Below, one piece after another: positions 1-64,000 of a stretch of DNA of 64,000 nt (the stretch's first letter is position 1; each line of letters opens with the position of its first letter). Origin of the DNA: Nevskiaceae bacterium (GTDB lineage: Bacteria; Pseudomonadota; Gammaproteobacteria; Nevskiales; Nevskiaceae); NCBI GenBank assembly GCA_021731445.1, contig JAKFXK010000029.1, positions 1-64,000 on the forward strand, given 5' to 3'. The notes beneath the pieces were generated by a model, which was given only the letters and a program-made list of their open reading frames with translations, made no database searches and was not told where the DNA came from. The position numbers and the translations under genes are program-made.

Positions 1-2
1 CC

Positions 3-164
3 GCTGCCCAGCGTTTCGAACCCGTGCCGGGGCTCGACGTGCCATTCCCCAGCGGGCCTCCGGGTCAATCCGCTTCCCTCCGCGACCAGCGCCGCCTTGA
101 CCACGGCCAGGAGCTCGACACCGTGCGCGCCCTCGCGCGCCGCCACGGCTTTGAGACGGCATAG
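3..164 (+). CDS. C-terminal fragment of an unidentified protein (5' end outside the window)
   Basis: Open frame from the left edge, AAQRFEPVPGLDVPFPSGPPGQSASLRDQRRLDHGQELDTVRALARRHGFETA, ending in TAG at 162-164. Confidence 0.4.
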   Translation, partial: AAQRFEPVPGLDVPFPSGPPGQSASLRDQRRLDHGQELDTVRALARRHGFETA

Positions 165-204
165 CGGCCGCTGCCACATCTCCCTCCCCAACCAGAGCCC
201 CACC

Positions 205-569
205 ATGCCGCGCCAGATTCTCGAAGAAACCGCATCCACCCCGCCATCCGCGAGACGATCGCCGCCCACCAGCGCGACATCGTCGACGAGGTGTTGAAGG
301 CCGTCGCCACGCACGCCATCGTCGTCGTCGGCATGGCGCAGAACCCCGCGCCAAAGAAGGCGCGCAAGCTGCTCACCGAGGCAGGCCTGGCGCATCACTA
401 TCTGGAATACGGCAGCTACCTCAACAGCTGGCGCCGCCGCAACGCGCTGAAGCTGTGGACCGGCTGGCCGACCTTCCCGATGGTGTTCGTCAAGGGCACG
501 CTGGTGGGTGGCGCGAGCGATCTCGAAAAGCTGATGCAGTCCGGCGAACTGAAAAAGCTGCTGGGTTAG
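205..569 (+). pseudogene. Glutaredoxin-like protein with an apparent -1 frameshift near 226-231
   Basis: ATG at 205 reads MPRQILEE; one extra A in GAAGAAACCGC would join it to NRIHPAIRETIAAHQRDIVDEVLKAVATHAIVVVGMAQNP...WTGWPTFPMVFVKGTLVGGASDLEKLMQSGELKKLLG. The ORF track only gives 291-569. Confidence 0.65.
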
Positions 570-572
570 ACC

Positions 573-1142
573 GTGGCCAAGCCCTCCGTTTTCTTCGCCG
601 CCATGCTGCGTGGCCCCGCCGCCAAAAAAGTCGACCAGATGCTGGCCGCCAGCACCCTGCTCAAGAAGCCCGGCAGCCTCGGCTTGCCCGCCAACAACCG
701 TCACCAGTCGCTGTCCGATCTGCAAGCGCATCCGCTGGATCTGCCGCGTCTGCTCAAGGTGGGCGCGACCGTGCGCTGCGCGCCGCTCACGCTGCGGCTG
801 GACCGCATCGAGGGGCGCGGCCGCGATGGCGTCACGCACTGGGAACTGCGGCCGGAGAAAAGCACAGGGCTGGAACGCCTGCTCGACGCCATCCGCCTCT
901 CGCTCGTGCAGCAGGGCCTGCCCCAGGGTTCGCGCAACACCCCACACATCACCCTGAGCTACCGCGCGCCCTACCGGCTCGAACAGCCCGTGTTACTTCA
1001 GCAGCCCATCGAATGGCGCATCGACCAGTTTCAGCTGGTGCGCAGCACCGGGCATGGCGCGACCTATCACTACGAAGAGCTGGGCCGCTGGACACTCGAC
1101 GGCGAGCCGGAGCCCGAAGCCTCGCAACTCGCACTGCTCTAA
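573..1142 (+). CDS. 2'-5' RNA ligase/LigT-like 2H phosphoesterase family protein
   Basis: Two H-x-[ST]-type motifs (RHQSLSD and PHITLSY) in a 189-aa protein. Confidence 0.75.
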   Translation: MAKPSVFFAAMLRGPAAKKVDQMLAASTLLKKPGSLGLPANNRHQSLSDLQAHPLDLPRLLKVGATVRCAPLTLRLDRIEGRGRDGVTHWELRPEKSTGLERLLDAIRLSLVQQGLPQGSRNTPHITLSYRAPYRLEQPVLLQQPIEWRIDQFQLVRSTGHGATYHYEELGRWTLDGEPEPEASQLALL

Positions 1143-1161
1143 AACGGTTTCGGAGACCCGC

Positions 1162-1824
1162 ATGGCCCTGAGCTTGATCGCGCATCCCTTCTCGTCCTAC
1201 TGCCAGAAAGTGCTGATCGCGCTGTATGAAAACGGCATCGCCTTCGACTACCAGCAGCTCGGCGCGCCGGACTCACCCGCCAATGTGGAGCTGGCGCAGC
1301 GCTGGCCGCTCAAGCGCTTCCCACTACTGGTGGATGGCGACCAATCGGTGATCGAAGCCTCACTCATCATCGAGCATCTCGACGTGCACTACCCCGGCCG
1401 CACGCGCTGGCTGCCTGCTGACCCGGCCGCCGCGTTGCAGGTGCGTTTTGTCGATCGCTTCTTCGACAACTACGTGCAGACGCACCAGCAGAAAGTGGTC
1501 TTCGACGCCCTGCGCCCCGCCGAACAGCGTGACGCGCGTGGCGTGGCCGATGCACTCGCCGCACTCGAAGCCGCCTATGACTGGCTGGAGCATTATCTGG
1601 AGGGACGAACCTGGGCCGTGGGCGATGCGCCTAGCCTCGCCGACTGCTCCGCCGCGCCCGCGCTGTTCTATGCCGACTGGACGCAGCGTATCGACGGCCA
1701 CCGCCACCCCAAGGTCACGGCCTACCGCGAACGGCTCAAGGCCTGGGCGCCGTTTGCGCGGGCGGTGGACGAGGCCAGGCCGTTTCGCTCTTACTTTCCG
1801 CTCGGCGCACCAGACCGGGATTGA
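1162..1824 (+). CDS. Glutathione S-transferase family protein
   Basis: MALSLIAHPFSSYCQKVLIALYENGIAFDYQQL...VIEASLIIEHLDVHYPG; GST N- and C-terminal pattern; ATG at 1162 chosen over 1054. Confidence 0.85.
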   Translation: MALSLIAHPFSSYCQKVLIALYENGIAFDYQQLGAPDSPANVELAQRWPLKRFPLLVDGDQSVIEASLIIEHLDVHYPGRTRWLPADPAAALQVRFVDRFFDNYVQTHQQKVVFDALRPAEQRDARGVADALAALEAAYDWLEHYLEGRTWAVGDAPSLADCSAAPALFYADWTQRIDGHRHPKVTAYRERLKAWAPFARAVDEARPFRSYFPLGAPDRD

Positions 1825-1868
1825 GCCGCATGGCGCTCTCAGCCCAGCACCAACACAGGAGCCCCACG

Positions 1869-2507
1869 ATGACCATCATCATCACCGCCTTTGAAAAGTC
1901 GCCCGATCGCGGCATGGGGCTGGCGCGCGACACGCGCGTGCGCTGGGCGCTCGAAGAAGTGGGCCAGCCCTACGACGTTCGCCTCGTGTCGTTTAAGGCG
2001 ATGAAAGAGCCCGCGCACCTGAGCCTGCATCCCTTCGGCCAGATCCCCACCTATGAGGAAGGTGACCTCGCCCTGTTCGAGACCGGCGCGATCGTCCTGC
2101 ACCTCGCCCAGCGCCATGCGGGTCTGTTGCCGAGCGACGCCGATGCCAAGGCGCGGGCGATCACCTGGATGTTTGCCGCGCTCAACACCCTGGAGCCGCC
2201 GATCCTCGAGCTCTTCACCGTGAGGATCCTGGAGGGTGACAAGCCCTGGGCAAGCGAGCGCCTGTCCCTGGTCCTAGATCGCGCCCGCACTCGGTTCGGC
2301 CAACTTTCTGCACGCCTCGGCGATGCCGACTGGCTTGATGGCGCATTCAGCGCGGGCGATTTGATGATGGTTTCGGTGCTGCTCAGGGCGAGATCGTCGG
2401 GCCTGCTGGACGAGTTCCCGAATCTGGCGGCCTATGTCGCCCGTGGTGAGGCACGGCCTGCCTACCAGCGTGCTTTTGCAGCGCAGATGGCGATTAACGC
2501 CAAGTAA
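1869..2507 (+). CDS. Glutathione S-transferase family protein
   Basis: MTIIITAFEKSPDRGMGLARDTRVRWALEEVGQPYDVRLV...GQIPTYEEGDLALFETGAIVLHLAQ; ATG at 1869. Confidence 0.85.
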   Translation: MTIIITAFEKSPDRGMGLARDTRVRWALEEVGQPYDVRLVSFKAMKEPAHLSLHPFGQIPTYEEGDLALFETGAIVLHLAQRHAGLLPSDADAKARAITWMFAALNTLEPPILELFTVRILEGDKPWASERLSLVLDRARTRFGQLSARLGDADWLDGAFSAGDLMMVSVLLRARSSGLLDEFPNLAAYVARGEARPAYQRAFAAQMAINAK

Positions 2508-2513
2508 TTTCCC

Positions 2514-3347
2514 TCAATGAAGGGCGAGAGACAGGTTTGGTGATGCTTCCCTCTGGACCTTGCTCAAAAACGCGTATGTATCCTTTTGCGAATTTAAGTT
2601 AATCAATTGATCCGCATGACGACCAGCGATTTTAATAAGCGGACTTTCAGCATGCTGCTTGTCTTCATCTTCATACAAAAGATGATTCCTAACATTTTCA
2701 CCAAATAGCTGCTTGGCGTAGTCAAAAACAAATGCTTTGTAAGCAATCGCTCTTTTAAGGCGGTCGGCAGGCATAGAGAAATTAAGCGTCTCAATAACAT
2801 TCCACTGAGTGCCATTCTTATATGTGTATTCAGCGAATATGCGATTCTCAAGATCTAACGGGTATCTTGGAAAGATGAGCCCGAAGTCAATATCGGAAGC
2901 ATCCGATGATAAGATCTTCATGCCATCGAATTGGCGACGAATCTTAAAAAACAACTGCTCGTTTTTATCTGTTGGTTGTGGCAGTGACGAAAGAGGCTCC
3001 ACCCATTCATCAAAAAGCTCTTTCACTTTATGCCTATACTCAATAGGGCTTTGTGCTGAAAAATTGCCTAATGGTGAGCAATTAAAATAAGACAAGCTCT
3101 TTATAGCCCCGTAGCGTGCGGCAGTGGACTTTGAACCACTGGCCCACTTTGCTATCTCCGCTTTTGCGCCTGGCAAAAGATCATCCTCTAATCCATGAAC
3201 TAATGCCCTGACCTTTGTAGCATTCCTTAGCATGCGAATGTCCAAAGAATCATCTTTGAAAACAACAAGGCCAACATTTACGGATTCAGCTCGAACGTCG
3301 CTCGGGCAGAATCGCAAAATGCAGTAATCAAAAGTGCGCGTGGTCAT
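2514..3347 (-). CDS. DUF3037-type protein
   Basis: N-terminus MTTRTFDYCILRFCPSDVRAESVNVGLVVF; start overlaps the 3' end of the HipA-like gene by 4 bp. Confidence 0.65.
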   Translation of the reverse strand: MTTRTFDYCILRFCPSDVRAESVNVGLVVFKDDSLDIRMLRNATKVRALVHGLEDDLLPGAKAEIAKWASGSKSTAARYGAIKSLSYFNCSPLGNFSAQSPIEYRHKVKELFDEWVEPLSSLPQPTDKNEQLFFKIRRQFDGMKILSSDASDIDFGLIFPRYPLDLENRIFAEYTYKNGTQWNVIETLNFSMPADRLKRAIAYKAFVFDYAKQLFGENVRNHLLYEDEDKQHAESPLIKIAGRHADQLINLNSQKDTYAFLSKVQREASPNLSLALH

Positions 3348-4168
3348 GTTGCCTTTAAACTCTTAAACAGTGCTTCAATGCGCTTAAAACGGGCCACTCT
3401 CCACCACTGCTGCCATGCTTGCTCAAAAGCACCAGCCTTCCGCCAATCTTGTGGGGTTTCAAGCTGACATTGACTTATGAAGTTCGATGGCATCTGCAAC
3501 AATCTATTCAACACTCGCTCCGCACTTTCTTTGTGGAAAGGAAAATTCTCAAAAAGATGAGCATAAGCGTATTGTGAATCACAGCCTTCTCTTAATAAGT
3601 CCTGAGTATTCCAGCTCTCGCCAAAATATCCAGCTTCGGAGAAGTCGATAGCCTCTACAAGAACTCGACGATCGCCCTCTGTGAGAAATAAAAGGTTATG
3701 CGTGGTTCTATCTGTATTTGCGACTAATTGGTCAAAAGCATAAATCGCGCTTAGTTGCCGACCTAGTGTGGGTGCATCGAACTTGCCTTGAGAGTTGCTA
3801 AAAAGATCTATGCGACCGCACACATACCTCGAGCCAAAACAGGTTTGATCGCCTTGCTTAATAAAAGTAAATGGTGGTATTGGAACTTTGCACTCGTCCG
3901 CTAGACGAGAACAGAGGTACTCGTTGTAAGCGGCGTTCTTTCGAGTTCCGCTATTGCTTAGCACCACGTAGCGCCTATCGTCTTCGGCGCGAACAAGCTT
4001 GCGTCTTAGCGACCCTAGCTCTGTGGGAAATGTTTCGGCTATTGCTAGCGACGGATTTGTGCAGCCCTTTCCGTTCTCAAACGTTAGATCAGACTGTAAT
4101 ACCGGCACAAACAATGACCCTGCCGCAGATAACGGACTTGAGTCAATGGATGTGCGATCCAGAAACAT
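3344..4168 (-). CDS. HipA-like kinase family protein
   Basis: KLVRAEDDRRYVVLSNSGTRKNAAYNEYLCSRLADECKVPIPPF and QLSAIYAFDQLVANTDRTTHNLLF / VEAIDFSEA resemble HipA-like kinase motifs; paired with DUF3037. Confidence 0.65.
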   Translation of the reverse strand: MFLDRTSIDSSPLSAAGSLFVPVLQSDLTFENGKGCTNPSLAIAETFPTELGSLRRKLVRAEDDRRYVVLSNSGTRKNAAYNEYLCSRLADECKVPIPPFTFIKQGDQTCFGSRYVCGRIDLFSNSQGKFDAPTLGRQLSAIYAFDQLVANTDRTTHNLLFLTEGDRRVLVEAIDFSEAGYFGESWNTQDLLREGCDSQYAYAHLFENFPFHKESAERVLNRLLQMPSNFISQCQLETPQDWRKAGAFEQAWQQWWRVARFKRIEALFKSLKAT

Positions 4169-4178
4169 TTAGCAGACT

Positions 4179-5372
4179 TTAATCCCAGCTCAGTGCGCCG
4201 CCTGTTTGATATTCCGTGACCCTTGTCTCGAAGAAGTTCTTCTCCTTCTTCAAGTCCATGACCTCGCTCATCCAGGGGAAGGGGTTTTCTGCACCGGGGT
4301 AGAGCTGCTTGAGGCCAATCTGCGAGCAGCGGCGGTTGGCGATGAACTTCATATACTCGTTGAACATACTGGCGTTCAAGCCCAGCACGCCGCGCGGCAT
4401 GGTGTCGTGGGCGTAGCGGATTTCGAGTTCGGTCGCTTCCTTGATCATGTCCAGCGCTTCCTGCTGGAACTCGGCACTCCACAGGTGCGGGTTTTCGAGC
4501 TTGATCTGGTTGATCACGTCGATGCCGAAGTTCATGTGCATGGCTTCGTCGCGCATGATGTACTGGATCTGCTCGCTGACGCCGATCATCTTGTTACGGC
4601 GGCCGAAACTCAGCAGCTGCACGAAGCCGACGTAGAAGAAGATGCCTTCGAACACGACGTAGAAGGCGATCATGTCGCGCAGCAGGCGGCGGTCCATCTC
4701 GGGCGTGCCGGTGTGAAAGTCCGGGTCGGCCATGCTCTGGGTGAAGGGCAGGCTCCACGCGGCCTTGTCGTGGATCGACGGCACCTCGCGATACATGTTG
4801 AAGACCTCGGCCTCATCGAGGCCCAGGCTCTCGATGCAGTACTGGTAGGCGTGGGTGTGGATGGCCTCCTCGAAGGCCTGGCGCAGCAGGTACTGGCGGC
4901 ACTCGGGGTTGGTGATGTGCTTGTAGACGGCGAGCACGAGGTTGTTGGCCACAAGGCTATCGGCCGTCGAGAAGAAGCCGAGGCTGCGCTTGATGATCAT
5001 GCGCTCGTCGTCGGTCAGGCCTTTCGGGTCCTGCCAGAGCGCGATGTCGGCACCCATCTGGATTTCCTGCGGCATCCAGTGGTTGTTGCAGGCGGCGAGG
5101 TATTTCTCCCAGGCCCACTTGTATTTGAACGGCACGAGCTGGTTCAAATCGGCGCGACAGTTGATGATCTTCTTGTCGTCGACGCGAATGCGCGTGCCGC
5201 CCATCTTGATGTCTTCAAGACCGGTGGCGCCGCCCTCGGCGAACAGGGGGTCTTGCTGTGGGGCTTTGCTGCTCATGACAGTGCCAGCTTGCACGGCCGG
5301 GCCAGCGCCGGCCTGAATAATGGCGGGCGCAGGGGGCATGGGGGTAGTCGTTTCATCATCCCAACTCAACAT
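4179..5372 (-). CDS. nrdB: Ribonucleotide-diphosphate reductase subunit beta
   Basis: Class Ia R2 features: [41 protein letters not shown]. Confidence 0.95.
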
Positions 5373-5384
5373 CGATACCTCTCC

Positions 5385-5579
5385 TTATTTTTCCTTTCTC
5401 ACGCCCTTGAAGGGTGTGCCGTCTTTCTTCTGATCCATGAACTTGCCGCTGTCGGCATCGCGCTTGGTAAAAGCATCGGTCAGCGGGGACTTGACCTGCG
5501 AGCGCTTTTTGACGGCGCCGTTGCGATGACCGTCACCTTTTGGGGGATTGGTAGCCATTTGCTTCTCCTTTATTGACAA
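5385..5579 (-). CDS. Small Lys-rich conserved hypothetical protein between nrdA and nrdB
   Basis: 64-aa ORF MSIKEKQMATNPPKGDGHRNGAVKKRSQVKSPLTDAFTKRDADSGKFMDQKKDGTPFKGVRKEK; ORF overlaps the nrdA stop; start may be the internal MATNPPKG. Confidence 0.6.
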   Translation of the reverse strand: MSIKEKQMATNPPKGDGHRNGAVKKRSQVKSPLTDAFTKRDADSGKFMDQKKDGTPFKGVRKEK

Positions 5580-8473
5580 GCCTCACACGTCGGATCGTTG
5601 ATGAGGCAGAGCTTTGGCCCTGCGGCCTCGGCTGCTGCTGCCGCACTCGCACTGCTGGCCGCACTCGCGGTGCCCACCTGGTTGAGACGGCCATCGGTGA
5701 TGGTGGTCTTCTCGGTGTGCGTCGCGCCCAGGCTGCGGAGGTAATAGGTGGTCTTCAAGCCCGTGAGCCAAGCGTGCTTGTAGAGCTCGTCGAGCTTGCG
5801 ACCGCTCGGCTGCGCCATGTAGAGGTTGAGGCTCTGGGCTTGGTCCAGCCACTTCTGGCGACGCGAGCCGGCATCGACCAAGCGCTTGCTGTCGATCTCG
5901 AAGGCGCACTTGTAGATGGCCTTGAGCTCGGCCGGCACGCGGTCGATCTTCTGCACGCTGCCGTCGAAGTACTTGAGGTCGTGCGCCATCACCTCGTCCC
6001 AGAGGCCGAACTTCTTCAGGTCGTTGACGAGATATTCGTTGACCACCGTGAAGTCGCCGGAGAGGTTCGATTTCACGTACAGGTTCTGATACGTGGGGTC
6101 GATGCTCTGGCTGACGCCGACGATGTTGCTGATGGTCGCGGTGGGCGCAATCGCCATGCAGTTGCTGTTGCGCATGCCGGTGAGCTTGATCTCGGCGCGC
6201 AGGCCGGCCCAGTCGAAGGCGCCGCTCTGCGAGCGATCCTGCTGCAGATAGCCGCCGCGTTCGCGCGCGAGAATCTCGATGGAGTCGATGGGCAGCACGC
6301 CCTGATCCCAGAGGCTGCCCTTGAAGCTCGAATACGCGCCACGCTCCTTCGCCAGCTTGTTCGAGGCCTTGATGGCGAAGTAGCTCACCGCCTCCATGCT
6401 CTCGTCGGCGAACTGGATGGCGGCATCGCTCTCGTACGGCAGGCGCAACTTGTAGAGCGAGTCGTGGAAGCCCATCAAACCAAGGCCCACGGGGCGGTGG
6501 CGCAGGTTGCTGTTGCGCGCGGTCGGCACCGAGTAGTAGTTGTATTCGATGACGTTGTCGAGCATGCGCAGCGCTGTGGTAATCGTCGCTTCGAGCTTGA
6601 CGAAGTCGAGCTTGCCATCGCTGCCGATGTGCGCGGGCAGGTTGACCGAGCCTAAATTGCACACGGCAATCTCCGAGCCTGCCTTGGTGTTGAGCGTGAT
6701 CTCGGTGCAGAGGTTGGACGAGTGCACCACGCCGACGTGCTGCTGCGGGCTGCGCAGGTTGCAGGGGTCCTTGAAGGTCACCCAGGGGTGGCCGGTCTCG
6801 AACAGCATCGCCAGCATCTTACGCCACAGCGTCACCGCCGGCAGGCGCTTGTAGTTGGCGATGCGGCCCTCGTCCGCCATCTTCTCGTAGTGGTTGTAGC
6901 GCGCCTCAAAGGCCGCACCCATGAGGTCGTGCAGGTCGGGCACTTCGTCGGGCGAGAACAGCGTCCACTGGCCTTCTTCCACGACGCGCTTCATGAACAG
7001 GTCGGGGATCCAGTTGGCGGTGTCCATGTCGTGCGCGCGGCGGCGCTCGTCACCGGTGTTCTTCCTGAGATCAAGGAACTCCTCGATGTCGCGGTGCCAG
7101 GTTTCGAGATAAGCGCAGAGCGCGCCCTTGCGCTTGCCGCCCTGGTTCACCGCCACGCAGGTGTCGTTGGCGACCTTGAGGAAGGGGACTACACCGTTGG
7201 ATTTGCCATTGGTGCCCTTGATGTAGCCGCCCATGCCACGCACCGGCGTCCAGTCGTTGCCGAGGCCGCCGGCAAACTTGCTGAGCATGGCGTTGTCGTG
7301 CACGGCGCTGAAGATGCCGTGCAGATCGTCCGGTACCTGCGTGAGGTAGCAGGAGGAAAGCTGCGGCCGCGGTGTGGCCGAGTTGAACAGCGTCGGCGTG
7401 CTCGACATGAAGTCGAAGGACGACAGCAGCTGGTAGAACTCGATGGCGCGGGTTTCGCGATCGACTTCGTTGATCGCGAGGCCCATCGCCACGCGCATGA
7501 ACATCGCCTGCGGCAGCTCGAAGCGCTTCTTGCCCTTGTGGATGAAGTAGCGGTCGTAGAGAGTCTGCAGGCCGAGGTAGTCGAACTTGAAGTCGCGCTC
7601 GGGGATCAGCGCCGCGCCAAGGCGGGCGAGGTCGTATTCCATGCAGCGCGCGTCGAGCAGCTCTTCCTTCACGCCGCGGGCGATGAAGGCCTCGAAGTAG
7701 GCAGGGTAGAGCGGTGCCATCTCGCTTGCCGTGGGGCGGGTTTCGGACTGCTCCAAAAACTTGAGGGCTTCGTGATACAGCGCGACGGTCAAGAGGCGCG
7801 CAGAGACATAGGTGTAGTTCGGCTCTTTCTCGATGCGCGCGCGGGCGGCGAGGGTGAGTGCCTGGCTCAGCTCGGCTTCGCTGATGCCGTCGTAGAGGTC
7901 GCGGATCGCCGAGGCGACGACCTCATCCGGATTCACGCCGGTCAGCGTGCCGCAGGCCTCGCGCACCAGCTTGTGCAGCCGCTGCTCGTCGAGGGCGACC
8001 ACGCGGCCATCGTCGAGCTTGATGTGCAGCACGTCGGCGGCGGACGCTGGGGTCTTGGCTGCGGCCTCGGCAGCGCGTGCCTGGCTACGCTCTTCACGGT
8101 AGATGACGTAGCTGCGCGCAATCTTGTGCTCGCCGGAACGCATCAGCGCCAGCTCGACCTGATCCTGGATGTCCTCGATGTGCACCGTGCCGCCGCCCGT
8201 GGTCTTGCGGTTGAGGGCGGCAACCACATTGGCGGTGATGCTCTCCACCTTCTGGCGCACGGCAGCACTCGCGGCAGCGGCAGAACCCTCGACGGCCAGG
8301 AAGCCCTTGGTGATGGCGATGGCGATCTTGCTGGGATCGAAGGCCGTGACCTTGCCGTTGCGGCGGATCACTTTCAGCGCGCCGGGTGCCGTGGCTGCGA
8401 CTTCGGCGGCGGTGCTGCCCGCACTGGCTGGCGGTTGGGCTTTCGGGGCGGTGTTGGCCGACTCGATCTGCAT
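5570..8473 (-). CDS. nrdA: Ribonucleoside-diphosphate reductase subunit alpha
   Basis: ATP-cone region VIRRNGKVTAFDPSKIAIAI, SSCYLTQVPDDLHGIF, NLCTEITLNTKAGSEIAVCNLGSVNL, C-terminal CEACQ. Start MQIESANTAP at 8473 preferred over the ORF-track start at 8839. Confidence 0.95.
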   Translation of the reverse strand: MQIESANTAPKAQPPASAGSTAAEVAATAPGALKVIRRNGKVTAFDPSKIAIAITKGFLAVEGSAAAASAAVRQKVESITANVVAALNRKTTGGGTVHIEDIQDQVELALMRSGEHKIARSYVIYREERSQARAAEAAAKTPASAADVLHIKLDDGRVVALDEQRLHKLVREACGTLTGVNPDEVVASAIRDLYDGISEAELSQALTLAARARIEKEPNYTYVSARLLTVALYHEALKFLEQSETRPTASEMAPLYPAYFEAFIARGVKEELLDARCMEYDLARLGAALIPERDFKFDYLGLQTLYDRYFIHKGKKRFELPQAMFMRVAMGLAINEVDRETRAIEFYQLLSSFDFMSSTPTLFNSATPRPQLSSCYLTQVPDDLHGIFSAVHDNAMLSKFAGGLGNDWTPVRGMGGYIKGTNGKSNGVVPFLKVANDTCVAVNQGGKRKGALCAYLETWHRDIEEFLDLRKNTGDERRRAHDMDTANWIPDLFMKRVVEEGQWTLFSPDEVPDLHDLMGAAFEARYNHYEKMADEGRIANYKRLPAVTLWRKMLAMLFETGHPWVTFKDPCNLRSPQQHVGVVHSSNLCTEITLNTKAGSEIAVCNLGSVNLPAHIGSDGKLDFVKLEATITTALRMLDNVIEYNYYSVPTARNSNLRHRPVGLGLMGFHDSLYKLRLPYESDAAIQFADESMEAVSYFAIKASNKLAKERGAYSSFKGSLWDQGVLPIDSIEILARERGGYLQQDRSQSGAFDWAGLRAEIKLTGMRNSNCMAIAPTATISNIVGVSQSIDPTYQNLYVKSNLSGDFTVVNEYLVNDLKKFGLWDEVMAHDLKYFDGSVQKIDRVPAELKAIYKCAFEIDSKRLVDAGSRRQKWLDQAQSLNLYMAQPSGRKLDELYKHAWLTGLKTTYYLRSLGATHTEKTTITDGRLNQVGTASAASSASAAAAAEAAGPKLCLINDPTCEACQ

Positions 8474-8725
8474 GGGACTCTCCCTTGAATGTCTGGTGCG
8501 CGAAACTTGCGGATGACCCCGGTGCGTCATGCCCCGGTGGTGTGAAACTTTTGACCGCCGATGACGACAGAAATCCCCTGGGCAAGGGTTTTTGGCTGCT
8601 GGCATTGCTGCGGTGCGAAACAGATCCAGAACAAGCAGCCTAAGGCCATGGAAAAGACCTTGTTGCGACTTGCGTCCAGCGGCTTTGAAGATAGCGAGGC
8701 AAGCTGGGAGCGTCAACGCTCTGTC

Positions 8726-8741
8726 ACACAAAATGTTGTGG
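8726..8741. promoter_or_regulatory. Candidate NrdR box 1 (ACACAAAATGTTGTGG)
   Basis: Palindromic 16-mer upstream of nrdA resembling the NrdR-box consensus; paired with a second box starting 32 bp further on. Confidence 0.7.
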
Positions 8742-8757
8742 TGCTTGGGTATTGAAA

Positions 8758-8773
8758 ACACTACATGCTGTGT
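8758..8773. promoter_or_regulatory. Candidate NrdR box 2 (ACACTACATGCTGTGT)
   Basis: Palindromic 16-mer 32 bp start-to-start from box 1 (about three helical turns), as expected for paired NrdR sites. Confidence 0.7.
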
Positions 8774-8880
8774 TTTTGCCACTTCAAGTCGACTGGCAAG
8801 CGGTGCGCAATTTGTGGATAACTTGTGCGCGAAAGGCAAAACTTTTCACGCTTTCAGCCACTTGGCGCAGCGGGATGAAA

Positions 8881-8901
8881 AGCGGGCATTTTCTGCCCGC
8901 T
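8881..8901 (-). terminator. Hairpin, possible weak minus-strand terminator
   Basis: AGCGGGCA-TTTTC-TGCCCGCT perfect 8-bp stem; reads into TTTTCATCC on the minus strand. Confidence 0.45.
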
Positions 8902-8973
8902 AGTGCCTTGGGGGCTGAAAAAATCAGCTTAAAAAATCCGGCCCCGTCACTCCAGACATGGCATGGCTGATGA

Positions 8974-9246
8974 CTAGGGCGTGTCATCAATTGGACAGTC
9001 GCAGCGGCCGAAGGCTGTTTTGGGGCAGCGCAAGGCGGCGAGTGAGGGGAATAGTGGTTCTATTTCCCTCACTGGCCAACGCAGCGATGCCCCAAAACAG
9101 TCCGGCCCCACAGGGTTGCGGCCAAAACCGCGCATTGCGGCGTCACAAGGCTTGCGAATGGAACAACCATTCGCTGCGCCCCGTTCCTTGCACTGCGCGG
9201 TTTTGACCCGCAACGCTGCGATTGCCCAGTTGATGACACGCCCTAG
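8974..9246. repeat. Element E1: MITE-like, multiply self-complementary element (core 8978-9242, 265 bp) flanked by CTAG on both sides
   Basis: Terminal arms GGCGTGTCATCAATTGGACAGTCGCAGCG (8978-9006) and 9214-9242 are complementary at 26/29 positions; internal hairpins 9013-9027/9088-9100, 9042-9072, 9115-9134/9194-9214, 9154-9174; related to 18910-19173. Confidence 0.85.
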
Positions 9247-9263
9247 CGCTATCGCGTCGCCAT

Positions 9264-10220
9264 TCAGCACGCAGGTACCGCAGTCCGGGTGGAGGCCGCG
9301 TCAAAAATCTTTTCGGCGTTGGCAGCCAGAAAGTGCTTGAACACCAGTGGCGCGCCATCGTCGCACCACAGCCTGGTGCCATCGGCGGCGGTGGCCTGGG
9401 TCCGCTCGATGATCTCGACGAACTGTTTCTCGCTTTCGGCCACGCCGGTGCGGCCATCGGCCTCACGCACGGGTGTGGGCATGGTCGCCGCCATCGTCGC
9501 CGTCTGCCTGAGCTTGGTGCCGGGCGCGCCCTGGATGGCGGGCAGCAGCCTGAAGCCTGCGGCGACCATCTTCGCCGTCATCGCCTCGATGCCCTCGAAG
9601 CCTGCTGCGCGCACGTCGATGGTGACGTGGTTGAAATCCGGCCCCAGCGCCAGCGCGCTGGCCGCTTCGCCAGAGACCGCGGCCACCGCCTGCAGGGTGC
9701 TGCGCCTCAGCGCCGGGCCATTGCGGTGCATGAGCTTGTGGACGAAATGGGCAACGAACATCTCAGCATCTACTGCGCTCAAGCCCCCGGCCGCCTCGGC
9801 CTTGGCGATCAGCGCGATGAAAGCGCCGTGATCGACCGCCGCCGCTTGTTCGGCGCAGTCCTCGCGGATCAAGGCGGCAACATCGGCGGGAAAGGCGTCG
9901 AGATCGACCTCTGAGACGAACACCTTGAACAGCCTGTGATCCTGCCCTGCGACCTGCAAGTCGAAGCTGACCAGTTTCTTGGCCGGAAACCGGTAGTCGA
10001 GTTCGCGGTGCAGGCCCAGCACCCGGGCTGCGCGCACAAACAGCGCGCGTACGGCAGCGTCGGCGGTGCGGATGGCGCCGTGGTCATTGCGCACGAACCC
10101 ACCCTCGGCCTCGACGAGTTTCCGCAGGGCGACGAAGTCCGGCACATTGGCAGCGAACTTGGCCGTGGCGGCGGAAACAAACTGCTGGCGCAGCACAGAA
10201 GGGGGAAGCAGGATGGCCAT
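9264..10220 (-). CDS. DUF1338-like protein (possible YdcJ/HglS-type 2-oxoadipate dioxygenase/decarboxylase family)
   Basis: ERHGAIR-like NDHGAIRTADAAVRALF, PDFNHVTIDV, LLPAIQGAPGTKLRQTA, C-terminal GTRLWCDDGAPLVFKHFL; family call from remembered motifs only. Confidence 0.55.
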   Translation of the reverse strand: MAILLPPSVLRQQFVSAATAKFAANVPDFVALRKLVEAEGGFVRNDHGAIRTADAAVRALFVRAARVLGLHRELDYRFPAKKLVSFDLQVAGQDHRLFKVFVSEVDLDAFPADVAALIREDCAEQAAAVDHGAFIALIAKAEAAGGLSAVDAEMFVAHFVHKLMHRNGPALRRSTLQAVAAVSGEAASALALGPDFNHVTIDVRAAGFEGIEAMTAKMVAAGFRLLPAIQGAPGTKLRQTATMAATMPTPVREADGRTGVAESEKQFVEIIERTQATAADGTRLWCDDGAPLVFKHFLAANAEKIFDAASTRTAVPAC

Positions 10221-10226
10221 GACGAT

Positions 10227-11162
10227 TTAGTTGCGGGGGGATAAGGGGCGAGTGTCACCCTGGCGGTTGCCGGCGAGGCTCAAACGGGACGACTTGCAGT
10301 GATAGCGCACCACGTCGCCGGTCTGGTCGCTCAAGGTGGCGCCACAGGAGATCGCCCCCTCGCCGGCGAGTGCGATGTTCTCGCCTTTCTTGAGCCGGAG
10401 CTCCTCTCCGGAGGCGGTCAGTACATAGCTGCCGTTGCGGCTCAAGTCCACGTACATGAACTTGCCGTGCTCGAAGTCGATGCGGCCATGCAGCCTCGAG
10501 GCCGTGTCGCTGTGCACGTTTACGGTGGCAGCACTGTCGCGGCCGATGAGTATCGGGCAGTCAGAGGTGCGAAACTGGGTCGGGATGCCGCGCACGCGCA
10601 GGGTCAGCTCCATGAACATGCCGGTATTGGCCAGATTCAGCACCGAGGCCAGCCGGGTTTCGTCCTGGCTTTCAGTGGCGTTGAGCAGCACCACTTGGGC
10701 AACCGCAGTCGGGCGCAGATGCAGGCTGTCGTCATTGCCATGCTGGCCCAGCCAGACCTGGCTCGCGCCAATGGCCAGCGCCGGAATCTGCGTCAGCCAG
10801 CTGATCTGCTTGTAGACCCAGTCGCTGCTGAGCCTGCCGTTGTCGATCACCACGTCGCCAAAGCCGAGCGCGGATTTCACCATCAGCCCGCTGCGCTCGC
10901 CCTTGCCAGTGCGCAGCTGCTCGATGCTCTGGTGCAGCTGGCGGGCGGCGGCGAGTGCGGCGGTGGTTTGCGGGAAAAATCCAAGAATCCGACGGCCGTC
11001 CGATTCCAGCAGCATGCCGCCCTGGCGGTCGATCAAGCCCGCAAACTGGTGGCGTTCGGTATGGTTCAACGGCGCATCGGCGATCTCCGCGCCGCGCGTG
11101 TCAGAGAACATCGAGAGCAAAATGGTGCCGCGTAAATTGTTCTTGCCGGTGGCTGTCTGCAT
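10227..11162 (-). CDS. FHA-domain protein with N-terminal degenerate class III nucleotidyl cyclase-like domain (paralog 1)
   Basis: FHA core ILIGRDSAATVNVHSDTASRLHGRIDFEHGKFMYVDLSRNGSYV; N-terminal SMFSDTRGAEI...LLESDGRRILGFFP cyclase-homology pattern. Confidence 0.85.
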   Translation of the reverse strand: MQTATGKNNLRGTILLSMFSDTRGAEIADAPLNHTERHQFAGLIDRQGGMLLESDGRRILGFFPQTTAALAAARQLHQSIEQLRTGKGERSGLMVKSALGFGDVVIDNGRLSSDWVYKQISWLTQIPALAIGASQVWLGQHGNDDSLHLRPTAVAQVVLLNATESQDETRLASVLNLANTGMFMELTLRVRGIPTQFRTSDCPILIGRDSAATVNVHSDTASRLHGRIDFEHGKFMYVDLSRNGSYVLTASGEELRLKKGENIALAGEGAISCGATLSDQTGDVVRYHCKSSRLSLAGNRQGDTRPLSPRN

Positions 11163-11175
11163 GGCGGTCTCTCCG

Positions 11176-12048
11176 TCAGGATTCGGGTACTTCTTCGGTC
11201 AGGCAGTCGTAGCGGATCACGTCGCCGGTCTGTTGTACCAGAGTGGCGCCGGGACTGATGACACCCTTGGCGACCAGTGGAAACCGCTCGCCCTGCAAGT
11301 ACACCTCTTCGCCGCCAGTGGTGAGGTAGGTGCCGTTGCGGGAATCGTCGCGGAAATAGAACTTGCCGTTCTCGTGCTGGATCGCGCCATGCAGGCGCGA
11401 CACATTGGGGCCGCCGATGTTGAGTGCGCAGGCGGCATCGCGGCCGACGGTAAAGGGACAGTCGCTGGCGCGCACGACCATGTCCTTGCCACGGCGCGAA
11501 ATCCTGACGGCGCGGTAGAGCGCGTCCTGGCGCAACACCGACAGCTGACGGGTGCTCTCGCGGAAGGTGGTCGCGCGGTCGCGCCAGGCGAGTTCGGTCA
11601 CCCCCTGCAGGGCAGGATTCTCGTCGGTGCCGTGGTAATGCACGAGGTCGACGCGCTGTGCGGCCGGCATCTCACTGGCGAATGCGGGGGTGAGCAGCAC
11701 ACAGTGCTCGCGAGTGTGGCCGAGGATTTCGCGGGCGTGCTCCACCGGCATGTTTTCGACCGAAGCCGGCCAGAGGTCGAGCACCACGCAGCCGCTGAGG
11801 GCCAAGGCGCTGCTGGCGGCCAGCATCTCGGCAGCTGCCTGAAAGGCGAGTGCCGCTTCGAGCGCGATGCCAGGGTTGTTGTAGATGCCGAGGAACTCGC
11901 CGTTGCCGGTGACGGCGATGGCTGCACCGGGCAGTTCCAGCGCAGCCTTGAGCTTGTTGCGATGCGCCTGCGTCAGTGTCGCCGCTGGCGTCTGACTGCG
12001 CAGGGCACCGATGGTGGCGAGCAGGACGGCACTGGAGGAAGCAGCCAT
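11176..12048 (-). CDS. FHA-domain protein with degenerate cyclase-like N-terminus (paralog 2)
   Basis: FTVGRDAACALNIGGPNVSRLHGAIQHENGKFYFRDDSRNGTYL; N-terminal LLATIGALRSQ...VTGNGEFLGIY. Confidence 0.85.
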   Translation of the reverse strand: MAASSSAVLLATIGALRSQTPAATLTQAHRNKLKAALELPGAAIAVTGNGEFLGIYNNPGIALEAALAFQAAAEMLAASSALALSGCVVLDLWPASVENMPVEHAREILGHTREHCVLLTPAFASEMPAAQRVDLVHYHGTDENPALQGVTELAWRDRATTFRESTRQLSVLRQDALYRAVRISRRGKDMVVRASDCPFTVGRDAACALNIGGPNVSRLHGAIQHENGKFYFRDDSRNGTYLTTGGEEVYLQGERFPLVAKGVISPGATLVQQTGDVIRYDCLTEEVPES

Positions 12049-12075
12049 GGGTCAGTTGATGCAGCCCCGGATCTG

Positions 12076-13068
12076 TCAGCCCATGGCGCCTGACACTGCC
12101 ACCACCACGGGTGGCAGCACCGATGGCGGCACCAGCGAGCGCATCAGCGCCGCCACTGAGTCCTCCTCGTGGCAGGCATAGCGCACCACTTCGCCGGTCT
12201 GCTTGACGATGGGGGCGCCGAGGCTGATGACGCCACGGCCCAACAGCGGCAGACGTTCGCGGTGCAGGAACACTTCCTCGCCCTGAGGGGTCAGCAAAAA
12301 AGTGCCGTTGCGCGAGTCATCGACGTAATAGAACTTGTCGTGCACAAACTCGATGCGGCCATGCACCCGTGAGGCGACATTGCCGTCGAGTGGCAGCGTG
12401 CAGCTTTTGTCGCGGCCGAGCGTGAAAGGACAATCGCCGGCTGCCAGCTGAAACACTCTGCCGCCATGTGAAAGTTCCAGCCGCTCGTGGTGGTTCTGCA
12501 CCTCCCGCGGCTCGGGGATGCCGGTGACTTCCGGCAGCCGCAGGGCCGCACTCCGCCAGTCGAGGTCGAAGATGTCGGCCAGTTCGGGGTGGCTATCGAC
12601 CCAGGCGGGCGGCACCGCCAGCCTGGCCCGTTCCGACAGCGGCTTGTCGAGTGCCTCGTAGAGATCGCGCGTCAGCAGCAGGGTGTGGTCGCGTGAGAGC
12701 GACAGCAGCCGGTGGGCGCGAGTCAGCGCCGCCCCGCGTGCGGCATCGTCCTGGCCATCGAGGCCTACCAGCACCGCGCGCAAGGCCATGGGTGCGGCTT
12801 CATCGACCAGCAGTGCGGTGCCGGAAGAAAGAATCTCGACGGCCGCCTGCAGCGCCATCGCCGGTACCGCATGAAACGCGAAAATCCCCTGCTCGCTTTC
12901 CACCACCGAGCCGCCACGGGCGCTGAGTTGTGCCATCAGCGCGACTCGCAGCGCGGGGGGTGGGGGCAGCGGCACACGCAATGAACTCTTGGGATCACTG
13001 AAGCCCAGGTGCAGGGCCACGGCAGCTGGCTTTGCAACGCTGGATAGTTCAGGAGAGTGGACAGTCAT
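12076..13068 (-). CDS. FHA-domain protein with degenerate cyclase-like N-terminus (paralog 3)
   Basis: FTLGRDKSCTLPLDGNVASRVHGRIEFVHDKFYYVDDSRNGTFLL; start MTVHSPELSS at 13068 preferred (ORF extends to 13107). Confidence 0.85.
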   Translation of the reverse strand: MTVHSPELSSVAKPAAVALHLGFSDPKSSLRVPLPPPPALRVALMAQLSARGGSVVESEQGIFAFHAVPAMALQAAVEILSSGTALLVDEAAPMALRAVLVGLDGQDDAARGAALTRAHRLLSLSRDHTLLLTRDLYEALDKPLSERARLAVPPAWVDSHPELADIFDLDWRSAALRLPEVTGIPEPREVQNHHERLELSHGGRVFQLAAGDCPFTLGRDKSCTLPLDGNVASRVHGRIEFVHDKFYYVDDSRNGTFLLTPQGEEVFLHRERLPLLGRGVISLGAPIVKQTGEVVRYACHEEDSVAALMRSLVPPSVLPPVVVAVSGAMG

Positions 13069-13144
13069 GCTCAAAGAATAACCGAGGCCCGTCATGCCCG
13101 CGTGCATGGTCAGCGATGCGCTTCACCCCCTAGAATCGCGATCT

Positions 13145-15508
13145 ATGACCCTTCCTGCGGCTGCCCACTTCCAAAAGCATTGTCCCGGCTGTTTTCAGCT
13201 CAAGGGCGGTGTGGCGATCTGTCCGCACTGTGGCTATGACGAGTCGACGCAGCGCTCGCCGCTGTTCCTGCCGCACGGCACCATCCTCGGCGGGCAGTAC
13301 CGCACCGGCCGCGTGCTGGGCCGCCCCGGCGGCTTCGGCATCACCTATCTCGGCTGGGATGTGAACCTGCAACAGCGGGTGGCGATCAAGGAATACCTGC
13401 CGCGCGAGATCGCGCAGCGCATGCCCAACTCGCTGGAGGTGGATGTCCACACCACCGACGACAGGCGCGGCTTCGAGTTCGGCAAGGAGCAGTTCCTGCG
13501 CGAGGCGCGCATCGTCGCCAAGCTCGACCACGGCAACATCGTCCGCGTCCGCAACTTCTTCAATGCCAATTCCACCGCCTATCTGGTGATGGACTACTAC
13601 GAGGGCATGTCGCTCGGCGACTATCTGTCGAGTGTGCGCAACAAGCTCGAACCCGAACTCGCAGTGCCCCTGGTCAAGCCCATTCTCGAAGGCTTGCAGT
13701 ACGTGCATGAGCGCGGACTCGTGCACCGTGACCTGAAACCCCACAACGTCTACCTCGCCGCCATCGGCAGGCCCATCGTGCTTGATTTCGGTGCCGCGCG
13801 GCAGGCTGCGGGAGACCGTGTGCAGAGTCTCTCGGTGGTGCTGACCGAGGGCTATGCGCCGCTTGAGCAGTACCAGCGCCGCGCCGTGCAGGGGCCGTGG
13901 ACGGATGTCTACGGCGTCGCTGCCACGCTCTACCGAATGATTACCGGTGCCGCGCCGCCCATCGCGCTCGACCGCATCGGCCGCGATCCGGTGGAAGACG
14001 GCGGCTGGTCGGCAGTGCCAGCCGCACTGGTGCCAGCCTTGCGCATGGCATTGGCGGTGCGGCCATCGGATCGCTACCAGAGCGCCATCGAGTTTCGGGC
14101 GGCGCTGGATCGCTATCTGGGCGGTGTCTCCAGCGTGCATCAGCCGACCAGCATCCTGCCGATCAACATGCCGTTCGTGCCGCCGATTGCCGAGCCGCCG
14201 CCAACGGGGCGTTCCCACTCCGCACCCCTGACGGTCGCCGCCACCACGGACTCACAGCCCACCGTGACGGCGCCGCCACGCCCTTCCATCGTGGATCACA
14301 TAGTGGCTGCGGCCGCACAGAATCCGCCACTGCCCGTTGCCCAAGCCGCAGCTGAGACGAAAGCCCCGGTCGAGTCCCCCAACCCCGTGCTGTCGCTGCC
14401 CCAGGTGACGCCGCTACCGCCGCTGATGGCCCCGGCAATGCCGGCGATGCACAACGCGCTCGGTGTGCTGGCGACATCGCCCGCTGGTCGCACAGAGCGG
14501 CTGCTGCCGGGTGCCACACTGCACCGCCGCGTCGCCCAATACACCGCACCGCCACCGCCGGTGCGTAAGCCCATGCATGCCGTCGGTCCCTGGGTGCTGG
14601 TGCTGGTGGCTGCGCTGGTGGTTGGCTATGTGCTGCTGAATGCGCCGGAGGTGCGCGAACGCGCTGCCGCCGCAGACGTACCCGCAACCGCAGCGGTGAC
14701 GCCCCCTCCTGCCATGGTGCCGGCCGCAGTGCTTCCCAGTGCGGTGCTGCCTGCCCTGCTGCCTGCGCTGGTCGCACTGCCAGGCGGCTCGGTGCAGCTG
14801 CAGGAAGCCCGCAACGATGGCGGTGGTGCGCGCGCAGCGCGCATCAGCCCGCTGAAAATGGGGCGCACCGAAGTGACGGTGGCCGAGTTCGGCGATTTCG
14901 TGCAACGCACCGGCTACGACAACCCGCGCTGGCAGAACTATCCCTGCGAATCCGCCGGTGGTCGCCTGCCGGACTGGAACAACCCCGGCTATGCGCAAGG
15001 CGACAACTCGCCTGTGGTCTGCATCAGCTGGGCGGATGCCAATGCCTACACGCAATGGCTGACGCGCGAAACCGGCTTGGGCTACCGCCTGCCGACCGAA
15101 GCCGAATGGGAATATGCCGCGCGGGCCGGCACCAGTGGCAGGCACTGGTGGGGCAATGGCTTCGACTCTGGCATGGCGGCCTGCCAGAGCTGCCCACCAA
15201 AAGTGCCGACCCAGCCCTCTGCCGTCGCCTCTTTCCCAGCCAATCCCTTCGGCCTGTTTGAAACGCTCGGCAATGTCCGCGAATGGACCTGTTCGGCCTA
15301 CGACCGCTACAGCAGCACGGCCGCCGAGCGCTGCAGCGTGGTCGACGAGATGCAGCGTGTGGCGGTGCGTGGCGGCTCCTGGCTGCAAGGGGTCGAGGCG
15401 CTGTCCGCCGATTACCGCGAGGCGTACGAGCCGTACCGGCGCAATGTCTGGACTGGCTTCCGCGTCGTGCAGGATGGCAGCCGTTCCGCACCGCCACTGA
15501 CCCCCTGA
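13145..15508 (+). CDS. Zinc-ribbon / Ser-Thr protein kinase / transmembrane / SUMF1 (formylglycine-generating enzyme-like) fusion protein
   Basis: [85 protein letters not shown]-terminal [14 protein letters not shown]...[15 protein letters not shown]...VRGGSW...WTGFRVV. Confidence 0.9.
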
Positions 15509-15560
15509 AAATATGACCCGGCAAGCGGCGTAGTCGGTTGACGTCGCTACAATCGGTGCC

Positions 15561-17699
15561 ATGTCCGAACGCGCCACCGCGAACTACCAAAAGCATTGTC
15601 CCGGCTGCTTCCGCCGCAAGGACAATCATCCCGTCTGTCCCCATTGCGGCTACGACGAGGCAGCCTCGCGCAGCCCGCTGTTCCTGCCGCATGGTGCGGT
15701 GCTCGCGGGCCAGTACCGGGTGGGCAAGGTGCTGGGGCGTCCCGGCGGATTCGGCATCACCTATCTCGGCTGGGACATCTACCTGCAGCAGAAGGTGGCG
15801 ATCAAGGAATACCTGCCGCCGGAGATCGCCGCGCGCATCCCCGAAAGCCAGGACATCACCGTCCACACCCAGCACGACCGCAAGAGCTTCGAGAACGGCA
15901 AGGAACAGTTTCTGAAGGAGGCGCGCATCGTAGCCAGGCTGGATCACCCCAATGTGGTGCGCGTGCGGGGCTTCTTCAATGCCAACGACACCGCTTACAT
16001 GGTGATGGACTACTACGACGGCATGAGTCTCGATGCCTACTTTGGCCAGGTGAAGCCGGTGCTGGAGCCGGTGATCGCAAGCTCGCTGATGCAGATGGTG
16101 CTCGATGGCCTCGACTACGTTCACCACCACGGCGTCGTGCACCGCGACATGAAGCCGCACAACATCTACATCGCCGCCGTCGGCAAGCCGATCATCCTGG
16201 ATTTCGGTGCGGCGCGGCAGGCGCTGGCCGATGGCAGCCAGCGTTCGATCTCGGTGGTGCTGACCGAGGGCTATGCGCCGCTGGAGCAGTACCAGCGCCA
16301 CGGCACCCAGGGCCCATGGACCGATGTCTACGGCGTCGCTGCGACGCTCTACCGGATGATCACGGGCAAGCCGCCGATGATCGCGTTCGACCGCATCCAC
16401 CACGATCAGCTCGAGATCGACGACTACATCGGCCTGCCCGAGGCGCTCAAGCCGGTGTTGCGCAAGGCGCTGGCGATCAAGGCCGAAGACCGTTACCAGA
16501 CGGCCGCCGCCTTCAAGCTGGCGCTGGCCATTGCGATGGGCCCGGCGGAGTCGAATGCGCCGATGCCCAGCAAGGATGCCGCCATGGTGAGCCAGATGGG
16601 ACAGGCCAGACCTTCGCCCACTCCCTTGCCCAGCGAGTTGCTGCGCGACACCACCCGCCGCCACGGCAGCCTGCCGGCGGCGATTGAAAATGCCATTACC
16701 AAACCGGCTGTACCGCTGCCGTTCCTTACTCCGGTACTGGCTGTGCAAGCCGCAGCACCCTCGTCACCGGCAGCTGCGCTGCCCTCGCTGCCGGCAGCGC
16801 GGCCATCCGTCTCCCCGTCGGGCGATACCGGCTACCGCACCAGTACGGCCACCGCGCCCAAGCGCCGTCCACAGCTACTGCTGCCCGCACTGGGCTTGGC
16901 CGTCGTCGTCGTCGCTGGCCTCTTTTTGCTGCGGGAGCCTGCCGAGAAGTCGACTGTGGCCGCCAGGCCGGAGCAGCCTGCCAGCACGCCGACAACACCC
17001 CCGCGCAAGACCGCCACCGCCTTGCCGCCAGCGGCGATGCCGGAACTGGCCGAAGTGCCTGCGGGGGTCCGCAACGATGTCGACTACCGCGCCATGCGCA
17101 TCGGCAGGAGCGAGGTGACGGTAGGCCAGTTCCATCATTTCGTGGAGCGTGCCGGGTATGGCAACCCGGCCTGGGTAACCGAACCCTGTGAGGGAGCTTC
17201 CGGCAACTGGGACAACCCTGGCTATTCGCAGACCGACAGCCATCCGGTGGTATGTGTCGACTGGGAAGACGCGCGCCGCTATGCCGAGTGGCTGTCTCAG
17301 GAAACCGGCCGCAAGTTCCGCCTGCCCACCGACCGCGAATGGGAATACGCCGCCGCTGCCGGCAGCAGCAGCCGCTACTGGTGGGGCAATGCCATCAACG
17401 AGAGCAATGCCGTCTGTGCCGATTGCAGCCGCCAGATCCCCGGCAAGCCCTGGATCGTCGCCAGCCTGGGCAGCAATGCCTGGGGCCTGTTCGGCACCGC
17501 CAGCAACGTCCGCGAGTGGAGCTGTTCGGCGCTGCCGCAGGGCAACTGCGCTGCCCCGGCCGATACCGGTGTGCGCATCACCCGGGGTGGTTCCTGGCGT
17601 GACCCGACCTCAGCCCTGCAGACCGATTTTCGTGCCACGCTGGCCAAGGCCCAGCGCAATGCCTGGACCGGTTTCCGGGTGGTCGAAGAGCTGCCGTAG
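15561..17699 (+). CDS. Paralogous zinc-ribbon / Ser-Thr protein kinase / transmembrane / SUMF1 fusion protein
   Basis: [56 protein letters not shown]-terminal GRSEVTVGQFHHFV...RLPTDREWEYAAAAG...ITRGGSW...WTGFRVV. Confidence 0.9.
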   Translation: MSERATANYQKHCPGCFRRKDNHPVCPHCGYDEAASRSPLFLPHGAVLAGQYRVGKVLGRPGGFGITYLGWDIYLQQKVAIKEYLPPEIAARIPESQDITVHTQHDRKSFENGKEQFLKEARIVARLDHPNVVRVRGFFNANDTAYMVMDYYDGMSLDAYFGQVKPVLEPVIASSLMQMVLDGLDYVHHHGVVHRDMKPHNIYIAAVGKPIILDFGAARQALADGSQRSISVVLTEGYAPLEQYQRHGTQGPWTDVYGVAATLYRMITGKPPMIAFDRIHHDQLEIDDYIGLPEALKPVLRKALAIKAEDRYQTAAAFKLALAIAMGPAESNAPMPSKDAAMVSQMGQARPSPTPLPSELLRDTTRRHGSLPAAIENAITKPAVPLPFLTPVLAVQAAAPSSPAAALPSLPAARPSVSPSGDTGYRTSTATAPKRRPQLLLPALGLAVVVVAGLFLLREPAEKSTVAARPEQPASTPTTPPRKTATALPPAAMPELAEVPAGVRNDVDYRAMRIGRSEVTVGQFHHFVERAGYGNPAWVTEPCEGASGNWDNPGYSQTDSHPVVCVDWEDARRYAEWLSQETGRKFRLPTDREWEYAAAAGSSSRYWWGNAINESNAVCADCSRQIPGKPWIVASLGSNAWGLFGTASNVREWSCSALPQGNCAAPADTGVRITRGGSWRDPTSALQTDFRATLAKAQRNAWTGFRVVEELP

Positions 17700-17714
17700 C
17701 CGGATTGCGGTGCG

Positions 17715-18899
17715 CTACTTCGCGCGCAAGGCCTCGACCACCGGTTGCCGCGCCGCTTTCAAGGCGGGTGGCAGGCCACCCAGCAGGCCGATGGCCAGCG
17801 CCCAGGACAGACCTTTTTCCATCAGCGCGGGTGTGACCGCAAAGTTGAACGCCACTTGGGTGAAGTTGCTGCCAAGCGTGGAGACGCTCATGTTGTTGAA
17901 CAGCACATAGGCGATCAGCCCGCCGAGTACGCCGCCGGCGAGCGCCAGCAGCATCGCCTCCGCCAGCACCGACAGCACCACCGGCAGACCGCCAAAGCCG
18001 ATCGCGCGCAGGGTGGCGATTTCCACCTGCCGGGTCGAAACCGCCGAGTACATGCTGTTGAGCGCGCCGAACAGGGCACCGATGGCCATGATCGCAGCCA
18101 CCACCCCGGTCAGCAGGCCGATCTGCTCGGTGAACTGCTTGGACTGGCTGGCGAAGTATTCGAGTTCCGGCATCGCATCCACCTGCAGGCGCGGGTCGGC
18201 CTTGACCGCGGCCTTGATAGTGTCGATGGCTGTGGCCGAAGCCATCTGGGCCACCAGTGACGATGCCGAGCTGCCACGGCCAAAGGCCGAACGGGCGGTG
18301 TCGGCGTCCGTCCACAACTCCGATTCGTGCGCATCGCCATCCGAGACGAAAGTGCCGACCACCGTCCACTCCGAGCCACGGAACTTCAGTGTCGCGCCCA
18401 GTTTGACGCCCTCGAACTGCCGGGCCGCACTCTGGCCGACCGTGATCTCGCGCAGGCCGGGCGTGAACCACCGGCCCTCAACCAGTCTGACCTCCGGCCT
18501 CAGCTTCAGGCCCGCCGGTTCGACCCCGCGCAGCGACACGTTGACATCCGCGCGCTGCGCGCCGTTGCCACGCCTGAGTTCGGTGATCACCACCACCTCG
18601 GCGGAGGCGAGCGGTCTGCCATCGGCATCGCGCACGATGCCCGGCAGCTCCCGCAGCACCGGCACGATGTCGGGCACCAGTACCGATGAAAGCTCGGCCG
18701 TGACCCCAGCGGAGAGAAACATCACGCGGTCGGCCTTGCCGGTGGCTTTCAGCGTCGCGCCAAAGCCCTGCGCCATGGCGAGCAGCGCCACCAGCACTGC
18801 CACCACACCGGCAATGCCGATGACGATGACCAGCGAGGAACCGGCCCGCTGGGGTACCGCGCGCAGGTTCATCCAGATGATGGCGAAAATTTGTTTCAT
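17715..18899 (-). CDS. FtsX/MacB-type ABC transporter permease
   Basis: N-terminal TM then periplasmic domain; VVAAIMAIGALFGALNSMYSAVSTRQVEIATLRAIGFGGLPVVLSVLAEAMLLALAGGVLGG. Confidence 0.85.
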   Translation of the reverse strand: MKQIFAIIWMNLRAVPQRAGSSLVIVIGIAGVVAVLVALLAMAQGFGATLKATGKADRVMFLSAGVTAELSSVLVPDIVPVLRELPGIVRDADGRPLASAEVVVITELRRGNGAQRADVNVSLRGVEPAGLKLRPEVRLVEGRWFTPGLREITVGQSAARQFEGVKLGATLKFRGSEWTVVGTFVSDGDAHESELWTDADTARSAFGRGSSASSLVAQMASATAIDTIKAAVKADPRLQVDAMPELEYFASQSKQFTEQIGLLTGVVAAIMAIGALFGALNSMYSAVSTRQVEIATLRAIGFGGLPVVLSVLAEAMLLALAGGVLGGLIAYVLFNNMSVSTLGSNFTQVAFNFAVTPALMEKGLSWALAIGLLGGLPPALKAARQPVVEALRAK

Positions 18900-18905
18900 G
18901 GTGCG

Positions 18906-19177
18906 TTAGGGCCTGTACACAAATGGAACATCGCAGCGGCGGAAGGCTGTTTTTGGGCAGTGCGACGAACGAGGCGCAGTCAATGGTTGTTCCATTGGCA
19001 AGCCTTGTGAAGAAGCAATGCCCAAAAACAGTCCCGCCCCGGAGGGTTGCGGCCAAAAAGCCGCCGGACTTCGTTGCGGCTCTTGGCTGTGGAACAACCA
19101 CAGCCAGCGGCCCGCGCCTCGCCGGGCGGCTTTTTGACTCGCAACGCTGAGATGTTCCATTTGTGTACAGGCCCTAG
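18906..19177. repeat. Element E2: MITE-like, multiply self-complementary element (core 18910-19173, 264 bp) flanked by TTAG (left) and CTAG (right)
   Basis: Terminal arms GGCCTGTACACAAATGGAACATCGCAGCG (18910-18938) and 19145-19173 complementary at 28/29 positions; hairpins 18947-18959/19019-19031, 18981-18997, 19046-19065/19125-19145, 19085-19105; same architecture as E1. Confidence 0.85.
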
Positions 19178-20334
19178 CGTCCTGACAAGCCATCGACGAT
19201 CGAAAGTCGCATCGCCCTCAAGGCAGGTGGCAAGCCAACCAGAAAGCCCACACCAAACATGCTGGCAAAGGCGATCTGCCAGACCTGCACACTGGCGGTG
19301 ATGGGCGGGAACTGCGTCGGCGCATGGGCCAGGCCCTCCATCACTAATGCCGCCAGCCCCATCCCCAGCAGACCGCCGAGCACCGAGATCAGCATTGATT
19401 CGGCGATCACCAGCAGCAGCAGCATGTGGTTGCTGAAGCCGAGTGTTTTCAGTACCGCGAGTTCCGGGATGCGCTCGCGCACGGCCTGGCTCATGGTGTT
19501 GCCGGTAAGCATCAGGATGGTGAAAAACACCGCGCCAAGAATGGCGTTCAGGATCAGCGAGAGATTGCCGATCTGCCGCACGAAGTTGAGTTGGAACTCC
19601 TTCTCGGTCTGGGTCTTGGTCTCATCCGGCGAATTCTCGAACAGCACGTCGATGCTGCGGCTGATGGCCTCGGACTGGTTGGGGTCCTTTATCCGCACCA
19701 CGAAGATGCCAGCCGTGCCCTGGCCGTACTGGCGCGCCTCGTCGAAGTAGTCGTAGCGCAAGTACATATTGCCCATGCGCGGGCAGCTACCCTCGGTCAC
19801 ATCCTCGAAGATGCCAGCCAGCTCGAAGTTCCAGGCGCGGGTGCCATCCTTCAGCGGCCAGATCTGGCTCTTCAGCGGGATCGGGTCGCCGACTTTCCAG
19901 CCGAAGCGATCTGCCAGGCCACGCCCGGCGATGACGGCAGTGCGCGAGCTTTTCCAAGCCGTGGCCTGCCCGGCCGGCATCCGGCATTCGGTGAAGGTTT
20001 TCAGCCAGCGGTCGGGGTCCACCGCAAACTGCGGGAAGAAGTTTTTCTCGTCCTTGTAGATGCCGCCGAAAAACTGCGACCACGATATCTGCTCGATGCC
20101 GGGGATCGCCTCGATCTGTGACAGGTGCCGCATCGGCAGCGGCGAGGTGAACGACACCCGCGCCTGGGTGATGAGCAGGTTCGCCGACAGCCGCTGGCTG
20201 TCGCCGGAAAACAGCGAATTGGCCGCCTGCAACAGCCCCAGCAGCAGGAAGGCTGTGACCAGCGACAGCAGCGTGAGAATCGTGCGCGCCTTCTTGCGCC
20301 AGAGGGTGGCCCACAACAGCGGGAAATATTTCAT
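19174..20334 (-). CDS. FtsX/MacB-type ABC transporter permease
   Basis: MKYFPLLWATLWRKKARTILTLLSLVTAFLLLGLL; ERIPELAVLKTLGFSNHMLLLLVIAESMLISVLGGLLG. Confidence 0.85.
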   Translation of the reverse strand: MKYFPLLWATLWRKKARTILTLLSLVTAFLLLGLLQAANSLFSGDSQRLSANLLITQARVSFTSPLPMRHLSQIEAIPGIEQISWSQFFGGIYKDEKNFFPQFAVDPDRWLKTFTECRMPAGQATAWKSSRTAVIAGRGLADRFGWKVGDPIPLKSQIWPLKDGTRAWNFELAGIFEDVTEGSCPRMGNMYLRYDYFDEARQYGQGTAGIFVVRIKDPNQSEAISRSIDVLFENSPDETKTQTEKEFQLNFVRQIGNLSLILNAILGAVFFTILMLTGNTMSQAVRERIPELAVLKTLGFSNHMLLLLVIAESMLISVLGGLLGMGLAALVMEGLAHAPTQFPPITASVQVWQIAFASMFGVGFLVGLPPALRAMRLSIVDGLSGR

Positions 20335-20459
20335 CGCGCTCGCTCAGTGCGCTCTTGATTTGCAGATAGCACCCGCGCCATCCCTGGCGAGGCAGCACCC
20401 GAACAATGACCCACGGTGCGGCCATCCTTGGCCGCCCGCGCAGTGGCGAGAAGTGCCAT

Positions 20460-21149
20460 TCAAGGCACTTCTCCGATTGCCACTGCGCCTTTATCCATAT
20501 GCACCTGATGCGTTGCGTACTCCGCCGCCTTCGGATCGTGCGTGACCATGATGATGGTCTTGCCGTGCTCGCGGTTGAGCGTCTGCAAGAGGCCTAGGAT
20601 TTCATCCGCCGTCCTGCGGTCGAGATCGCCCGTCGGTTCGTCGCAGACCAAGAGTGTCGGGTCGGCGACCAGTGCGCGGGCGATGGCGACGCGCTGCGCC
20701 TGCCCACCAGACAGCTCGTTGGGTTTGTGGCTGGCACGATCAGCCAGGCCCACCACAGTCAGCGCGATCCTGGCGCGTTGTGCGCGCTCTGCCCCGGAGA
20801 GATTGGTCAGCAGCAGCGGCAGCTCGACGTTTTTCTGCGCGGTGAGCATCGGCATCAGGTTGTAGAACTGGAACACGAAGCCGACATGCCGTGCGCGCCA
20901 GGCGGCGAGGGCGGAGGAGCCGAGATTGTCGATGCGCTGGCCATCCACCAGAACCTGTCCCGCAGTAGGCTGGTCGAGGCCGCCGATGAGATTGAGCAGC
21001 GTGGTCTTGCCAGAGCCGGATGGCCCCATGAGGGCGAGGAAATCGCCCTTGGCGACTTCGAGATCGAGTGCGGTCAGCACCTCCACCTTCTGCTTGCCGC
21101 GCGTGTAGGTCTTGCTGACCTGTTTGATCTCCACGATCGCCTTGCTCAT
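20460..21149 (-). CDS. LolD/MacB-type ABC transporter ATP-binding protein
   Basis: Walker [12 protein letters not shown], signature [16 protein letters not shown], Walker [13 protein letters not shown]. Confidence 0.95.
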
Positions 21150-22381
21150 CTGTTGCTCCCTTGCACATTCACCTTGCCTAAGTCGGCGAGCTTGCTGAAA
21201 TCGCCAACCGCCAGTGACTCGCCTCCGCTCAGGCCTTCGAGAATCGTCACTTCGCTGCCTTCGACGGCACCGGTCTTGACCGGCTGCCGTTTCACCGTGT
21301 CGCCGCTGACCACGAACACCACGTCACCATGGATCGCTTCGCTGGGGGCCAGCACGCGGCGTGCGACCACAGCTTGAGGGGCCGGTGTGTCATCTGCGAG
21401 AAAGCTGACGCGTGCACCCATGTCCGGCAGGATGCGTGCGTCGATGGGCTCGCCTGCCGCGCGGGCAAAGCCAACCCGCACCTTCACCGTCGCCTTGCTG
21501 CGGTCGGCGGTGGGGATGATGGCGATCAGCTCGCTCGGGATTTCCCAGTCGGGGTAGGCATTGAGCTTGGTGCGGGCCTTCTGCCCGGCACGCACCTTGT
21601 TGAGGAAGTTCTCGTTGACATCCACTTCCACTTCCAGCGAGTTCATGTCCACCAGGGTGCCCAGGCCGGTGCGGGTGCCGGCACCACCGGCGGAGAGCGG
21701 CGAGATCATCTCGCCGGGCTGCGCGTTCTTGATGGTGATCACGCCTGCAAACGGCGCGCGCACCACCGTGTCGTCGATGTTGCGGCGGGTCACGCCAAGC
21801 TGCTGCTGCGACACGCGCACGCCTTGCTCGGCGCTGGCAAGACGCGCCTTGAGCTGGCCGACGACGGTGTCGGCCAAGTCCGCAGCGGACTGCGGGATGA
21901 GCTTCTTGCCAACCAGGTCGCGGTTGCGCGCGGCATCACGCTCGGCATTGGCAAGCGAGACCCTGATCTCGGCCAGCTGTGCGCGTGCCTGCTCGATCTG
22001 GGCATTGCCGAGTGCGGCCTGCGCATCGAGATTGCTGGGGTCGAGCCGGGCCAGGATGTCGCCCTCGGCGACTTTCTGGCCCTCTTCAAAATTGATGGCG
22101 ATGACCTTGCCCGTCACCTTCGACGACACGGTTGCCTGGCGCCGAGCCACCACATAGCCGCTGGCATCGAGCACGGATCCAGACAGCGGCGCGCCGCCCT
22201 TCACCGTCGCCTGCACCAACCGCACCGGCACCCTGTCATCGGGCTTGAGAAAATAGGCGGCCGTGCCACCGGCAACCAGCAGCAGGCCGACGATCCAGGG
22301 CCATCTGTTGCTGCCGCGAGGGGTGAGATTGCCGCTACGGTCGATGGAGAGCTGGCGCAGCAGATCGGCTTGGGAGGACAT
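21146..22381 (-). CDS. HlyD/MacA-like periplasmic adaptor subunit
   Basis: SGYVVARRQATVSSKVTGKVIAINFEEGQKVAEGDILARLDPSNLDAQ; VVRAPFAGVITIKNAQPGEMISP; 4-bp overlap with the ATPase gene. Confidence 0.9.
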   Translation of the reverse strand: MSSQADLLRQLSIDRSGNLTPRGSNRWPWIVGLLLVAGGTAAYFLKPDDRVPVRLVQATVKGGAPLSGSVLDASGYVVARRQATVSSKVTGKVIAINFEEGQKVAEGDILARLDPSNLDAQAALGNAQIEQARAQLAEIRVSLANAERDAARNRDLVGKKLIPQSAADLADTVVGQLKARLASAEQGVRVSQQQLGVTRRNIDDTVVRAPFAGVITIKNAQPGEMISPLSAGGAGTRTGLGTLVDMNSLEVEVDVNENFLNKVRAGQKARTKLNAYPDWEIPSELIAIIPTADRSKATVKVRVGFARAAGEPIDARILPDMGARVSFLADDTPAPQAVVARRVLAPSEAIHGDVVFVVSGDTVKRQPVKTGAVEGSEVTILEGLSGGESLAVGDFSKLADLGKVNVQGSNR

Positions 22382-22390
22382 AAAACGCGT

Positions 22391-23680
22391 TCAAGGATTG
22401 GGTAATAACGACTTTGCCACACCTTCAGCCCGTGACTGTGCTGCGGCATCGGGTTCAGCAGCGGAGATGCTTGTCGTGCTGGCCTCCGTTCGCTTGCCAT
22501 CCCACACCGGCATTTCCTGCGTATGCAGCGCCCAGGAGCGGCGATGTTCACGGTCTTTGATGCGGATCTCGCTGACCCAGCCAGAATCCGCCCAAGCCTC
22601 GAAACGCGGCCTGAGCCGTCTCTGCAGGGGTTGATCAACAAACTTCATGAACAGCCCGGCAAAGACGAAAGTCACCGGAAATGCCATTAACCAGAGTAGC
22701 CAGGCTTGCCAGGCATCGGCCCTGGCAGATAGCTGTAGAACGCGCCAGCCGCCTGTAAACCAAACCGTGGCGACCAGGAAATGGATCAAATAGAGCGAGA
22801 ACGATAGATCCCCCAACTTCTGGCCGATGACTTTCAGATGGGGCGTGGTGCTGGCATGTGCAGCCAGCAGTACCACCAAAGCGTTGACGCCAACGATCCA
22901 GAGCGGGCTGTCCAGCCAGAGCTGCAGAAGCGTGAAACCGCTACACAATGACAGCGCAACGTTGAAGCCCGAGTGTTGTCGGCGCGACCGTTTCAGCGAA
23001 TCCACCCTTGCCATGGAAACGCCGACCAGGAACAAGGGCAAGGCACGCAAAATACCCAGCCAGATCGGCACGGCTGGCAGGGATTCGCCAGTGATGAGCG
23101 TGCCGAGAAAATCCAGGGGCTGGAGCAGGGCGAGTGAGCCGAACAGCCACCAAATGGGATAGCGCGGGTTGCAGGTCAGGTGAATCAGCAATGGAAAAGC
23201 CAGATAACAAAACACCAGTGCCGAAAGTGTCCAGGTGGGGTAGTTCCAGCTGAGTTCAGAGGGGATTCCCCAGGCATGAATCAGCAAGGCCTGTGGCAGC
23301 AACGCGCCGAAGTCGTAGCGCAAGGGGTCATTCACAGGCATCTTCAGCAGGCGCATGACGAGCACCATTGCCACAAAAGCCGAAAGCACGACCAGATGTC
23401 CTGGCCAAATGCGTACCAGACGGCGCGCCAGAAATCGCAATGAAGACAACTTGCCCTGTTGCAATTCTTGCGCATGCAGGCGGGTGAGGATGAAACCGGA
23501 AAGGATCAGGAAAAGATTGGTCGCCATGAAGCCGTTGTTGAGCACGGGCAGCCACTCGTACAGGCGAACCGGAGCGTAGGTGGCGAAATGAAACATGACG
23601 AGATAAAGAGCCGCCACAAACCGTAGCGCGTCAAGCAAGCCCTGTCGTTTTCTCATTGGTGCTGGAGCTCTTTGGCTCAC
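22391..23680 (-). CDS. Acyltransferase family protein (OafA/YrhL-like)
   Basis: LDALRFVAALYLVMFHFATYAPVR...FMATNLFLILSGFILTRLHA, multiple TM segments. Confidence 0.85.
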   Translation of the reverse strand: MSQRAPAPMRKRQGLLDALRFVAALYLVMFHFATYAPVRLYEWLPVLNNGFMATNLFLILSGFILTRLHAQELQQGKLSSLRFLARRLVRIWPGHLVVLSAFVAMVLVMRLLKMPVNDPLRYDFGALLPQALLIHAWGIPSELSWNYPTWTLSALVFCYLAFPLLIHLTCNPRYPIWWLFGSLALLQPLDFLGTLITGESLPAVPIWLGILRALPLFLVGVSMARVDSLKRSRRQHSGFNVALSLCSGFTLLQLWLDSPLWIVGVNALVVLLAAHASTTPHLKVIGQKLGDLSFSLYLIHFLVATVWFTGGWRVLQLSARADAWQAWLLWLMAFPVTFVFAGLFMKFVDQPLQRRLRPRFEAWADSGWVSEIRIKDREHRRSWALHTQEMPVWDGKRTEASTTSISAAEPDAAAQSRAEGVAKSLLPNP

Positions 23681-23727
23681 CCCGTTTTTCCTGCGCCCAG
23701 CTTAGGCACTTTTTCAATCAACCGCGG

Positions 23728-25809
23728 CTACAGGGTGAGTTCGACCCCCGCCAGCAGGCTGCGGCCCGGTGCTGGCTCGTAGTAGCGGCCATTGGCCTCG
23801 TTGACGATTACCGAGCCTGCATATTGCTCATCGAGGACATTGCCGATGCGCAGCGACAGGCGTACCGAGGGCAGGCGCCAGGAGGCTTCGACATCGAACA
23901 CGCCGTACGAGGGCGCGGCCTCGCTGTTCACGTCGTTGACCGGTACCGCATCGAGATAGCGGAACTCGGCGGCAAGCTGCCAAGCGGGCGCAGGCGCGTA
24001 TTGCAGACGGCTGAACCACTGGCCCTGCGCCACGCCCGGCAATCGGCTGCCACGCGCGATGAGGGTTTGCGCGCTGCTGCAGGGCTGTCCCGTACAGTTG
24101 CGGTAGGCCTCGCGCACGCGCGCATCCAGCAAGGTGTAGGCAAGTGCGAGGTCGAGCGTGGGTGTGAGGCTCGATTGCAGCGACAGCTCCGCTCCCTCGC
24201 GCCGGGTCCTGGCGGCATTGGCAAAAGTCGCGCGGCCGCCGCGATTGCTCGCCGTCACCAGCTCGTCACGGGTATCGGCGCGGAACAGGACGGCACTGAT
24301 CCCGGTGTCGCGCGGCAGACGCAGCTTCACACCCAGCTCACCGTTGCGCGCGCGCGCGGGTGCCAATGCAAAGTTGAGTCCGGCCGCGCCATCGGGCCGA
24401 TAGGCCAGTTCGGCAAAAGTCGGTGTCTCGAAGCCGCTGCCATAGGCCGCATGCCAGTGCACGGCGCTGCTTTGCTTGAACAGCAGGCCTGCGACCGGCG
24501 TGGTGGCTTCGTAGCGCACACGGCCGCTGTCGTCGCCATTGCCGCTGCGCAGATAACGATCCTGCGAGTCGAAGCGCAGTGCACTGTGGCGCAGGCCGGC
24601 CAATGTGCTGAATCGCGGGGTGAGTGCCCAGTCCAGCTGCAGGTACTGGTCAAAGGCCGAGACCGTGTTGATCTCCTCGCGCCGCAGCGCGCCGCGCACG
24701 CCGGTCTGGCTGCCGATGAAGTTCTCGAAGCCCTGCCGCTGTTGGCGCAGCCTGTCGATGGCGAGGCCCGCGACCCAGGTGAGCGGCCCGCTGCGATGGG
24801 TCCAGCGCAGATCCGCCCCCGCATAGCCACTGTCGAGATCAACCACGCCGCCGGAGGCCGTCGCACTCGCCTGCGCACTGACCGGGATCGCCAGGAACTG
24901 CTCGATGGCGCGCTGCCCGCCATAGCCCAGCAGCCGCATCGCACCCAGATTGCCAAAGTCCTTTTCGTAGATCGCACCGAGTTGCGTCTGCCGCGTGCTC
25001 TTGCGGGTGTCGAACTGCGTGGCGACAGCCGTCGTCTGGTGCGGATCAGCCTCGAACTGCTGCCGCGTGAGGCCGAGCGGATCTTCTGCATCGGGTGCCG
25101 AGAGATGGTTGACGAGCAGTGTCAGCCTGCCGCCCGCACCCGCAGGCACTGCGAGCTTGCCGTTGAAGGACTGGCGCTGTGCCGCGCTGTGGTCCCGATA
25201 GCCTTCGGTGCGGAAATCGGTATAGCCCAGGATTGCACCGTAACCGCTGGCGAGCAGCGAGAATCGCCGGTCGCCCTCGCTGCTGGCAAAGGCATCGAGG
25301 CCCAGTTGCGGCACAGCGGGTGCATCGGCGGTGAACAGCTGGATCACCCCGCCCGAAGAATTGCCATACAGCGTCGAGAACGGTCCGCGCAGCACCTCCA
25401 CCCGATCCGCGCTGGCAAGGTTGAAGTGCGAGATCTGGCCCTGCCCATCCGGCTGCGTCGCCGGGATGCCATCCAGCAGTAGGCGCAGGCCGCGAATGCC
25501 GAAGGCAGCACGGCTGCCAAATCCACGAATCGCGATCTGCGTGTCCTGCGCATAATTCTGCCGTTCGCGGGCCAATACACCCGGCACCGATTGCAGTGAC
25601 TCGGCGAGGCTGGCACCCAGCGCGGGTGCATCCAGCCCGACCCGGTCGATGGCGGCGGGCACATCAAAGGCGGATGCATCGACGCGGGTCGCCGTGACCG
25701 TGATGGGTTCGAGCGCCGTCGTCACGACATCCCCCGCCTGTGCAGTCGCGCAGAGGCCAAGCGTCAAGACGGCGACAGGGACGCGCCAGCGCACCTCGCC
25801 GGTCTTCAA
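23728..25809 (-). CDS. TonB-dependent outer-membrane receptor
   Basis: Signal peptide; plug domain [56 protein letters not shown]...[20 protein letters not shown]. Confidence 0.95.
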
Positions 25810-27125
25810 GGCAGAGCCGCAGTCTTTGCCGACACTCGCCAGATCACATTGCCCACGTCATCGGCCACCAGCAGCGCCCCGCGGGTGTCGATGGCAACCC
25901 CGACCGGCCTGCCCAGGGCCTCGCCCGCGTCGTTGACGAAACCGCTCAGCAGATCGATGGGCCTGCCCTGCGGCACGCCGTTGGCAAACGGCACGAAGAT
26001 CACCTTGTAGCCAGAACGCGGCTTGCGATTCCAGGAGCCGTGCTGGCCGATGAACATGCCGCTGTTGAAGGGCGCGGGCAGCGCGCTGCCAACAGCGTTG
26101 CTCAAGCCCAGCGAGGCGGTGTGCGAGCCGAGTGCGTAGTCGGGCTTGATCGCCTTCGCCACCAGCTCCGGTTTCTGCGGCTGCACGCGCACATCCACCA
26201 CCTGCCCGTAATAGCTGTATGGCCAGCCGTAGAAGCCGCCATCCTGCACGCTGGTCATGTAGTCGGGTACCAGGTCATTGCCCAGCTCGTCGCGCTCGTT
26301 GACGCTGGTCCAGAGCTTGCCGGTGGTCGGTTCCCAGGCCATGCCGACCGGGTTGCGCAGGCCGCTGGCGAAAACGCGATGCGCACCGGTGCCAGAGTCG
26401 ATCTCCCAGATCGCGGCGCGGCCTTGTTCCATCTCCAGCCCGTTCTCGCCGATATTGCTGTTGCTGCCGATGGAGACATACAGCTTGCTGCCGTCGGCGC
26501 TGGCGATCAGGCCCTTGGTCCAGTGGTGGTTAAGCGGGCCGCCAGGCAGGTCGGTGACTTTGACGGGCGCGGCACTGTTGCGCGTCTCGCCCGCGACATA
26601 GGGGAACTTCACCACCGCATCGGCGTTGGCGACATAGAGCGTGTCGCCTACCAAGGCCATGCCGAACGGCGAGAACAGGTTTTCGAGATATGCGGTCTTC
26701 AACTCCGCCACGCCGTCGCCATCAGCATCGCGCAACAGGCTGATGCGGTTGGCACTCGGCACCCCGGCACCGGCGCGCTTCATCACCTGTTTCTGTATCC
26801 ACACCTTCACGCCTTTCTCGGTCGGCTTGGGCGGTGCATTGGATTCGGCCACCAGCACATCGCCATTGGGCAGCACCGCGAGCCAGCGCGGGTGATCCAG
26901 TCCGCCCGCAAAGGCGACCACCTGGGTGCCTGCGGCGGTGGTGGGTTTGCCACCTTCAGGCCAGCCCCTGGCAGGGGCGATGTACACCACCGGCAGCAAG
27001 GATTTGCTCGGCGCGCCCAGCTCTGGATTGGGGCCGACACCAGGCAGCGCCTGCGTCGTCGTGGTGGTCGTGTTGCTGCTGCACGCGGTCAGTGCGGCCA
27101 GAGCGAAGAGAGGGATGAGGCGCAT
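25806..27125 (-). CDS. Secreted glucose/sorbosone dehydrogenase-like (PQQ-dependent sugar dehydrogenase family) protein
   Basis: [26 protein letters not shown]...[15 protein letters not shown]...[16 protein letters not shown]...[18 protein letters not shown]; overlaps the TonB receptor start by 4 bp. Confidence 0.85.
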
Positions 27126-27200
27126 GAAGTCTCCTTGAGCGTAGGCTTAAGATTGTTGCAGAGCTTCCAGCCCGCGGGGTGAGGCAGGCCTGGATCGAAA

Positions 27201-27221
27201 AAGCCCGCGCGAGGCGGGCTT
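27201..27221 (-). terminator. Rho-independent terminator downstream of the cysH-like gene
   Basis: AAGCCCGC-GCGAG-GCGGGCTT; followed by a T-run on the minus strand (TTTTTCGATCC). Confidence 0.75.
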
Positions 27222-27262
27222 CATCCTTCAATCGTAGGGCGGGGCTCGCCCCTACACGAATT

Positions 27263-27883
27263 TCAGTGCGCAGTGTGAAGGCCGCATTCCCTATTCGCTT
27301 CAACCTTGGTGGGGTCGAAATAGTCGAAATTGTTCGGCAGCCCATGCTTCTCGCAGTAGGCATGCAGCTCCTTGCTCGTCCAGTGCAGCAAGGGGGCGAC
27401 CTTGATCAGCCCATCGGCATTGACGCTCACCGGCTGCATCGCGGCCCGCACCGCAGTGTCTTCGGCGCGGATCGCCGTGAACCATACCTGTGGGGCCATC
27501 TCGCGCAGGGCACGCTCGAAGGGCTCCAGCTTCACTTCCTTGGTGAAGGCGGCATGGCGCGGGTCGTCGATGGTCGGGGTCGCACCATCAATGGCCTCGC
27601 GGTGCGCGCGGCTGCGCAGCGGGTGGTAGACCACCAGATTCAGCTTGAGCTGCTTGGCAATCGCATCGGCGCACACATAAGTCGCGGGCGTCGCGTAGCC
27701 GGAGTCCATCCAGACGATCGGCATGTCGGGCGCAGCACGCGTCGCCATGTGCAGGATCACCGCCTCGAAGGGGCGGAAGTTGGTGGTGCAGATCGCCTTC
27801 TTTCCGAGCGATACCGCCCAGTTCACCAGAGCCTGCGGATCGTTGCCCAGATCGGCGTTGATTTTGTCGAGGTCGAGTGACAT
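27263..27883 (-). CDS. cysH: Phosphoadenosine phosphosulfate (PAPS) reductase family protein
   Basis: VWMDSGYATPATYV; IRAEDTAVRA; C-terminal ECGLHTAH; no CC motifs, PAPS-type layout. Confidence 0.75.
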   Translation of the reverse strand: MSLDLDKINADLGNDPQALVNWAVSLGKKAICTTNFRPFEAVILHMATRAAPDMPIVWMDSGYATPATYVCADAIAKQLKLNLVVYHPLRSRAHREAIDGATPTIDDPRHAAFTKEVKLEPFERALREMAPQVWFTAIRAEDTAVRAAMQPVSVNADGLIKVAPLLHWTSKELHAYCEKHGLPNNFDYFDPTKVEANRECGLHTAH

Positions 27884-27993
27884 GGCGGACTCCAGGGGCG
27901 GCGGGATTTGACGGGCGCGAATTATAGGGAGCGCACCGGGTCCTGAACCGCATGGCGTGAAAGCATCTATGGATATGCCGAAAGCAATGAAAA

Positions 27994-28018
27994 AAGCCCG
28001 GCGCTTGGCCGGGCTTTC
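27994..28018 (-). terminator. Rho-independent terminator for the small secreted protein gene
   Basis: AAAGCCCGGC...GCCGGGCTTT, T-run on the minus strand. Confidence 0.75.
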
Positions 28019-28038
28019 ATGCAGCGGGGAACCGCTGC

Positions 28039-28284
28039 TCAGGGCAGGTCGGGCAGCGGCGGCAGGCCAACCGGCGTGACAGCTACCGGCGGAGTCTGAG
28101 TGGAATCGACAGTCACGATCACGCCAGTGCCGTTGGCGACGACAGCGACACTGCCGCCCGCAGTCGGCAGCGAGGGCGCACCCGGCAGTGGCGGCAGCGT
28201 GGGCAAGGGGACGGGCAGCGGCGGCAACTGCGCGAAGGCAGAGGAAGAGACGAGTGCGGCGAGCGCGATGGCGACTTTCTTCAT
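28039..28284 (-). CDS. Small secreted Pro/Leu-rich protein
   Basis: MKKVAIALAALVSSSAFAQ signal peptide then LPPLPVPLPTLPPLPGAPSLP; start at 28284 chosen. Confidence 0.65.
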   Translation of the reverse strand: MKKVAIALAALVSSSAFAQLPPLPVPLPTLPPLPGAPSLPTAGGSVAVVANGTGVIVTVDSTQTPPVAVTPVGLPPLPDLP

Positions 28285-28392
28285 GATGTGACCCTCCATG
28301 GGTCGTGGATAAAACTCCATTACCGCTTACGCTAGGCCAGTCACCAACCGTTCGCTACCGCAGAAAGCGCCGAAAGTCCGGATTCGCAAGAC

Positions 28393-30669
28393 TTGTTGGT
28401 TCTATTTGATTGCCGATTGACAGCCGCTTCGCATCACAGTGTCTTTCCGGCATGGCTTTTATGCCAGATCGGCATCGGAGTGGCCGGGTTTGCCATGGTC
28501 AAATGGTCACGCACTTTCAGGAGGGGCGAGATGCGCAAGTGGGTTCTGCTGGCAGTGATCGGATTGGGGCTTGTCGGGCTGTGGGTTTCCGGCCTGGGGG
28601 AGTATCTGAGCCTCGATGCACTTAAAGACCAGCGCGTGGCTCTGGCCACGCAGCAGTCCGCACATCCAATCGCTTTTGTCGTCGCCTTTTTTGGCGTTTA
28701 CGTGCTGACGACGGCACTGAGCTTTCCGGGTGCCACCATCCTCACGCTGGCGGCGGGGGCCTTGTTCGGCACGCTCTGGGGCACGGTACTGGTGAGCTTT
28801 GCCAGCACCCTGGGTGCGACCTTCGCCTTTCTCGGCGCGCGCTATCTGTTCCGCGATGGCTTGCAGGCTCGCTATGGCGAGCGGCTGAAGTCGATCAACA
28901 AGGGCATCGAGAAAGAGGGGGCCTTTTATCTGTTTACCTTGCGGCTGGTTCCGGTGGTGCCGTTCTTCGCCGTCAATCTCTTGATGGGCCTGACCCAGCT
29001 GCCGACGCGCACCTTCATCTGGGTGAGCCAGCTCGGCATGCTGCTGGGGACCCTGGCCTACGTGAACGCCGGCACCCAGCTTGCGCAGCTCAGCTCGCTC
29101 AAGGGCGTGCTGTCGCCGGGCATTCTGGGTGCCTTCGTGTTCCTCGGTGTGCTGCCGCTGATTGCCAAACGCATTGTCGATGGCCTGCGGGCGCGCAAGG
29201 TCTACAAACCCTTCCGCAAACCAAGGCAGTTCGACCGCAACCTCATCGTTATCGGTGCCGGTGCGGGTGGCCTGGTGACGAGCTACATCGCAGCCGTAGT
29301 GAAAGCGAAGGTGACGCTGATCGAAAAGCACGAGATGGGCGGCGACTGCCTCAACACCGGCTGCGTGCCGAGCAAGGCGCTGATACGCGCCGCGAAGAGC
29401 GTGGTGGAGATCGGGCGCGCAGCGGAGTTCGGCATCCAGGCGATTCCACCCAAGGTGAATTTCGCGGCGGTGATGCAGCGCGTGCGGGGGGCGATCAAGA
29501 CCATCGAGCCGCATGATTCGGTGGAACGCTACACGGCCCTGGGCGTGGAGTGCCTTAAGGGGCATGCGAGCTTGATCGACCCCTGGACGGTTGAAATCAA
29601 TGGCCAGCGCCTCACCGCGCCACATCTGGTATTGGCGACGGGTGCAGCGCCGGTACTGCCGCCTATCCCCGGCCTTGCCGATGCACAGCCGCTGACCAGT
29701 GACACGCTGTGGGATCTGAACGAGCTGCCCAAGCGTTTGGTGGTGCTGGGCGGCGGGCCGATCGGCAGTGAGCTGACCCAGGCGTTTGCGCGCTTGGGCA
29801 GCGTCGTGACGCAGGTCGAAATGGCGCCGCGTTTATTGGTGCGCGAAGACCCTGAAGTGTCGGCACTCGTCGAGGCGGGCTTCATCGCCGATGGCGTCAA
29901 TGTGCACACCTCCACCAAGGCCAAGGCGGTGATTCGGGAGAACGGCGAGTGGCTGCTGGTCTGCGAGAAGAATGGTGCCGAAACGCGCATCGGCTTCGAC
30001 CGCATCCTCGTGGCCGTTGGCCGCGCCGCCAGGCTGGATGGCTTCGGCCTGAAAGAGCTGGGGGTGAAGGCGGGCAAAACCATCGAGGTGGACGAATACG
30101 GCCGCACGAGTTTTCCCAACATCATGGCCTGCGGCGATGCCACCGGGCCGTACCAGTTCACCCATACGGCTGCGCACACGGCCTGGTATGCGGCGGTGAA
30201 TGCGCTGTTCGGCAAGCTCCTGTGGCTGCGTGGCGGGCTGTTCCGCATCGACTACTCGGTGATCCCCTGGTGCACTTTCACCGCGCCGGAAGTCGCCCGT
30301 GTGGGTTTGAACGAGACCGAGGCCAAGGAGAAAAACATCGCCTACGAAGTGACCCGCTACGCGCTGGATGACCTCGACCGCGCCATCGCCGATGGCGAGA
30401 CCGAAGGCTTCGTGAAAGTGCTGACGGTGCCGGGCAAGGACAGGATTCTCGGTGTGACCATCGCCGGCCACGGTGCGGGTGATCTCATCGCCGAGTGGGT
30501 GCTGGCCACGCGCCATGGCCTGGGCCTCAACAAGATTCTCGGCACCATCCACATCTACCCCACCTTTGCCGAGGCCAACAAGTACGCCGCCGGGGCATGG
30601 AAACAGGCGCACAAGCCGGAGCGGATTCTGGGCTGGCTGGCGCGTTATCATGCTTGGCAACGGCACTAA
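28393..30669 (+). CDS. TVP38/TMEM64 (VTT) membrane domain fused to FAD-dependent pyridine nucleotide-disulfide oxidoreductase
   Basis: N-terminal SFPGATILTLAAGALFGTLWGTVLVSFASTLGATFAFLGARYLFRD; then NLIVIGAGAGGLVTSYIAAVVKAKVTLIEKHEMGGDCLNTGCVPSKALI. Real start may be the internal MRKWVLL. Confidence 0.9.
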   Translation: MLVLFDCRLTAASHHSVFPAWLLCQIGIGVAGFAMVKWSRTFRRGEMRKWVLLAVIGLGLVGLWVSGLGEYLSLDALKDQRVALATQQSAHPIAFVVAFFGVYVLTTALSFPGATILTLAAGALFGTLWGTVLVSFASTLGATFAFLGARYLFRDGLQARYGERLKSINKGIEKEGAFYLFTLRLVPVVPFFAVNLLMGLTQLPTRTFIWVSQLGMLLGTLAYVNAGTQLAQLSSLKGVLSPGILGAFVFLGVLPLIAKRIVDGLRARKVYKPFRKPRQFDRNLIVIGAGAGGLVTSYIAAVVKAKVTLIEKHEMGGDCLNTGCVPSKALIRAAKSVVEIGRAAEFGIQAIPPKVNFAAVMQRVRGAIKTIEPHDSVERYTALGVECLKGHASLIDPWTVEINGQRLTAPHLVLATGAAPVLPPIPGLADAQPLTSDTLWDLNELPKRLVVLGGGPIGSELTQAFARLGSVVTQVEMAPRLLVREDPEVSALVEAGFIADGVNVHTSTKAKAVIRENGEWLLVCEKNGAETRIGFDRILVAVGRAARLDGFGLKELGVKAGKTIEVDEYGRTSFPNIMACGDATGPYQFTHTAAHTAWYAAVNALFGKLLWLRGGLFRIDYSVIPWCTFTAPEVARVGLNETEAKEKNIAYEVTRYALDDLDRAIADGETEGFVKVLTVPGKDRILGVTIAGHGAGDLIAEWVLATRHGLGLNKILGTIHIYPTFAEANKYAAGAWKQAHKPERILGWLARYHAWQRH

Positions 30670-30671
30670 CA

Positions 30672-30834
30672 CAGTTTGTTGAAAAAAGGCCATCCATGGC
30701 CTTTTTCAGATCGCTGTGAAAAGGCGTGACTTTTCTACGCTCCCGGAAATCAATCGCTTACGCGATCACTTTCTGTTGGCACCTTCCCTGTGCCCGGCAC
30801 AGTTTGTTGAAAAACGTCGTTTTTCAACAAACTG
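30672..30834. repeat. Intergenic repeat with CAGTTTGTTGAAAAA termini and internal hairpins; the left hairpin probably also terminates transcription
   Basis: CAGTTTGTTGAAAAA at 30672 and again at 30800; perfect inverted repeat CAGTTTGTTGAAAAACG-T-CGTTTTTCAACAAACTG at 30800-30834; hairpin GAAAAAAGGCCATCCATGGCCTTTTTC at 30681-30707. Confidence 0.75.
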
Positions 30835-30967
30835 CTAGATGACATCTGATTTGCCTTGTAGTGTAGTGCTACCAACCAGCCCTTGACCCAAGCAGGTCAT
30901 CGGCAAACCGCAGGACCAAAGGTGTGGTGTCGCTTGAAGGCGAACGTCACGCAGGGAGTTTCAAAAA

Positions 30968-32497
30968 ATGGCGACAAACAGAAACCGCGAGCGCGAATCC
31001 AGCGTTTTGCAGAACATCACCATTGCCGCGATGGTGGCGATCAGTCTCTTGGCTTACCTCGTCTTCAAGACTCTGAGCGTTGACCAGTCACTGCATCAGC
31101 AGCGGCTCGGCGCATTGCGCACCGTCGGCAGCCTGGATCTGGAGATCACCCGCCTCTATTTCGGCGTCCTGGGCCAGGACATCGGGATCAACCCGGAAGA
31201 AAAGGAGGAACTGCGCCTCGACCTCGCCAGAGCCGTCAATGCCCTGCAGGAAGGTCCGCAGGCTTTGGTTGACTTGACGCCGGAGCTGGATGCGGCGATG
31301 CAGGCTTTCTACGAAACCGCAGGCACCAAGATCAACATCGCCGCCGAGGTGAAAGCCAGTGAGTCCGAACGCCTGAAAACGCTGATCAGCCTGCCGACGG
31401 CAGCACGTCTGGCGGCGATCGAGCAGGCCTACCAGAGCTGGTATCAGTCGAAGAACGACGATGCCAATTCCTATCGCGTGGCGCTGGTCGCCTACACCGC
31501 ACTGCTGCTGATCGCACTGGCGTATCTCGGCTATCGCCTGCGCATGAGCTATTACGCGCTCGACAAGGCCAATGCGGGGCTGCTCGAAGCCAACCGCACA
31601 CTGGAATCGCAAGTGCAGGTACGCACCAAGGATCTGACACTGGCCCTGCACAACCTCAAGGAATCGCAGGCGCAGCTGATCCAGTCGGAAAAAATGGCCT
31701 CGCTCGGCCAGATGGTTGCGGGTGTAGCGCATGAGATCAACACGCCGCTCGGCTATGCGCGCAGCAATGCCGGCATCGTGCGCAGCTCGCTCGGCGGCAT
31801 CCGCGAGCTGTGCGAGTCGCAGGGCCGCGCCCTGGGCCTGTTGGGTGCGGCCAACAGCAGCGAGGAGGATATTGCGGGCGCGCTCGCACAGGCCGAAGAG
31901 CTGCGGCAGTCGGTGCAGCCGGAGGAACTGATGGGCGACCTCGACAACCTGCTCGGCGACACCGACCACGGTCTGGTGCAGATTGCCGACCTGGTTTCGA
32001 GTCTCAAGGATTTCTCGCGCGTGGATCGCTCGCGCAACGACCTGTTCGACCTCAATGCCGGAATCGATTCGGCGCTGAAAATTTGTAACAGCCAGATGAA
32101 AGGCCGCGTCGATGTGGTGCGTTATTTCAGCAAGCTGCCGGAGATCGAGTGCTCGCCCTCGCAGGTCAACCAGGTGTTCCTCAACCTCATCAACAACGCG
32201 GCACAGGCCATCGACGGCGAAGGGGTCATCACCATCGAGACGCTAGCCGAGAAAAACGCGGTGGTGGTGAAAATCACCGACACCGGCTGCGGCATGAGCG
32301 AGGATGTGAAGAAACGCATCTTCGAGCCGTTCTACACCACCAAGCCGGTGGGGCAGGGCACTGGTCTGGGTCTTTCGATCGTGTTCCGCATCATCGAGGA
32401 GCACGGCGGCAAGATTAGCGTCAGCTCCAAGCCCGGCGAGGGCACCACCTTCAGCGTGCAATTGCCGCTCAAGCAGCCGCTGGCGGCTGCAGCCTGA
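30968..32497 (+). CDS. Membrane-associated sensor histidine kinase
   Basis: MASLGQMVAGVAHEINTPLGYARSNAG (H box); NQVFLNLINNAAQAIDG; ITDTGCGMSEDVKKRIFEPFYTTKPVGQGTGLGLSIV. Confidence 0.95.
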   Translation: MATNRNRERESSVLQNITIAAMVAISLLAYLVFKTLSVDQSLHQQRLGALRTVGSLDLEITRLYFGVLGQDIGINPEEKEELRLDLARAVNALQEGPQALVDLTPELDAAMQAFYETAGTKINIAAEVKASESERLKTLISLPTAARLAAIEQAYQSWYQSKNDDANSYRVALVAYTALLLIALAYLGYRLRMSYYALDKANAGLLEANRTLESQVQVRTKDLTLALHNLKESQAQLIQSEKMASLGQMVAGVAHEINTPLGYARSNAGIVRSSLGGIRELCESQGRALGLLGAANSSEEDIAGALAQAEELRQSVQPEELMGDLDNLLGDTDHGLVQIADLVSSLKDFSRVDRSRNDLFDLNAGIDSALKICNSQMKGRVDVVRYFSKLPEIECSPSQVNQVFLNLINNAAQAIDGEGVITIETLAEKNAVVVKITDTGCGMSEDVKKRIFEPFYTTKPVGQGTGLGLSIVFRIIEEHGGKISVSSKPGEGTTFSVQLPLKQPLAAAA

Positions 32498-32510
32498 ACC
32501 GGAGCACACC

Positions 32511-33476
32511 ATGAACGTCGCCGTCCAAAAACCCCGGGTGCTGTTCGTCGATGACGAGCCACGGGTACTTACCAGCATGAAGATGCTGTTCCGGGGTGCC
32601 TACGAGATGCACTTTGCCGAGAGCGGGCAGCAGGCCATCGACATGCTCAAGACGCAGCCGGTTGATGTGATTGTCAGCGACCAGCGCATGCCCGGCATGT
32701 CCGGCTTCGAGTTTCTGCGTGCGGCACGCGACATCAATCCGCACGCGATGCGCATCCTGCTCACCGGTTACTCCGACCTCAATGCCATCATCGGTTCGGT
32801 GAACGAGGGCGAGATTTTCCGCTTCGTCAACAAGCCTTGGGCCAATGATGTGCTGTCGAGCACCGTCGCCAACGCGGTATCGGCAGCGCGTGCCAGCTTT
32901 GCCGTCGCACAGCACCCCGAACCCGCCCATCAGCCGCACGCTAGCCAGACCGGCAGCGAAAAACCGGCAATGCTGGTGCTCGATGACGATGCCAAGGTGT
33001 TGCCGCGTGTGCAGGCGATCCTCGGTGAGGCCTACCGGGTGTTCGGCGCGCGCACGATGGACGAGGCCGTCGAGTGCCTGGAACGCGAACACATCGGCGT
33101 GGTGGTATCCGAAACCCGGGTGCAGAACCAGCCGGTGGTGAGCCTGATCAGCCTCTTGAAGCAGCACCAGCCGCAGCTGGTAACGGTGATCCTCACCGAG
33201 CGCGCCGATGCCGGTGCCGCCATCGAGCTGATCAACCAGGGACAGATTTATCGCCTGATGACCAAGCCGCTGCAGGAGGTGACCTGCCGCATCATGGTCA
33301 ACTCGGCGCACCGCCACCACCAGCAGCTGGCACGCACGCCGGAGCTACACCAGCGCTATGAGGTCGAGCAGCCTGCTGCGCCGCCACCGGGTGCGGCGGC
33401 GCCACCGACGGTGGGCTTGCTGGATCGCATCCGCTCGCTGCGCAACTGGGTGACCGGCCGCGCGGCCAGTGCCTAG
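32511..33476 (+). CDS. Response regulator with two receiver domains
   Basis: REC1 RVLFVDDEPRVL...VIVSDQRMPGMSG...ILLTGYSD...FRFVNKPW; REC2 AMLVLDDDAKVL...VVVSETRVQNQ...VILTERAD...YRLMTKPL. Confidence 0.9.
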   Translation: MNVAVQKPRVLFVDDEPRVLTSMKMLFRGAYEMHFAESGQQAIDMLKTQPVDVIVSDQRMPGMSGFEFLRAARDINPHAMRILLTGYSDLNAIIGSVNEGEIFRFVNKPWANDVLSSTVANAVSAARASFAVAQHPEPAHQPHASQTGSEKPAMLVLDDDAKVLPRVQAILGEAYRVFGARTMDEAVECLEREHIGVVVSETRVQNQPVVSLISLLKQHQPQLVTVILTERADAGAAIELINQGQIYRLMTKPLQEVTCRIMVNSAHRHHQQLARTPELHQRYEVEQPAAPPPGAAAPPTVGLLDRIRSLRNWVTGRAASA

Positions 33477-34057
33477 CGGCGTGATGTGAGCGTGGCCGCC
33501 AGGTTGTAACGGGAGAGCAGCACCGTCTGCTCCAGGCCATCGGCGCTGGAGCGATCCTTGTTCTCCTGGATCAGCAGGCTGCGGAACCAGTCGCGAATGG
33601 CCGAGTTGGCCAGTGTCACGGTGTCGCGGTTGCCGCGTTCCGGTGCGTGCCAGGCCGTGGCCCAGGGCCCGCCACCCGAACGCACAAACATCGCCATGTG
33701 ACCAGCGGCAAAGCTGCCGAAGCGCGACCACACCATGTCCAGCGTGATGCTGCTGCTGTCGTCTGGCAGCAGGGTCGGGGTGTCATCGTCGATGCGGCCA
33801 TCGGGGCGCTTCACCAGCAGCAGCAACAGGCCATTGACGGACTTCTCGCCGCCGATGCCATGCACTTTGAGGCCCTGGATGGTCACGCCTTCGCTGTCCG
33901 CCAGCACCGCCTCGTCGAGCAGCGGCTCGTGCACCATCGCCAACCGCAAGCCATGCGCAAAATAGACGAGATGGTGCAGCTGGCTGCCGCTCAGCGTCAC
34001 GCCGGACTCTGTGGCGCGTTGGATCAGGTGGTTGGCGACGGCAGTGACAGGGCGCAT
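33473..34057 (-). CDS. Panacea (DUF4065/SocA-like) domain-related protein
   Basis: VANHLIQRATESGVTLSGSQLHHLVYFAHGLRLAMVHEPLLDEAVLADSEGVTIQGL resembles the Panacea N-terminal pattern; start at 34057. Confidence 0.6.
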   Translation of the reverse strand: MRPVTAVANHLIQRATESGVTLSGSQLHHLVYFAHGLRLAMVHEPLLDEAVLADSEGVTIQGLKVHGIGGEKSVNGLLLLLVKRPDGRIDDDTPTLLPDDSSSITLDMVWSRFGSFAAGHMAMFVRSGGGPWATAWHAPERGNRDTVTLANSAIRDWFRSLLIQENKDRSSADGLEQTVLLSRYNLAATLTSRR

Positions 34058-34167
34058 GGCTCGCAGTTGTAGCAGAGGGGCTCGCCATATTAACTGCGTC
34101 CCTCTTGCGGTCGGTGGCCCGCAATCTACAATCCGCGCCCCCGGATGCTTCCTGCACTGCAAGCCCC

Positions 34168-35502
34168 ATGTTCCCGTCCCGCCTGCGTGTCGAGATGCGC
34201 GCCAACCTCAAGCTCGCGCTGCCTTTGATCGCAGCGCAGCTGGCGGGCGTGGGCATGGGTGCCACTGACACCATCATGGCGGGCCGCCTGGGGCCCCATG
34301 CGCTGGCGGCAGTGGCGGTGAGCGTCAACATCAACATGGCTTTTTTCATCTTTTTCCTCGGCCTGTTCATGGCTGCATCGGCCATCGTCGCGCAGCGGCG
34401 CGGCGCAGGGCTGGCTCCCGAAAGCCTTGGCCGCTATGCCCGCACGCTGTTTCGTCTGGCGCTGTTGGTGGCTGCGCTCTGGTGCCTCGCGGTGCAGCTC
34501 ATCGCCGCTCCGGCCATCCGGGCGCTGGGTCTGGATGCCGACACCACGGCACTCGCTATTCCCTATCTCAGGGCCTACGCCTTCTCCGCGTTCGGGCTCA
34601 GTTTCTGGTTTGCACTGCGCTTCGTGGCCGAAGGACTGGAGGCGACGCGGCCAGTGATGCTGGCGGGTCTGGTGGGCCTCGTCGTCAACGCCCTGCTCAA
34701 CTGGCTGCTGATTTTTGGCTTTGGGCCGGTGCCTGCCCTGGGCGTCACCGGCTCCGGCATCGCCACCTCACTCGCCTGCGTGGTGATGGCGGCGAGCCTC
34801 GCGACCTTCTATCGGCGACACCACTTGCTTGCGCCCTTGCAACTGTTTGCAGGCCAGGGCGACGAGCCTGGTGCCCTGCGTGAAACCTTGCGGCTGGGGC
34901 TGCCCATCGCGTTGATCCTGCTCGCCGAGGCGGGCCTGTTCGTGGTGGTGGCGATGCTGATGGCCAGACTCGGCGAGAACACGGTGGCGGCCTACCAGAT
35001 CGCCATCAACTTCGCCTCGGTGGTGTTCATGATCCCGCTTGGCATCGGCTTTGCCACCACCGTGCGCGTCGGCTTTTTCACCGGCGCGGGCAACGCCGCC
35101 GCTGCGCGTTTTGCCGGCCTGGTCGGCATGGGCATGGGGACCGGCAATGCCGCTTTCAACGCCACGCTGATGCTGGTGTTCGGCGGCATGATCGCCGCGC
35201 TTTACACCAGCGACACTGGCATTGCTGCGCAGGCCGTCGGGTTTCTGGTGCTGGCAGCGGTCTTCCAGCTTGCCGATGGCTTGCAGGCCACCGCTAATGG
35301 GGCCTTGAGAGGGCTGAAAGACACCCGGCTGCCGATGGCGATCACGCTGGCGAGCTACTGGTTGGTCGGCCTGCCCGTGGCTTGGTGGCTGTGCTTTTAC
35401 ACCCCCCTCGCGGTCGACGGCTTGTGGTGGGGATTGACTGCCGGCCTGGCGGCGGCGGCCATTGGGCTGACGGTGCGCTTCCAGAAGCTGACCGGCCGCT
35501 GA
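34168..35502 (+). CDS. MATE family efflux transporter
   Basis: LALPLIAAQLAGVGMGATDTIMAGRLGPHALAAVAVSVNI; 12-TM-like hydrophobic pattern; start at 34168. Confidence 0.9.
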   Translation: MFPSRLRVEMRANLKLALPLIAAQLAGVGMGATDTIMAGRLGPHALAAVAVSVNINMAFFIFFLGLFMAASAIVAQRRGAGLAPESLGRYARTLFRLALLVAALWCLAVQLIAAPAIRALGLDADTTALAIPYLRAYAFSAFGLSFWFALRFVAEGLEATRPVMLAGLVGLVVNALLNWLLIFGFGPVPALGVTGSGIATSLACVVMAASLATFYRRHHLLAPLQLFAGQGDEPGALRETLRLGLPIALILLAEAGLFVVVAMLMARLGENTVAAYQIAINFASVVFMIPLGIGFATTVRVGFFTGAGNAAAARFAGLVGMGMGTGNAAFNATLMLVFGGMIAALYTSDTGIAAQAVGFLVLAAVFQLADGLQATANGALRGLKDTRLPMAITLASYWLVGLPVAWWLCFYTPLAVDGLWWGLTAGLAAAAIGLTVRFQKLTGR

Positions 35503-35600
35503 GTGTCAGCGCATAGCACCAACTCATCTAAGCACATGTCTTGTCCTCAGTCGCCGGTGGGCGCATGGTGAGGGCCCCTGCAACGGCAAAGGATGAAGCC

Positions 35601-36236
35601 ATGACCCTCCGATTGGGCGATATCGTTCCCGACTTTGAAGCAGCCACCACCGAAGGCCCGATCCAGTTCCACCAATGGGCGGGCAAGAGCTGGGTGGTGC
35701 TGTTCTCGCATCCCAAGAACTACACGCCGGTTTGCACCACCGAACTGGGCTACACCGCCAAGCTCAGCCCCGAGTTTGCCAGGCGCAACGTCAAGGCCAT
35801 TGGCCTTTCGGTGGACAAGCTCGAAGACCATCACGGCTGGGCTAGGGACATCGAGGAGACGCAAGGCGCGGCCCTCAACTTCCCGCTGATCGCCGACCCC
35901 GACAGGAAGGTGGCGAACCTCTACGACATGATCCACCCCAATGCCTCGGATACTTTCACCGTGCGCAGCGTGTTCGTGATCGACCCCAACAAGAAACTGC
36001 GTCTGTCGCTCACCTATCCGGCTTCGACGGGGCGCAATTTCGACGAGATCCTGCGTGTCATCGACAGCCTGCAACTCACCGATGGCTACAAGGTGGCGAC
36101 CCCGGTGAACTGGAAAAACGGCGAGGACGTCATCATCGTGCCGAGCGTCAATGACGAGCAGGCGAAACAGCTGTTCCCGAATGGTTTCAAGACGATCAAG
36201 CCGTATCTGAGAACCGTGCCGCAGCCCAAGCCCTGA
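35601..36236 (+). CDS. Peroxiredoxin (Prx6/1-Cys type)
   Basis: LGDIVPDFEAATTEGPIQFHQWAGKSWVVLFSHPKNYTPVCTTELG; IADPDRKVANLYDMIHP; start at 35601. Confidence 0.9.
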   Translation: MTLRLGDIVPDFEAATTEGPIQFHQWAGKSWVVLFSHPKNYTPVCTTELGYTAKLSPEFARRNVKAIGLSVDKLEDHHGWARDIEETQGAALNFPLIADPDRKVANLYDMIHPNASDTFTVRSVFVIDPNKKLRLSLTYPASTGRNFDEILRVIDSLQLTDGYKVATPVNWKNGEDVIIVPSVNDEQAKQLFPNGFKTIKPYLRTVPQPKP

Positions 36237-36245
36237 GCTGCACGC

Positions 36246-36272
36246 AAAAGCCCCGCATCGCGGGGCTTTTTT
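36246..36272. terminator. Bidirectional rho-independent terminator between convergent genes
   Basis: AAAAGCCCCGCATCGCGGGGCTTTTTT. Confidence 0.85.
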
Positions 36273-36315
36273 GATTCAAGCGGGATCGCGCACGGTGATG
36301 AGAACGAGGATGGCC

Positions 36316-36690
36316 TCAGGCACGGCGATTGCCCCTGTAACAGTGCTTGCGGATGGCAAGACCGTAGCCCACCAAGTTGATGCCGAGCAGTGCCGCCGCA
36401 AGCCAGACCTGATGCGAGGGCTGCAAGCCCGGCGGGTAGAGCAGCGGCATGAGGTAGTGCTCGATGAAGCCGCCGCCGTAGCCCGGTGCGTCTGCTTCGC
36501 GCAGTAGATGGTTTTCGAGTGTGGTGAGCGGACAGAGCCCGTGCGTGAGTTCGATCCACACGCCCCAGGCGAGCGCGGGCAGGTGCAGCCAGGCGATGCG
36601 CCAGCGCCAGTAGACGAGCGCGCTACCCAATACCGCGAACAGCACGAAAACGAGGTGTAGCAGCAGCACCGCCTGTGCTGCGATGAGCAT
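36316..36690 (-). CDS. DUF2784-like membrane protein
   Basis: LLHLVFVLFAVLGSALVYWRWRIAWLHLPALAWGVWIELTHGLCPLTTLENHLL. Confidence 0.75.
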   Translation of the reverse strand: MLIAAQAVLLLHLVFVLFAVLGSALVYWRWRIAWLHLPALAWGVWIELTHGLCPLTTLENHLLREADAPGYGGGFIEHYLMPLLYPPGLQPSHQVWLAAALLGINLVGYGLAIRKHCYRGNRRA

Positions 36691-36692
36691 CG

Positions 36693-37982
36693 TCAGTTGC
36701 CGAGGTGGATCACGCCATCCTTCATCACGAAAGCCATCTTCTGCAGTGTGGTGATGTCGGTGAGCGGGTTGCCCTGCACGGCGATCAGGTCCGCGGTGTA
36801 GCCCGGCTCGATGCGGCCCAGGCTCTGCGATTGATCCAGCAATTCCGCTGCGCCCAGCGTGGCACTGCGGATGGCTTCGAGCGGCGGCATTCCCGCCTCA
36901 ACCATGTAGGCGAATTCCCGGGCGTTGTCGCCGTGCGGGAACACACCGGCATCGGTGCCGAACGCGATCTTCACGCCAGCCTTGTAGGCGCGGCCAAAGG
37001 TGTTCTGGATCAAGGGGCCAATGGCAGCGGCCTTGGGGCGCACCAGCGGCGAGTAGTAGTCCGCCTCCTTGGCCTTTTCGCCGACGAAGCGGCCTGCGGA
37101 GATGGTCGGCACATAGTACGCGCCCTGCTTCTTGAACAGCGCGATGGCCTCATCGTCCATGTAGGTGCCGTGCTCGATGGAATCGACGCCGCCGCGCAGC
37201 GCACGCTTGATCCCCTCCAAGCCGTGCGCATGGGCGGCAACGCGGAAGCCATAGTCCTTCGCCGTAGTGGTGATCGCCCTGATTTCGGCCTCGGTGAACT
37301 GCGCGTTCTGCCCGCTCGCGGCCTGCGAGAGCACGCCGCCGGTGGCGGTGATCTTGATGAGGTCAGCGCCCTCCTTGTAGCGGGCGCGCACTGCCTCGGC
37401 CGCATCGTCCACGCCATTGACCACGCCCTCCATCGGCCCCGGCGTGCCGATGCTCCGGGCGAACTTTTGCGAGAGGCTGTTGCTGGGATCGGCATGGCCC
37501 CCGGTAGTGGCGATGGACTTGCCCGCCGTGAACATCCTCGGCCCTGGAATGTGGCCAGCAGCAATCGCGCGTTTGAGCGCCACATTCAAGCCATCGGCAG
37601 CACCCAGGTCGCGCACGGTGGTGAAGCCGGCCTTGAGCGTGCGCCCGGCATACGCGACCGAGCGATAGGCCGCATCCGCCGCATTAAGCGAGAGCGCATC
37701 ACTGAAGGCTTCGGCCTGCTTCGAGGTTTCGCCGGTGAGATGCACATGCAGATCGATCAAGCCCGGCAGGCAGGTGGCTCCTGAGAGATCAATGCGCTTG
37801 GCATCGGCAGGCAAGACCACATCGGGGCCGACGGCAGTGAACTTGCTGCCCTCCACCACCACCCGCACCTTGTTTTTCAGTGCGCCGGTTTTTACATCCA
37901 GCAACTGGCCACAGTCGATGACGGTGGCGGCCTGTGCGGTGCTGAGGGCGAGCAGGGCGAGGGCGAGACAGCTGCGGGTCAT
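36693..37982 (-). CDS. Secreted amidohydrolase family protein
   Basis: Signal peptide; CLPGLIDLHVHLTGE; VAAHAHGLEGIKRALRGGVDSIEHGTYMD; AFGTDAGVFPHGDNAREF. Confidence 0.9.
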   Translation of the reverse strand: MTRSCLALALLALSTAQAATVIDCGQLLDVKTGALKNKVRVVVEGSKFTAVGPDVVLPADAKRIDLSGATCLPGLIDLHVHLTGETSKQAEAFSDALSLNAADAAYRSVAYAGRTLKAGFTTVRDLGAADGLNVALKRAIAAGHIPGPRMFTAGKSIATTGGHADPSNSLSQKFARSIGTPGPMEGVVNGVDDAAEAVRARYKEGADLIKITATGGVLSQAASGQNAQFTEAEIRAITTTAKDYGFRVAAHAHGLEGIKRALRGGVDSIEHGTYMDDEAIALFKKQGAYYVPTISAGRFVGEKAKEADYYSPLVRPKAAAIGPLIQNTFGRAYKAGVKIAFGTDAGVFPHGDNAREFAYMVEAGMPPLEAIRSATLGAAELLDQSQSLGRIEPGYTADLIAVQGNPLTDITTLQKMAFVMKDGVIHLGN

Positions 37983-38041
37983 GGCGGGCTTGAAATACGG
38001 GCAGGTGACAAGCGTAACCGTTCGCAGCGGTCAATAAAAAA

Positions 38042-38065
38042 GCCCCATCGAATCATCGATGGGGC
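38042..38065 (-). terminator. Rho-independent terminator
   Basis: GCCCCATCGA-ATCA-TCGATGGGGC preceded by an A-run (T-run on the minus strand). Confidence 0.8.
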
Positions 38066-38117
38066 CTGATGGGAGCGGACTTCGATCAGCCGTAGCGCAC
38101 GCGACGGTTTGAACAGC

Positions 38118-39935
38118 TCAGTTGAAGGCGAAGTGATCCACCGGCAGCTTGGTCAGCGACTTGCTGGGCTTCATCATCGAACTCGCGTGGCCCTTGGCGC
38201 GGGGCAGCAGGTGGTCGAAGTAGAAGCGTGCGGTGGCGAGCTTGGCCTTGTAGAACTCCTTGCTCTCAATGCCGCCGTGGGCGATTTTTTCGCTGGCGAT
38301 GGAGGCTTGCAGCGCCCAGAAGTAGGCCATCATCACGTAGCCGGAATACATCAAAAAGTGATGGCTTGCCGCACTCACCACGTCACGATCCTTGCGGGCG
38401 GCGAGCATGATGCGCATGGTCAGCACGTTCCACTCTGCCGCGTACTTGGCGAGGGTGGTGGCATAGGGGCGCAGGCGCGCATCACGCAGGTGATTGACGG
38501 CGAAATTGGCGATCTGCCCGGTGAATTCGCGCACGCACTTGCCTCGCGTGGTGAGCAGCACCTTGCGGCCCAGCAAGTCCAGCGCCTGGATGCCGGTGGT
38601 GCCCTCATACAGCGTGGCGATGCGCGCGTCGCGCGCGATCTGTTCCATACCGTGCTCCTTGATATAGCCGTGGCCGCCGAACACCTGCATGCCGATGTTC
38701 GCGCTCTCAAGGCCCATCTCAGTGAGAAAGCCCTTGAGGATCGGCGTGAAGAAGCCGAGCTTGTCATCCCACAGCTTGTATTTGGCCTCGTCGTTTTCGA
38801 GGATGCCGTTGACCATGTGATCGGCGTACTGCGCGGCGAAATAGAGCATCGCGCGGCCGCCTTCGGCGACGGCTTTCTGCGTCAGCAACATGCGGCGCAC
38901 GTCGGCGTGGTGGATGATCGCGTCGGCCACTTTCTCCGGCTCCTTCTTGCCGCTGAGCGCGCGCATGGAGCGGCGCTCCTTGGCGTAGGCGAGCGCGCCC
39001 TGGAACGAGAGTTCAGCATGCGCCACGCCCTGAACGGCGGTACCGAGGCGGGCGGTGTTCATGAAAGTGAACATCGCCTCCAGCCCCTTGTTGGGTGTGG
39101 CGATCAGATAGCCGGTGCTCTGCTCGAAGTTGATGACGGCGGTGGCCGAGGCCTTGATGCCCATCTTGTGTTCGAGCGAGGAGCAGACGACATGATTGCT
39201 GCCATCGAGTGAGCCATCGGCATTCACTTTCATCTTCGGGATGATGAAGAGGGAAATGCCGCGCGTGCCGGGGGGGGCATCCGGCAGGCGGGCGAGCACG
39301 ATGTGGACGATATTCTCGGTCAGGTCATGGTCGCCTGACGAGATGAATATCTTGGTGCCGGTGACGCTGTAGCTGCCATCGGCATTCGGCTCGGCCTTGG
39401 TCTTCACCTGGCCGAGATCGGTGCCGCACTGCGGCTCGGTGAGGCACATGGTGCCCATCCAGCGGCCTTCGGTGAGCGGCGGCATGTAGATGTTTTTAAG
39501 CTCGGTGGAGGCGTGTTGCAGAATCGTGTTCATCGCCCCCAGCGACAGGCCGGGATACATGGTGAACGACCAGTTGGCGGTGCCCATCATCTCGCTCTTG
39601 ACCAGACCCAGTGACATCGGCAGACCCTGGCCACCGTATTCCGTGGGGTGGGAGAGACCCTGCCAGCCGCCGGCAACGAACTCGTCATAGGCCTCCTTGA
39701 AGCCTTTGGGTGTCGTGACCTTGCCGTCTTTCAGATGGCAGCCTTCTTCGTCGCCGCTGAGATTCAAGGGCGAGAGCGTCTGCTCGCAGAATTGCGCGCA
39801 GGCATCGAGGATCGCATCGACGGTGTCTTTGTCCGCGTCCTTGCCGTTGGCGAGGCCCGCGTAGTGCGCAGGGAAGTCGAACACCTCGTTCATCAGAAAG
39901 CGCTTGTCGCGCAAGGGGGCTTTGTAGGCAGGCAT
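38118..39935 (-). CDS. Acyl-CoA dehydrogenase, C-terminally extended type
   Basis: MCLTEPQCGTDLGQVKTKA; GTKIFISSGDHDLTENIVH; FGGHGYIKEHGMEQIARDARIATLYEGTTGIQALDLLGRK. Confidence 0.95.
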   Translation of the reverse strand: MPAYKAPLRDKRFLMNEVFDFPAHYAGLANGKDADKDTVDAILDACAQFCEQTLSPLNLSGDEEGCHLKDGKVTTPKGFKEAYDEFVAGGWQGLSHPTEYGGQGLPMSLGLVKSEMMGTANWSFTMYPGLSLGAMNTILQHASTELKNIYMPPLTEGRWMGTMCLTEPQCGTDLGQVKTKAEPNADGSYSVTGTKIFISSGDHDLTENIVHIVLARLPDAPPGTRGISLFIIPKMKVNADGSLDGSNHVVCSSLEHKMGIKASATAVINFEQSTGYLIATPNKGLEAMFTFMNTARLGTAVQGVAHAELSFQGALAYAKERRSMRALSGKKEPEKVADAIIHHADVRRMLLTQKAVAEGGRAMLYFAAQYADHMVNGILENDEAKYKLWDDKLGFFTPILKGFLTEMGLESANIGMQVFGGHGYIKEHGMEQIARDARIATLYEGTTGIQALDLLGRKVLLTTRGKCVREFTGQIANFAVNHLRDARLRPYATTLAKYAAEWNVLTMRIMLAARKDRDVVSAASHHFLMYSGYVMMAYFWALQASIASEKIAHGGIESKEFYKAKLATARFYFDHLLPRAKGHASSMMKPSKSLTKLPVDHFAFN

Positions 39936-40042
39936 GGGGAGACCTCAAAATGGAAAATGGGTGAACGAGTGTAAGCAGTTATGCATACAACTGTCTACGT
40001 GCCGCCCGCAAACAATCGCCAACACGCATATACAGGGCTTGC

Positions 40043-40453
40043 TCACGGTTGAGCCGGGCGTTCAAGCCTGCGCCAACAACGGGAGTTTGGGCTTGAGGCG
40101 ATCACTGCGCTCCGCCCGAACTGCCGCATCACATCGGCCGGCACGGCGCTGTCGCATACCGCACGCACCGTGGCAGTGTGCTGCTCGGCCGCGAGCATGG
40201 CGATCTCGCCGATAGTTTCCAGCGCGCCGATCTCGCCCAGCGCCCGCTCAACGTTCTCGCTGCCGCCGCAGGGGTGCAGCCGTCCGACGCCGATCACGCT
40301 GACCGCATCACCTTTGCAGAACAGGGTTTTGCCGGTATGCAGCAGGCGCAGATGGCAGTACTGCGCGAAACTCTCCAGCACGGCCTGAGGCAGGCCCTGA
40401 AAGGTCTTGGTGCGGGCCAGCACGGCGGTGGTCTGCGGGGGGTGTTCGGACAT
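40043..40453 (-). pseudogene. Truncated/decayed cyclic-nucleotide-binding-domain protein
   Basis: LFCKGDAVSVIGVGRLHPC...ERALGEIGALETIGEIAMLAAEQHTATVRAVCDSAVPADVMRQF resembles a CNMP domain, compressed around the S(Y)VVxxGRL segment, with no recognisable output domain downstream. Confidence 0.5.
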
Positions 40454-40653
40454 GCGTTTTTAAGTCTTCCTGATGGCAGTCTAGACCGGACTCTGAAAGG
40501 TTTGTCCGCCTGCCGGCGCATGGGGCTCACTCAGGTCAAACCCTTGATGCAGGCCTGCAGAAAAGTGCGGCGGACAAAACATTTCCGGAAGGGTCTATCC
40601 GCGACCGAAACCTTACAATCTGCGCCCCCGCAGATCGTCAAAAGCCAAGCACC

Positions 40654-42333
40654 ATGTCTGAACCGCTCAACAAGAACTCCAAGACCATCACCGCCGGCAT
40701 TGCCCGCAGCCCCAACCGCGCCATGCTGCGTGCGGTCGGGTTTGGCGACAACGATTTCCAGAAGCCTATCGTCGGCGTTGCCAACGGGCACTCGACCATG
40801 AACCCCTGCAATGCGGGCATCCAGCCGCTCGCCGATGCAGCCTGTGCGGCTCTGAAGAAGGCAGGGGCGATGCCGCAGACCTTTGGCTTTCCCACCGTCA
40901 CCGATGGCATCAGCATGGGTACCGAGGGGATGAAGTTCTCGCTGGTGTCGCGCGAGGTCATCGCCGATGCCATCGAGACGGCGGTATCGAGCCAGTGCAT
41001 GGACGGCGTGCTGGTGGTCGGTGGCTGTGACAAGAACATGCCGGGCGCGATGATCGGCATGTTGCGCATGAACCTGCCGGGCGTCTTCGTTTATGCCGGC
41101 ACCATCAAGCCCGGCAGCTGGAAGGGCGTACCGCTCACCGTGGTTTCTTCCTTCGAGGCGGTCGGCAGTTTTCAGGCGGGCAAGATGAGTGAGGAGGATT
41201 TTCTCGGCATCGAGAAAAACGCCTGTCCCAGCGTTGGTGCCTGCGGCGGCATGTACACCGCCAACACCATGTCGTCCTCCTTCGAGGCGCTGGGCATGTC
41301 TCTGCTGGGTTCGAGCCAGATGGCTTCGCCCGACGCCGAGAAGGCCGACTCCGCCGCCGATTCGGCACGTGTGCTGGTGCAGGCAATCCAGAAAGACATC
41401 AAGCCGCGCGATGTGGTGACCCGCAAGGCCATCGAGAACGCCATCGCGCTGGTGATGGCCACTGGCGGCTCCACCAATGCGGTGCTGCACTTCCTTGCTA
41501 TCGCTCACGCCGCAGAGGTGCCGTTCGTGCTCGACGACATCGAGACCATCCGCCTGCGCACGCCGGTGCTCTGCGACTTGAAGCCCAGCGGCAAGTATGT
41601 GGCGGTGGACTTTCACCGCGCCGGCGGCGTGCCACAGGTCTTGAAGATGTTGCTGGTCAAAGGCCTGCTGCACGGCGATGCGCTGACCATCACGGGCGAG
41701 ACGATGGCCGAGGCCCTCGCCAGCGTGCCGGCCGAGCCGCGCAGGGATCAGGACGTGATCCGCCCTTTCGACAAGCCCATGTATGCGCAGGGACACCTCG
41801 CGGTGCTCAAGGGCAATCTCTCGCCCGAAGGCGCAGTGGCGAAGATCACGGGCCTCAAGAACCCCGTCATCACCGGCCCGGCGCGCGTGTTCGACAGCGA
41901 GGACGCCTGCATGGCCGCGATCATGGCCGATGCAATCCAGCACGGCGACGTGCTGGTGATCCGGTACGAGGGGCCAAAGGGGGGCCCCGGAATGCGCGAG
42001 ATGCTCGCCCCCACGGCCATGCTGATCGGCAAGGGTTTTGGCGAGACGGTTGGCCTCATCACCGATGGCCGTTTCAGCGGCGGCACGTGGGGCATGGTGG
42101 TGGGCCATGTCTCGCCGGAGGCTTTCGTCGGCGGCACGATTGGCCTGGTAGAAGAGGGCGACTCGATCACCATCGACGCTCGCCAATTGCTGCTGCAACT
42201 CAATGTTGCAGACGATGTGCTGACTGCCCGCAGGGCCAAGTGGGTGCAGCCTGCATTGCGCTATCCGCGTGGGGTGCTGGGCAAGTTCGCCCGGCTGGTC
42301 AGCTCGGCCAGCAGGGGTGCAGTCACCGATTGA
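40654..42333 (+). CDS. ilvD: Dihydroxy-acid dehydratase
   Basis: [74 protein letters not shown]. Confidence 0.97.
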
Positions 42334-42412
42334 AGATACGTCTGTTCATCCACGGTGTGCGAGGCTCTGTTAAGACTGCCAGCACGTTTCAACTTTCCAG
42401 AGGAGTGACACC

Positions 42413-42925
42413 ATGGGTCTATTCAAATTCGTGAAATCCATCGGCGAGAAAATCGGCGGTGCGAAGGTCGATGCAGGTGGTTTGAGCACCTATGTCAGGG
42501 CATTGGGCCTGCCGGTCGAGAAGCTGCTGCTGTCGGTGAGCGAAGACCAGGAGACGGTGGATGTGTTCGGCTACGTGCCCGATCTGGCCGTGAAGGAAAA
42601 ACTCATCCTTGCCATCGGCAACTGTCAGGGCGTGGGCAAGGTCAACGATCACATCCGTATCGGTCCTGCGCCTGCACCCCTCAATGTCGCGCCGGTACCG
42701 ACCACGGTTGCCCAAGCTGTCGCGGCCGAGCCTGTGGTGCCGGAAGTGCCGCCGACTTCGGTGTTCTATACCGTGGAGAAGGGTGACACCCTGAGCAAGA
42801 TCGCCAAGCAGCAGTACGGCAATGCCAATGCCTACAACGCCATCTTCGAGGCCAACAAGCCGATGCTCAAGCACCCCGACAAAATCTATCCGGGGCAGGT
42901 GCTGCGCATCCCGCCCAAGGAGTAA
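42413..42925 (+). CDS. BON + LysM domain protein (Kbp/YgaU-like)
   Basis: BON-like LSVSEDQETVDVFGYVPDLAVKEKLILAIGNCQGVGKVNDHI; LysM FYTVEKGDTLSKIAKQQYGNANAYNAIFEANKPMLKHPDKIYPGQVLRIP. Confidence 0.9.
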   Translation: MGLFKFVKSIGEKIGGAKVDAGGLSTYVRALGLPVEKLLLSVSEDQETVDVFGYVPDLAVKEKLILAIGNCQGVGKVNDHIRIGPAPAPLNVAPVPTTVAQAVAAEPVVPEVPPTSVFYTVEKGDTLSKIAKQQYGNANAYNAIFEANKPMLKHPDKIYPGQVLRIPPKE

Positions 42926-42943
42926 GGGCTGCAAAAACGAAAA

Positions 42944-42960
42944 GCCCCGCATTGCGGGGC
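42944..42960. terminator. Bidirectional rho-independent terminator between convergent genes
   Basis: AAAAGCCCCGC-ATT-GCGGGGCTTTTTTT. Confidence 0.85.
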
Positions 42961-42976
42961 TTTTTTTGGTGATGGG

Positions 42977-43903
42977 TTATTTGCCGACCCAGCCGTTGAT
43001 GGTGAAGCGGCTGTCCATGAACTTGAGGCTGGGGCAGCTCACCCTTGTCACCTCATGCATCTCCTGCGAGGCGAAGAAGACGATGCTGTTATCCATCGGC
43101 TGGATGGTGCGGTAGGTCTCCGCCGCATAGTGGTAGCCGCCTTTCACCTTGTGGTCGTACACCAAGAGCTCACCGCCGGTGAAGTTCTTCGGCTGGTCGT
43201 GGAAGTAGTAGACGAAGGTCAGCACGCGATGGGCGGTATCCGCCGAGCCGTTGTCGTTGTGCACCTTGTAGAAGTTGTCGTCATTGTGCGCGGTGAGCTG
43301 CGCCTCGATGCTGCCCTTGGGGATGTCGTTGATCTTCAGCGCCTGGCACACCGCCGGCAGCAGCTGGCGGATCTTGCTGCGCATCATCTCGTCGAAGGGT
43401 GCGAAGTTGTAGAGCACCGAGGAGGCACGGTAGTTGTCGCGCTTAGTCGAGGTGGTAGTGCCGACGAAACTCGTCTCGCTGCGGCGCACGAAAGCCAGCA
43501 GCTTGGCATGGTCGTCCGGGCTGAACACATCCGGCACCTGTGCGCAGGTGACGAGCGTGATGCCGTCCGGCTCGCCGGGGACGAGCACGCCGACGGGGGC
43601 TTCCACCGCCGGAGGGGCCGCGACTTGCGCGATGGCGGGCGGCGCTGTGAGGGTGATCTGCTCCGGCTCGGTCAACAGGCCAATCAACCGCGAGGCTGGG
43701 ATGGTGAGTGTCACCTCCGGGCGCAGCGGCAAATCCAGCAGGGTGCCGGGCGCGAGCTCGCCAGCGAGTGCGGCGCGCAGCTGGTGGTGCAGGGGGCTGT
43801 AGTGCTCGACAAACAGCGATTCGCCACCGCCGCCTTCAAGCAGCACGGTGAGTTTCTGGCGGACGGGGACTAGGGTGGGGGAGCCGACTTCGATCTTGGG
43901 CAT
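42977..43903 (-). CDS. 2OG-Fe(II) oxygenase (prolyl hydroxylase-like), paralog A
   Basis: HNDNGSADTAHRVLTFVYYFHDQPKNFTGGELLVYDHKV...IQPMDNSIVFFASQEMHEVTRVSC...SRFTINGWV. Confidence 0.85.
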   Translation of the reverse strand: MPKIEVGSPTLVPVRQKLTVLLEGGGGESLFVEHYSPLHHQLRAALAGELAPGTLLDLPLRPEVTLTIPASRLIGLLTEPEQITLTAPPAIAQVAAPPAVEAPVGVLVPGEPDGITLVTCAQVPDVFSPDDHAKLLAFVRRSETSFVGTTTSTKRDNYRASSVLYNFAPFDEMMRSKIRQLLPAVCQALKINDIPKGSIEAQLTAHNDDNFYKVHNDNGSADTAHRVLTFVYYFHDQPKNFTGGELLVYDHKVKGGYHYAAETYRTIQPMDNSIVFFASQEMHEVTRVSCPSLKFMDSRFTINGWVGK

Positions 43904-43909
43904 GTTGGA

Positions 43910-44734
43910 CTAAGCGGGGTAGAGCCTGAAAAACCGACGCGCATTGTCGGCTGTTTTCCGTGCAATCGCATCCCCCGTCTCGCCGCGTAGTGTCCCCAGC
44001 GCTTCGGCGACCCAGGGGAGATACGCAGGTTCGTTGCGGCGGCCATCAATGCCGGGCTTGTCGCTGTGGAGGCTCGAAGGGCGCTGACTGCGGGGGACAT
44101 TGCTGGGCAGGAGGTAAGGCGCGTCGGTTTCGATCATCAGGCGCTCGATGGGGATGTGCGGCACCAGGGCGCGTAGGCTGCTGCCGCGCCGGGCATCGCA
44201 GACCCAGCCGGTGATGCCGATGTGGCAATCGAGGGCGATATAGCTCTCCATCGCTTCGTGGGTGTCGGTGAAGCAATGCACGCAGGCATCGACGAGGCTT
44301 GGGCGGTATTCGCTGAGGATGGCCAGGAAATCTTCATGCGCGCCGCGCTGGTGCAGGAACACGGGCCTCCTCAACTCCACGGCGAGTTGCAGCTGCGCGA
44401 TGAAGACCCGGCGCTGTACCTCGCGCGGAGAGAGGTCGCGGTAGTAGTCCAGCCCGCATTCGCCCAGGCTCACCAGCTGCGGCAGCGTGGCGAGCTGACG
44501 GATGAGGCGCGCGTCTTCGTCATTCCAGTCCGCCGCATGGTGGGGATGCACGCCAGCGGTGCAGCTCAGGCGCGCAGGGTCTTCAGCCGCCAGCAGCGAT
44601 ACCGCCTGGTTGGAGCGGCGGCAGGAGCCGGTGAGCACGATGTGCTGCACTCCCGCAGCCCAGGCACGTTGCAGCAGTTGCGGATAGTCGAGGCTAAAGC
44701 TCTCGTGGGCGAGGTTGGCACCAATATCAATCAT
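43910..44734 (-). CDS. TatD family hydrolase
   Basis: MIDIGANLAHESF; GVHPHHAADW; SLGECGLDYYRD; VFLHQRGAHEDF; IETDAPYLLP. Confidence 0.9.
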   Translation of the reverse strand: MIDIGANLAHESFSLDYPQLLQRAWAAGVQHIVLTGSCRRSNQAVSLLAAEDPARLSCTAGVHPHHAADWNDEDARLIRQLATLPQLVSLGECGLDYYRDLSPREVQRRVFIAQLQLAVELRRPVFLHQRGAHEDFLAILSEYRPSLVDACVHCFTDTHEAMESYIALDCHIGITGWVCDARRGSSLRALVPHIPIERLMIETDAPYLLPSNVPRSQRPSSLHSDKPGIDGRRNEPAYLPWVAEALGTLRGETGDAIARKTADNARRFFRLYPA

Positions 44735-44814
44735 GCAGTGGAGGGCGAGGTGCCGACTTGGAGGCGTGGATGGGATTGCCTATTGTGTGCGACCTGCTGC
44801 CCACTGATCGAGCC

Positions 44815-45531
44815 ATGAGCCTCCCCGCCGCGCATATCACCATCAGCCCGCAAGCTGCTGACACCCTGCTGGTGCGGGCTTTGCAGATGGCCTTCGAGCA
44901 GGCTTGTGGCGAAGAGACGCGGCTCTCTGCAGCGGTGGAGGCGATGGAGGGCATGTCCGGTCGCCGCTACCGGCGCTTCATCAACAGCCTAGTGTCGAAA
45001 GTAGCGCAGCCACGCTACCTGGAAGTGGGCAGCTGGATGGGATCGACACTGTGTGCGGCGATCCATGGCAACCGCCTGCGCGCTTTTGCCATCGACAACT
45101 GGTCGATGTTCGGCGGCCCCTTGCAGGCGTTTTTGCGCAATGTGGCGGACTGCGATTCGGCCAATGCCGATTTCAACATGCTCACCGCAGACTTCCGCGC
45201 GGTGGATTTCGCAAGGCTGGGTTGTTTCAACGTCTATCTGTTCGACGGCCCGCACGAGCGGCAGGATCAGTACGATGGCGTGGTGCGCGCACAGCCTGCG
45301 CTGGACGAAGAGTTCGTGCTCGTTGTCGATGACTGGAACTGGGAGGCCGTGCGCAGTGGCACGTTCGATGCCGTGCGCGATCTCGGCCTGCAAGTGCTGC
45401 TGGGCATCGAGATTCGCACCACGCTGGATGGTAGCCATCCCGCCATCGCCCGCCAGCAGAGTGACTGGCACAACGGCTACTGGCTGGCGGTGCTGCAAAA
45501 GCCGCAGGCGGTGATGCAGCTGATCGTCTAG
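44815..45531 (+). CDS. Class I SAM-dependent methyltransferase-like protein
   Basis: RYLEVGSWMGSTLCAAIHGNRLRAFAIDNW; YLFDGPHERQDQYDGVV; ATG at 44815 chosen. Confidence 0.6.
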   Translation: MSLPAAHITISPQAADTLLVRALQMAFEQACGEETRLSAAVEAMEGMSGRRYRRFINSLVSKVAQPRYLEVGSWMGSTLCAAIHGNRLRAFAIDNWSMFGGPLQAFLRNVADCDSANADFNMLTADFRAVDFARLGCFNVYLFDGPHERQDQYDGVVRAQPALDEEFVLVVDDWNWEAVRSGTFDAVRDLGLQVLLGIEIRTTLDGSHPAIARQQSDWHNGYWLAVLQKPQAVMQLIV

Positions 45532-46460
45532 CTCGCCATATCAGCCTTGCGCGCCGCCCAGCCATTGATGGTGAAGCGGCTGTCGGCAAAAGCCCGACTG
45601 GGGCAGATGACAGGCAGCACCTCGTGCAGTTCGCGCGAGTCGAAGAAGACCAGCGAGTTGTCGAGCGGCTCGATGTCCTTGTAGGTGGCGGCAGCCGTCA
45701 GCAGGCCTTTGTCCACTTGCCGGTCGTGCAGGCGCAGCGCGCCGCCGCTGAAGCTCTTGGGCGAGCGATTGAAGTAGTAGACAAAACTGATGTGGCGCAG
45801 CTTCTGCGCCTCGGAGCCATTGTCGTTGTGCATCTTGTAGAAATGGCCGTCGTTGTGGGCTGTGAGCTGGATTTCGATATCGCCCTCCGGCAGGGTCAGT
45901 TCCAGCTGCGCGGCGACCTTGGGCAGCAGCAGGCGCACGCGATGGCGCAGCAGGTCGTCAAACGGGGGGAAGCTGAAGCACACCAGCGAATCGCGGTAGT
46001 TGGCATAGCCGGTGGTGGTGGTGCTGGTGGCGAACACCTGCCGGTTGCGGCTTGCGAACTGCACCAGTGCGGTGTGCTGTTCGGTGGTCAGCACGTTCTC
46101 GACGCGGATGGCGCGTGCGGTGCTGAAGCCCTCGGCAAAGCCCGTCCCTGCAACACTGATCTGCACTGGCGCGCTGGGCACTGTGATGACGGATGCAGGC
46201 AGCGGCAGCTGGCCGTGGGCGGGCAGGGTGAGCGGCACCGGCGGCTCGGTGATGGCGCCAATGATCTGCGAGGAATGCACGGTGAGCAGGCCAGCACCCT
46301 CGCGGATCGGAATCTCGAAAATCCACGGGCTGGGCAACATGCCGGTGAGGGTGTCGCGCAGCTTGTCGAGGAGGGGGCTGTTGGCCTCGATGGAGAGGCT
46401 TTCACGATGCCCGCCCTGCAACAGCAGGGTGAGCCAGAGGCGCGGTGCTATGGCAGTCAT
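45528..46460 (-). CDS. 2OG-Fe(II) oxygenase (prolyl hydroxylase-like), paralog B
   Basis: HNDNGSEAQKLRHISFVYYFNRSPKSFSGGALRLHDRQV...IEPLDNSLVFFDSRELHEVLPVICP...SRFTINGWA. Confidence 0.85.
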   Translation of the reverse strand: MTAIAPRLWLTLLLQGGHRESLSIEANSPLLDKLRDTLTGMLPSPWIFEIPIREGAGLLTVHSSQIIGAITEPPVPLTLPAHGQLPLPASVITVPSAPVQISVAGTGFAEGFSTARAIRVENVLTTEQHTALVQFASRNRQVFATSTTTTGYANYRDSLVCFSFPPFDDLLRHRVRLLLPKVAAQLELTLPEGDIEIQLTAHNDGHFYKMHNDNGSEAQKLRHISFVYYFNRSPKSFSGGALRLHDRQVDKGLLTAAATYKDIEPLDNSLVFFDSRELHEVLPVICPSRAFADSRFTINGWAARKADMAS

Positions 46461-46479
46461 GTCGGGTTCCGGTGCGGGT

Positions 46480-47421
46480 TCAAATCGATTTGGGCGGTGA
46501 CTGCCCGATGCGGATCAGGATGCCAGCAGCCAGCAGCGCATTGAGGCGGTGTGGCAGCCCGCCCTGGCGCATCAGTTGCGTGTCGTAGAGGCGGGTGGCA
46601 TCGTGAATGCTGCCGCGCACCACCGCCTGGCGGCTTTCTTCCATGATCGGAAACAACTTGCCGATTTCGGCAATGTCGAGCCAGTAGTCGTCGTAGTTAC
46701 CCAGCGTTGCGTACTTGCTGTAGTACCAGTTGAAGCCGCAGTTGGTGTAGTGCAGCACACAGACCTGATGCTCGTAATGGATCATCCCCGCAGGCTGAAA
46801 CTCATGCACGCCGGCCGATTGCTGCGCCCTGCCGTGCAGGTTCACCGCCGCCTTGCCGTTGTAGTAAGCGAGGAAATACCGCTCGCCAAACACGCTGCGG
46901 ACGATGCCCTGTTGCTTCGCGTCCAGCAGCGCGAAGCTGCGCTTGAACAGGGTGACGTCCTCGAAGTAGTTGTCGATGTGCCATGACTCAGGCACGCCCT
47001 CATGATTGCTGAAGCGCACCACGTCGAAGATGGTTTTGCTCTCAAAATATTGCTGCATGTTCTGCCAGGGCGCAGGCAGATGCAGCTTTTCATCGAGATC
47101 GAGGTGGATCAGCCAATCCATGCCCTCGGCGCGCGCCCGGCGCATTGCATAGTCGGTGTTGAGACACTGCCGCGAATAGACCTGGTGGCAGAACTGCTTC
47201 TGGTAGTCCCAGGCCGGTGAGCGCTGCCACTCGGCGTGCAACGCCTCGTCGCGGGCAATCCAGCGCACGCCTGCCAGCTTGAGCGCCTCACAGGCGGCAA
47301 GCTCTTTTTGGTCATCGACGAACAGGTAGAAGTGCTCGATGCCAAGGCTCTGGTGCCACTCCACCCAGCTGCGCAGCACCGGCAGGGCGGCGGCGAAGGT
47401 AGAGACGAGGACGAGCTGCAT
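46480..47421 (-). CDS. GT92/DUF23-like glycosyltransferase
   Basis: VLVSTFAAALPVLRSWVEWHQSLGIEHFYLFVDDQK; MDWLIHLDLDEKLHL; start MQLVL at 47421. Confidence 0.7.
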   Translation of the reverse strand: MQLVLVSTFAAALPVLRSWVEWHQSLGIEHFYLFVDDQKELAACEALKLAGVRWIARDEALHAEWQRSPAWDYQKQFCHQVYSRQCLNTDYAMRRARAEGMDWLIHLDLDEKLHLPAPWQNMQQYFESKTIFDVVRFSNHEGVPESWHIDNYFEDVTLFKRSFALLDAKQQGIVRSVFGERYFLAYYNGKAAVNLHGRAQQSAGVHEFQPAGMIHYEHQVCVLHYTNCGFNWYYSKYATLGNYDDYWLDIAEIGKLFPIMEESRQAVVRGSIHDATRLYDTQLMRQGGLPHRLNALLAAGILIRIGQSPPKSI

Positions 47422-47440
47422 GGGGAAGATGCCGTTCAAA

Positions 47441-47468
47441 AAAATAGGGAGCCGATGCTCCCTATTTT
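47441..47468 (-). terminator. Rho-independent terminator for the Pro-rich secreted protein gene
   Basis: AAAATAGGGAGC-CGAT-GCTCCCTATTTT perfect 12-bp stem; T-run follows on the minus strand. Confidence 0.8.
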
Positions 47469-47482
47469 GTGCAGTCCAGAAA

Positions 47483-48154
47483 TTATTTGACGATCAACAC
47501 CAGATCGCCCATGCCACCCGTGCCGGCATCGAGCCACTGCTGGTATTCGGGGGTCACGTCGCGCTCCTCGAAATAGCCATTGGAGCCGGCAAATGGCGCT
47601 GGAACAGGCAATCCGCCGCCAGAGGGGGCCGGAACCGGCAATCCGCCACCGGAAGGGGCCGGAATGGGCAGCCCACCCGGTGCCGGCGTGGGCGAGGGCG
47701 TAGGGGTTGCCGGCGTGGGCGAGGGCGTGCCCGCAGCATCCGGCGTGTCCGTCTGGTTGATCACTTCGGAAATCGTGTAGCCGATGCCCGCGACACCCAG
47801 CGCCAGCAGGCCGTAATCCACCGCCGTATAAGTGGTGCCTGCAGCCGCCTCGCCTTCCGCCTGTTGCAGCGTCATGCGGCGGGCAAACGGCATGCCGTTC
47901 ATCCAGGCATTGAGAAATCCCTTGCGGTCAAAGTCCACCTGCGCCGCAGGCACGCCGGGCAGGTGACTGTCGCGGCGGTCGTAATCGAGCGCAAAGCCAT
48001 ACTGCATCGGGGTGTTGCGCTGTGCCGCACTTTCGTCAAAGCCCAGCCGCCAGTAGAGCTTTGCTTCGCCGACGCCGGAGTCGATGCCCGCAGCCATGGC
48101 TGTGGTGGCACCGCTGAGCAGCAGGGCTGTAGATGTTTGTGCGAGCTTCCGCAT
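47483..48154 (-). CDS. Secreted protein with Pro/Gly/Thr-rich low-complexity linker
   Basis: MRKLAQTSTALLLSGATTAMA signal peptide; GTPSPTPATPTPSPTPAPGGLPIPAPSGGGLPVPAPSGGGLPVPAP. Confidence 0.7.
   Translation of the reverse strand: MRKLAQTSTALLLSGATTAMAAGIDSGVGEAKLYWRLGFDESAAQRNTPMQYGFALDYDRRDSHLPGVPAAQVDFDRKGFLNAWMNGMPFARRMTLQQAEGEAAAGTTYTAVDYGLLALGVAGIGYTISEVINQTDTPDAAGTPSPTPATPTPSPTPAPGGLPIPAPSGGGLPVPAPSGGGLPVPAPFAGSNGYFEERDVTPEYQQWLDAGTGGMGDLVLIVK
47601..47690. repeat. In-frame tandem repeat (30-bp unit, about 2.7-3 copies)
   Basis: GGAACAGGCAATCCGCCGCCAGAGGGGGCC / GGAACCGGCAATCCGCCACCGGAAGGGGCC / GGAATGGGCAGCCCACCCGGTGCCGG; an adjacent 20-bp direct repeat GCCGGCGTGGGCGAGGGCGT at 47682 and 47709. 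Confidence 0.85.
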
Positions 48155-48260
48155 GATTTCTCCTGAACCGTCTGAATGTCCGTTTCGCAACTTCTTATGA
48201 TTTTGCTGGCTGGCAGACTATAAGGGCCTGCATTCTCTGCACACAAGGTCTGCCTTGCAC

Positions 48261-48947
48261 ATGATTGTCGATCCATTGCCCATTCCTGCCGCTGGCGAAA
48301 GCCAGCGCCTACAGCTGCCCGGCCCTTTCGGCGTGATCGAGACCTTGCTGTCCGCCCCCGGCCAGGCTGCGTGGGGAGGCTGTGTGGTCTGCCATCCACA
48401 TCCGCTCTATGGCGGTGCGATGAGCAACAAGGTGGTCTACGCGCTGGCCTCTCAGGCCGGCAAGGCAGGACTTGTCACGCTGCGGTTCAATTTTCGCGGC
48501 GTCGGCAACAGCACGGGCCTGCACGACGAGGGCCGGGGCGAGACCGATGACACAGTCTGGCTGGCAGAACAGTTGCGCGCTGCGTTGCCGCCAGGCGCGC
48601 CGCTGGTGATGGCCGGGTTTTCCTTTGGCGCCTTCGTCTCACTCAAGGCGGCTTCGCGGGTGCGCGCAACGGGCTTGTTCAGCGTTGCCCCCCCGTTTTC
48701 TGCCACCCGCGCGATTTATGCCGAGGGCGAGGGATCGCCGCCGCATCCGGGTTGCCCCTGGTCGGTGATCCATTCGCGCGATGACGATACCGTTGCCTAT
48801 GCCGACACGGCCCGCGTGCTGGCAGAGTACGATCCCGCACCACAGCTCACCACGGTGGATGGTGCGGGCCATTTCTTCCACGGCCGCCTTGCCGAGGTGG
48901 GTGATGCGCTTGCCGCCTTGCTCGCCAAAGTGAAACCGGCACGCTGA
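48261..48947 (+). CDS. Alpha/beta hydrolase
   Basis: CVVCHPHPLYGGAMSNKVVYALA; TLRFNFRGVGNSTG; MAGFSFGAFVSL. Confidence 0.85.
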   Translation: MIVDPLPIPAAGESQRLQLPGPFGVIETLLSAPGQAAWGGCVVCHPHPLYGGAMSNKVVYALASQAGKAGLVTLRFNFRGVGNSTGLHDEGRGETDDTVWLAEQLRAALPPGAPLVMAGFSFGAFVSLKAASRVRATGLFSVAPPFSATRAIYAEGEGSPPHPGCPWSVIHSRDDDTVAYADTARVLAEYDPAPQLTTVDGAGHFFHGRLAEVGDALAALLAKVKPAR

Positions 48948-48985
48948 TATTCTTCTCAAGCACCTCACCCCGGAGTCCAAAAGCC

Positions 48986-49696
48986 ATGCGCGTTGTCCTT
49001 GCCCTCACCCTTGCCTTTGCTGCCGGCACTGCCGCCGCGCAGGATTTCAGTTTCACCCCCGCCCCGCAGCAGCCTGATTTCAAGAGCGTCTCGCAGGATG
49101 TGATTGCGGTCACCAGCTACAAGGCGCTCGGACCTGCGGAGGCTGGCGGCGTCACCGGCTTCAGTGTCGGTGTCTACGGTTCCTATTCCGCCACCCAGGA
49201 CAAGAGCGCCTGGCAGCGGCTGGTGGGCGAAAAAGTCGAGGCAGTCGGTGTGGCGGGCCTGTCTGCCCGCAAGGGACTGCCGTTCGACATTGATCTCGGC
49301 GCCATGTACTCGCAGGTGCCAGGCACCGACGCCAAGCTGTTTGGCGGCGAAGTGCGCTGGGCCCCGCTGCCGGGTGGTGTCGCCACTCCCGCCGTCGCGG
49401 TGCGCGCCAGCTACGTCAAGCTCACCGGCGAGGATGATCTCAAGGCCGATTCGAAGACTCTCGACGTATCGGTGTCCAAGGGGTTTGTGTTCGTCACCCC
49501 TTACGCGGGCCTGGGCTATGTCTGGGGTACGGTCGATCCCTCCGACAACTTCCCCAGCCTGAGCAAGGTGGAAGTCAACAAGGGCCGCTTCTTTGCCGGT
49601 GCGCGCGTCTCTCTGGGCTTTTTCGAAGTGACGCCGGAATACGAGAAGCTGGGCAAGAGCGATGTGTTCAACCTGCGGCTGTCGCTGGGCTTTTAA
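48986..49696 (+). CDS. Predicted outer-membrane beta-barrel protein
   Basis: Signal peptide MRVVLALTLAFAAGTAAAQ, alternating beta pattern, C-terminal VFNLRLSLGF ending in Phe. Confidence 0.65.
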   Translation: MRVVLALTLAFAAGTAAAQDFSFTPAPQQPDFKSVSQDVIAVTSYKALGPAEAGGVTGFSVGVYGSYSATQDKSAWQRLVGEKVEAVGVAGLSARKGLPFDIDLGAMYSQVPGTDAKLFGGEVRWAPLPGGVATPAVAVRASYVKLTGEDDLKADSKTLDVSVSKGFVFVTPYAGLGYVWGTVDPSDNFPSLSKVEVNKGRFFAGARVSLGFFEVTPEYEKLGKSDVFNLRLSLGF

Positions 49697-49827
49697 GCCC
49701 GCCAAGGCTGATGGTGCAGCGCTTGCAGGTTCTCTTTCATGCACGCGCCCCACCGCCAAGCCGGGCTTAATGGCCCTTTGATCGCGGCAGCACAGGGCTG
49801 TGCCCCATCGAGCGCAACCATGACGAC

Positions 49828-51006
49828 ATGCCGCCATCGAAACAGGGAAGCTCCCATGCCGTCACAACGCGCCGCCAGCCTGAGGAGGATCGGGCAGGTG
49901 TGTCCACCTTGAACAGACGGCAGCCGGAGCTGCTGGCGCGTGCGCCCCACCAAGCGCTGGCGGCCGACGTCCTGCGTGCCAAGGTGCTGATCGTCGACGA
50001 TCAGCAGGCCAATCGCGTATTGATGCGCCATACGCTGCCGCGCGGCGAAGTCGACATCATCGAGGCAGGCGATGGACTGGAGGCGTTGCGGCTCTGCGCC
50101 GAGCATGAGTTCGCGCTGATCCTGCTCGATATACGGATGCCCGGCATGGATGGTTTCGAGCTGGCGGCGGCCTTGTCGCGCGACGGGGCGACGCGGGAGA
50201 TCCCGATCATTTTCGTCAGCTCGGGCGGCGACGACATGAGCCACATCAAGAGCTATCAGTTCGGCGCCGTCGACTACATGACCAAGCCGCTCAACGAGCA
50301 GATGCTGGCCTCCAAGCTGCGCGTATTCGTCGAGCTCTGGCGCAGCAAGCGCCAGCTGCACCAGCTGCTCGGCGTGCTGGAAGAGCGCAACAAGAAGCTG
50401 GAGGAGGAGATCACCGAGCGTCGCCGCATCGAAACCCTGGTGCGCCACCAGGCCCAGCACGATGCGTTGACCAGCCTACCCAACCGCATCCTGTTTCTCG
50501 ACCGGCTCGACACCGCGCTCGAACGCGCCGCCCGCCACCACGAAAACTTCGCGCTGCTCTACATCGACATCGACGGCTTCAAGCCCGTCAACGACAACCA
50601 CGGCCATCTGGTCGGCGACGAACTGCTGCGCCACATCGCACTCAGGCTCTGCAAGAACGTGCGCAAGACCGACACCGTTGCGCGTCTGGGCGGCGACGAG
50701 TTCGCCATTGTTCTCGAAGAGGTGGCCAGCGACCGCGCCGCGCTGCAGGTGGGCCTGAAAATCTGCGAGGCCCTCGCCGTATCCTATGTGCTGGAAATGC
50801 CCGATGGCCTGGTCACCGTGCGCGTCGGCGCCAGCATCGGGGTGTCGATCTTTCCCGACCATGGCCGCAACCGCAACGACCTCATCAACGCCGCCGATGT
50901 CGCGATGTACCGTGCCAAGCGCAGCGGCAAGAACCATGCGGCGCTGGCCGAGCCGCCCTCTGGTTCTGTGGCGCTGCTGCGCGACCGCCTGGCTGCGCGA
51001 CTTTAG
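49828..51006 (+). CDS. REC-GGDEF diguanylate cyclase response regulator
   Basis: KVLIVDDQQANRVL...LILLDIRMPGMDGF...DYMTKPL; DALTSLPNRILFLDRL; RLGGDEFAIVLEE; true start may be downstream (e.g. VSTLNRRQ). Confidence 0.9.
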   Translation: MPPSKQGSSHAVTTRRQPEEDRAGVSTLNRRQPELLARAPHQALAADVLRAKVLIVDDQQANRVLMRHTLPRGEVDIIEAGDGLEALRLCAEHEFALILLDIRMPGMDGFELAAALSRDGATREIPIIFVSSGGDDMSHIKSYQFGAVDYMTKPLNEQMLASKLRVFVELWRSKRQLHQLLGVLEERNKKLEEEITERRRIETLVRHQAQHDALTSLPNRILFLDRLDTALERAARHHENFALLYIDIDGFKPVNDNHGHLVGDELLRHIALRLCKNVRKTDTVARLGGDEFAIVLEEVASDRAALQVGLKICEALAVSYVLEMPDGLVTVRVGASIGVSIFPDHGRNRNDLINAADVAMYRAKRSGKNHAALAEPPSGSVALLRDRLAARL

Positions 51007-51602
51007 ATTGAACGCAGCTCAAAAACGGCAACTTCTGCAAACAGGTTTGGAAAAGCCCAGCTCAGCAGGCCACCTTCGCGGGCATGGTTGAGCAGTGCGC
51101 GATCCGTGATCTTCCAGCGCCGCTGCGCGCACAGCGCCTCGAAATCCTTCACCGTGCAGAGGTGGATGTTGGGGGTGTTGAACCACTGCTCCGGCAACGA
51201 GGGCGTCACCGGCATCGCACCGCGCAGCAGCGCCCAACGCACGCGCCAGTGCCCGAAGTTGGGGAAAGTCACGATCACGGTCTTGCCGACGCGCAGCATT
51301 TCTTTAACGGCCTCATCAGGACGTTGCAGGGCTTGCAGGGCCTGGGTCATCACCACCACGTCAAAGGCGGCATCGCCGAAGTCGCTCAAGCCCTCGTCGA
51401 GATCAGCCTGGATGACCTTGACGCCACGCGCGATGCAGGCGGCGACGTTGTCGGCGTCGATCTCCAGTCCGTAGCCGCGCACCTGCTTGTGCTCAGCCAG
51501 GTGCGCCAGCAGCGCACCATCACCGCAGCCGAGATCAAGCAGGCGTTGACCAGGTTCGATCCATTCACTGATGAGTGCGAGGTCAGGGCGCAGTGCACTC
51601 AT
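51003..51602 (-). CDS. metW: Methionine biosynthesis protein MetW
   Basis: [49 protein letters not shown]; adjacent to metX. Confidence 0.9.
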
Positions 51603-52765
51603 GACGGCTCGCCGGCAACGCGATCCAGATAATTCTTCAGCACACGGTGGTACTGCGGGATCGGCATGAGGAAATCATCGTGACCGAGTTCGGATTCGAT
51701 CTCGACATAGCTCACGTCCTTACCTGCAGCGACCAGGGCCTGCACGATCTCGCGCGAGCGGGCCGGTGAGAAGCGCCAGTCGCTCGAAAACGCGATGACC
51801 AGGAATTGTGCTGTGGCCTTTTCGTACGCGCGCACCAACTCGCCACCGGCATCGCGCGCGGGGTCGAAATAGTCGAGCGCCTTGGTCATCAGGAGATAGG
51901 TGTTGGCATCGAATCGGTCGACGAAGCTCTGGCCCTGATGGCGCAGATAGCTCTCCACCTCGAACTCGACATCGAAGTTGAAGCTGGGTGTGGCCGCTTT
52001 CAGCTCGACCCCGAACTTGGCGCGCATGGCGGCGTCGCTCAAGTAGGTGATGTGGCCCAGCATGCGGGCGAGCTTCAAGCCCCGGCTCGGCACCACACCG
52101 TGCTCGTAGAAATGCCCGCCATGAAAATCCGGGTCGCTCAAGATCGCCTGTCGCGCGATCTCGTTGAAGGCGATGTTCTGTGCCGAGAGTTCCGGCGCGC
52201 TGGCGATGATGAGTGCATGGCGGATGCGCGCCGGATACTCGATGGCCCAGGCCTGCACCTGCATGCCGCCCAGCGAGCCGCCGACCACCGCAGCCCAGGC
52301 CGCGATGCCGAAGTGATCGGCAAGGGCGGCCTGCGAGCGCACCCAGTCGCTGACCGTGAGCAGGGGAAAATCCGGCCCCCAGGGTTTGCCGGTTTCAGGG
52401 TTTGTGGTGTTCGGCCCGGTCGAGCCCTTGCAGCCGCCGAGATTGTTGAGCGCCACGACGAAAAACTTTGTGGTGTCGATGGGCTTGCCGGGCCCGATGC
52501 AGTTGTCCCACCAGCCGGGCTTGTTGTCGCCCTCGCTGTAGACGCCAGCGACATGGTGATCGCCGGAGAGCGCATGGCAGATCAGCACCGCATTGCTGCC
52601 TGCGGCGTTGAGTGCGCCATAGGTTTCCACCATCAACTCGTAGCGCGGCAGCGTGCGCCCGCAGTCGAGTGCGAGTGGCGATGCGAACCCGATTTTTTGC
52701 GGTGTGACGATGCCGACCGATACTGGTTCCATCAGCAGACTTGGAGAATCGTTCCCCATTAGCGG
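51599..52765 (-). CDS. metX: Homoserine O-acyltransferase (MetX family); exact start uncertain
   Basis: [57 protein letters not shown]; overlaps metW. Starts possible at MEPVSVG or at either duplicated MGND. Confidence 0.9.
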
Positions 52766-52797
52766 AACAGGAGGATCGTTCCCCATTAGCGGAACAG
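52744..52797. repeat. 27-bp tandem duplication across the yggT stop/metX start junction
   Basis: GAGAATCGTTCCCCATTAGCGGAACAG (52744-52770) followed by GAGGATCGTTCCCCATTAGCGGAACAG (52771-52797), 26/27 identical. Confidence 0.95.
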
Positions 52798-53337
52798 CAT
52801 CGGCAGCGGCACCAGGCGGATCAGCACCTGCAGTGCCAGCATCACTACCAGCGGCGAGAGATCGAAGCCGCCGATCGGCGGGATGAAGCGGCGCACGGGC
52901 TTGAGCAGCGGCTCGTTCAGGCTCCACAGGATATCCGCTGCCGGGCTGCGGCCTCCCGGGCCCATCCAGCTCAGGATGGCCTGCACGAACAGCGACAGCG
53001 TGTAGAGGTTGATGCAGAGCACGATGCACTTGAGCAGGGCGAACCACAGCATCGCCAGCAGCGATACGGAGGCCCCCAGCATCCAGCCCACGACCGCGAT
53101 GTAGATCACCGCGACGGCCAACAGCACCAGCAGAGTGGCGGTATCGAGGTTGCGGTAGCGCGGTATCAGGGCGCGCAGCGGTTGGGCGAGCGGGTTGGTG
53201 ATCTTCCACACCAATTGCGACAAGGGGTTGTAGAAATCCGCACGCACCAGTTGCAGCAGCACGCGCAGCAGCAGCGCACCCATGAACAGATCGAACAGGA
53301 CGTTGACGAGGAAGAACAGCGCGTTGCCAGCACCCAT
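52786..53337 (-). CDS. YggT family membrane protein
   Basis: [49 protein letters not shown]. Confidence 0.9.
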
Positions 53338-53348
53338 GGATCGGTTTC

Positions 53349-54182
53349 CTATTGTTGGTCGAGGGCATCGCCCAGTGCCTTGGCACGGGCATCGGCAGCT
53401 TGCAGAGCTTGTTGAAACATGGCGCGCAAGCCTGCGGATTCAAGGTGCTGCACGGCAGCCTCAGTGGTGCCACCTTTGCTGGTGACATTGGCGCGCAGCA
53501 CACTGGCATCCAGCCCCGACTCGCCAACCATGCGTGCCGCACCGACGCAGGTCTGTGCGGCGAGCTGTGCGGCGATATCGGGCTTGAGGCCGAGCGCTGT
53601 ACCGGCATCGCGCAGCGCCTCTACCAGCAAAAAGAAGTAGGCGGGGCCGGAGCCGGAAAGCGCCGTCACTGCATCCAGCTGTTGCTCTTCATCGACCCAC
53701 ACGCAAGCGCCTGCGGTGGCGAGCAGGCGCTCTGCCAGCGCGCGCGCTGTGGCTGGGGTGCCTGTGGGCGCGAACAGGCCGGTGATGCCGGCACCCAGCA
53801 ACGCGGGGGTGTTGGGCATGGTGCGCACGTAGGCAAGCTCGCTGCCCAGCAGTCTTCGCAGTGTGGACAGCCTCACCCCGGCGGCGATCGACACCACCAC
53901 GGCGCCAGGCTTGAGCTTGAGTCCCGCCAGTGCGGATGCCATCTGCTGCGGTTTGACGGCCAGCACCAGTGCATCGGCATCCGCCACGATTCCTGCCGCA
54001 GCGCCATGCACCGCAATCCCGAACTCTTTGGCGAGCCATGCCGCGCGCGCTGTCACAGGCTCCGCCACCACCACCTGCGTCGCGGGCCAGCCGGTCTTCA
54101 GCAAGCCGCCAATCAGCGCTGCGGCCATGTTGCCGCCGCCTAAAAAGGCAATCCTGGGATGTGCGGAGAGTGCTGCGGACAT
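53349..54182 (-). CDS. proC: Pyrroline-5-carboxylate reductase
   Basis: [68 protein letters not shown]; start at 54182. Confidence 0.93.
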
Positions 54183-54229
54183 GGCGGCGGATGATGGCTG
54201 GAAAAATGCGCCGCGTATCATAGCGGCCG

Positions 54230-55846
54230 ATGACCCAGACCAAGCCCCTGTCCGCGCCGCTGGCGCGCTTCGACGCGCCCACCAGCAAGCTCCTCGCCGA
54301 TCTCAAAGCCCGGATCGACTCGGCCCGAGTCTACGATGTGGCCTGCATTACGCCCTTGCAGGCCGCGCCCAAGCTCGGTGCGCGCCTGGGCAACACGGTG
54401 CTGCTCAAGCGTGAGGACTTGCAACCCGTGCACAGCTTCAAGCTGCGCGGGGCCTTCAACAAGATCGTGGGTCTCACGGCGGCAGAGCAGGCCAAGGGAG
54501 TCATCTGCGCCAGTGCGGGCAACCATGCACAGGGCGTGGCACTGGCCGGCAGGCATCTGGGCATCGCGACCCTCATCTGCATGCCGCGCACCACGCCGGC
54601 GATCAAGGTGGATGCGGTGCGCGCGCTCGGCGGCAAGGTGGTGCTGCACGGCGATGCCTATGACGACGCCCGCGAGCATGCCGAGAAACTGGCGGCGGAA
54701 AGGGGTCTCACTTTCGTGCATCCCTACGACGACATCGAGGTGATTGCCGGACAGGGCACGGTGGCGAAGGAAATGCTCGAACAGCTTGCGGGCCAGACGC
54801 TCGATGCGGTGTTCGTCTGCGTCGGCGGTGGCGGCCTGCTGGCGGGCGTCGCGGCCTATGTGAAAAGCGTCAGCCCCAAGACTCGTGTGATCGCGGTGGA
54901 GCCGGACGACTCCGATTGCTTCGCCCGTGCCTTTGAGGCAGGCCGTCGCGTCGAGCTGAAAACCGTCGGCCTGTTTGCCGATGGCGTGGCCGTGAAGCAG
55001 GTGGGAATCGAGCCCTGGCGTATCGCGCGGCATCTGGTGGACGAGGTGATCCGCGTCGATGCCGACGAGATTTGCGCCGCCATCCGCGACTGCTTTGCCG
55101 AGAACCGCAGCGTGCCGGAACCTGCAGGCGCGCTGGCCGTCGCAGGCCTCAAGAAGTGGGTTGCGCTGCACGATGCCAAAGGCCTCACACTGGCTGCGAC
55201 CGTGAGCGGGGCCAATGTCAACTTCGACCGCCTGCGTCACATCGCCGAGCGTGCCGAGATCGGCGACCACAGCGAAGCACTGCTGGCCGTCACCATCCCG
55301 GAGAAACCCGGCAGCTTCCGCCGCTTTCTGAAGCAGCTCGGCCGGCGCGTCATTACCGAGTTCAACTACCGCTACGCCTCACCGGGCGAGGCGCACATCT
55401 TCGTCGGCTTCAAGCTCAGTGAGGGCGCTGGCGAGACCGCCGCACTCATCGCACATCTAGATGAGCTGGGCTATCCCGTCACCGATCTGAGTCACAACGA
55501 GATGGCAAAGCTGCACGTCCGCTACATGGTTGGAGGCCGCCTGCCGACGGTCGGGGTCGGAGGCCGCGCGTCGGGTCTCGATGACGAGCAACTGTTCCGC
55601 TTCGAGTTTCCGGAGCGTCCCGGCGCCTGTCTGGCGTTTCTGGATGCGATTGGCTCGACCTTCAACATTTCCCTCTTCCACTACCGCAACCACGGCGCCG
55701 CCTATGGCCGTGTGCTGGCGGGCCTGCAAGTACCCAAGGGCAAAAGCCGCGAGTGCCGCGAGGCACTGGATGCGCTCGGCTATCCGTACTGGGACGAGCG
55801 CGACAACCCGGCCTATGCGCTGTTTCTAGGCAGTGCCCCGCAGTAA
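54230..55846 (+). CDS. ilvA: Threonine ammonia-lyase, biosynthetic
   Basis: LLKREDLQPVHSFKLRGAFNKI; SAGNHAQGVALAG; VGGGGLLAGVAAYVK; two C-terminal ACT-like regions. Confidence 0.95.
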   Translation: MTQTKPLSAPLARFDAPTSKLLADLKARIDSARVYDVACITPLQAAPKLGARLGNTVLLKREDLQPVHSFKLRGAFNKIVGLTAAEQAKGVICASAGNHAQGVALAGRHLGIATLICMPRTTPAIKVDAVRALGGKVVLHGDAYDDAREHAEKLAAERGLTFVHPYDDIEVIAGQGTVAKEMLEQLAGQTLDAVFVCVGGGGLLAGVAAYVKSVSPKTRVIAVEPDDSDCFARAFEAGRRVELKTVGLFADGVAVKQVGIEPWRIARHLVDEVIRVDADEICAAIRDCFAENRSVPEPAGALAVAGLKKWVALHDAKGLTLAATVSGANVNFDRLRHIAERAEIGDHSEALLAVTIPEKPGSFRRFLKQLGRRVITEFNYRYASPGEAHIFVGFKLSEGAGETAALIAHLDELGYPVTDLSHNEMAKLHVRYMVGGRLPTVGVGGRASGLDDEQLFRFEFPERPGACLAFLDAIGSTFNISLFHYRNHGAAYGRVLAGLQVPKGKSRECREALDALGYPYWDERDNPAYALFLGSAPQ

Positions 55847-55859
55847 CTGCAAGACGACT

Positions 55860-56129
55860 TTACCGGCAGACCGCGTAAGGCTGCTGCGTGCACTGGCAGT
55901 TGGCTTTCGACTCCACCGGGCAGTTGGCGAAGTAATCCTTGCCACCACACTGGATGTAGCAGCTGCGGCCATAGTCATGCACCACTTCCTGACCCGGTGC
56001 GGGCACTACCGCGCCGGTGCCGGTGCTGCCGTAGGGCTCTACACCACCGGGGCCGACGGTGCCGTAGCAGGAGGCGAGCAGCCCCAAGGCCAACAGGGGG
56101 GTCAGCAATTTGAGCGTGGTGCGGATCAT
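55860..56129 (-). CDS. Small Cys-rich putative lipoprotein
   Basis: MIRTTLKLLTPLLALGLLASC lipobox; C-terminal SCYIQCGGKDYFANCPVESKANCQCTQQPYAVC. Confidence 0.65.
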   Translation of the reverse strand: MIRTTLKLLTPLLALGLLASCYGTVGPGGVEPYGSTGTGAVVPAPGQEVVHDYGRSCYIQCGGKDYFANCPVESKANCQCTQQPYAVCR

Positions 56130-56275
56130 GGTGAAAGACCAGTCGGTGGAGACGCTGCGCAGGCTGCGCGATATTTCTGAAGCGCGGATGAATCCTCGGT
56201 GCAAAGGGCAGAGCCCTGCAAGCGCTGCGTTACCATCGCGTTTATGAATCCAGTCACGTTTGCAGAGACCCACTG

Positions 56276-57037
56276 ATGCGCTTCGCCATGTTGGGCAGCG
56301 GCAGCAAGGGCAACGGCACGCTGGTGGATGCCGGCGGTGCGCGCGTGCTGGTGGACTGCGGCTTTGCGGTGCGCGAGGTCGAGGCACGCGCGGCAAGGCT
56401 CGACTTCGATCTCGACAGTCTCGATGCGATTCTGGTGACGCACGAGCACGGCGATCACCTCGGCGGTGTAGCGCGTCTGGCCCGCGCCTACGCGGTACCG
56501 GTGTATCTCACGCGCGGTAGCTATCAAGCCTGGCGTGACAAGGAGGTAGAGGACGTGCGCTTCATCACCCCGCACGAGCCGTTCCACGTCGGCGTGCTCA
56601 AGGTGCAGCCTTTCCCCGTGCCGCACGATGCGCAGGAGCCCTGCCATTTCGCGTTTCAGTGGAGCGGCAAGAAGCTCGGCATGGTGTCGGATCTGGGCGC
56701 CATCACCTCGCACGTCCGCTATGTGCTGAAGGACTGCGATGCCCTGCTGCTGGAGACCAACCACGATGTCGCCATGCTTGCCAAAGGGCCGTATCCGCAG
56801 CGCCTGAAAGACCGGGTCGGTGGCGGACTCGGCCATCTCTCCAACATGCAGGCGGCAGGCCTCGTCAGCACGGTGCAGCGTGAGCGCTTGCAGCATCTCG
56901 TGCTGACTCATCTCTCCGAGCAGAACAACACGCCGCAGCTGGCACGAGAGGCCATCTGCGAAGCATTGGAGCAAGACCCGGATTGGTGCGTCTGCGCGCA
57001 TCAGCAGGATGGCCTTGCCTGGCGCAGCATTGCCTGA
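56276..57037 (+). CDS. MBL-fold metallohydrolase (YycJ/WalJ-like)
   Basis: MRFAMLGSGSKGNGTLVDAGGARVLVDCGFAVREVEARAARLDFDLDSLDAILVTHEHGDHLGG; LVLTHLSEQNN. Confidence 0.9.
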   Translation: MRFAMLGSGSKGNGTLVDAGGARVLVDCGFAVREVEARAARLDFDLDSLDAILVTHEHGDHLGGVARLARAYAVPVYLTRGSYQAWRDKEVEDVRFITPHEPFHVGVLKVQPFPVPHDAQEPCHFAFQWSGKKLGMVSDLGAITSHVRYVLKDCDALLLETNHDVAMLAKGPYPQRLKDRVGGGLGHLSNMQAAGLVSTVQRERLQHLVLTHLSEQNNTPQLAREAICEALEQDPDWCVCAHQQDGLAWRSIA

Positions 57038-57091
57038 AATGGTGTTCTTCGCCATTGCCGTGCAGTGGCGGGACGGGGACAATCAAAGTCC

Positions 57092-58085
57092 GATGAGGAT
57101 TGACTCCATGCTCGACCGCCGCCTGTCCACACGCCTGCTCGCCCTCGTCGCCGTGCTGTGGGCCGGCATGGCCACAGCCCAGCTGGCCCTGCCGGAGACG
57201 CCGCCCGATGCCAAGCCCGGCGAGTGCTACGGCCTGGTCTATGTGCCGCCGCAGTACCGCAGCTTCGAGGAGTCTGAGTTGCTCGCTGTCGCCAGCGAGC
57301 GCATCGAGATCACGCCGGCGGTCTATGAATACGTCGACGAGCAGGTGGTCATCCCGGCAGGCAAGCGCAAGAAAATCATCAAGCCCGCCGTCACCGAAAC
57401 CACCGAAGAAACCATCACCGTGCCAGGTGCGAAAAAACGTGTCGTGGTGCCTGCCACTTACAAGACCGTCACCGAACAAGTGGTTGTGCAACAAGGCGCT
57501 GTGCTCCAGCCCGGCGAGCTGTTTGTAGGGCAGGAGGGCGGTGCCATCTGCATCGTCGATCAGCCCACCACGCAACAGACGGTGAAGAAGCGCGTGGTTG
57601 ACCGCCCCGCCAGCAGCAGGCTGGTCAGCACGCCCGAACGCGAGCGGGTGGTGCAGCGCAAGAAGATCATCGAGCCTGCCGTGACCGAATGGGTGGATGT
57701 GCCGGAGCGCACCATCACCAAGCGCGTGAAACTATTATCGACACCCGCAGGCAGCAGAACGGTACCGGTACCCGCGCAATACCAGACGGTGACGCGTCGC
57801 GAGCAGACCGCTGCCGCCAAGGCTGAGTGGCAGCGTGTGCTGTGCGAAACCAATTTCACGCCGGCGCTGGTGCTGAGCCTGCAAGAGGCGCTGAAGCGTG
57901 AAGGTGCCTACAAGGGCGCGGCGAGTGGGCAGATGAACCTGCAAACCGCCAGCGCGGTGCGCCTGTATCAGGAACGCAACGCCCTGCCCACCGGGGGCTT
58001 GAGCCTGGTCACTCTGGATCGTCTTGGCGTCAGCGTCACCGAAGGGCAGGCGATGATCCCGTCGGAATCAGCGCCGCGCCCATAG
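57092..58085 (+). CDS. Secreted protein with internal Val/Thr repeats and a C-terminal peptidoglycan-binding-like domain
   Basis: Repeated (I/V)xPAVTExxxxxxV...KRVVVPATYKTVTEQVVV modules; C-terminal LQEALKREGAYKGAASGQMNLQTASAVRLYQ; overlaps the preceding ORF track by start choice. Confidence 0.7.
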
Positions 58086-58445
58086 CAGCGCCACCACCAG
58101 TGGCACGATGGCGATCACGTCTGCCACGACGACCCGGCGGATGGCCGCATTGCCGCCGCCTTCGAGCATCGCCAGCGCGATGAAACTCACCATGCTCAGT
58201 AGCCCCGCCAGCGCCATCGGCGTGCGCCAGGCCGGGATGAAGGCAGCAGCGATCATCGCCCCGCCCAGCAAGCCGAACAGCACCGCGCGATGCCGCATGA
58301 GGATGCGCAGGTTGGCATCGTCAAACGGTATCGCATACAAGGCTTGCAGCCGCTCCGCCCCCAGCACGCCGATGAACGGCAGGGCATTGATGACACCCGC
58401 CAGCAGCAGGGCTGCGGCCAGCGGGGTTTGATGATTGAAGGACAT
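58068..58445 (-). CDS. Small membrane protein
   Basis: MSFNHQTPLAAALLLAGVINALPFIGVLGAERLQALY, four hydrophobic segments; start at 58445. Confidence 0.65.
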   Translation of the reverse strand: MSFNHQTPLAAALLLAGVINALPFIGVLGAERLQALYAIPFDDANLRILMRHRAVLFGLLGGAMIAAAFIPAWRTPMALAGLLSMVSFIALAMLEGGGNAAIRRVVVADVIAIVPLVVALLWARR

Positions 58446-58450
58446 GGGAC

Positions 58451-58762
58451 TCAACCGTAAGCGCGGGTTTCCGCCGCGTGCGGCTGAGGCGCCAGCAAGA
58501 GATACAGCATCGGGCCGATGGAGCCGAGCACCAGCGTGGTGATGAGGTACGGCCAGATCTTGCGGCCGGTGGCCGCCGCGTCGCGCCACATCCATACCAT
58601 CGCCAACAGACAGACGATGACCAGATCGGCAAACACCTGATAGCCCGCGAGGTGCATATGGCTTTGCAGCAGGCCGAGATAGCCGACCTCGATCAGCACG
58701 TAGCTGGAATACAGCGCGAACGGCAGCAGGATGGCGAGGATGATGGTGCGGGGCAGGTGCAT
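58451..58762 (-). CDS. DUF2834-like membrane protein
   Basis: LPFALYSSYVLIEVGYLGLLQSHMHLAGYQVFADLVIVCLLAMVWMWRDA. Confidence 0.65.
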   Translation of the reverse strand: MHLPRTIILAILLPFALYSSYVLIEVGYLGLLQSHMHLAGYQVFADLVIVCLLAMVWMWRDAAATGRKIWPYLITTLVLGSIGPMLYLLLAPQPHAAETRAYG

Positions 58763-58876
58763 GGGGTTCTCCTGGGGTTGGTTGATTGCGGCGCTACTGT
58801 CCGCTTAAGCCTGGGTGCGCCTCAATGACTTGGCAGGTAATACCACCACCCGCAGTGCCCAGCGCACAATCGGCCA

Positions 58877-59701
58877 ATGAACCAGACCATCGCCGCAGCA
58901 CCCGCCGATCAGCACTTCCCCCATCTGCTGCGCGAGCGCCGCCGCGGTACCGGCTATAGCCAGATGACGCTCGCTGCCGATGCCGGCCTGTCGCAGCGGC
59001 ACCTGAGCTTTCTCGAAAGCAACAAGGCCCGGCCCAGCCGCGCGATGGTGCTGCAACTGGCCGAGGCGCTCGCCCTGCCGCTGCGCGAGCGCAACCGCTG
59101 GCTGATTGCGGCGGGCTTCGCGCCCCTGTTCGCAGAGCGGCCCCTGCACAGCCCCGACATGGCGTCGATCAAGCTTGCACTCGATCTCTTGCTCAAGCAG
59201 CAGGAGCCGTATCCGGCGGTGGTGCTCGATGCGGGCTGGAACATCCTGCAAGCCAACGAGGCGACACATCGCCTGCTGTCGGTTTTTGGTGATCCCTCAG
59301 CACTCTGGCAGCGCGTCTCTGGCGACGGCCCGCCCAACCTGATGAAGCTCACCTTTCACCCCGAAGGCCTGCGCCCCTACATCAAGAATCTCGACGAGCT
59401 GGGCCCGGGCCTTCTGGCGCGGGCCATCCGCGAGGCACGCGAGAACGAGGCGGCGGCCACAGTGCTGGCGACGGTGCTGGCCTATCCCGGCATCCCAGCC
59501 CGCTGGCGGCTGGCCGAGGTGTGGACGCCCTTGGCACCCGTGCTGCCGACGCGCGTCGGCATTGGCGAGGTGACACTGAGCTTCATCACCATGCTGGCGA
59601 GTTTTGGCACGCCGCTCGATCTCACGGCGGACAACTTGCGGGTGGAGATTTTGTTTCCGGCGGACGGGTTTACCGACAACTTCCTGCGACGACCTGCATA
59701 G
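58877..59701 (+). CDS. XRE-family regulator with MmyB-like ligand-binding region
   Basis: HLLRERRRGTGYSQMTLAADAGLSQRHLSFLESNKARPSRAMVLQLAEAL; YPAVVLDAGWNILQANEATHRLLSVF. Confidence 0.9.
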   Translation: MNQTIAAAPADQHFPHLLRERRRGTGYSQMTLAADAGLSQRHLSFLESNKARPSRAMVLQLAEALALPLRERNRWLIAAGFAPLFAERPLHSPDMASIKLALDLLLKQQEPYPAVVLDAGWNILQANEATHRLLSVFGDPSALWQRVSGDGPPNLMKLTFHPEGLRPYIKNLDELGPGLLARAIREARENEAAATVLATVLAYPGIPARWRLAEVWTPLAPVLPTRVGIGEVTLSFITMLASFGTPLDLTADNLRVEILFPADGFTDNFLRRPA

Positions 59702-59766
59702 GGGCTTCAGCCCACTGTTTGCTTGGTGTCGCGTGGGAGGCGATGCAGCTGTTTGCCCACATTGCG

Positions 59767-60093
59767 TCACTCGATCAAGGCCGGGATGAGGAAGTCGGAC
59801 TGCGGCTCCAGCAGCATGCGCGGCAAGGTTTCTGCGACGGCTTCGCGCAGCAATATGCCTCCTGCTGCGTCCCAGTCCGGCACTGAATAGGAACGCTCCC
59901 AAGTGGCCTTGTCCGGCCATTGCGCATAAGCGAGCCAGGTGCCGTCTTCTGCCTTGTGCAGGCGAGAACCCAGGCCGCCACAGCGTTCGATGATGAGCGG
60001 TGTGTTGCGTGACCAGACCTCCTGGAACTGCGTTTCCTTGCCAGGGTGCAGCCGCCAGCGGTAGATAACCACAAAGCCGATGCGCGCACTCAT
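59767..60093 (-). CDS. Antibiotic biosynthesis monooxygenase-like (ABM) small protein
   Basis: MSARIGFVVIYRWRLHPGKETQFQEVWSRNTPLI...GSRLHKAEDGTWLAYAQWPDKATWERSY. Confidence 0.6.
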   Translation of the reverse strand: MSARIGFVVIYRWRLHPGKETQFQEVWSRNTPLIIERCGGLGSRLHKAEDGTWLAYAQWPDKATWERSYSVPDWDAAGGILLREAVAETLPRMLLEPQSDFLIPALIE

Positions 60094-60097
60094 CGGC

Positions 60098-60679
60098 TCA
60101 GCCTGCAATCGGCGAAATGCCAACCAGCATCTTGTGCAGCCCGCCGACGAACAGCACATACAAGGCCAGTCCGCCGAGCACGACCATCAGATCGTTCCAG
60201 CGCGAGGCCGGCGCGCCCGGCGGCGGGGTGACGACGGCGCGGCGTTTCACCGAAATACGGTCTGCCACGGCCCAGGTCAGAAACGCACCGAACAGCAGCA
60301 CATCGTGCAGGCCACCATTGGCGAGCAGATGCGAGAGCGCCCAGAGCTTGGTGGCGAGCAGCATCGGGTGCTTGGCTTTCGTGCGGATGCGCCCCGGCAG
60401 ATAGGCCGCAAGCAGCAGGGGGAACACGGGCAGCATCAGCAGCAGGGCAATGTGGCGCATTGCCTTGGGCGGTTGCCAGAGCCACACCGGGTTGCTCACC
60501 CGCGCCTCGCCGTAGCCGATGCAGATCAGCACGAAGCCGGTGATGGCAACGAGGCTGTAGAGGCCTTTCCAGCCATTAAGACCCAGTCGCGCCACAGCGG
60601 CGGCGCGCAGGTCGGGTGCGGCGATGGCAATGGAATGGATGCCTAGGAACAGCACGAGTCCTGCAATCAACAGTGTCAT
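60098..60679 (-). CDS. NnrU family membrane protein
   Basis: LVLFLGIHSIAIAAPDLRAAAVARLGLNGWKGLYSLVAITGFVLI; KHPMLLATKLWALSHLLANGGLHDVLLFG. Confidence 0.85.
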   Translation of the reverse strand: MTLLIAGLVLFLGIHSIAIAAPDLRAAAVARLGLNGWKGLYSLVAITGFVLICIGYGEARVSNPVWLWQPPKAMRHIALLLMLPVFPLLLAAYLPGRIRTKAKHPMLLATKLWALSHLLANGGLHDVLLFGAFLTWAVADRISVKRRAVVTPPPGAPASRWNDLMVVLGGLALYVLFVGGLHKMLVGISPIAG

Positions 60680-60818
60680 GGCTCGAAACCCCTTGGTTTT
60701 CTGGCGGAGTTGCCATTATGGGCTGCCCTTTGTGCGCCCGATCGGCCGTGGGCTGCACTGCACTTGGTAAAATCGCGGCCTGCCCGAACAGGCCCTGCCC
60801 AGGGCCGCTCCTGCCGCC

Positions 60819-63800
60819 ATGTCTTTGCACGTTCTCCCCAGCGCCACCGTCCTCTCCGACTTTCGTGTGGCCCGACTGCTGGAGCGGCTCCAAGCCCACG
60901 CGCCGCAGCTCAAGGGCGTGGTGGTGCAGGACTTCTTCCTGGTGGATGGCGAGGCCAGCACGGCAGATCTGCGCCGCCTGCTGGGTGAGGGGCCAGACGC
61001 GCTGCCCGCCGCCGACGGCACGCTCTACGTGGTGCCGCGCGTCGGCACGCTCTCGCCCTGGTCGAGCAAGGCCACCGACATCGCCAAGGTCTGCGGGCTT
61101 GCCGGGGTGAAACGCGTCGAGCTGGGTCGCGCGGTGCTGTTGGCCGGTGTGGGTTCGCTGCCGGATGCAGCACTGGTCGAACTGCACGACCCGATGATGG
61201 AATCGGTGCTGGCGAGCGCACTCGATCTGGCGGGCGTATTCGCCACCGGCACACCGCGCGTGCTGCGCAGTGTCGATGTGCTGGCGGGCGGCAAGGCGGC
61301 ACTTGAAGCCGCCAACAAGGATTGGGGTCTCGCACTCTCGGCGGACGAGATCGACTATCTGGTCGACTACGCAGTCAAGGCCGGCAAGAACCTGAGCGAT
61401 GCCGAGCTGATGATGTTCGCGCAGGTCAACAGCGAGCACTGCCGCCACAAGATTTTCAACGCCGAGTTCACGGTGGATGGTGTGACCGCACCGCTCTCGC
61501 TGTTCCAGATGATCAAGGAGTCTTACAAGGCTTCGCCTGCTGGAGTGCTTTCCGCATACTCCGACAACTGCGCGGTGGTCGAAGGTCACACGGCGATGCG
61601 CTTCTTCCCCGAAGGCGACCACCACTACCGCGAGCACGCGGAGCCGGTGCACATCCTCATGAAGGTAGAGACGCACAACCATCCCACCGGCATTTCGCCG
61701 CATCCGGGTGCTGCCACTGGCGCGGGTGGCGAGATTCGGGATGAGGCGGCGACGGGCCTCGGTGGTCGCCCGAAGGCGGGCTTGTGCGGTTTCAGCGTGG
61801 CGAACCTGCGCATCCCCGGTTTCACCCAACCTTGGGAGGTCGATCTGGGTCGCCCCAGCCGCATGGCGAGCGCGCTGCAAATCATGCTCGAAGCACCGAT
61901 TGGTGCCGCTGCCTACAACAACGAGTTCGGTCGCCCTTGCCTCACGGGTTACTTCCGCACCTACGAAGCCTTTGCACCCGATGGCCGGAACAGAGGCTTC
62001 CACAAGCCGATCATGATTGCCGGCGGCTACGGCAACATCCGCGCCGAACATGTGTTGAAGAAGGTGGTGGTTGAAGGTGCGGCACTCATCGTGCTCGGCG
62101 GCCCGGCCATGCTGATTGGTTTGGGCGGTGCAGCGGGCTCGTCCATGGCGACCGGCGCGCAAGCCGCTGACCTCGACTTTGCCAGCGTGCAGCGTGCGAA
62201 TCCCGAGCTGGAGCGTCGCTGTCAGGAAGTGGTGGATGCCTGCTGGGCGCTGGGCGAAGCCAATCCCATCCTGAGCATTCACGACGTCGGCGCCGGCGGC
62301 ATCAGCAACGCGCTGCCGGAGCTGGTGCATGCCGATGATCGCGGCGGCCATTTCAAGCTGCGCGATGTGCTGGCGGCCGACCCGGCACTGTCGCCGATGG
62401 AAATCTGGTGCAACGAATCGCAGGAGCGCTATGTGCTCGCGGTCGCACCGGAATCGGTCGCCCTGCTCGAACAATTCTGCGCGCGCGAGCGTTGCCCGAT
62501 GGCCGTCGTCGGCACCGCCACGGCCGAACAGCAGCTTCGCGTCGAAGATTCTCTGCTCGGCAGCGACACCGTGCAGATGCCGATGCAGGTGCTGCTCGGC
62601 AAGCCGCCGCGCATGCGCCGCACCACCACGCGTGCGCCGCAGACGTTTGCTGCGCTCGACACCAGCCGCATCGACCCCAAGGACGCTGGCCTTCGCGTAC
62701 TGCGCCACCCCAGCGTGGCGTCGAAGAACTTCCTCATCACCATCGGCGATCGCACTGTTGGTGGCCTGACCGTGCGCGACCAGATGGTCGGCCCCTGGCA
62801 GGTGCCGGTGGCGGATTGCGCGGTGACCGCGACCGGCTTCGAGGCCACGACCGGCGAGGCGATGAGCATGGGTGAGCGCCCGGTGCTGGCTCTGCTCGAT
62901 GCCCCCGCCTCCGGCCGCATGGCGGTGGGTGAGGCAATCACCAATCTCGCCGCTGCCCACATTGTCCGCTTAAGCGACGTGCGCCTCTCCGCCAACTGGA
63001 TGGCGGCCTGCGGGCAGGGCGATGAAGATGCGCGCCTGTTCGATACCGTCAAGGCCGTCGGTGCCGAGCTGGCACCGGCACTCGGCATCGCCATCCCGGT
63101 CGGCAAGGATTCACTGTCGATGAAGGCGCAGTGGCAGCAGAACGGCGAGGCGAGAACGCAGACCGCGCCGCTGTCGCTGATCGTCTCGGCCTTTGCACCC
63201 GTTGCGGATGTGCGCAAGAGCCTGACACCGCAGCTCGCTGCCGAGCCTTCGACGGCGCTCGTGCTGATCGACCTCGGCAACGGCAGGAACCGCATGGGCG
63301 GCAGCATCCTTGCTCAGGTATATGGGCAGGTGGGTGATGTCGCGCCTGATCTCGATCAGCCGGCCCAGCTCAAGGCCGCCTTTACGCTGGTGCAGAAACT
63401 CAATGTCGAAGGCCGCGTGCTGGCCTATCACGACCGCAGCGATGGCGGCCTGTTTGCCGCCGTCGTCGAGATGGCGCTGGCGGGGCGCAGTGGCGTGACG
63501 GTACAGCTCGAAGCACTCGGTGCGGATGCGATGGCTGCGCTCTTCAACGAAGAGCTCGGCATGGTCTTGCAGCTGCGTGCTGCCGATGTGGCCGCTGTGC
63601 TGGCTGAGGCAGAGGCCGCAGGCCTGAGTGCAGCGGTGATCGGCGAGCCGACTGCCGAGGACTACGTGCGCTTCAGGCACGGCGCGCGGGAGCTGTTTGC
63701 CGACACGCTGGAGCCGTTGCACAAGACCTGGGCCGAGACCAGCCACAAGATGGCAGCCCTGCGCGATCATCCCGATTGTGCGCGCGAGGAGTTTGCGGCG

Positions 63801-64000
63801 GTCGGCGCGCCGCACGATCCGGGCTTGAGCGTGAAGCTCAGCTTCGATGCCGCAGCCCGCGCGCCTGCCATCGGCAAGCGCCCCAAGGTGGCGATCCTGC
63901 GCGAGCAGGGCGTGAACGGACATATCGAGATGGCTTATGCCTTCCACGCCGCCGGCTTCGAGTCGGTGGATGTCCACATGTCCGATGTGCTCGAAGGTCG
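60819..64000 (+). CDS. purL: Phosphoribosylformylglycinamidine synthase, 5' partial
   Basis: Open plus frame from ATG 60819 to the right edge: MSLHVLPSATVLSDFRVARLLERLQ...MMFAQVNSEHCRHKIFNAEF...VETHNHPTGISPHPGAATGAGGEIRDEAATG...IPVGKDSLSMK. Missing from the ORF track because it has no stop in the window. Confidence 0.95.
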   Translation, partial: MSLHVLPSATVLSDFRVARLLERLQAHAPQLKGVVVQDFFLVDGEASTADLRRLLGEGPDALPAADGTLYVVPRVGTLSPWSSKATDIAKVCGLAGVKRVELGRAVLLAGVGSLPDAALVELHDPMMESVLASALDLAGVFATGTPRVLRSVDVLAGGKAALEAANKDWGLALSADEIDYLVDYAVKAGKNLSDAELMMFAQVNSEHCRHKIFNAEFTVDGVTAPLSLFQMIKESYKASPAGVLSAYSDNCAVVEGHTAMRFFPEGDHHYREHAEPVHILMKVETHNHPTGISPHPGAATGAGGEIRDEAATGLGGRPKAGLCGFSVANLRIPGFTQPWEVDLGRPSRMASALQIMLEAPIGAAAYNNEFGRPCLTGYFRTYEAFAPDGRNRGFHKPIMIAGGYGNIRAEHVLKKVVVEGAALIVLGGPAMLIGLGGAAGSSMATGAQAADLDFASVQRANPELERRCQEVVDACWALGEANPILSIHDVGAGGISNALPELVHADDRGGHFKLRDVLAADPALSPMEIWCNESQERYVLAVAPESVALLEQFCARERCPMAVVGTATAEQQLRVEDSLLGSDTVQMPMQVLLGKPPRMRRTTTRAPQTFAALDTSRIDPKDAGLRVLRHPSVASKNFLITIGDRTVGGLTVRDQMVGPWQVPVADCAVTATGFEATTGEAMSMGERPVLALLDAPASGRMAVGEAITNLAAAHIVRLSDVRLSANWMAACGQGDEDARLFDTVKAVGAELAPALGIAIPVGKDSLSMKAQWQQNGEARTQTAPLSLIVSAFAPVADVRKSLTPQLAAEPSTALVLIDLGNGRNRMGGSILAQVYGQVGDVAPDLDQPAQLKAAFTLVQKLNVEGRVLAYHDRSDGGLFAAVVEMALAGRSGVTVQLEALGADAMAALFNEELGMVLQLRAADVAAVLAEAEAAGLSAAVIGEPTAEDYVRFRHGARELFADTLEPLHKTWAETSHKMAALRDHPDCAREEFAAVGAPHDPGLSVKLSFDAAARAPAIGKRPKVAILREQGVNGHIEMAYAFHAAGFESVDVHMSDVLEG

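Follow-up and report, generated by a model that had tools for sequence, protein, structure and literature searches.

The stretch of DNA analysed here (the window, 64,000 nucleotides from a Nevskiaceae bacterium) carries, between two ABC permease genes of one operon, a long palindromic element, E2, whose edge falls inside the stop codon of the upstream gene. This raises the question whether E2 created that stop codon and shortened the upstream permease, or entered a stop that already existed, and what the insertion means for the gene behind it. Both permease genes follow two further genes of the operon, one for an ABC ATPase and one for a HlyD-type fusion protein. The features of the operon and of E2 are listed in Table 1, together with a second member of the element family found in the window (E1).

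Table 1. Coordinates in the window of E2, its parts, the surrounding operon and E1.
Feature	Position	Strand	Remarks
E2, palindromic element	18908..19175	-	268 bp; bounds from comparison of ~60 copies
E2 ends	18908..19175	-	5'-AGGGCCTGT...ACAGGCCCT-3'; insertion point YT|AR
E2 left outer arm	19151..19175	-	25 nt; perfect complement of 18908-18932
E2 right outer arm	18908..18932	-	25 nt; perfect complement of 19151-19175
E2 internal hairpin 1	19046..19145	-	Variable tip GGCTGTGGTTGTTCCACAGCC; consensus structure with two-sided changes
E2 small hairpin / connector	19039..19045	-	CCCTCCGGGG across its edges; columns among the best conserved in the family
E2 internal hairpin 2	18938..19038	-	GGGACTGTTTTTGGGCA...TGCCCAAAAACAGCCTTCC; consensus structure
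TAG stop of upstream permease	19174..19176	-	T from host, AG from element, judged by empty orthologous sites
AA displaced from original stop	18906..18907	-	T + AA would give TAA before insertion, given joining without duplication
Upstream ABC permease (permease 1)	19174..20334	-	386 aa; MacB_PCD + FtsX by Pfam; full length
Downstream ABC permease (permease 2)	17715..18899	-	394 aa; MacB_PCD + FtsX by Pfam; intact
ABC ATPase, same operon	20460..21149	-	Pfam ABC_tran
HlyD-type membrane fusion protein, same operon	21146..22381	-	Pfam HlyD_D23 + HlyD_3
E1, second family member	8976..9244	-	269 bp; ends AGGGCGTGTCATC

A preliminary description had placed the element exactly between two permease genes, with the upstream TAG lying in the CTAG at its boundary. 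Both statements were borne out by the sequence: E2 spans 18908-19175 if the terminal A..T is counted as element, its neighbours are both MacB_PCD/FtsX proteins, and permease 1 ends in ..DGLSGR followed by TAG at 19176-19174. The ATG of permease 2 was likewise found at 18899, though at a distance of 8 nt from the edge of E2 instead of the 10 bp from the element core given before; from stop to ATG the gap measures 274 nt, E2 included. The 21-mer CCTGTACACAAATGGAACATC, which forms the core of the inner arm, occurs twice in inverted orientation as compared with 0 occurrences expected in shuffles, and the fold energy of E2 departs strongly from that of shuffled sequence (z = -14.2 as RNA and -12.5 with DNA parameters). 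No promoter was detected in E2 and no operon-strand terminator within it. The covariance models of described structured RNA families (Rfam 15) gave no match in the window at or above gathering score, E2 itself yielding weak sub-threshold matches only. A 95-aa open reading frame that spans the whole of E2 and stops shortly ahead of the ATG of permease 2 was set aside as a product of chance, as open frames in 57 elements were no commoner than in simulated ones. Elsewhere in the window, 13094-15508 and 15561-17699 are tandem duplicate genes encoding a protein kinase fused to an FGE-sulfatase-type domain (DNA blocks 74-81% identical; gene 15561-17699 compared with Pfam).

The origin of the stop codon was evaluated in three congeners whose junction is empty (G002, G003 and G004). 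In all three the upstream permease stops at the same residue (..DGLSGR*), with TAG as the stop codon in two and TAA in one, and the downstream gene follows closely, the junction reading GGACGCTAG-CC-ATG in G003 (gap of 2 nt), GGCCGCTAG-10 nt-ATG in G002 and GGTCGATAA-13 nt-ATG in G004. The flanks of E2, when joined, read GGACGCT|AACGCACCATG, and the codon present before insertion was therefore most likely TAA, with the two genes 6 nt apart. Given that the element-free congeners share the end residue, E2 neither made the stop nor shortened permease 1. That E2 truncated or replaced the C-terminus of this protein, as had been proposed and as the TAG straddling the boundary might suggest, is refuted by the orthologs, and also by the joined flanks, which give TAA at the same place; we attach next to no likelihood to it. 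The related statement that E2 supplies the stop codon holds for the letters, as the bases AG come from the element, but not for the function, since any T|AR target in frame is a stop codon before the insertion. Comparison with orthologous operons, suggested earlier as a check on a disruptive role of the element, thus gave a divided outcome: the stop position is the same without E2, which speaks against such a role, whereas the spacing, about 6 nt before insertion and 2-13 nt in the congeners, has grown to 274 nt, in agreement with the view that E2 separates two genes that are otherwise tightly spaced (gaps of 2, 10 and 13 nt).

The tight spacing in the congeners suggests that the two permeases are translationally coupled there. 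The end of permease 1 contains a possible ribosome-binding sequence, AGGA, which now lies 268 nt farther from the start of permease 2, with no replacement. Permease 2 displays 78-79% identity to its congeneric counterparts (dN about 0.15), and both permeases are under equal purifying selection relative to the three congeners (dN 0.15-0.18, dS 0.54-0.65). This speaks against a decay of permease 2, although the insertion may be recent.

E2 is one of a family of palindromic elements of about 267-271 bp in Nevskiaceae. At least 24 loci, a minimum count, were found in this Stagnimonas genome, and the copies extracted from Stagnimonas and one other genus number about 60. Of 57 copies, 55 measured 267-271 bp, with arms of 24-26 bp and ends of the form AGRGNNTGT..ACANNCYCT, and all are built alike, from an outer stem, a pair of long hairpins and a small CCCTTCGGGG hairpin. 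Across 40 aligned copies 96.8% of cells paired, as opposed to 36-43% when the partners were slid. The hairpin tips behave as cassettes, the tip of hairpin 1 in E1 being the reverse complement of that of hairpin 2 in E2, which suggests that tips have been exchanged between arms. Arms of the GGGCCTGTTAAC type occur in several genera of the Nevskiaceae and rarely in one other family; they take the form of 267-bp elements, of longer forms (~48 bp larger) and of bare 55-bp stems. Two of the latter (L225 and L227, each at 1501-1555) retain nothing but the outer stem, closed by a loop of 3 nt, and look like elements from which both inner hairpins were removed by excision. In five copies (L013, L014, L015, L016 and L022) the base of hairpin 2 carries an extra nested hairpin (about GCGTTTGGCYTAAGCGGGCATGACATTGAGTCATGCCCGCTTAGGCCAAACGC), which looks like a separate small repeat inserting into the element. 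The GGGCCTGTTAACRCTA arm had no match in plasmid and viral collections, and in a wider sample of the class a strict two-arm pattern was present in 0 of 143 genomes, a result of little weight given that G000 itself fails this pattern. A match in the Lambdaproteobacteria (L122) has the core motif and no element with paired arms, and was set aside.

The outer arms diverge widely between copies, those of E1 and E2 included, yet always match each other within a copy. For pairs 10-22 of the outer stem the sequence is near random (1.52 bits per column), while 96.5% of the pairs are Watson-Crick, 1.4% G-T and 2.1% mismatched, and 222 two-sided changes compare with 5 one-sided ones. As selection at the RNA level would have left many G-T pairs, the matching of the arms appears to act at the level of DNA. 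The arms would be held identical either by one protein that recognises both ends or by copying from arm to arm, and the data fit both. Template switching is described in one account (PMC8604942) as homogenising the arms of inverted repeats.

Near-identical copies in different flanks (L079/L084, L074/L080 and L061/L068), together with empty orthologous sites in relatives, indicate that the element is mobile. Outside the terminal A..T the flanks display a palindromic CT|AG preference, and direct repeats of 1-12 nt were not found there above the level of shuffled pairing. The inner A and T vary only as complementary pairs, whereas the outer T and A vary freely, and A..T therefore belongs to the element. 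The element seems to join CT|AG without any duplication beyond TA, a conclusion that rests on ~24 non-TA sites, since at TA targets duplication of TA and no duplication yield the identical joined sequence. For two elements (L086 and L070), comparison with empty relatives places the insertion a few codons into the gene that follows, past its original 5' end, and the start of these genes must accordingly have changed.

In 25 of the 57 Stagnimonas elements for which both neighbours were called, the boundary fell in the stop codon of a neighbour. Among elements at YTAR sites this was the case for 24 of 38, while in the same sequence stops accounted for 24.6% of noncoding YTAR sites and 33.7% of CTAG sites (p = 5e-7 and p = 2e-4, respectively); the counts derive from a home-made gene caller, which was also used for the null. 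Consistent results were obtained in other genera, with 9 of 15 elements in a stop codon. In G034, a genome of another genus, the stop codon of the permease 1 ortholog is occupied by an element with a different core and different arms, for which G022 provides the empty comparison. This insertion is independent of that of E2 at the same operon junction. Considering the tens of copies in each genome and the large number of genomes, we regard it as a mild coincidence and do not read it as a sign of function.

We consider it highly probable that E2 is a mobile, non-coding, four-armed palindrome that inserted in an existing stop codon, rebuilt it, displaced permease 2 and was tolerated. E2 would have entered between T and A of the stop of the upstream permease, likely a TAA, and the combination of a YT|AR target with an element starting in AG would have remade the stop as TAG in place, leaving the upstream protein unaltered, as the comparison with the congeners shows. 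The downstream permease would thereby have been shifted from about 6 nt to 274 nt past the stop. With 268 bp of very stable structure between the genes, short-range translational coupling would be lost and initiation of permease 2 would have to become independent. The insertion would have been tolerated because both reading frames were preserved. The surplus of stop codons in the family as a whole would result from the CT|AG target preference combined with purging of insertions in coding sequence.

The very stable fold of E2 would also suit a regulatory RNA element that tunes the ratio of the two permeases through attenuation, RNase III processing or mRNA stabilisation. In Stagnimonas, elements in tandem contexts lie along transcription in 29 of 36 cases (29:7; p = 3e-4), and the element of G034 occupies the same junction. 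We nevertheless hold this reading to be highly improbable, given that the element is absent in all congeners and in nearly all orthologous operons, that other copies are flanked by unrelated genes, that orientable tandem copies in other genera run opposite to transcription (0 of 4 along), and that the changes in the outer arms avoid G-T pairs, unlike those expected under RNA-level selection; the absence of an Rfam family and of an operon-strand terminator within the element points in the same direction. If E2 is a mobile palindrome, the question becomes what moves it. As a short non-coding element with terminal inverted repeats it fits the description of a MITE, and it could be a classical one, moved in trans by a TA-duplicating DDE transposase (IS630-like or IS5-like) with the flanking TA as target-site duplication: TA is found on both sides of 39 of 65 extracted copies, the motif at its ends, GRGNNTGT, is similar to the termini of a DDE element in G034 (GAGGCTGTGTG), and the coding capacity is no greater than chance. 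The A and T beside the stem act as part of the palindrome, however, flank pairs such as GA..TA and TA..TC do not match TA duplication, and the supposed binding region in the arms is the least conserved part of the element. Further, DDE_Tnp_1 was missing from G000, G003 and G004 (less telling for G000, which is 87% complete as compared with 99% for G003) and DDE_3 from five Stagnimonas genomes, and a survey of 85 genomes from the order revealed no autonomous insertion sequence with the ends of the element (GGGCCTGTTAAC). Transposases of the IS5/IS4 and IS630 types were rejected as mobiliser, being absent from several element-bearing genomes; such insertion sequences as are present have other ends. 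A DDE-mobilised MITE thus strikes us as rather doubtful.

Elements with IS200/IS605-type chemistry insert without target duplication. The joining mode found here would fit this chemistry, and a REP/BIME-type element moved by a RAYT (Y1 HUH) transposase would moreover find at least one Y1_Tnp gene in each genome of the group. REP ends are also reported to furnish adjacent ORFs with TAG stop codons (PMC3733652). Against this stands that none of 12 Y1_Tnp loci was flanked by copies of the element, the repeats beside these genes, where present, being other sequences (GTAGGAGCGGGC.., GTAGGGTGGGC.., AATAATAGGGGACAGACC..) without the element ends, that the Y1 genes differ between congeners, and that the element, with a length of about 267 bp and about ten times REP size, carries no GTAG (or CGTC) tag beside a hairpin of 20-40 bp; mobilisation by RAYT is in our view decidedly improbable. 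RAYT genes flanked by classical GTAG-type repeats (GTAGGAGCGGGCTTGCCCGCGA, GTAGGGTGGGC) were observed at the Y1 gene of Stagnimonas aquatica (L200) and at L199, L205 and L208 in G034, and these repeats are a system separate from the E2 family. For Y2_Tnp (IS91 / rolling-circle) no match was obtained in 10 genomes, the same search giving none in control genomes either. As a further, unlikely possibility, the family may form a class of palindromic mobile DNA in its own right, with a recombinase that recognises structure, such as an extruded four-armed cruciform or a single-stranded fold, instead of arm sequence, and joins the element at CT|AG without duplication. If true, structure recognition would account for the free drift of the arm sequences and for the constancy of pairing, length and architecture from genus to genus.

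Palindromic repeats that supply TAG have been described before among REPs, and we view the E2 family as a variant of this known kind of small palindromic mobile element. Like REP, BIME and REPIN sequences of the GTAG superfamily (PMC3733652), the element is palindromic, intergenic, present in multiple copies and often located by gene ends, and alternative complementary stem residues are known from REP sub-families as well (PMC3733652). It differs from them in its symmetrical outer stem within about 267 bp, where a REP is a GTAG-tagged hairpin of 20-40 bp, in the other repeats carried by the Y1 genes here, and in the rarity of G-T in the outer stem, GT pairing being frequent in REPs (PMC3733652). 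With bacterial MITEs (NEMIS/Correia, ERIC, RUP, Nezha, YPAL) it has in common a size in the range of 70-300 bp, inverted non-coding structure with TA ends, insertion beside genes and strong secondary structure; Correia/NEMIS, ERIC and RUP were set beside the E2 family by their described features only. In contrast to these MITEs, its arms diverge almost freely and stay matched, no cognate insertion sequence was found, duplication is not demonstrable at non-TA targets, length is near constant across genera, and there are two internal hairpins with exchangeable tips. The TIR repeats of TIRtrons and TIRYTs (PMC3733652) are similar as moderately abundant long inverted repeats in Gammaproteobacteria, e.g. 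in Stenotrophomonas, but TIRs flank Y1 transposase genes, while the element ends flanked no Y1 gene examined. The QMITEs of Coxiella are also gammaproteobacterial MITEs, with one case near a gene 3' end with an adjoining stop codon according to the available part of their description (PMC5896051); compared by description, they differ from E2 in that this part reports no arm divergence with kept pairing.

These findings correct the natural misreading that E2 created the stop codon at its edge. They further point to a rule for harmless insertion in dense operons: an element starting in AG turns any in-frame T|AA or T|AG into TAG, and a T|A target would therefore always leave the stop codon rebuilt. 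The family also provides natural insertions by the dozen, with empty orthologous sites for comparison, in which to study how large structured inserts between co-translated genes are tolerated. Its matched yet divergent arms, moreover, raise the testable question whether long inverted repeats are kept paired by enzyme recognition or by copying between the arms.
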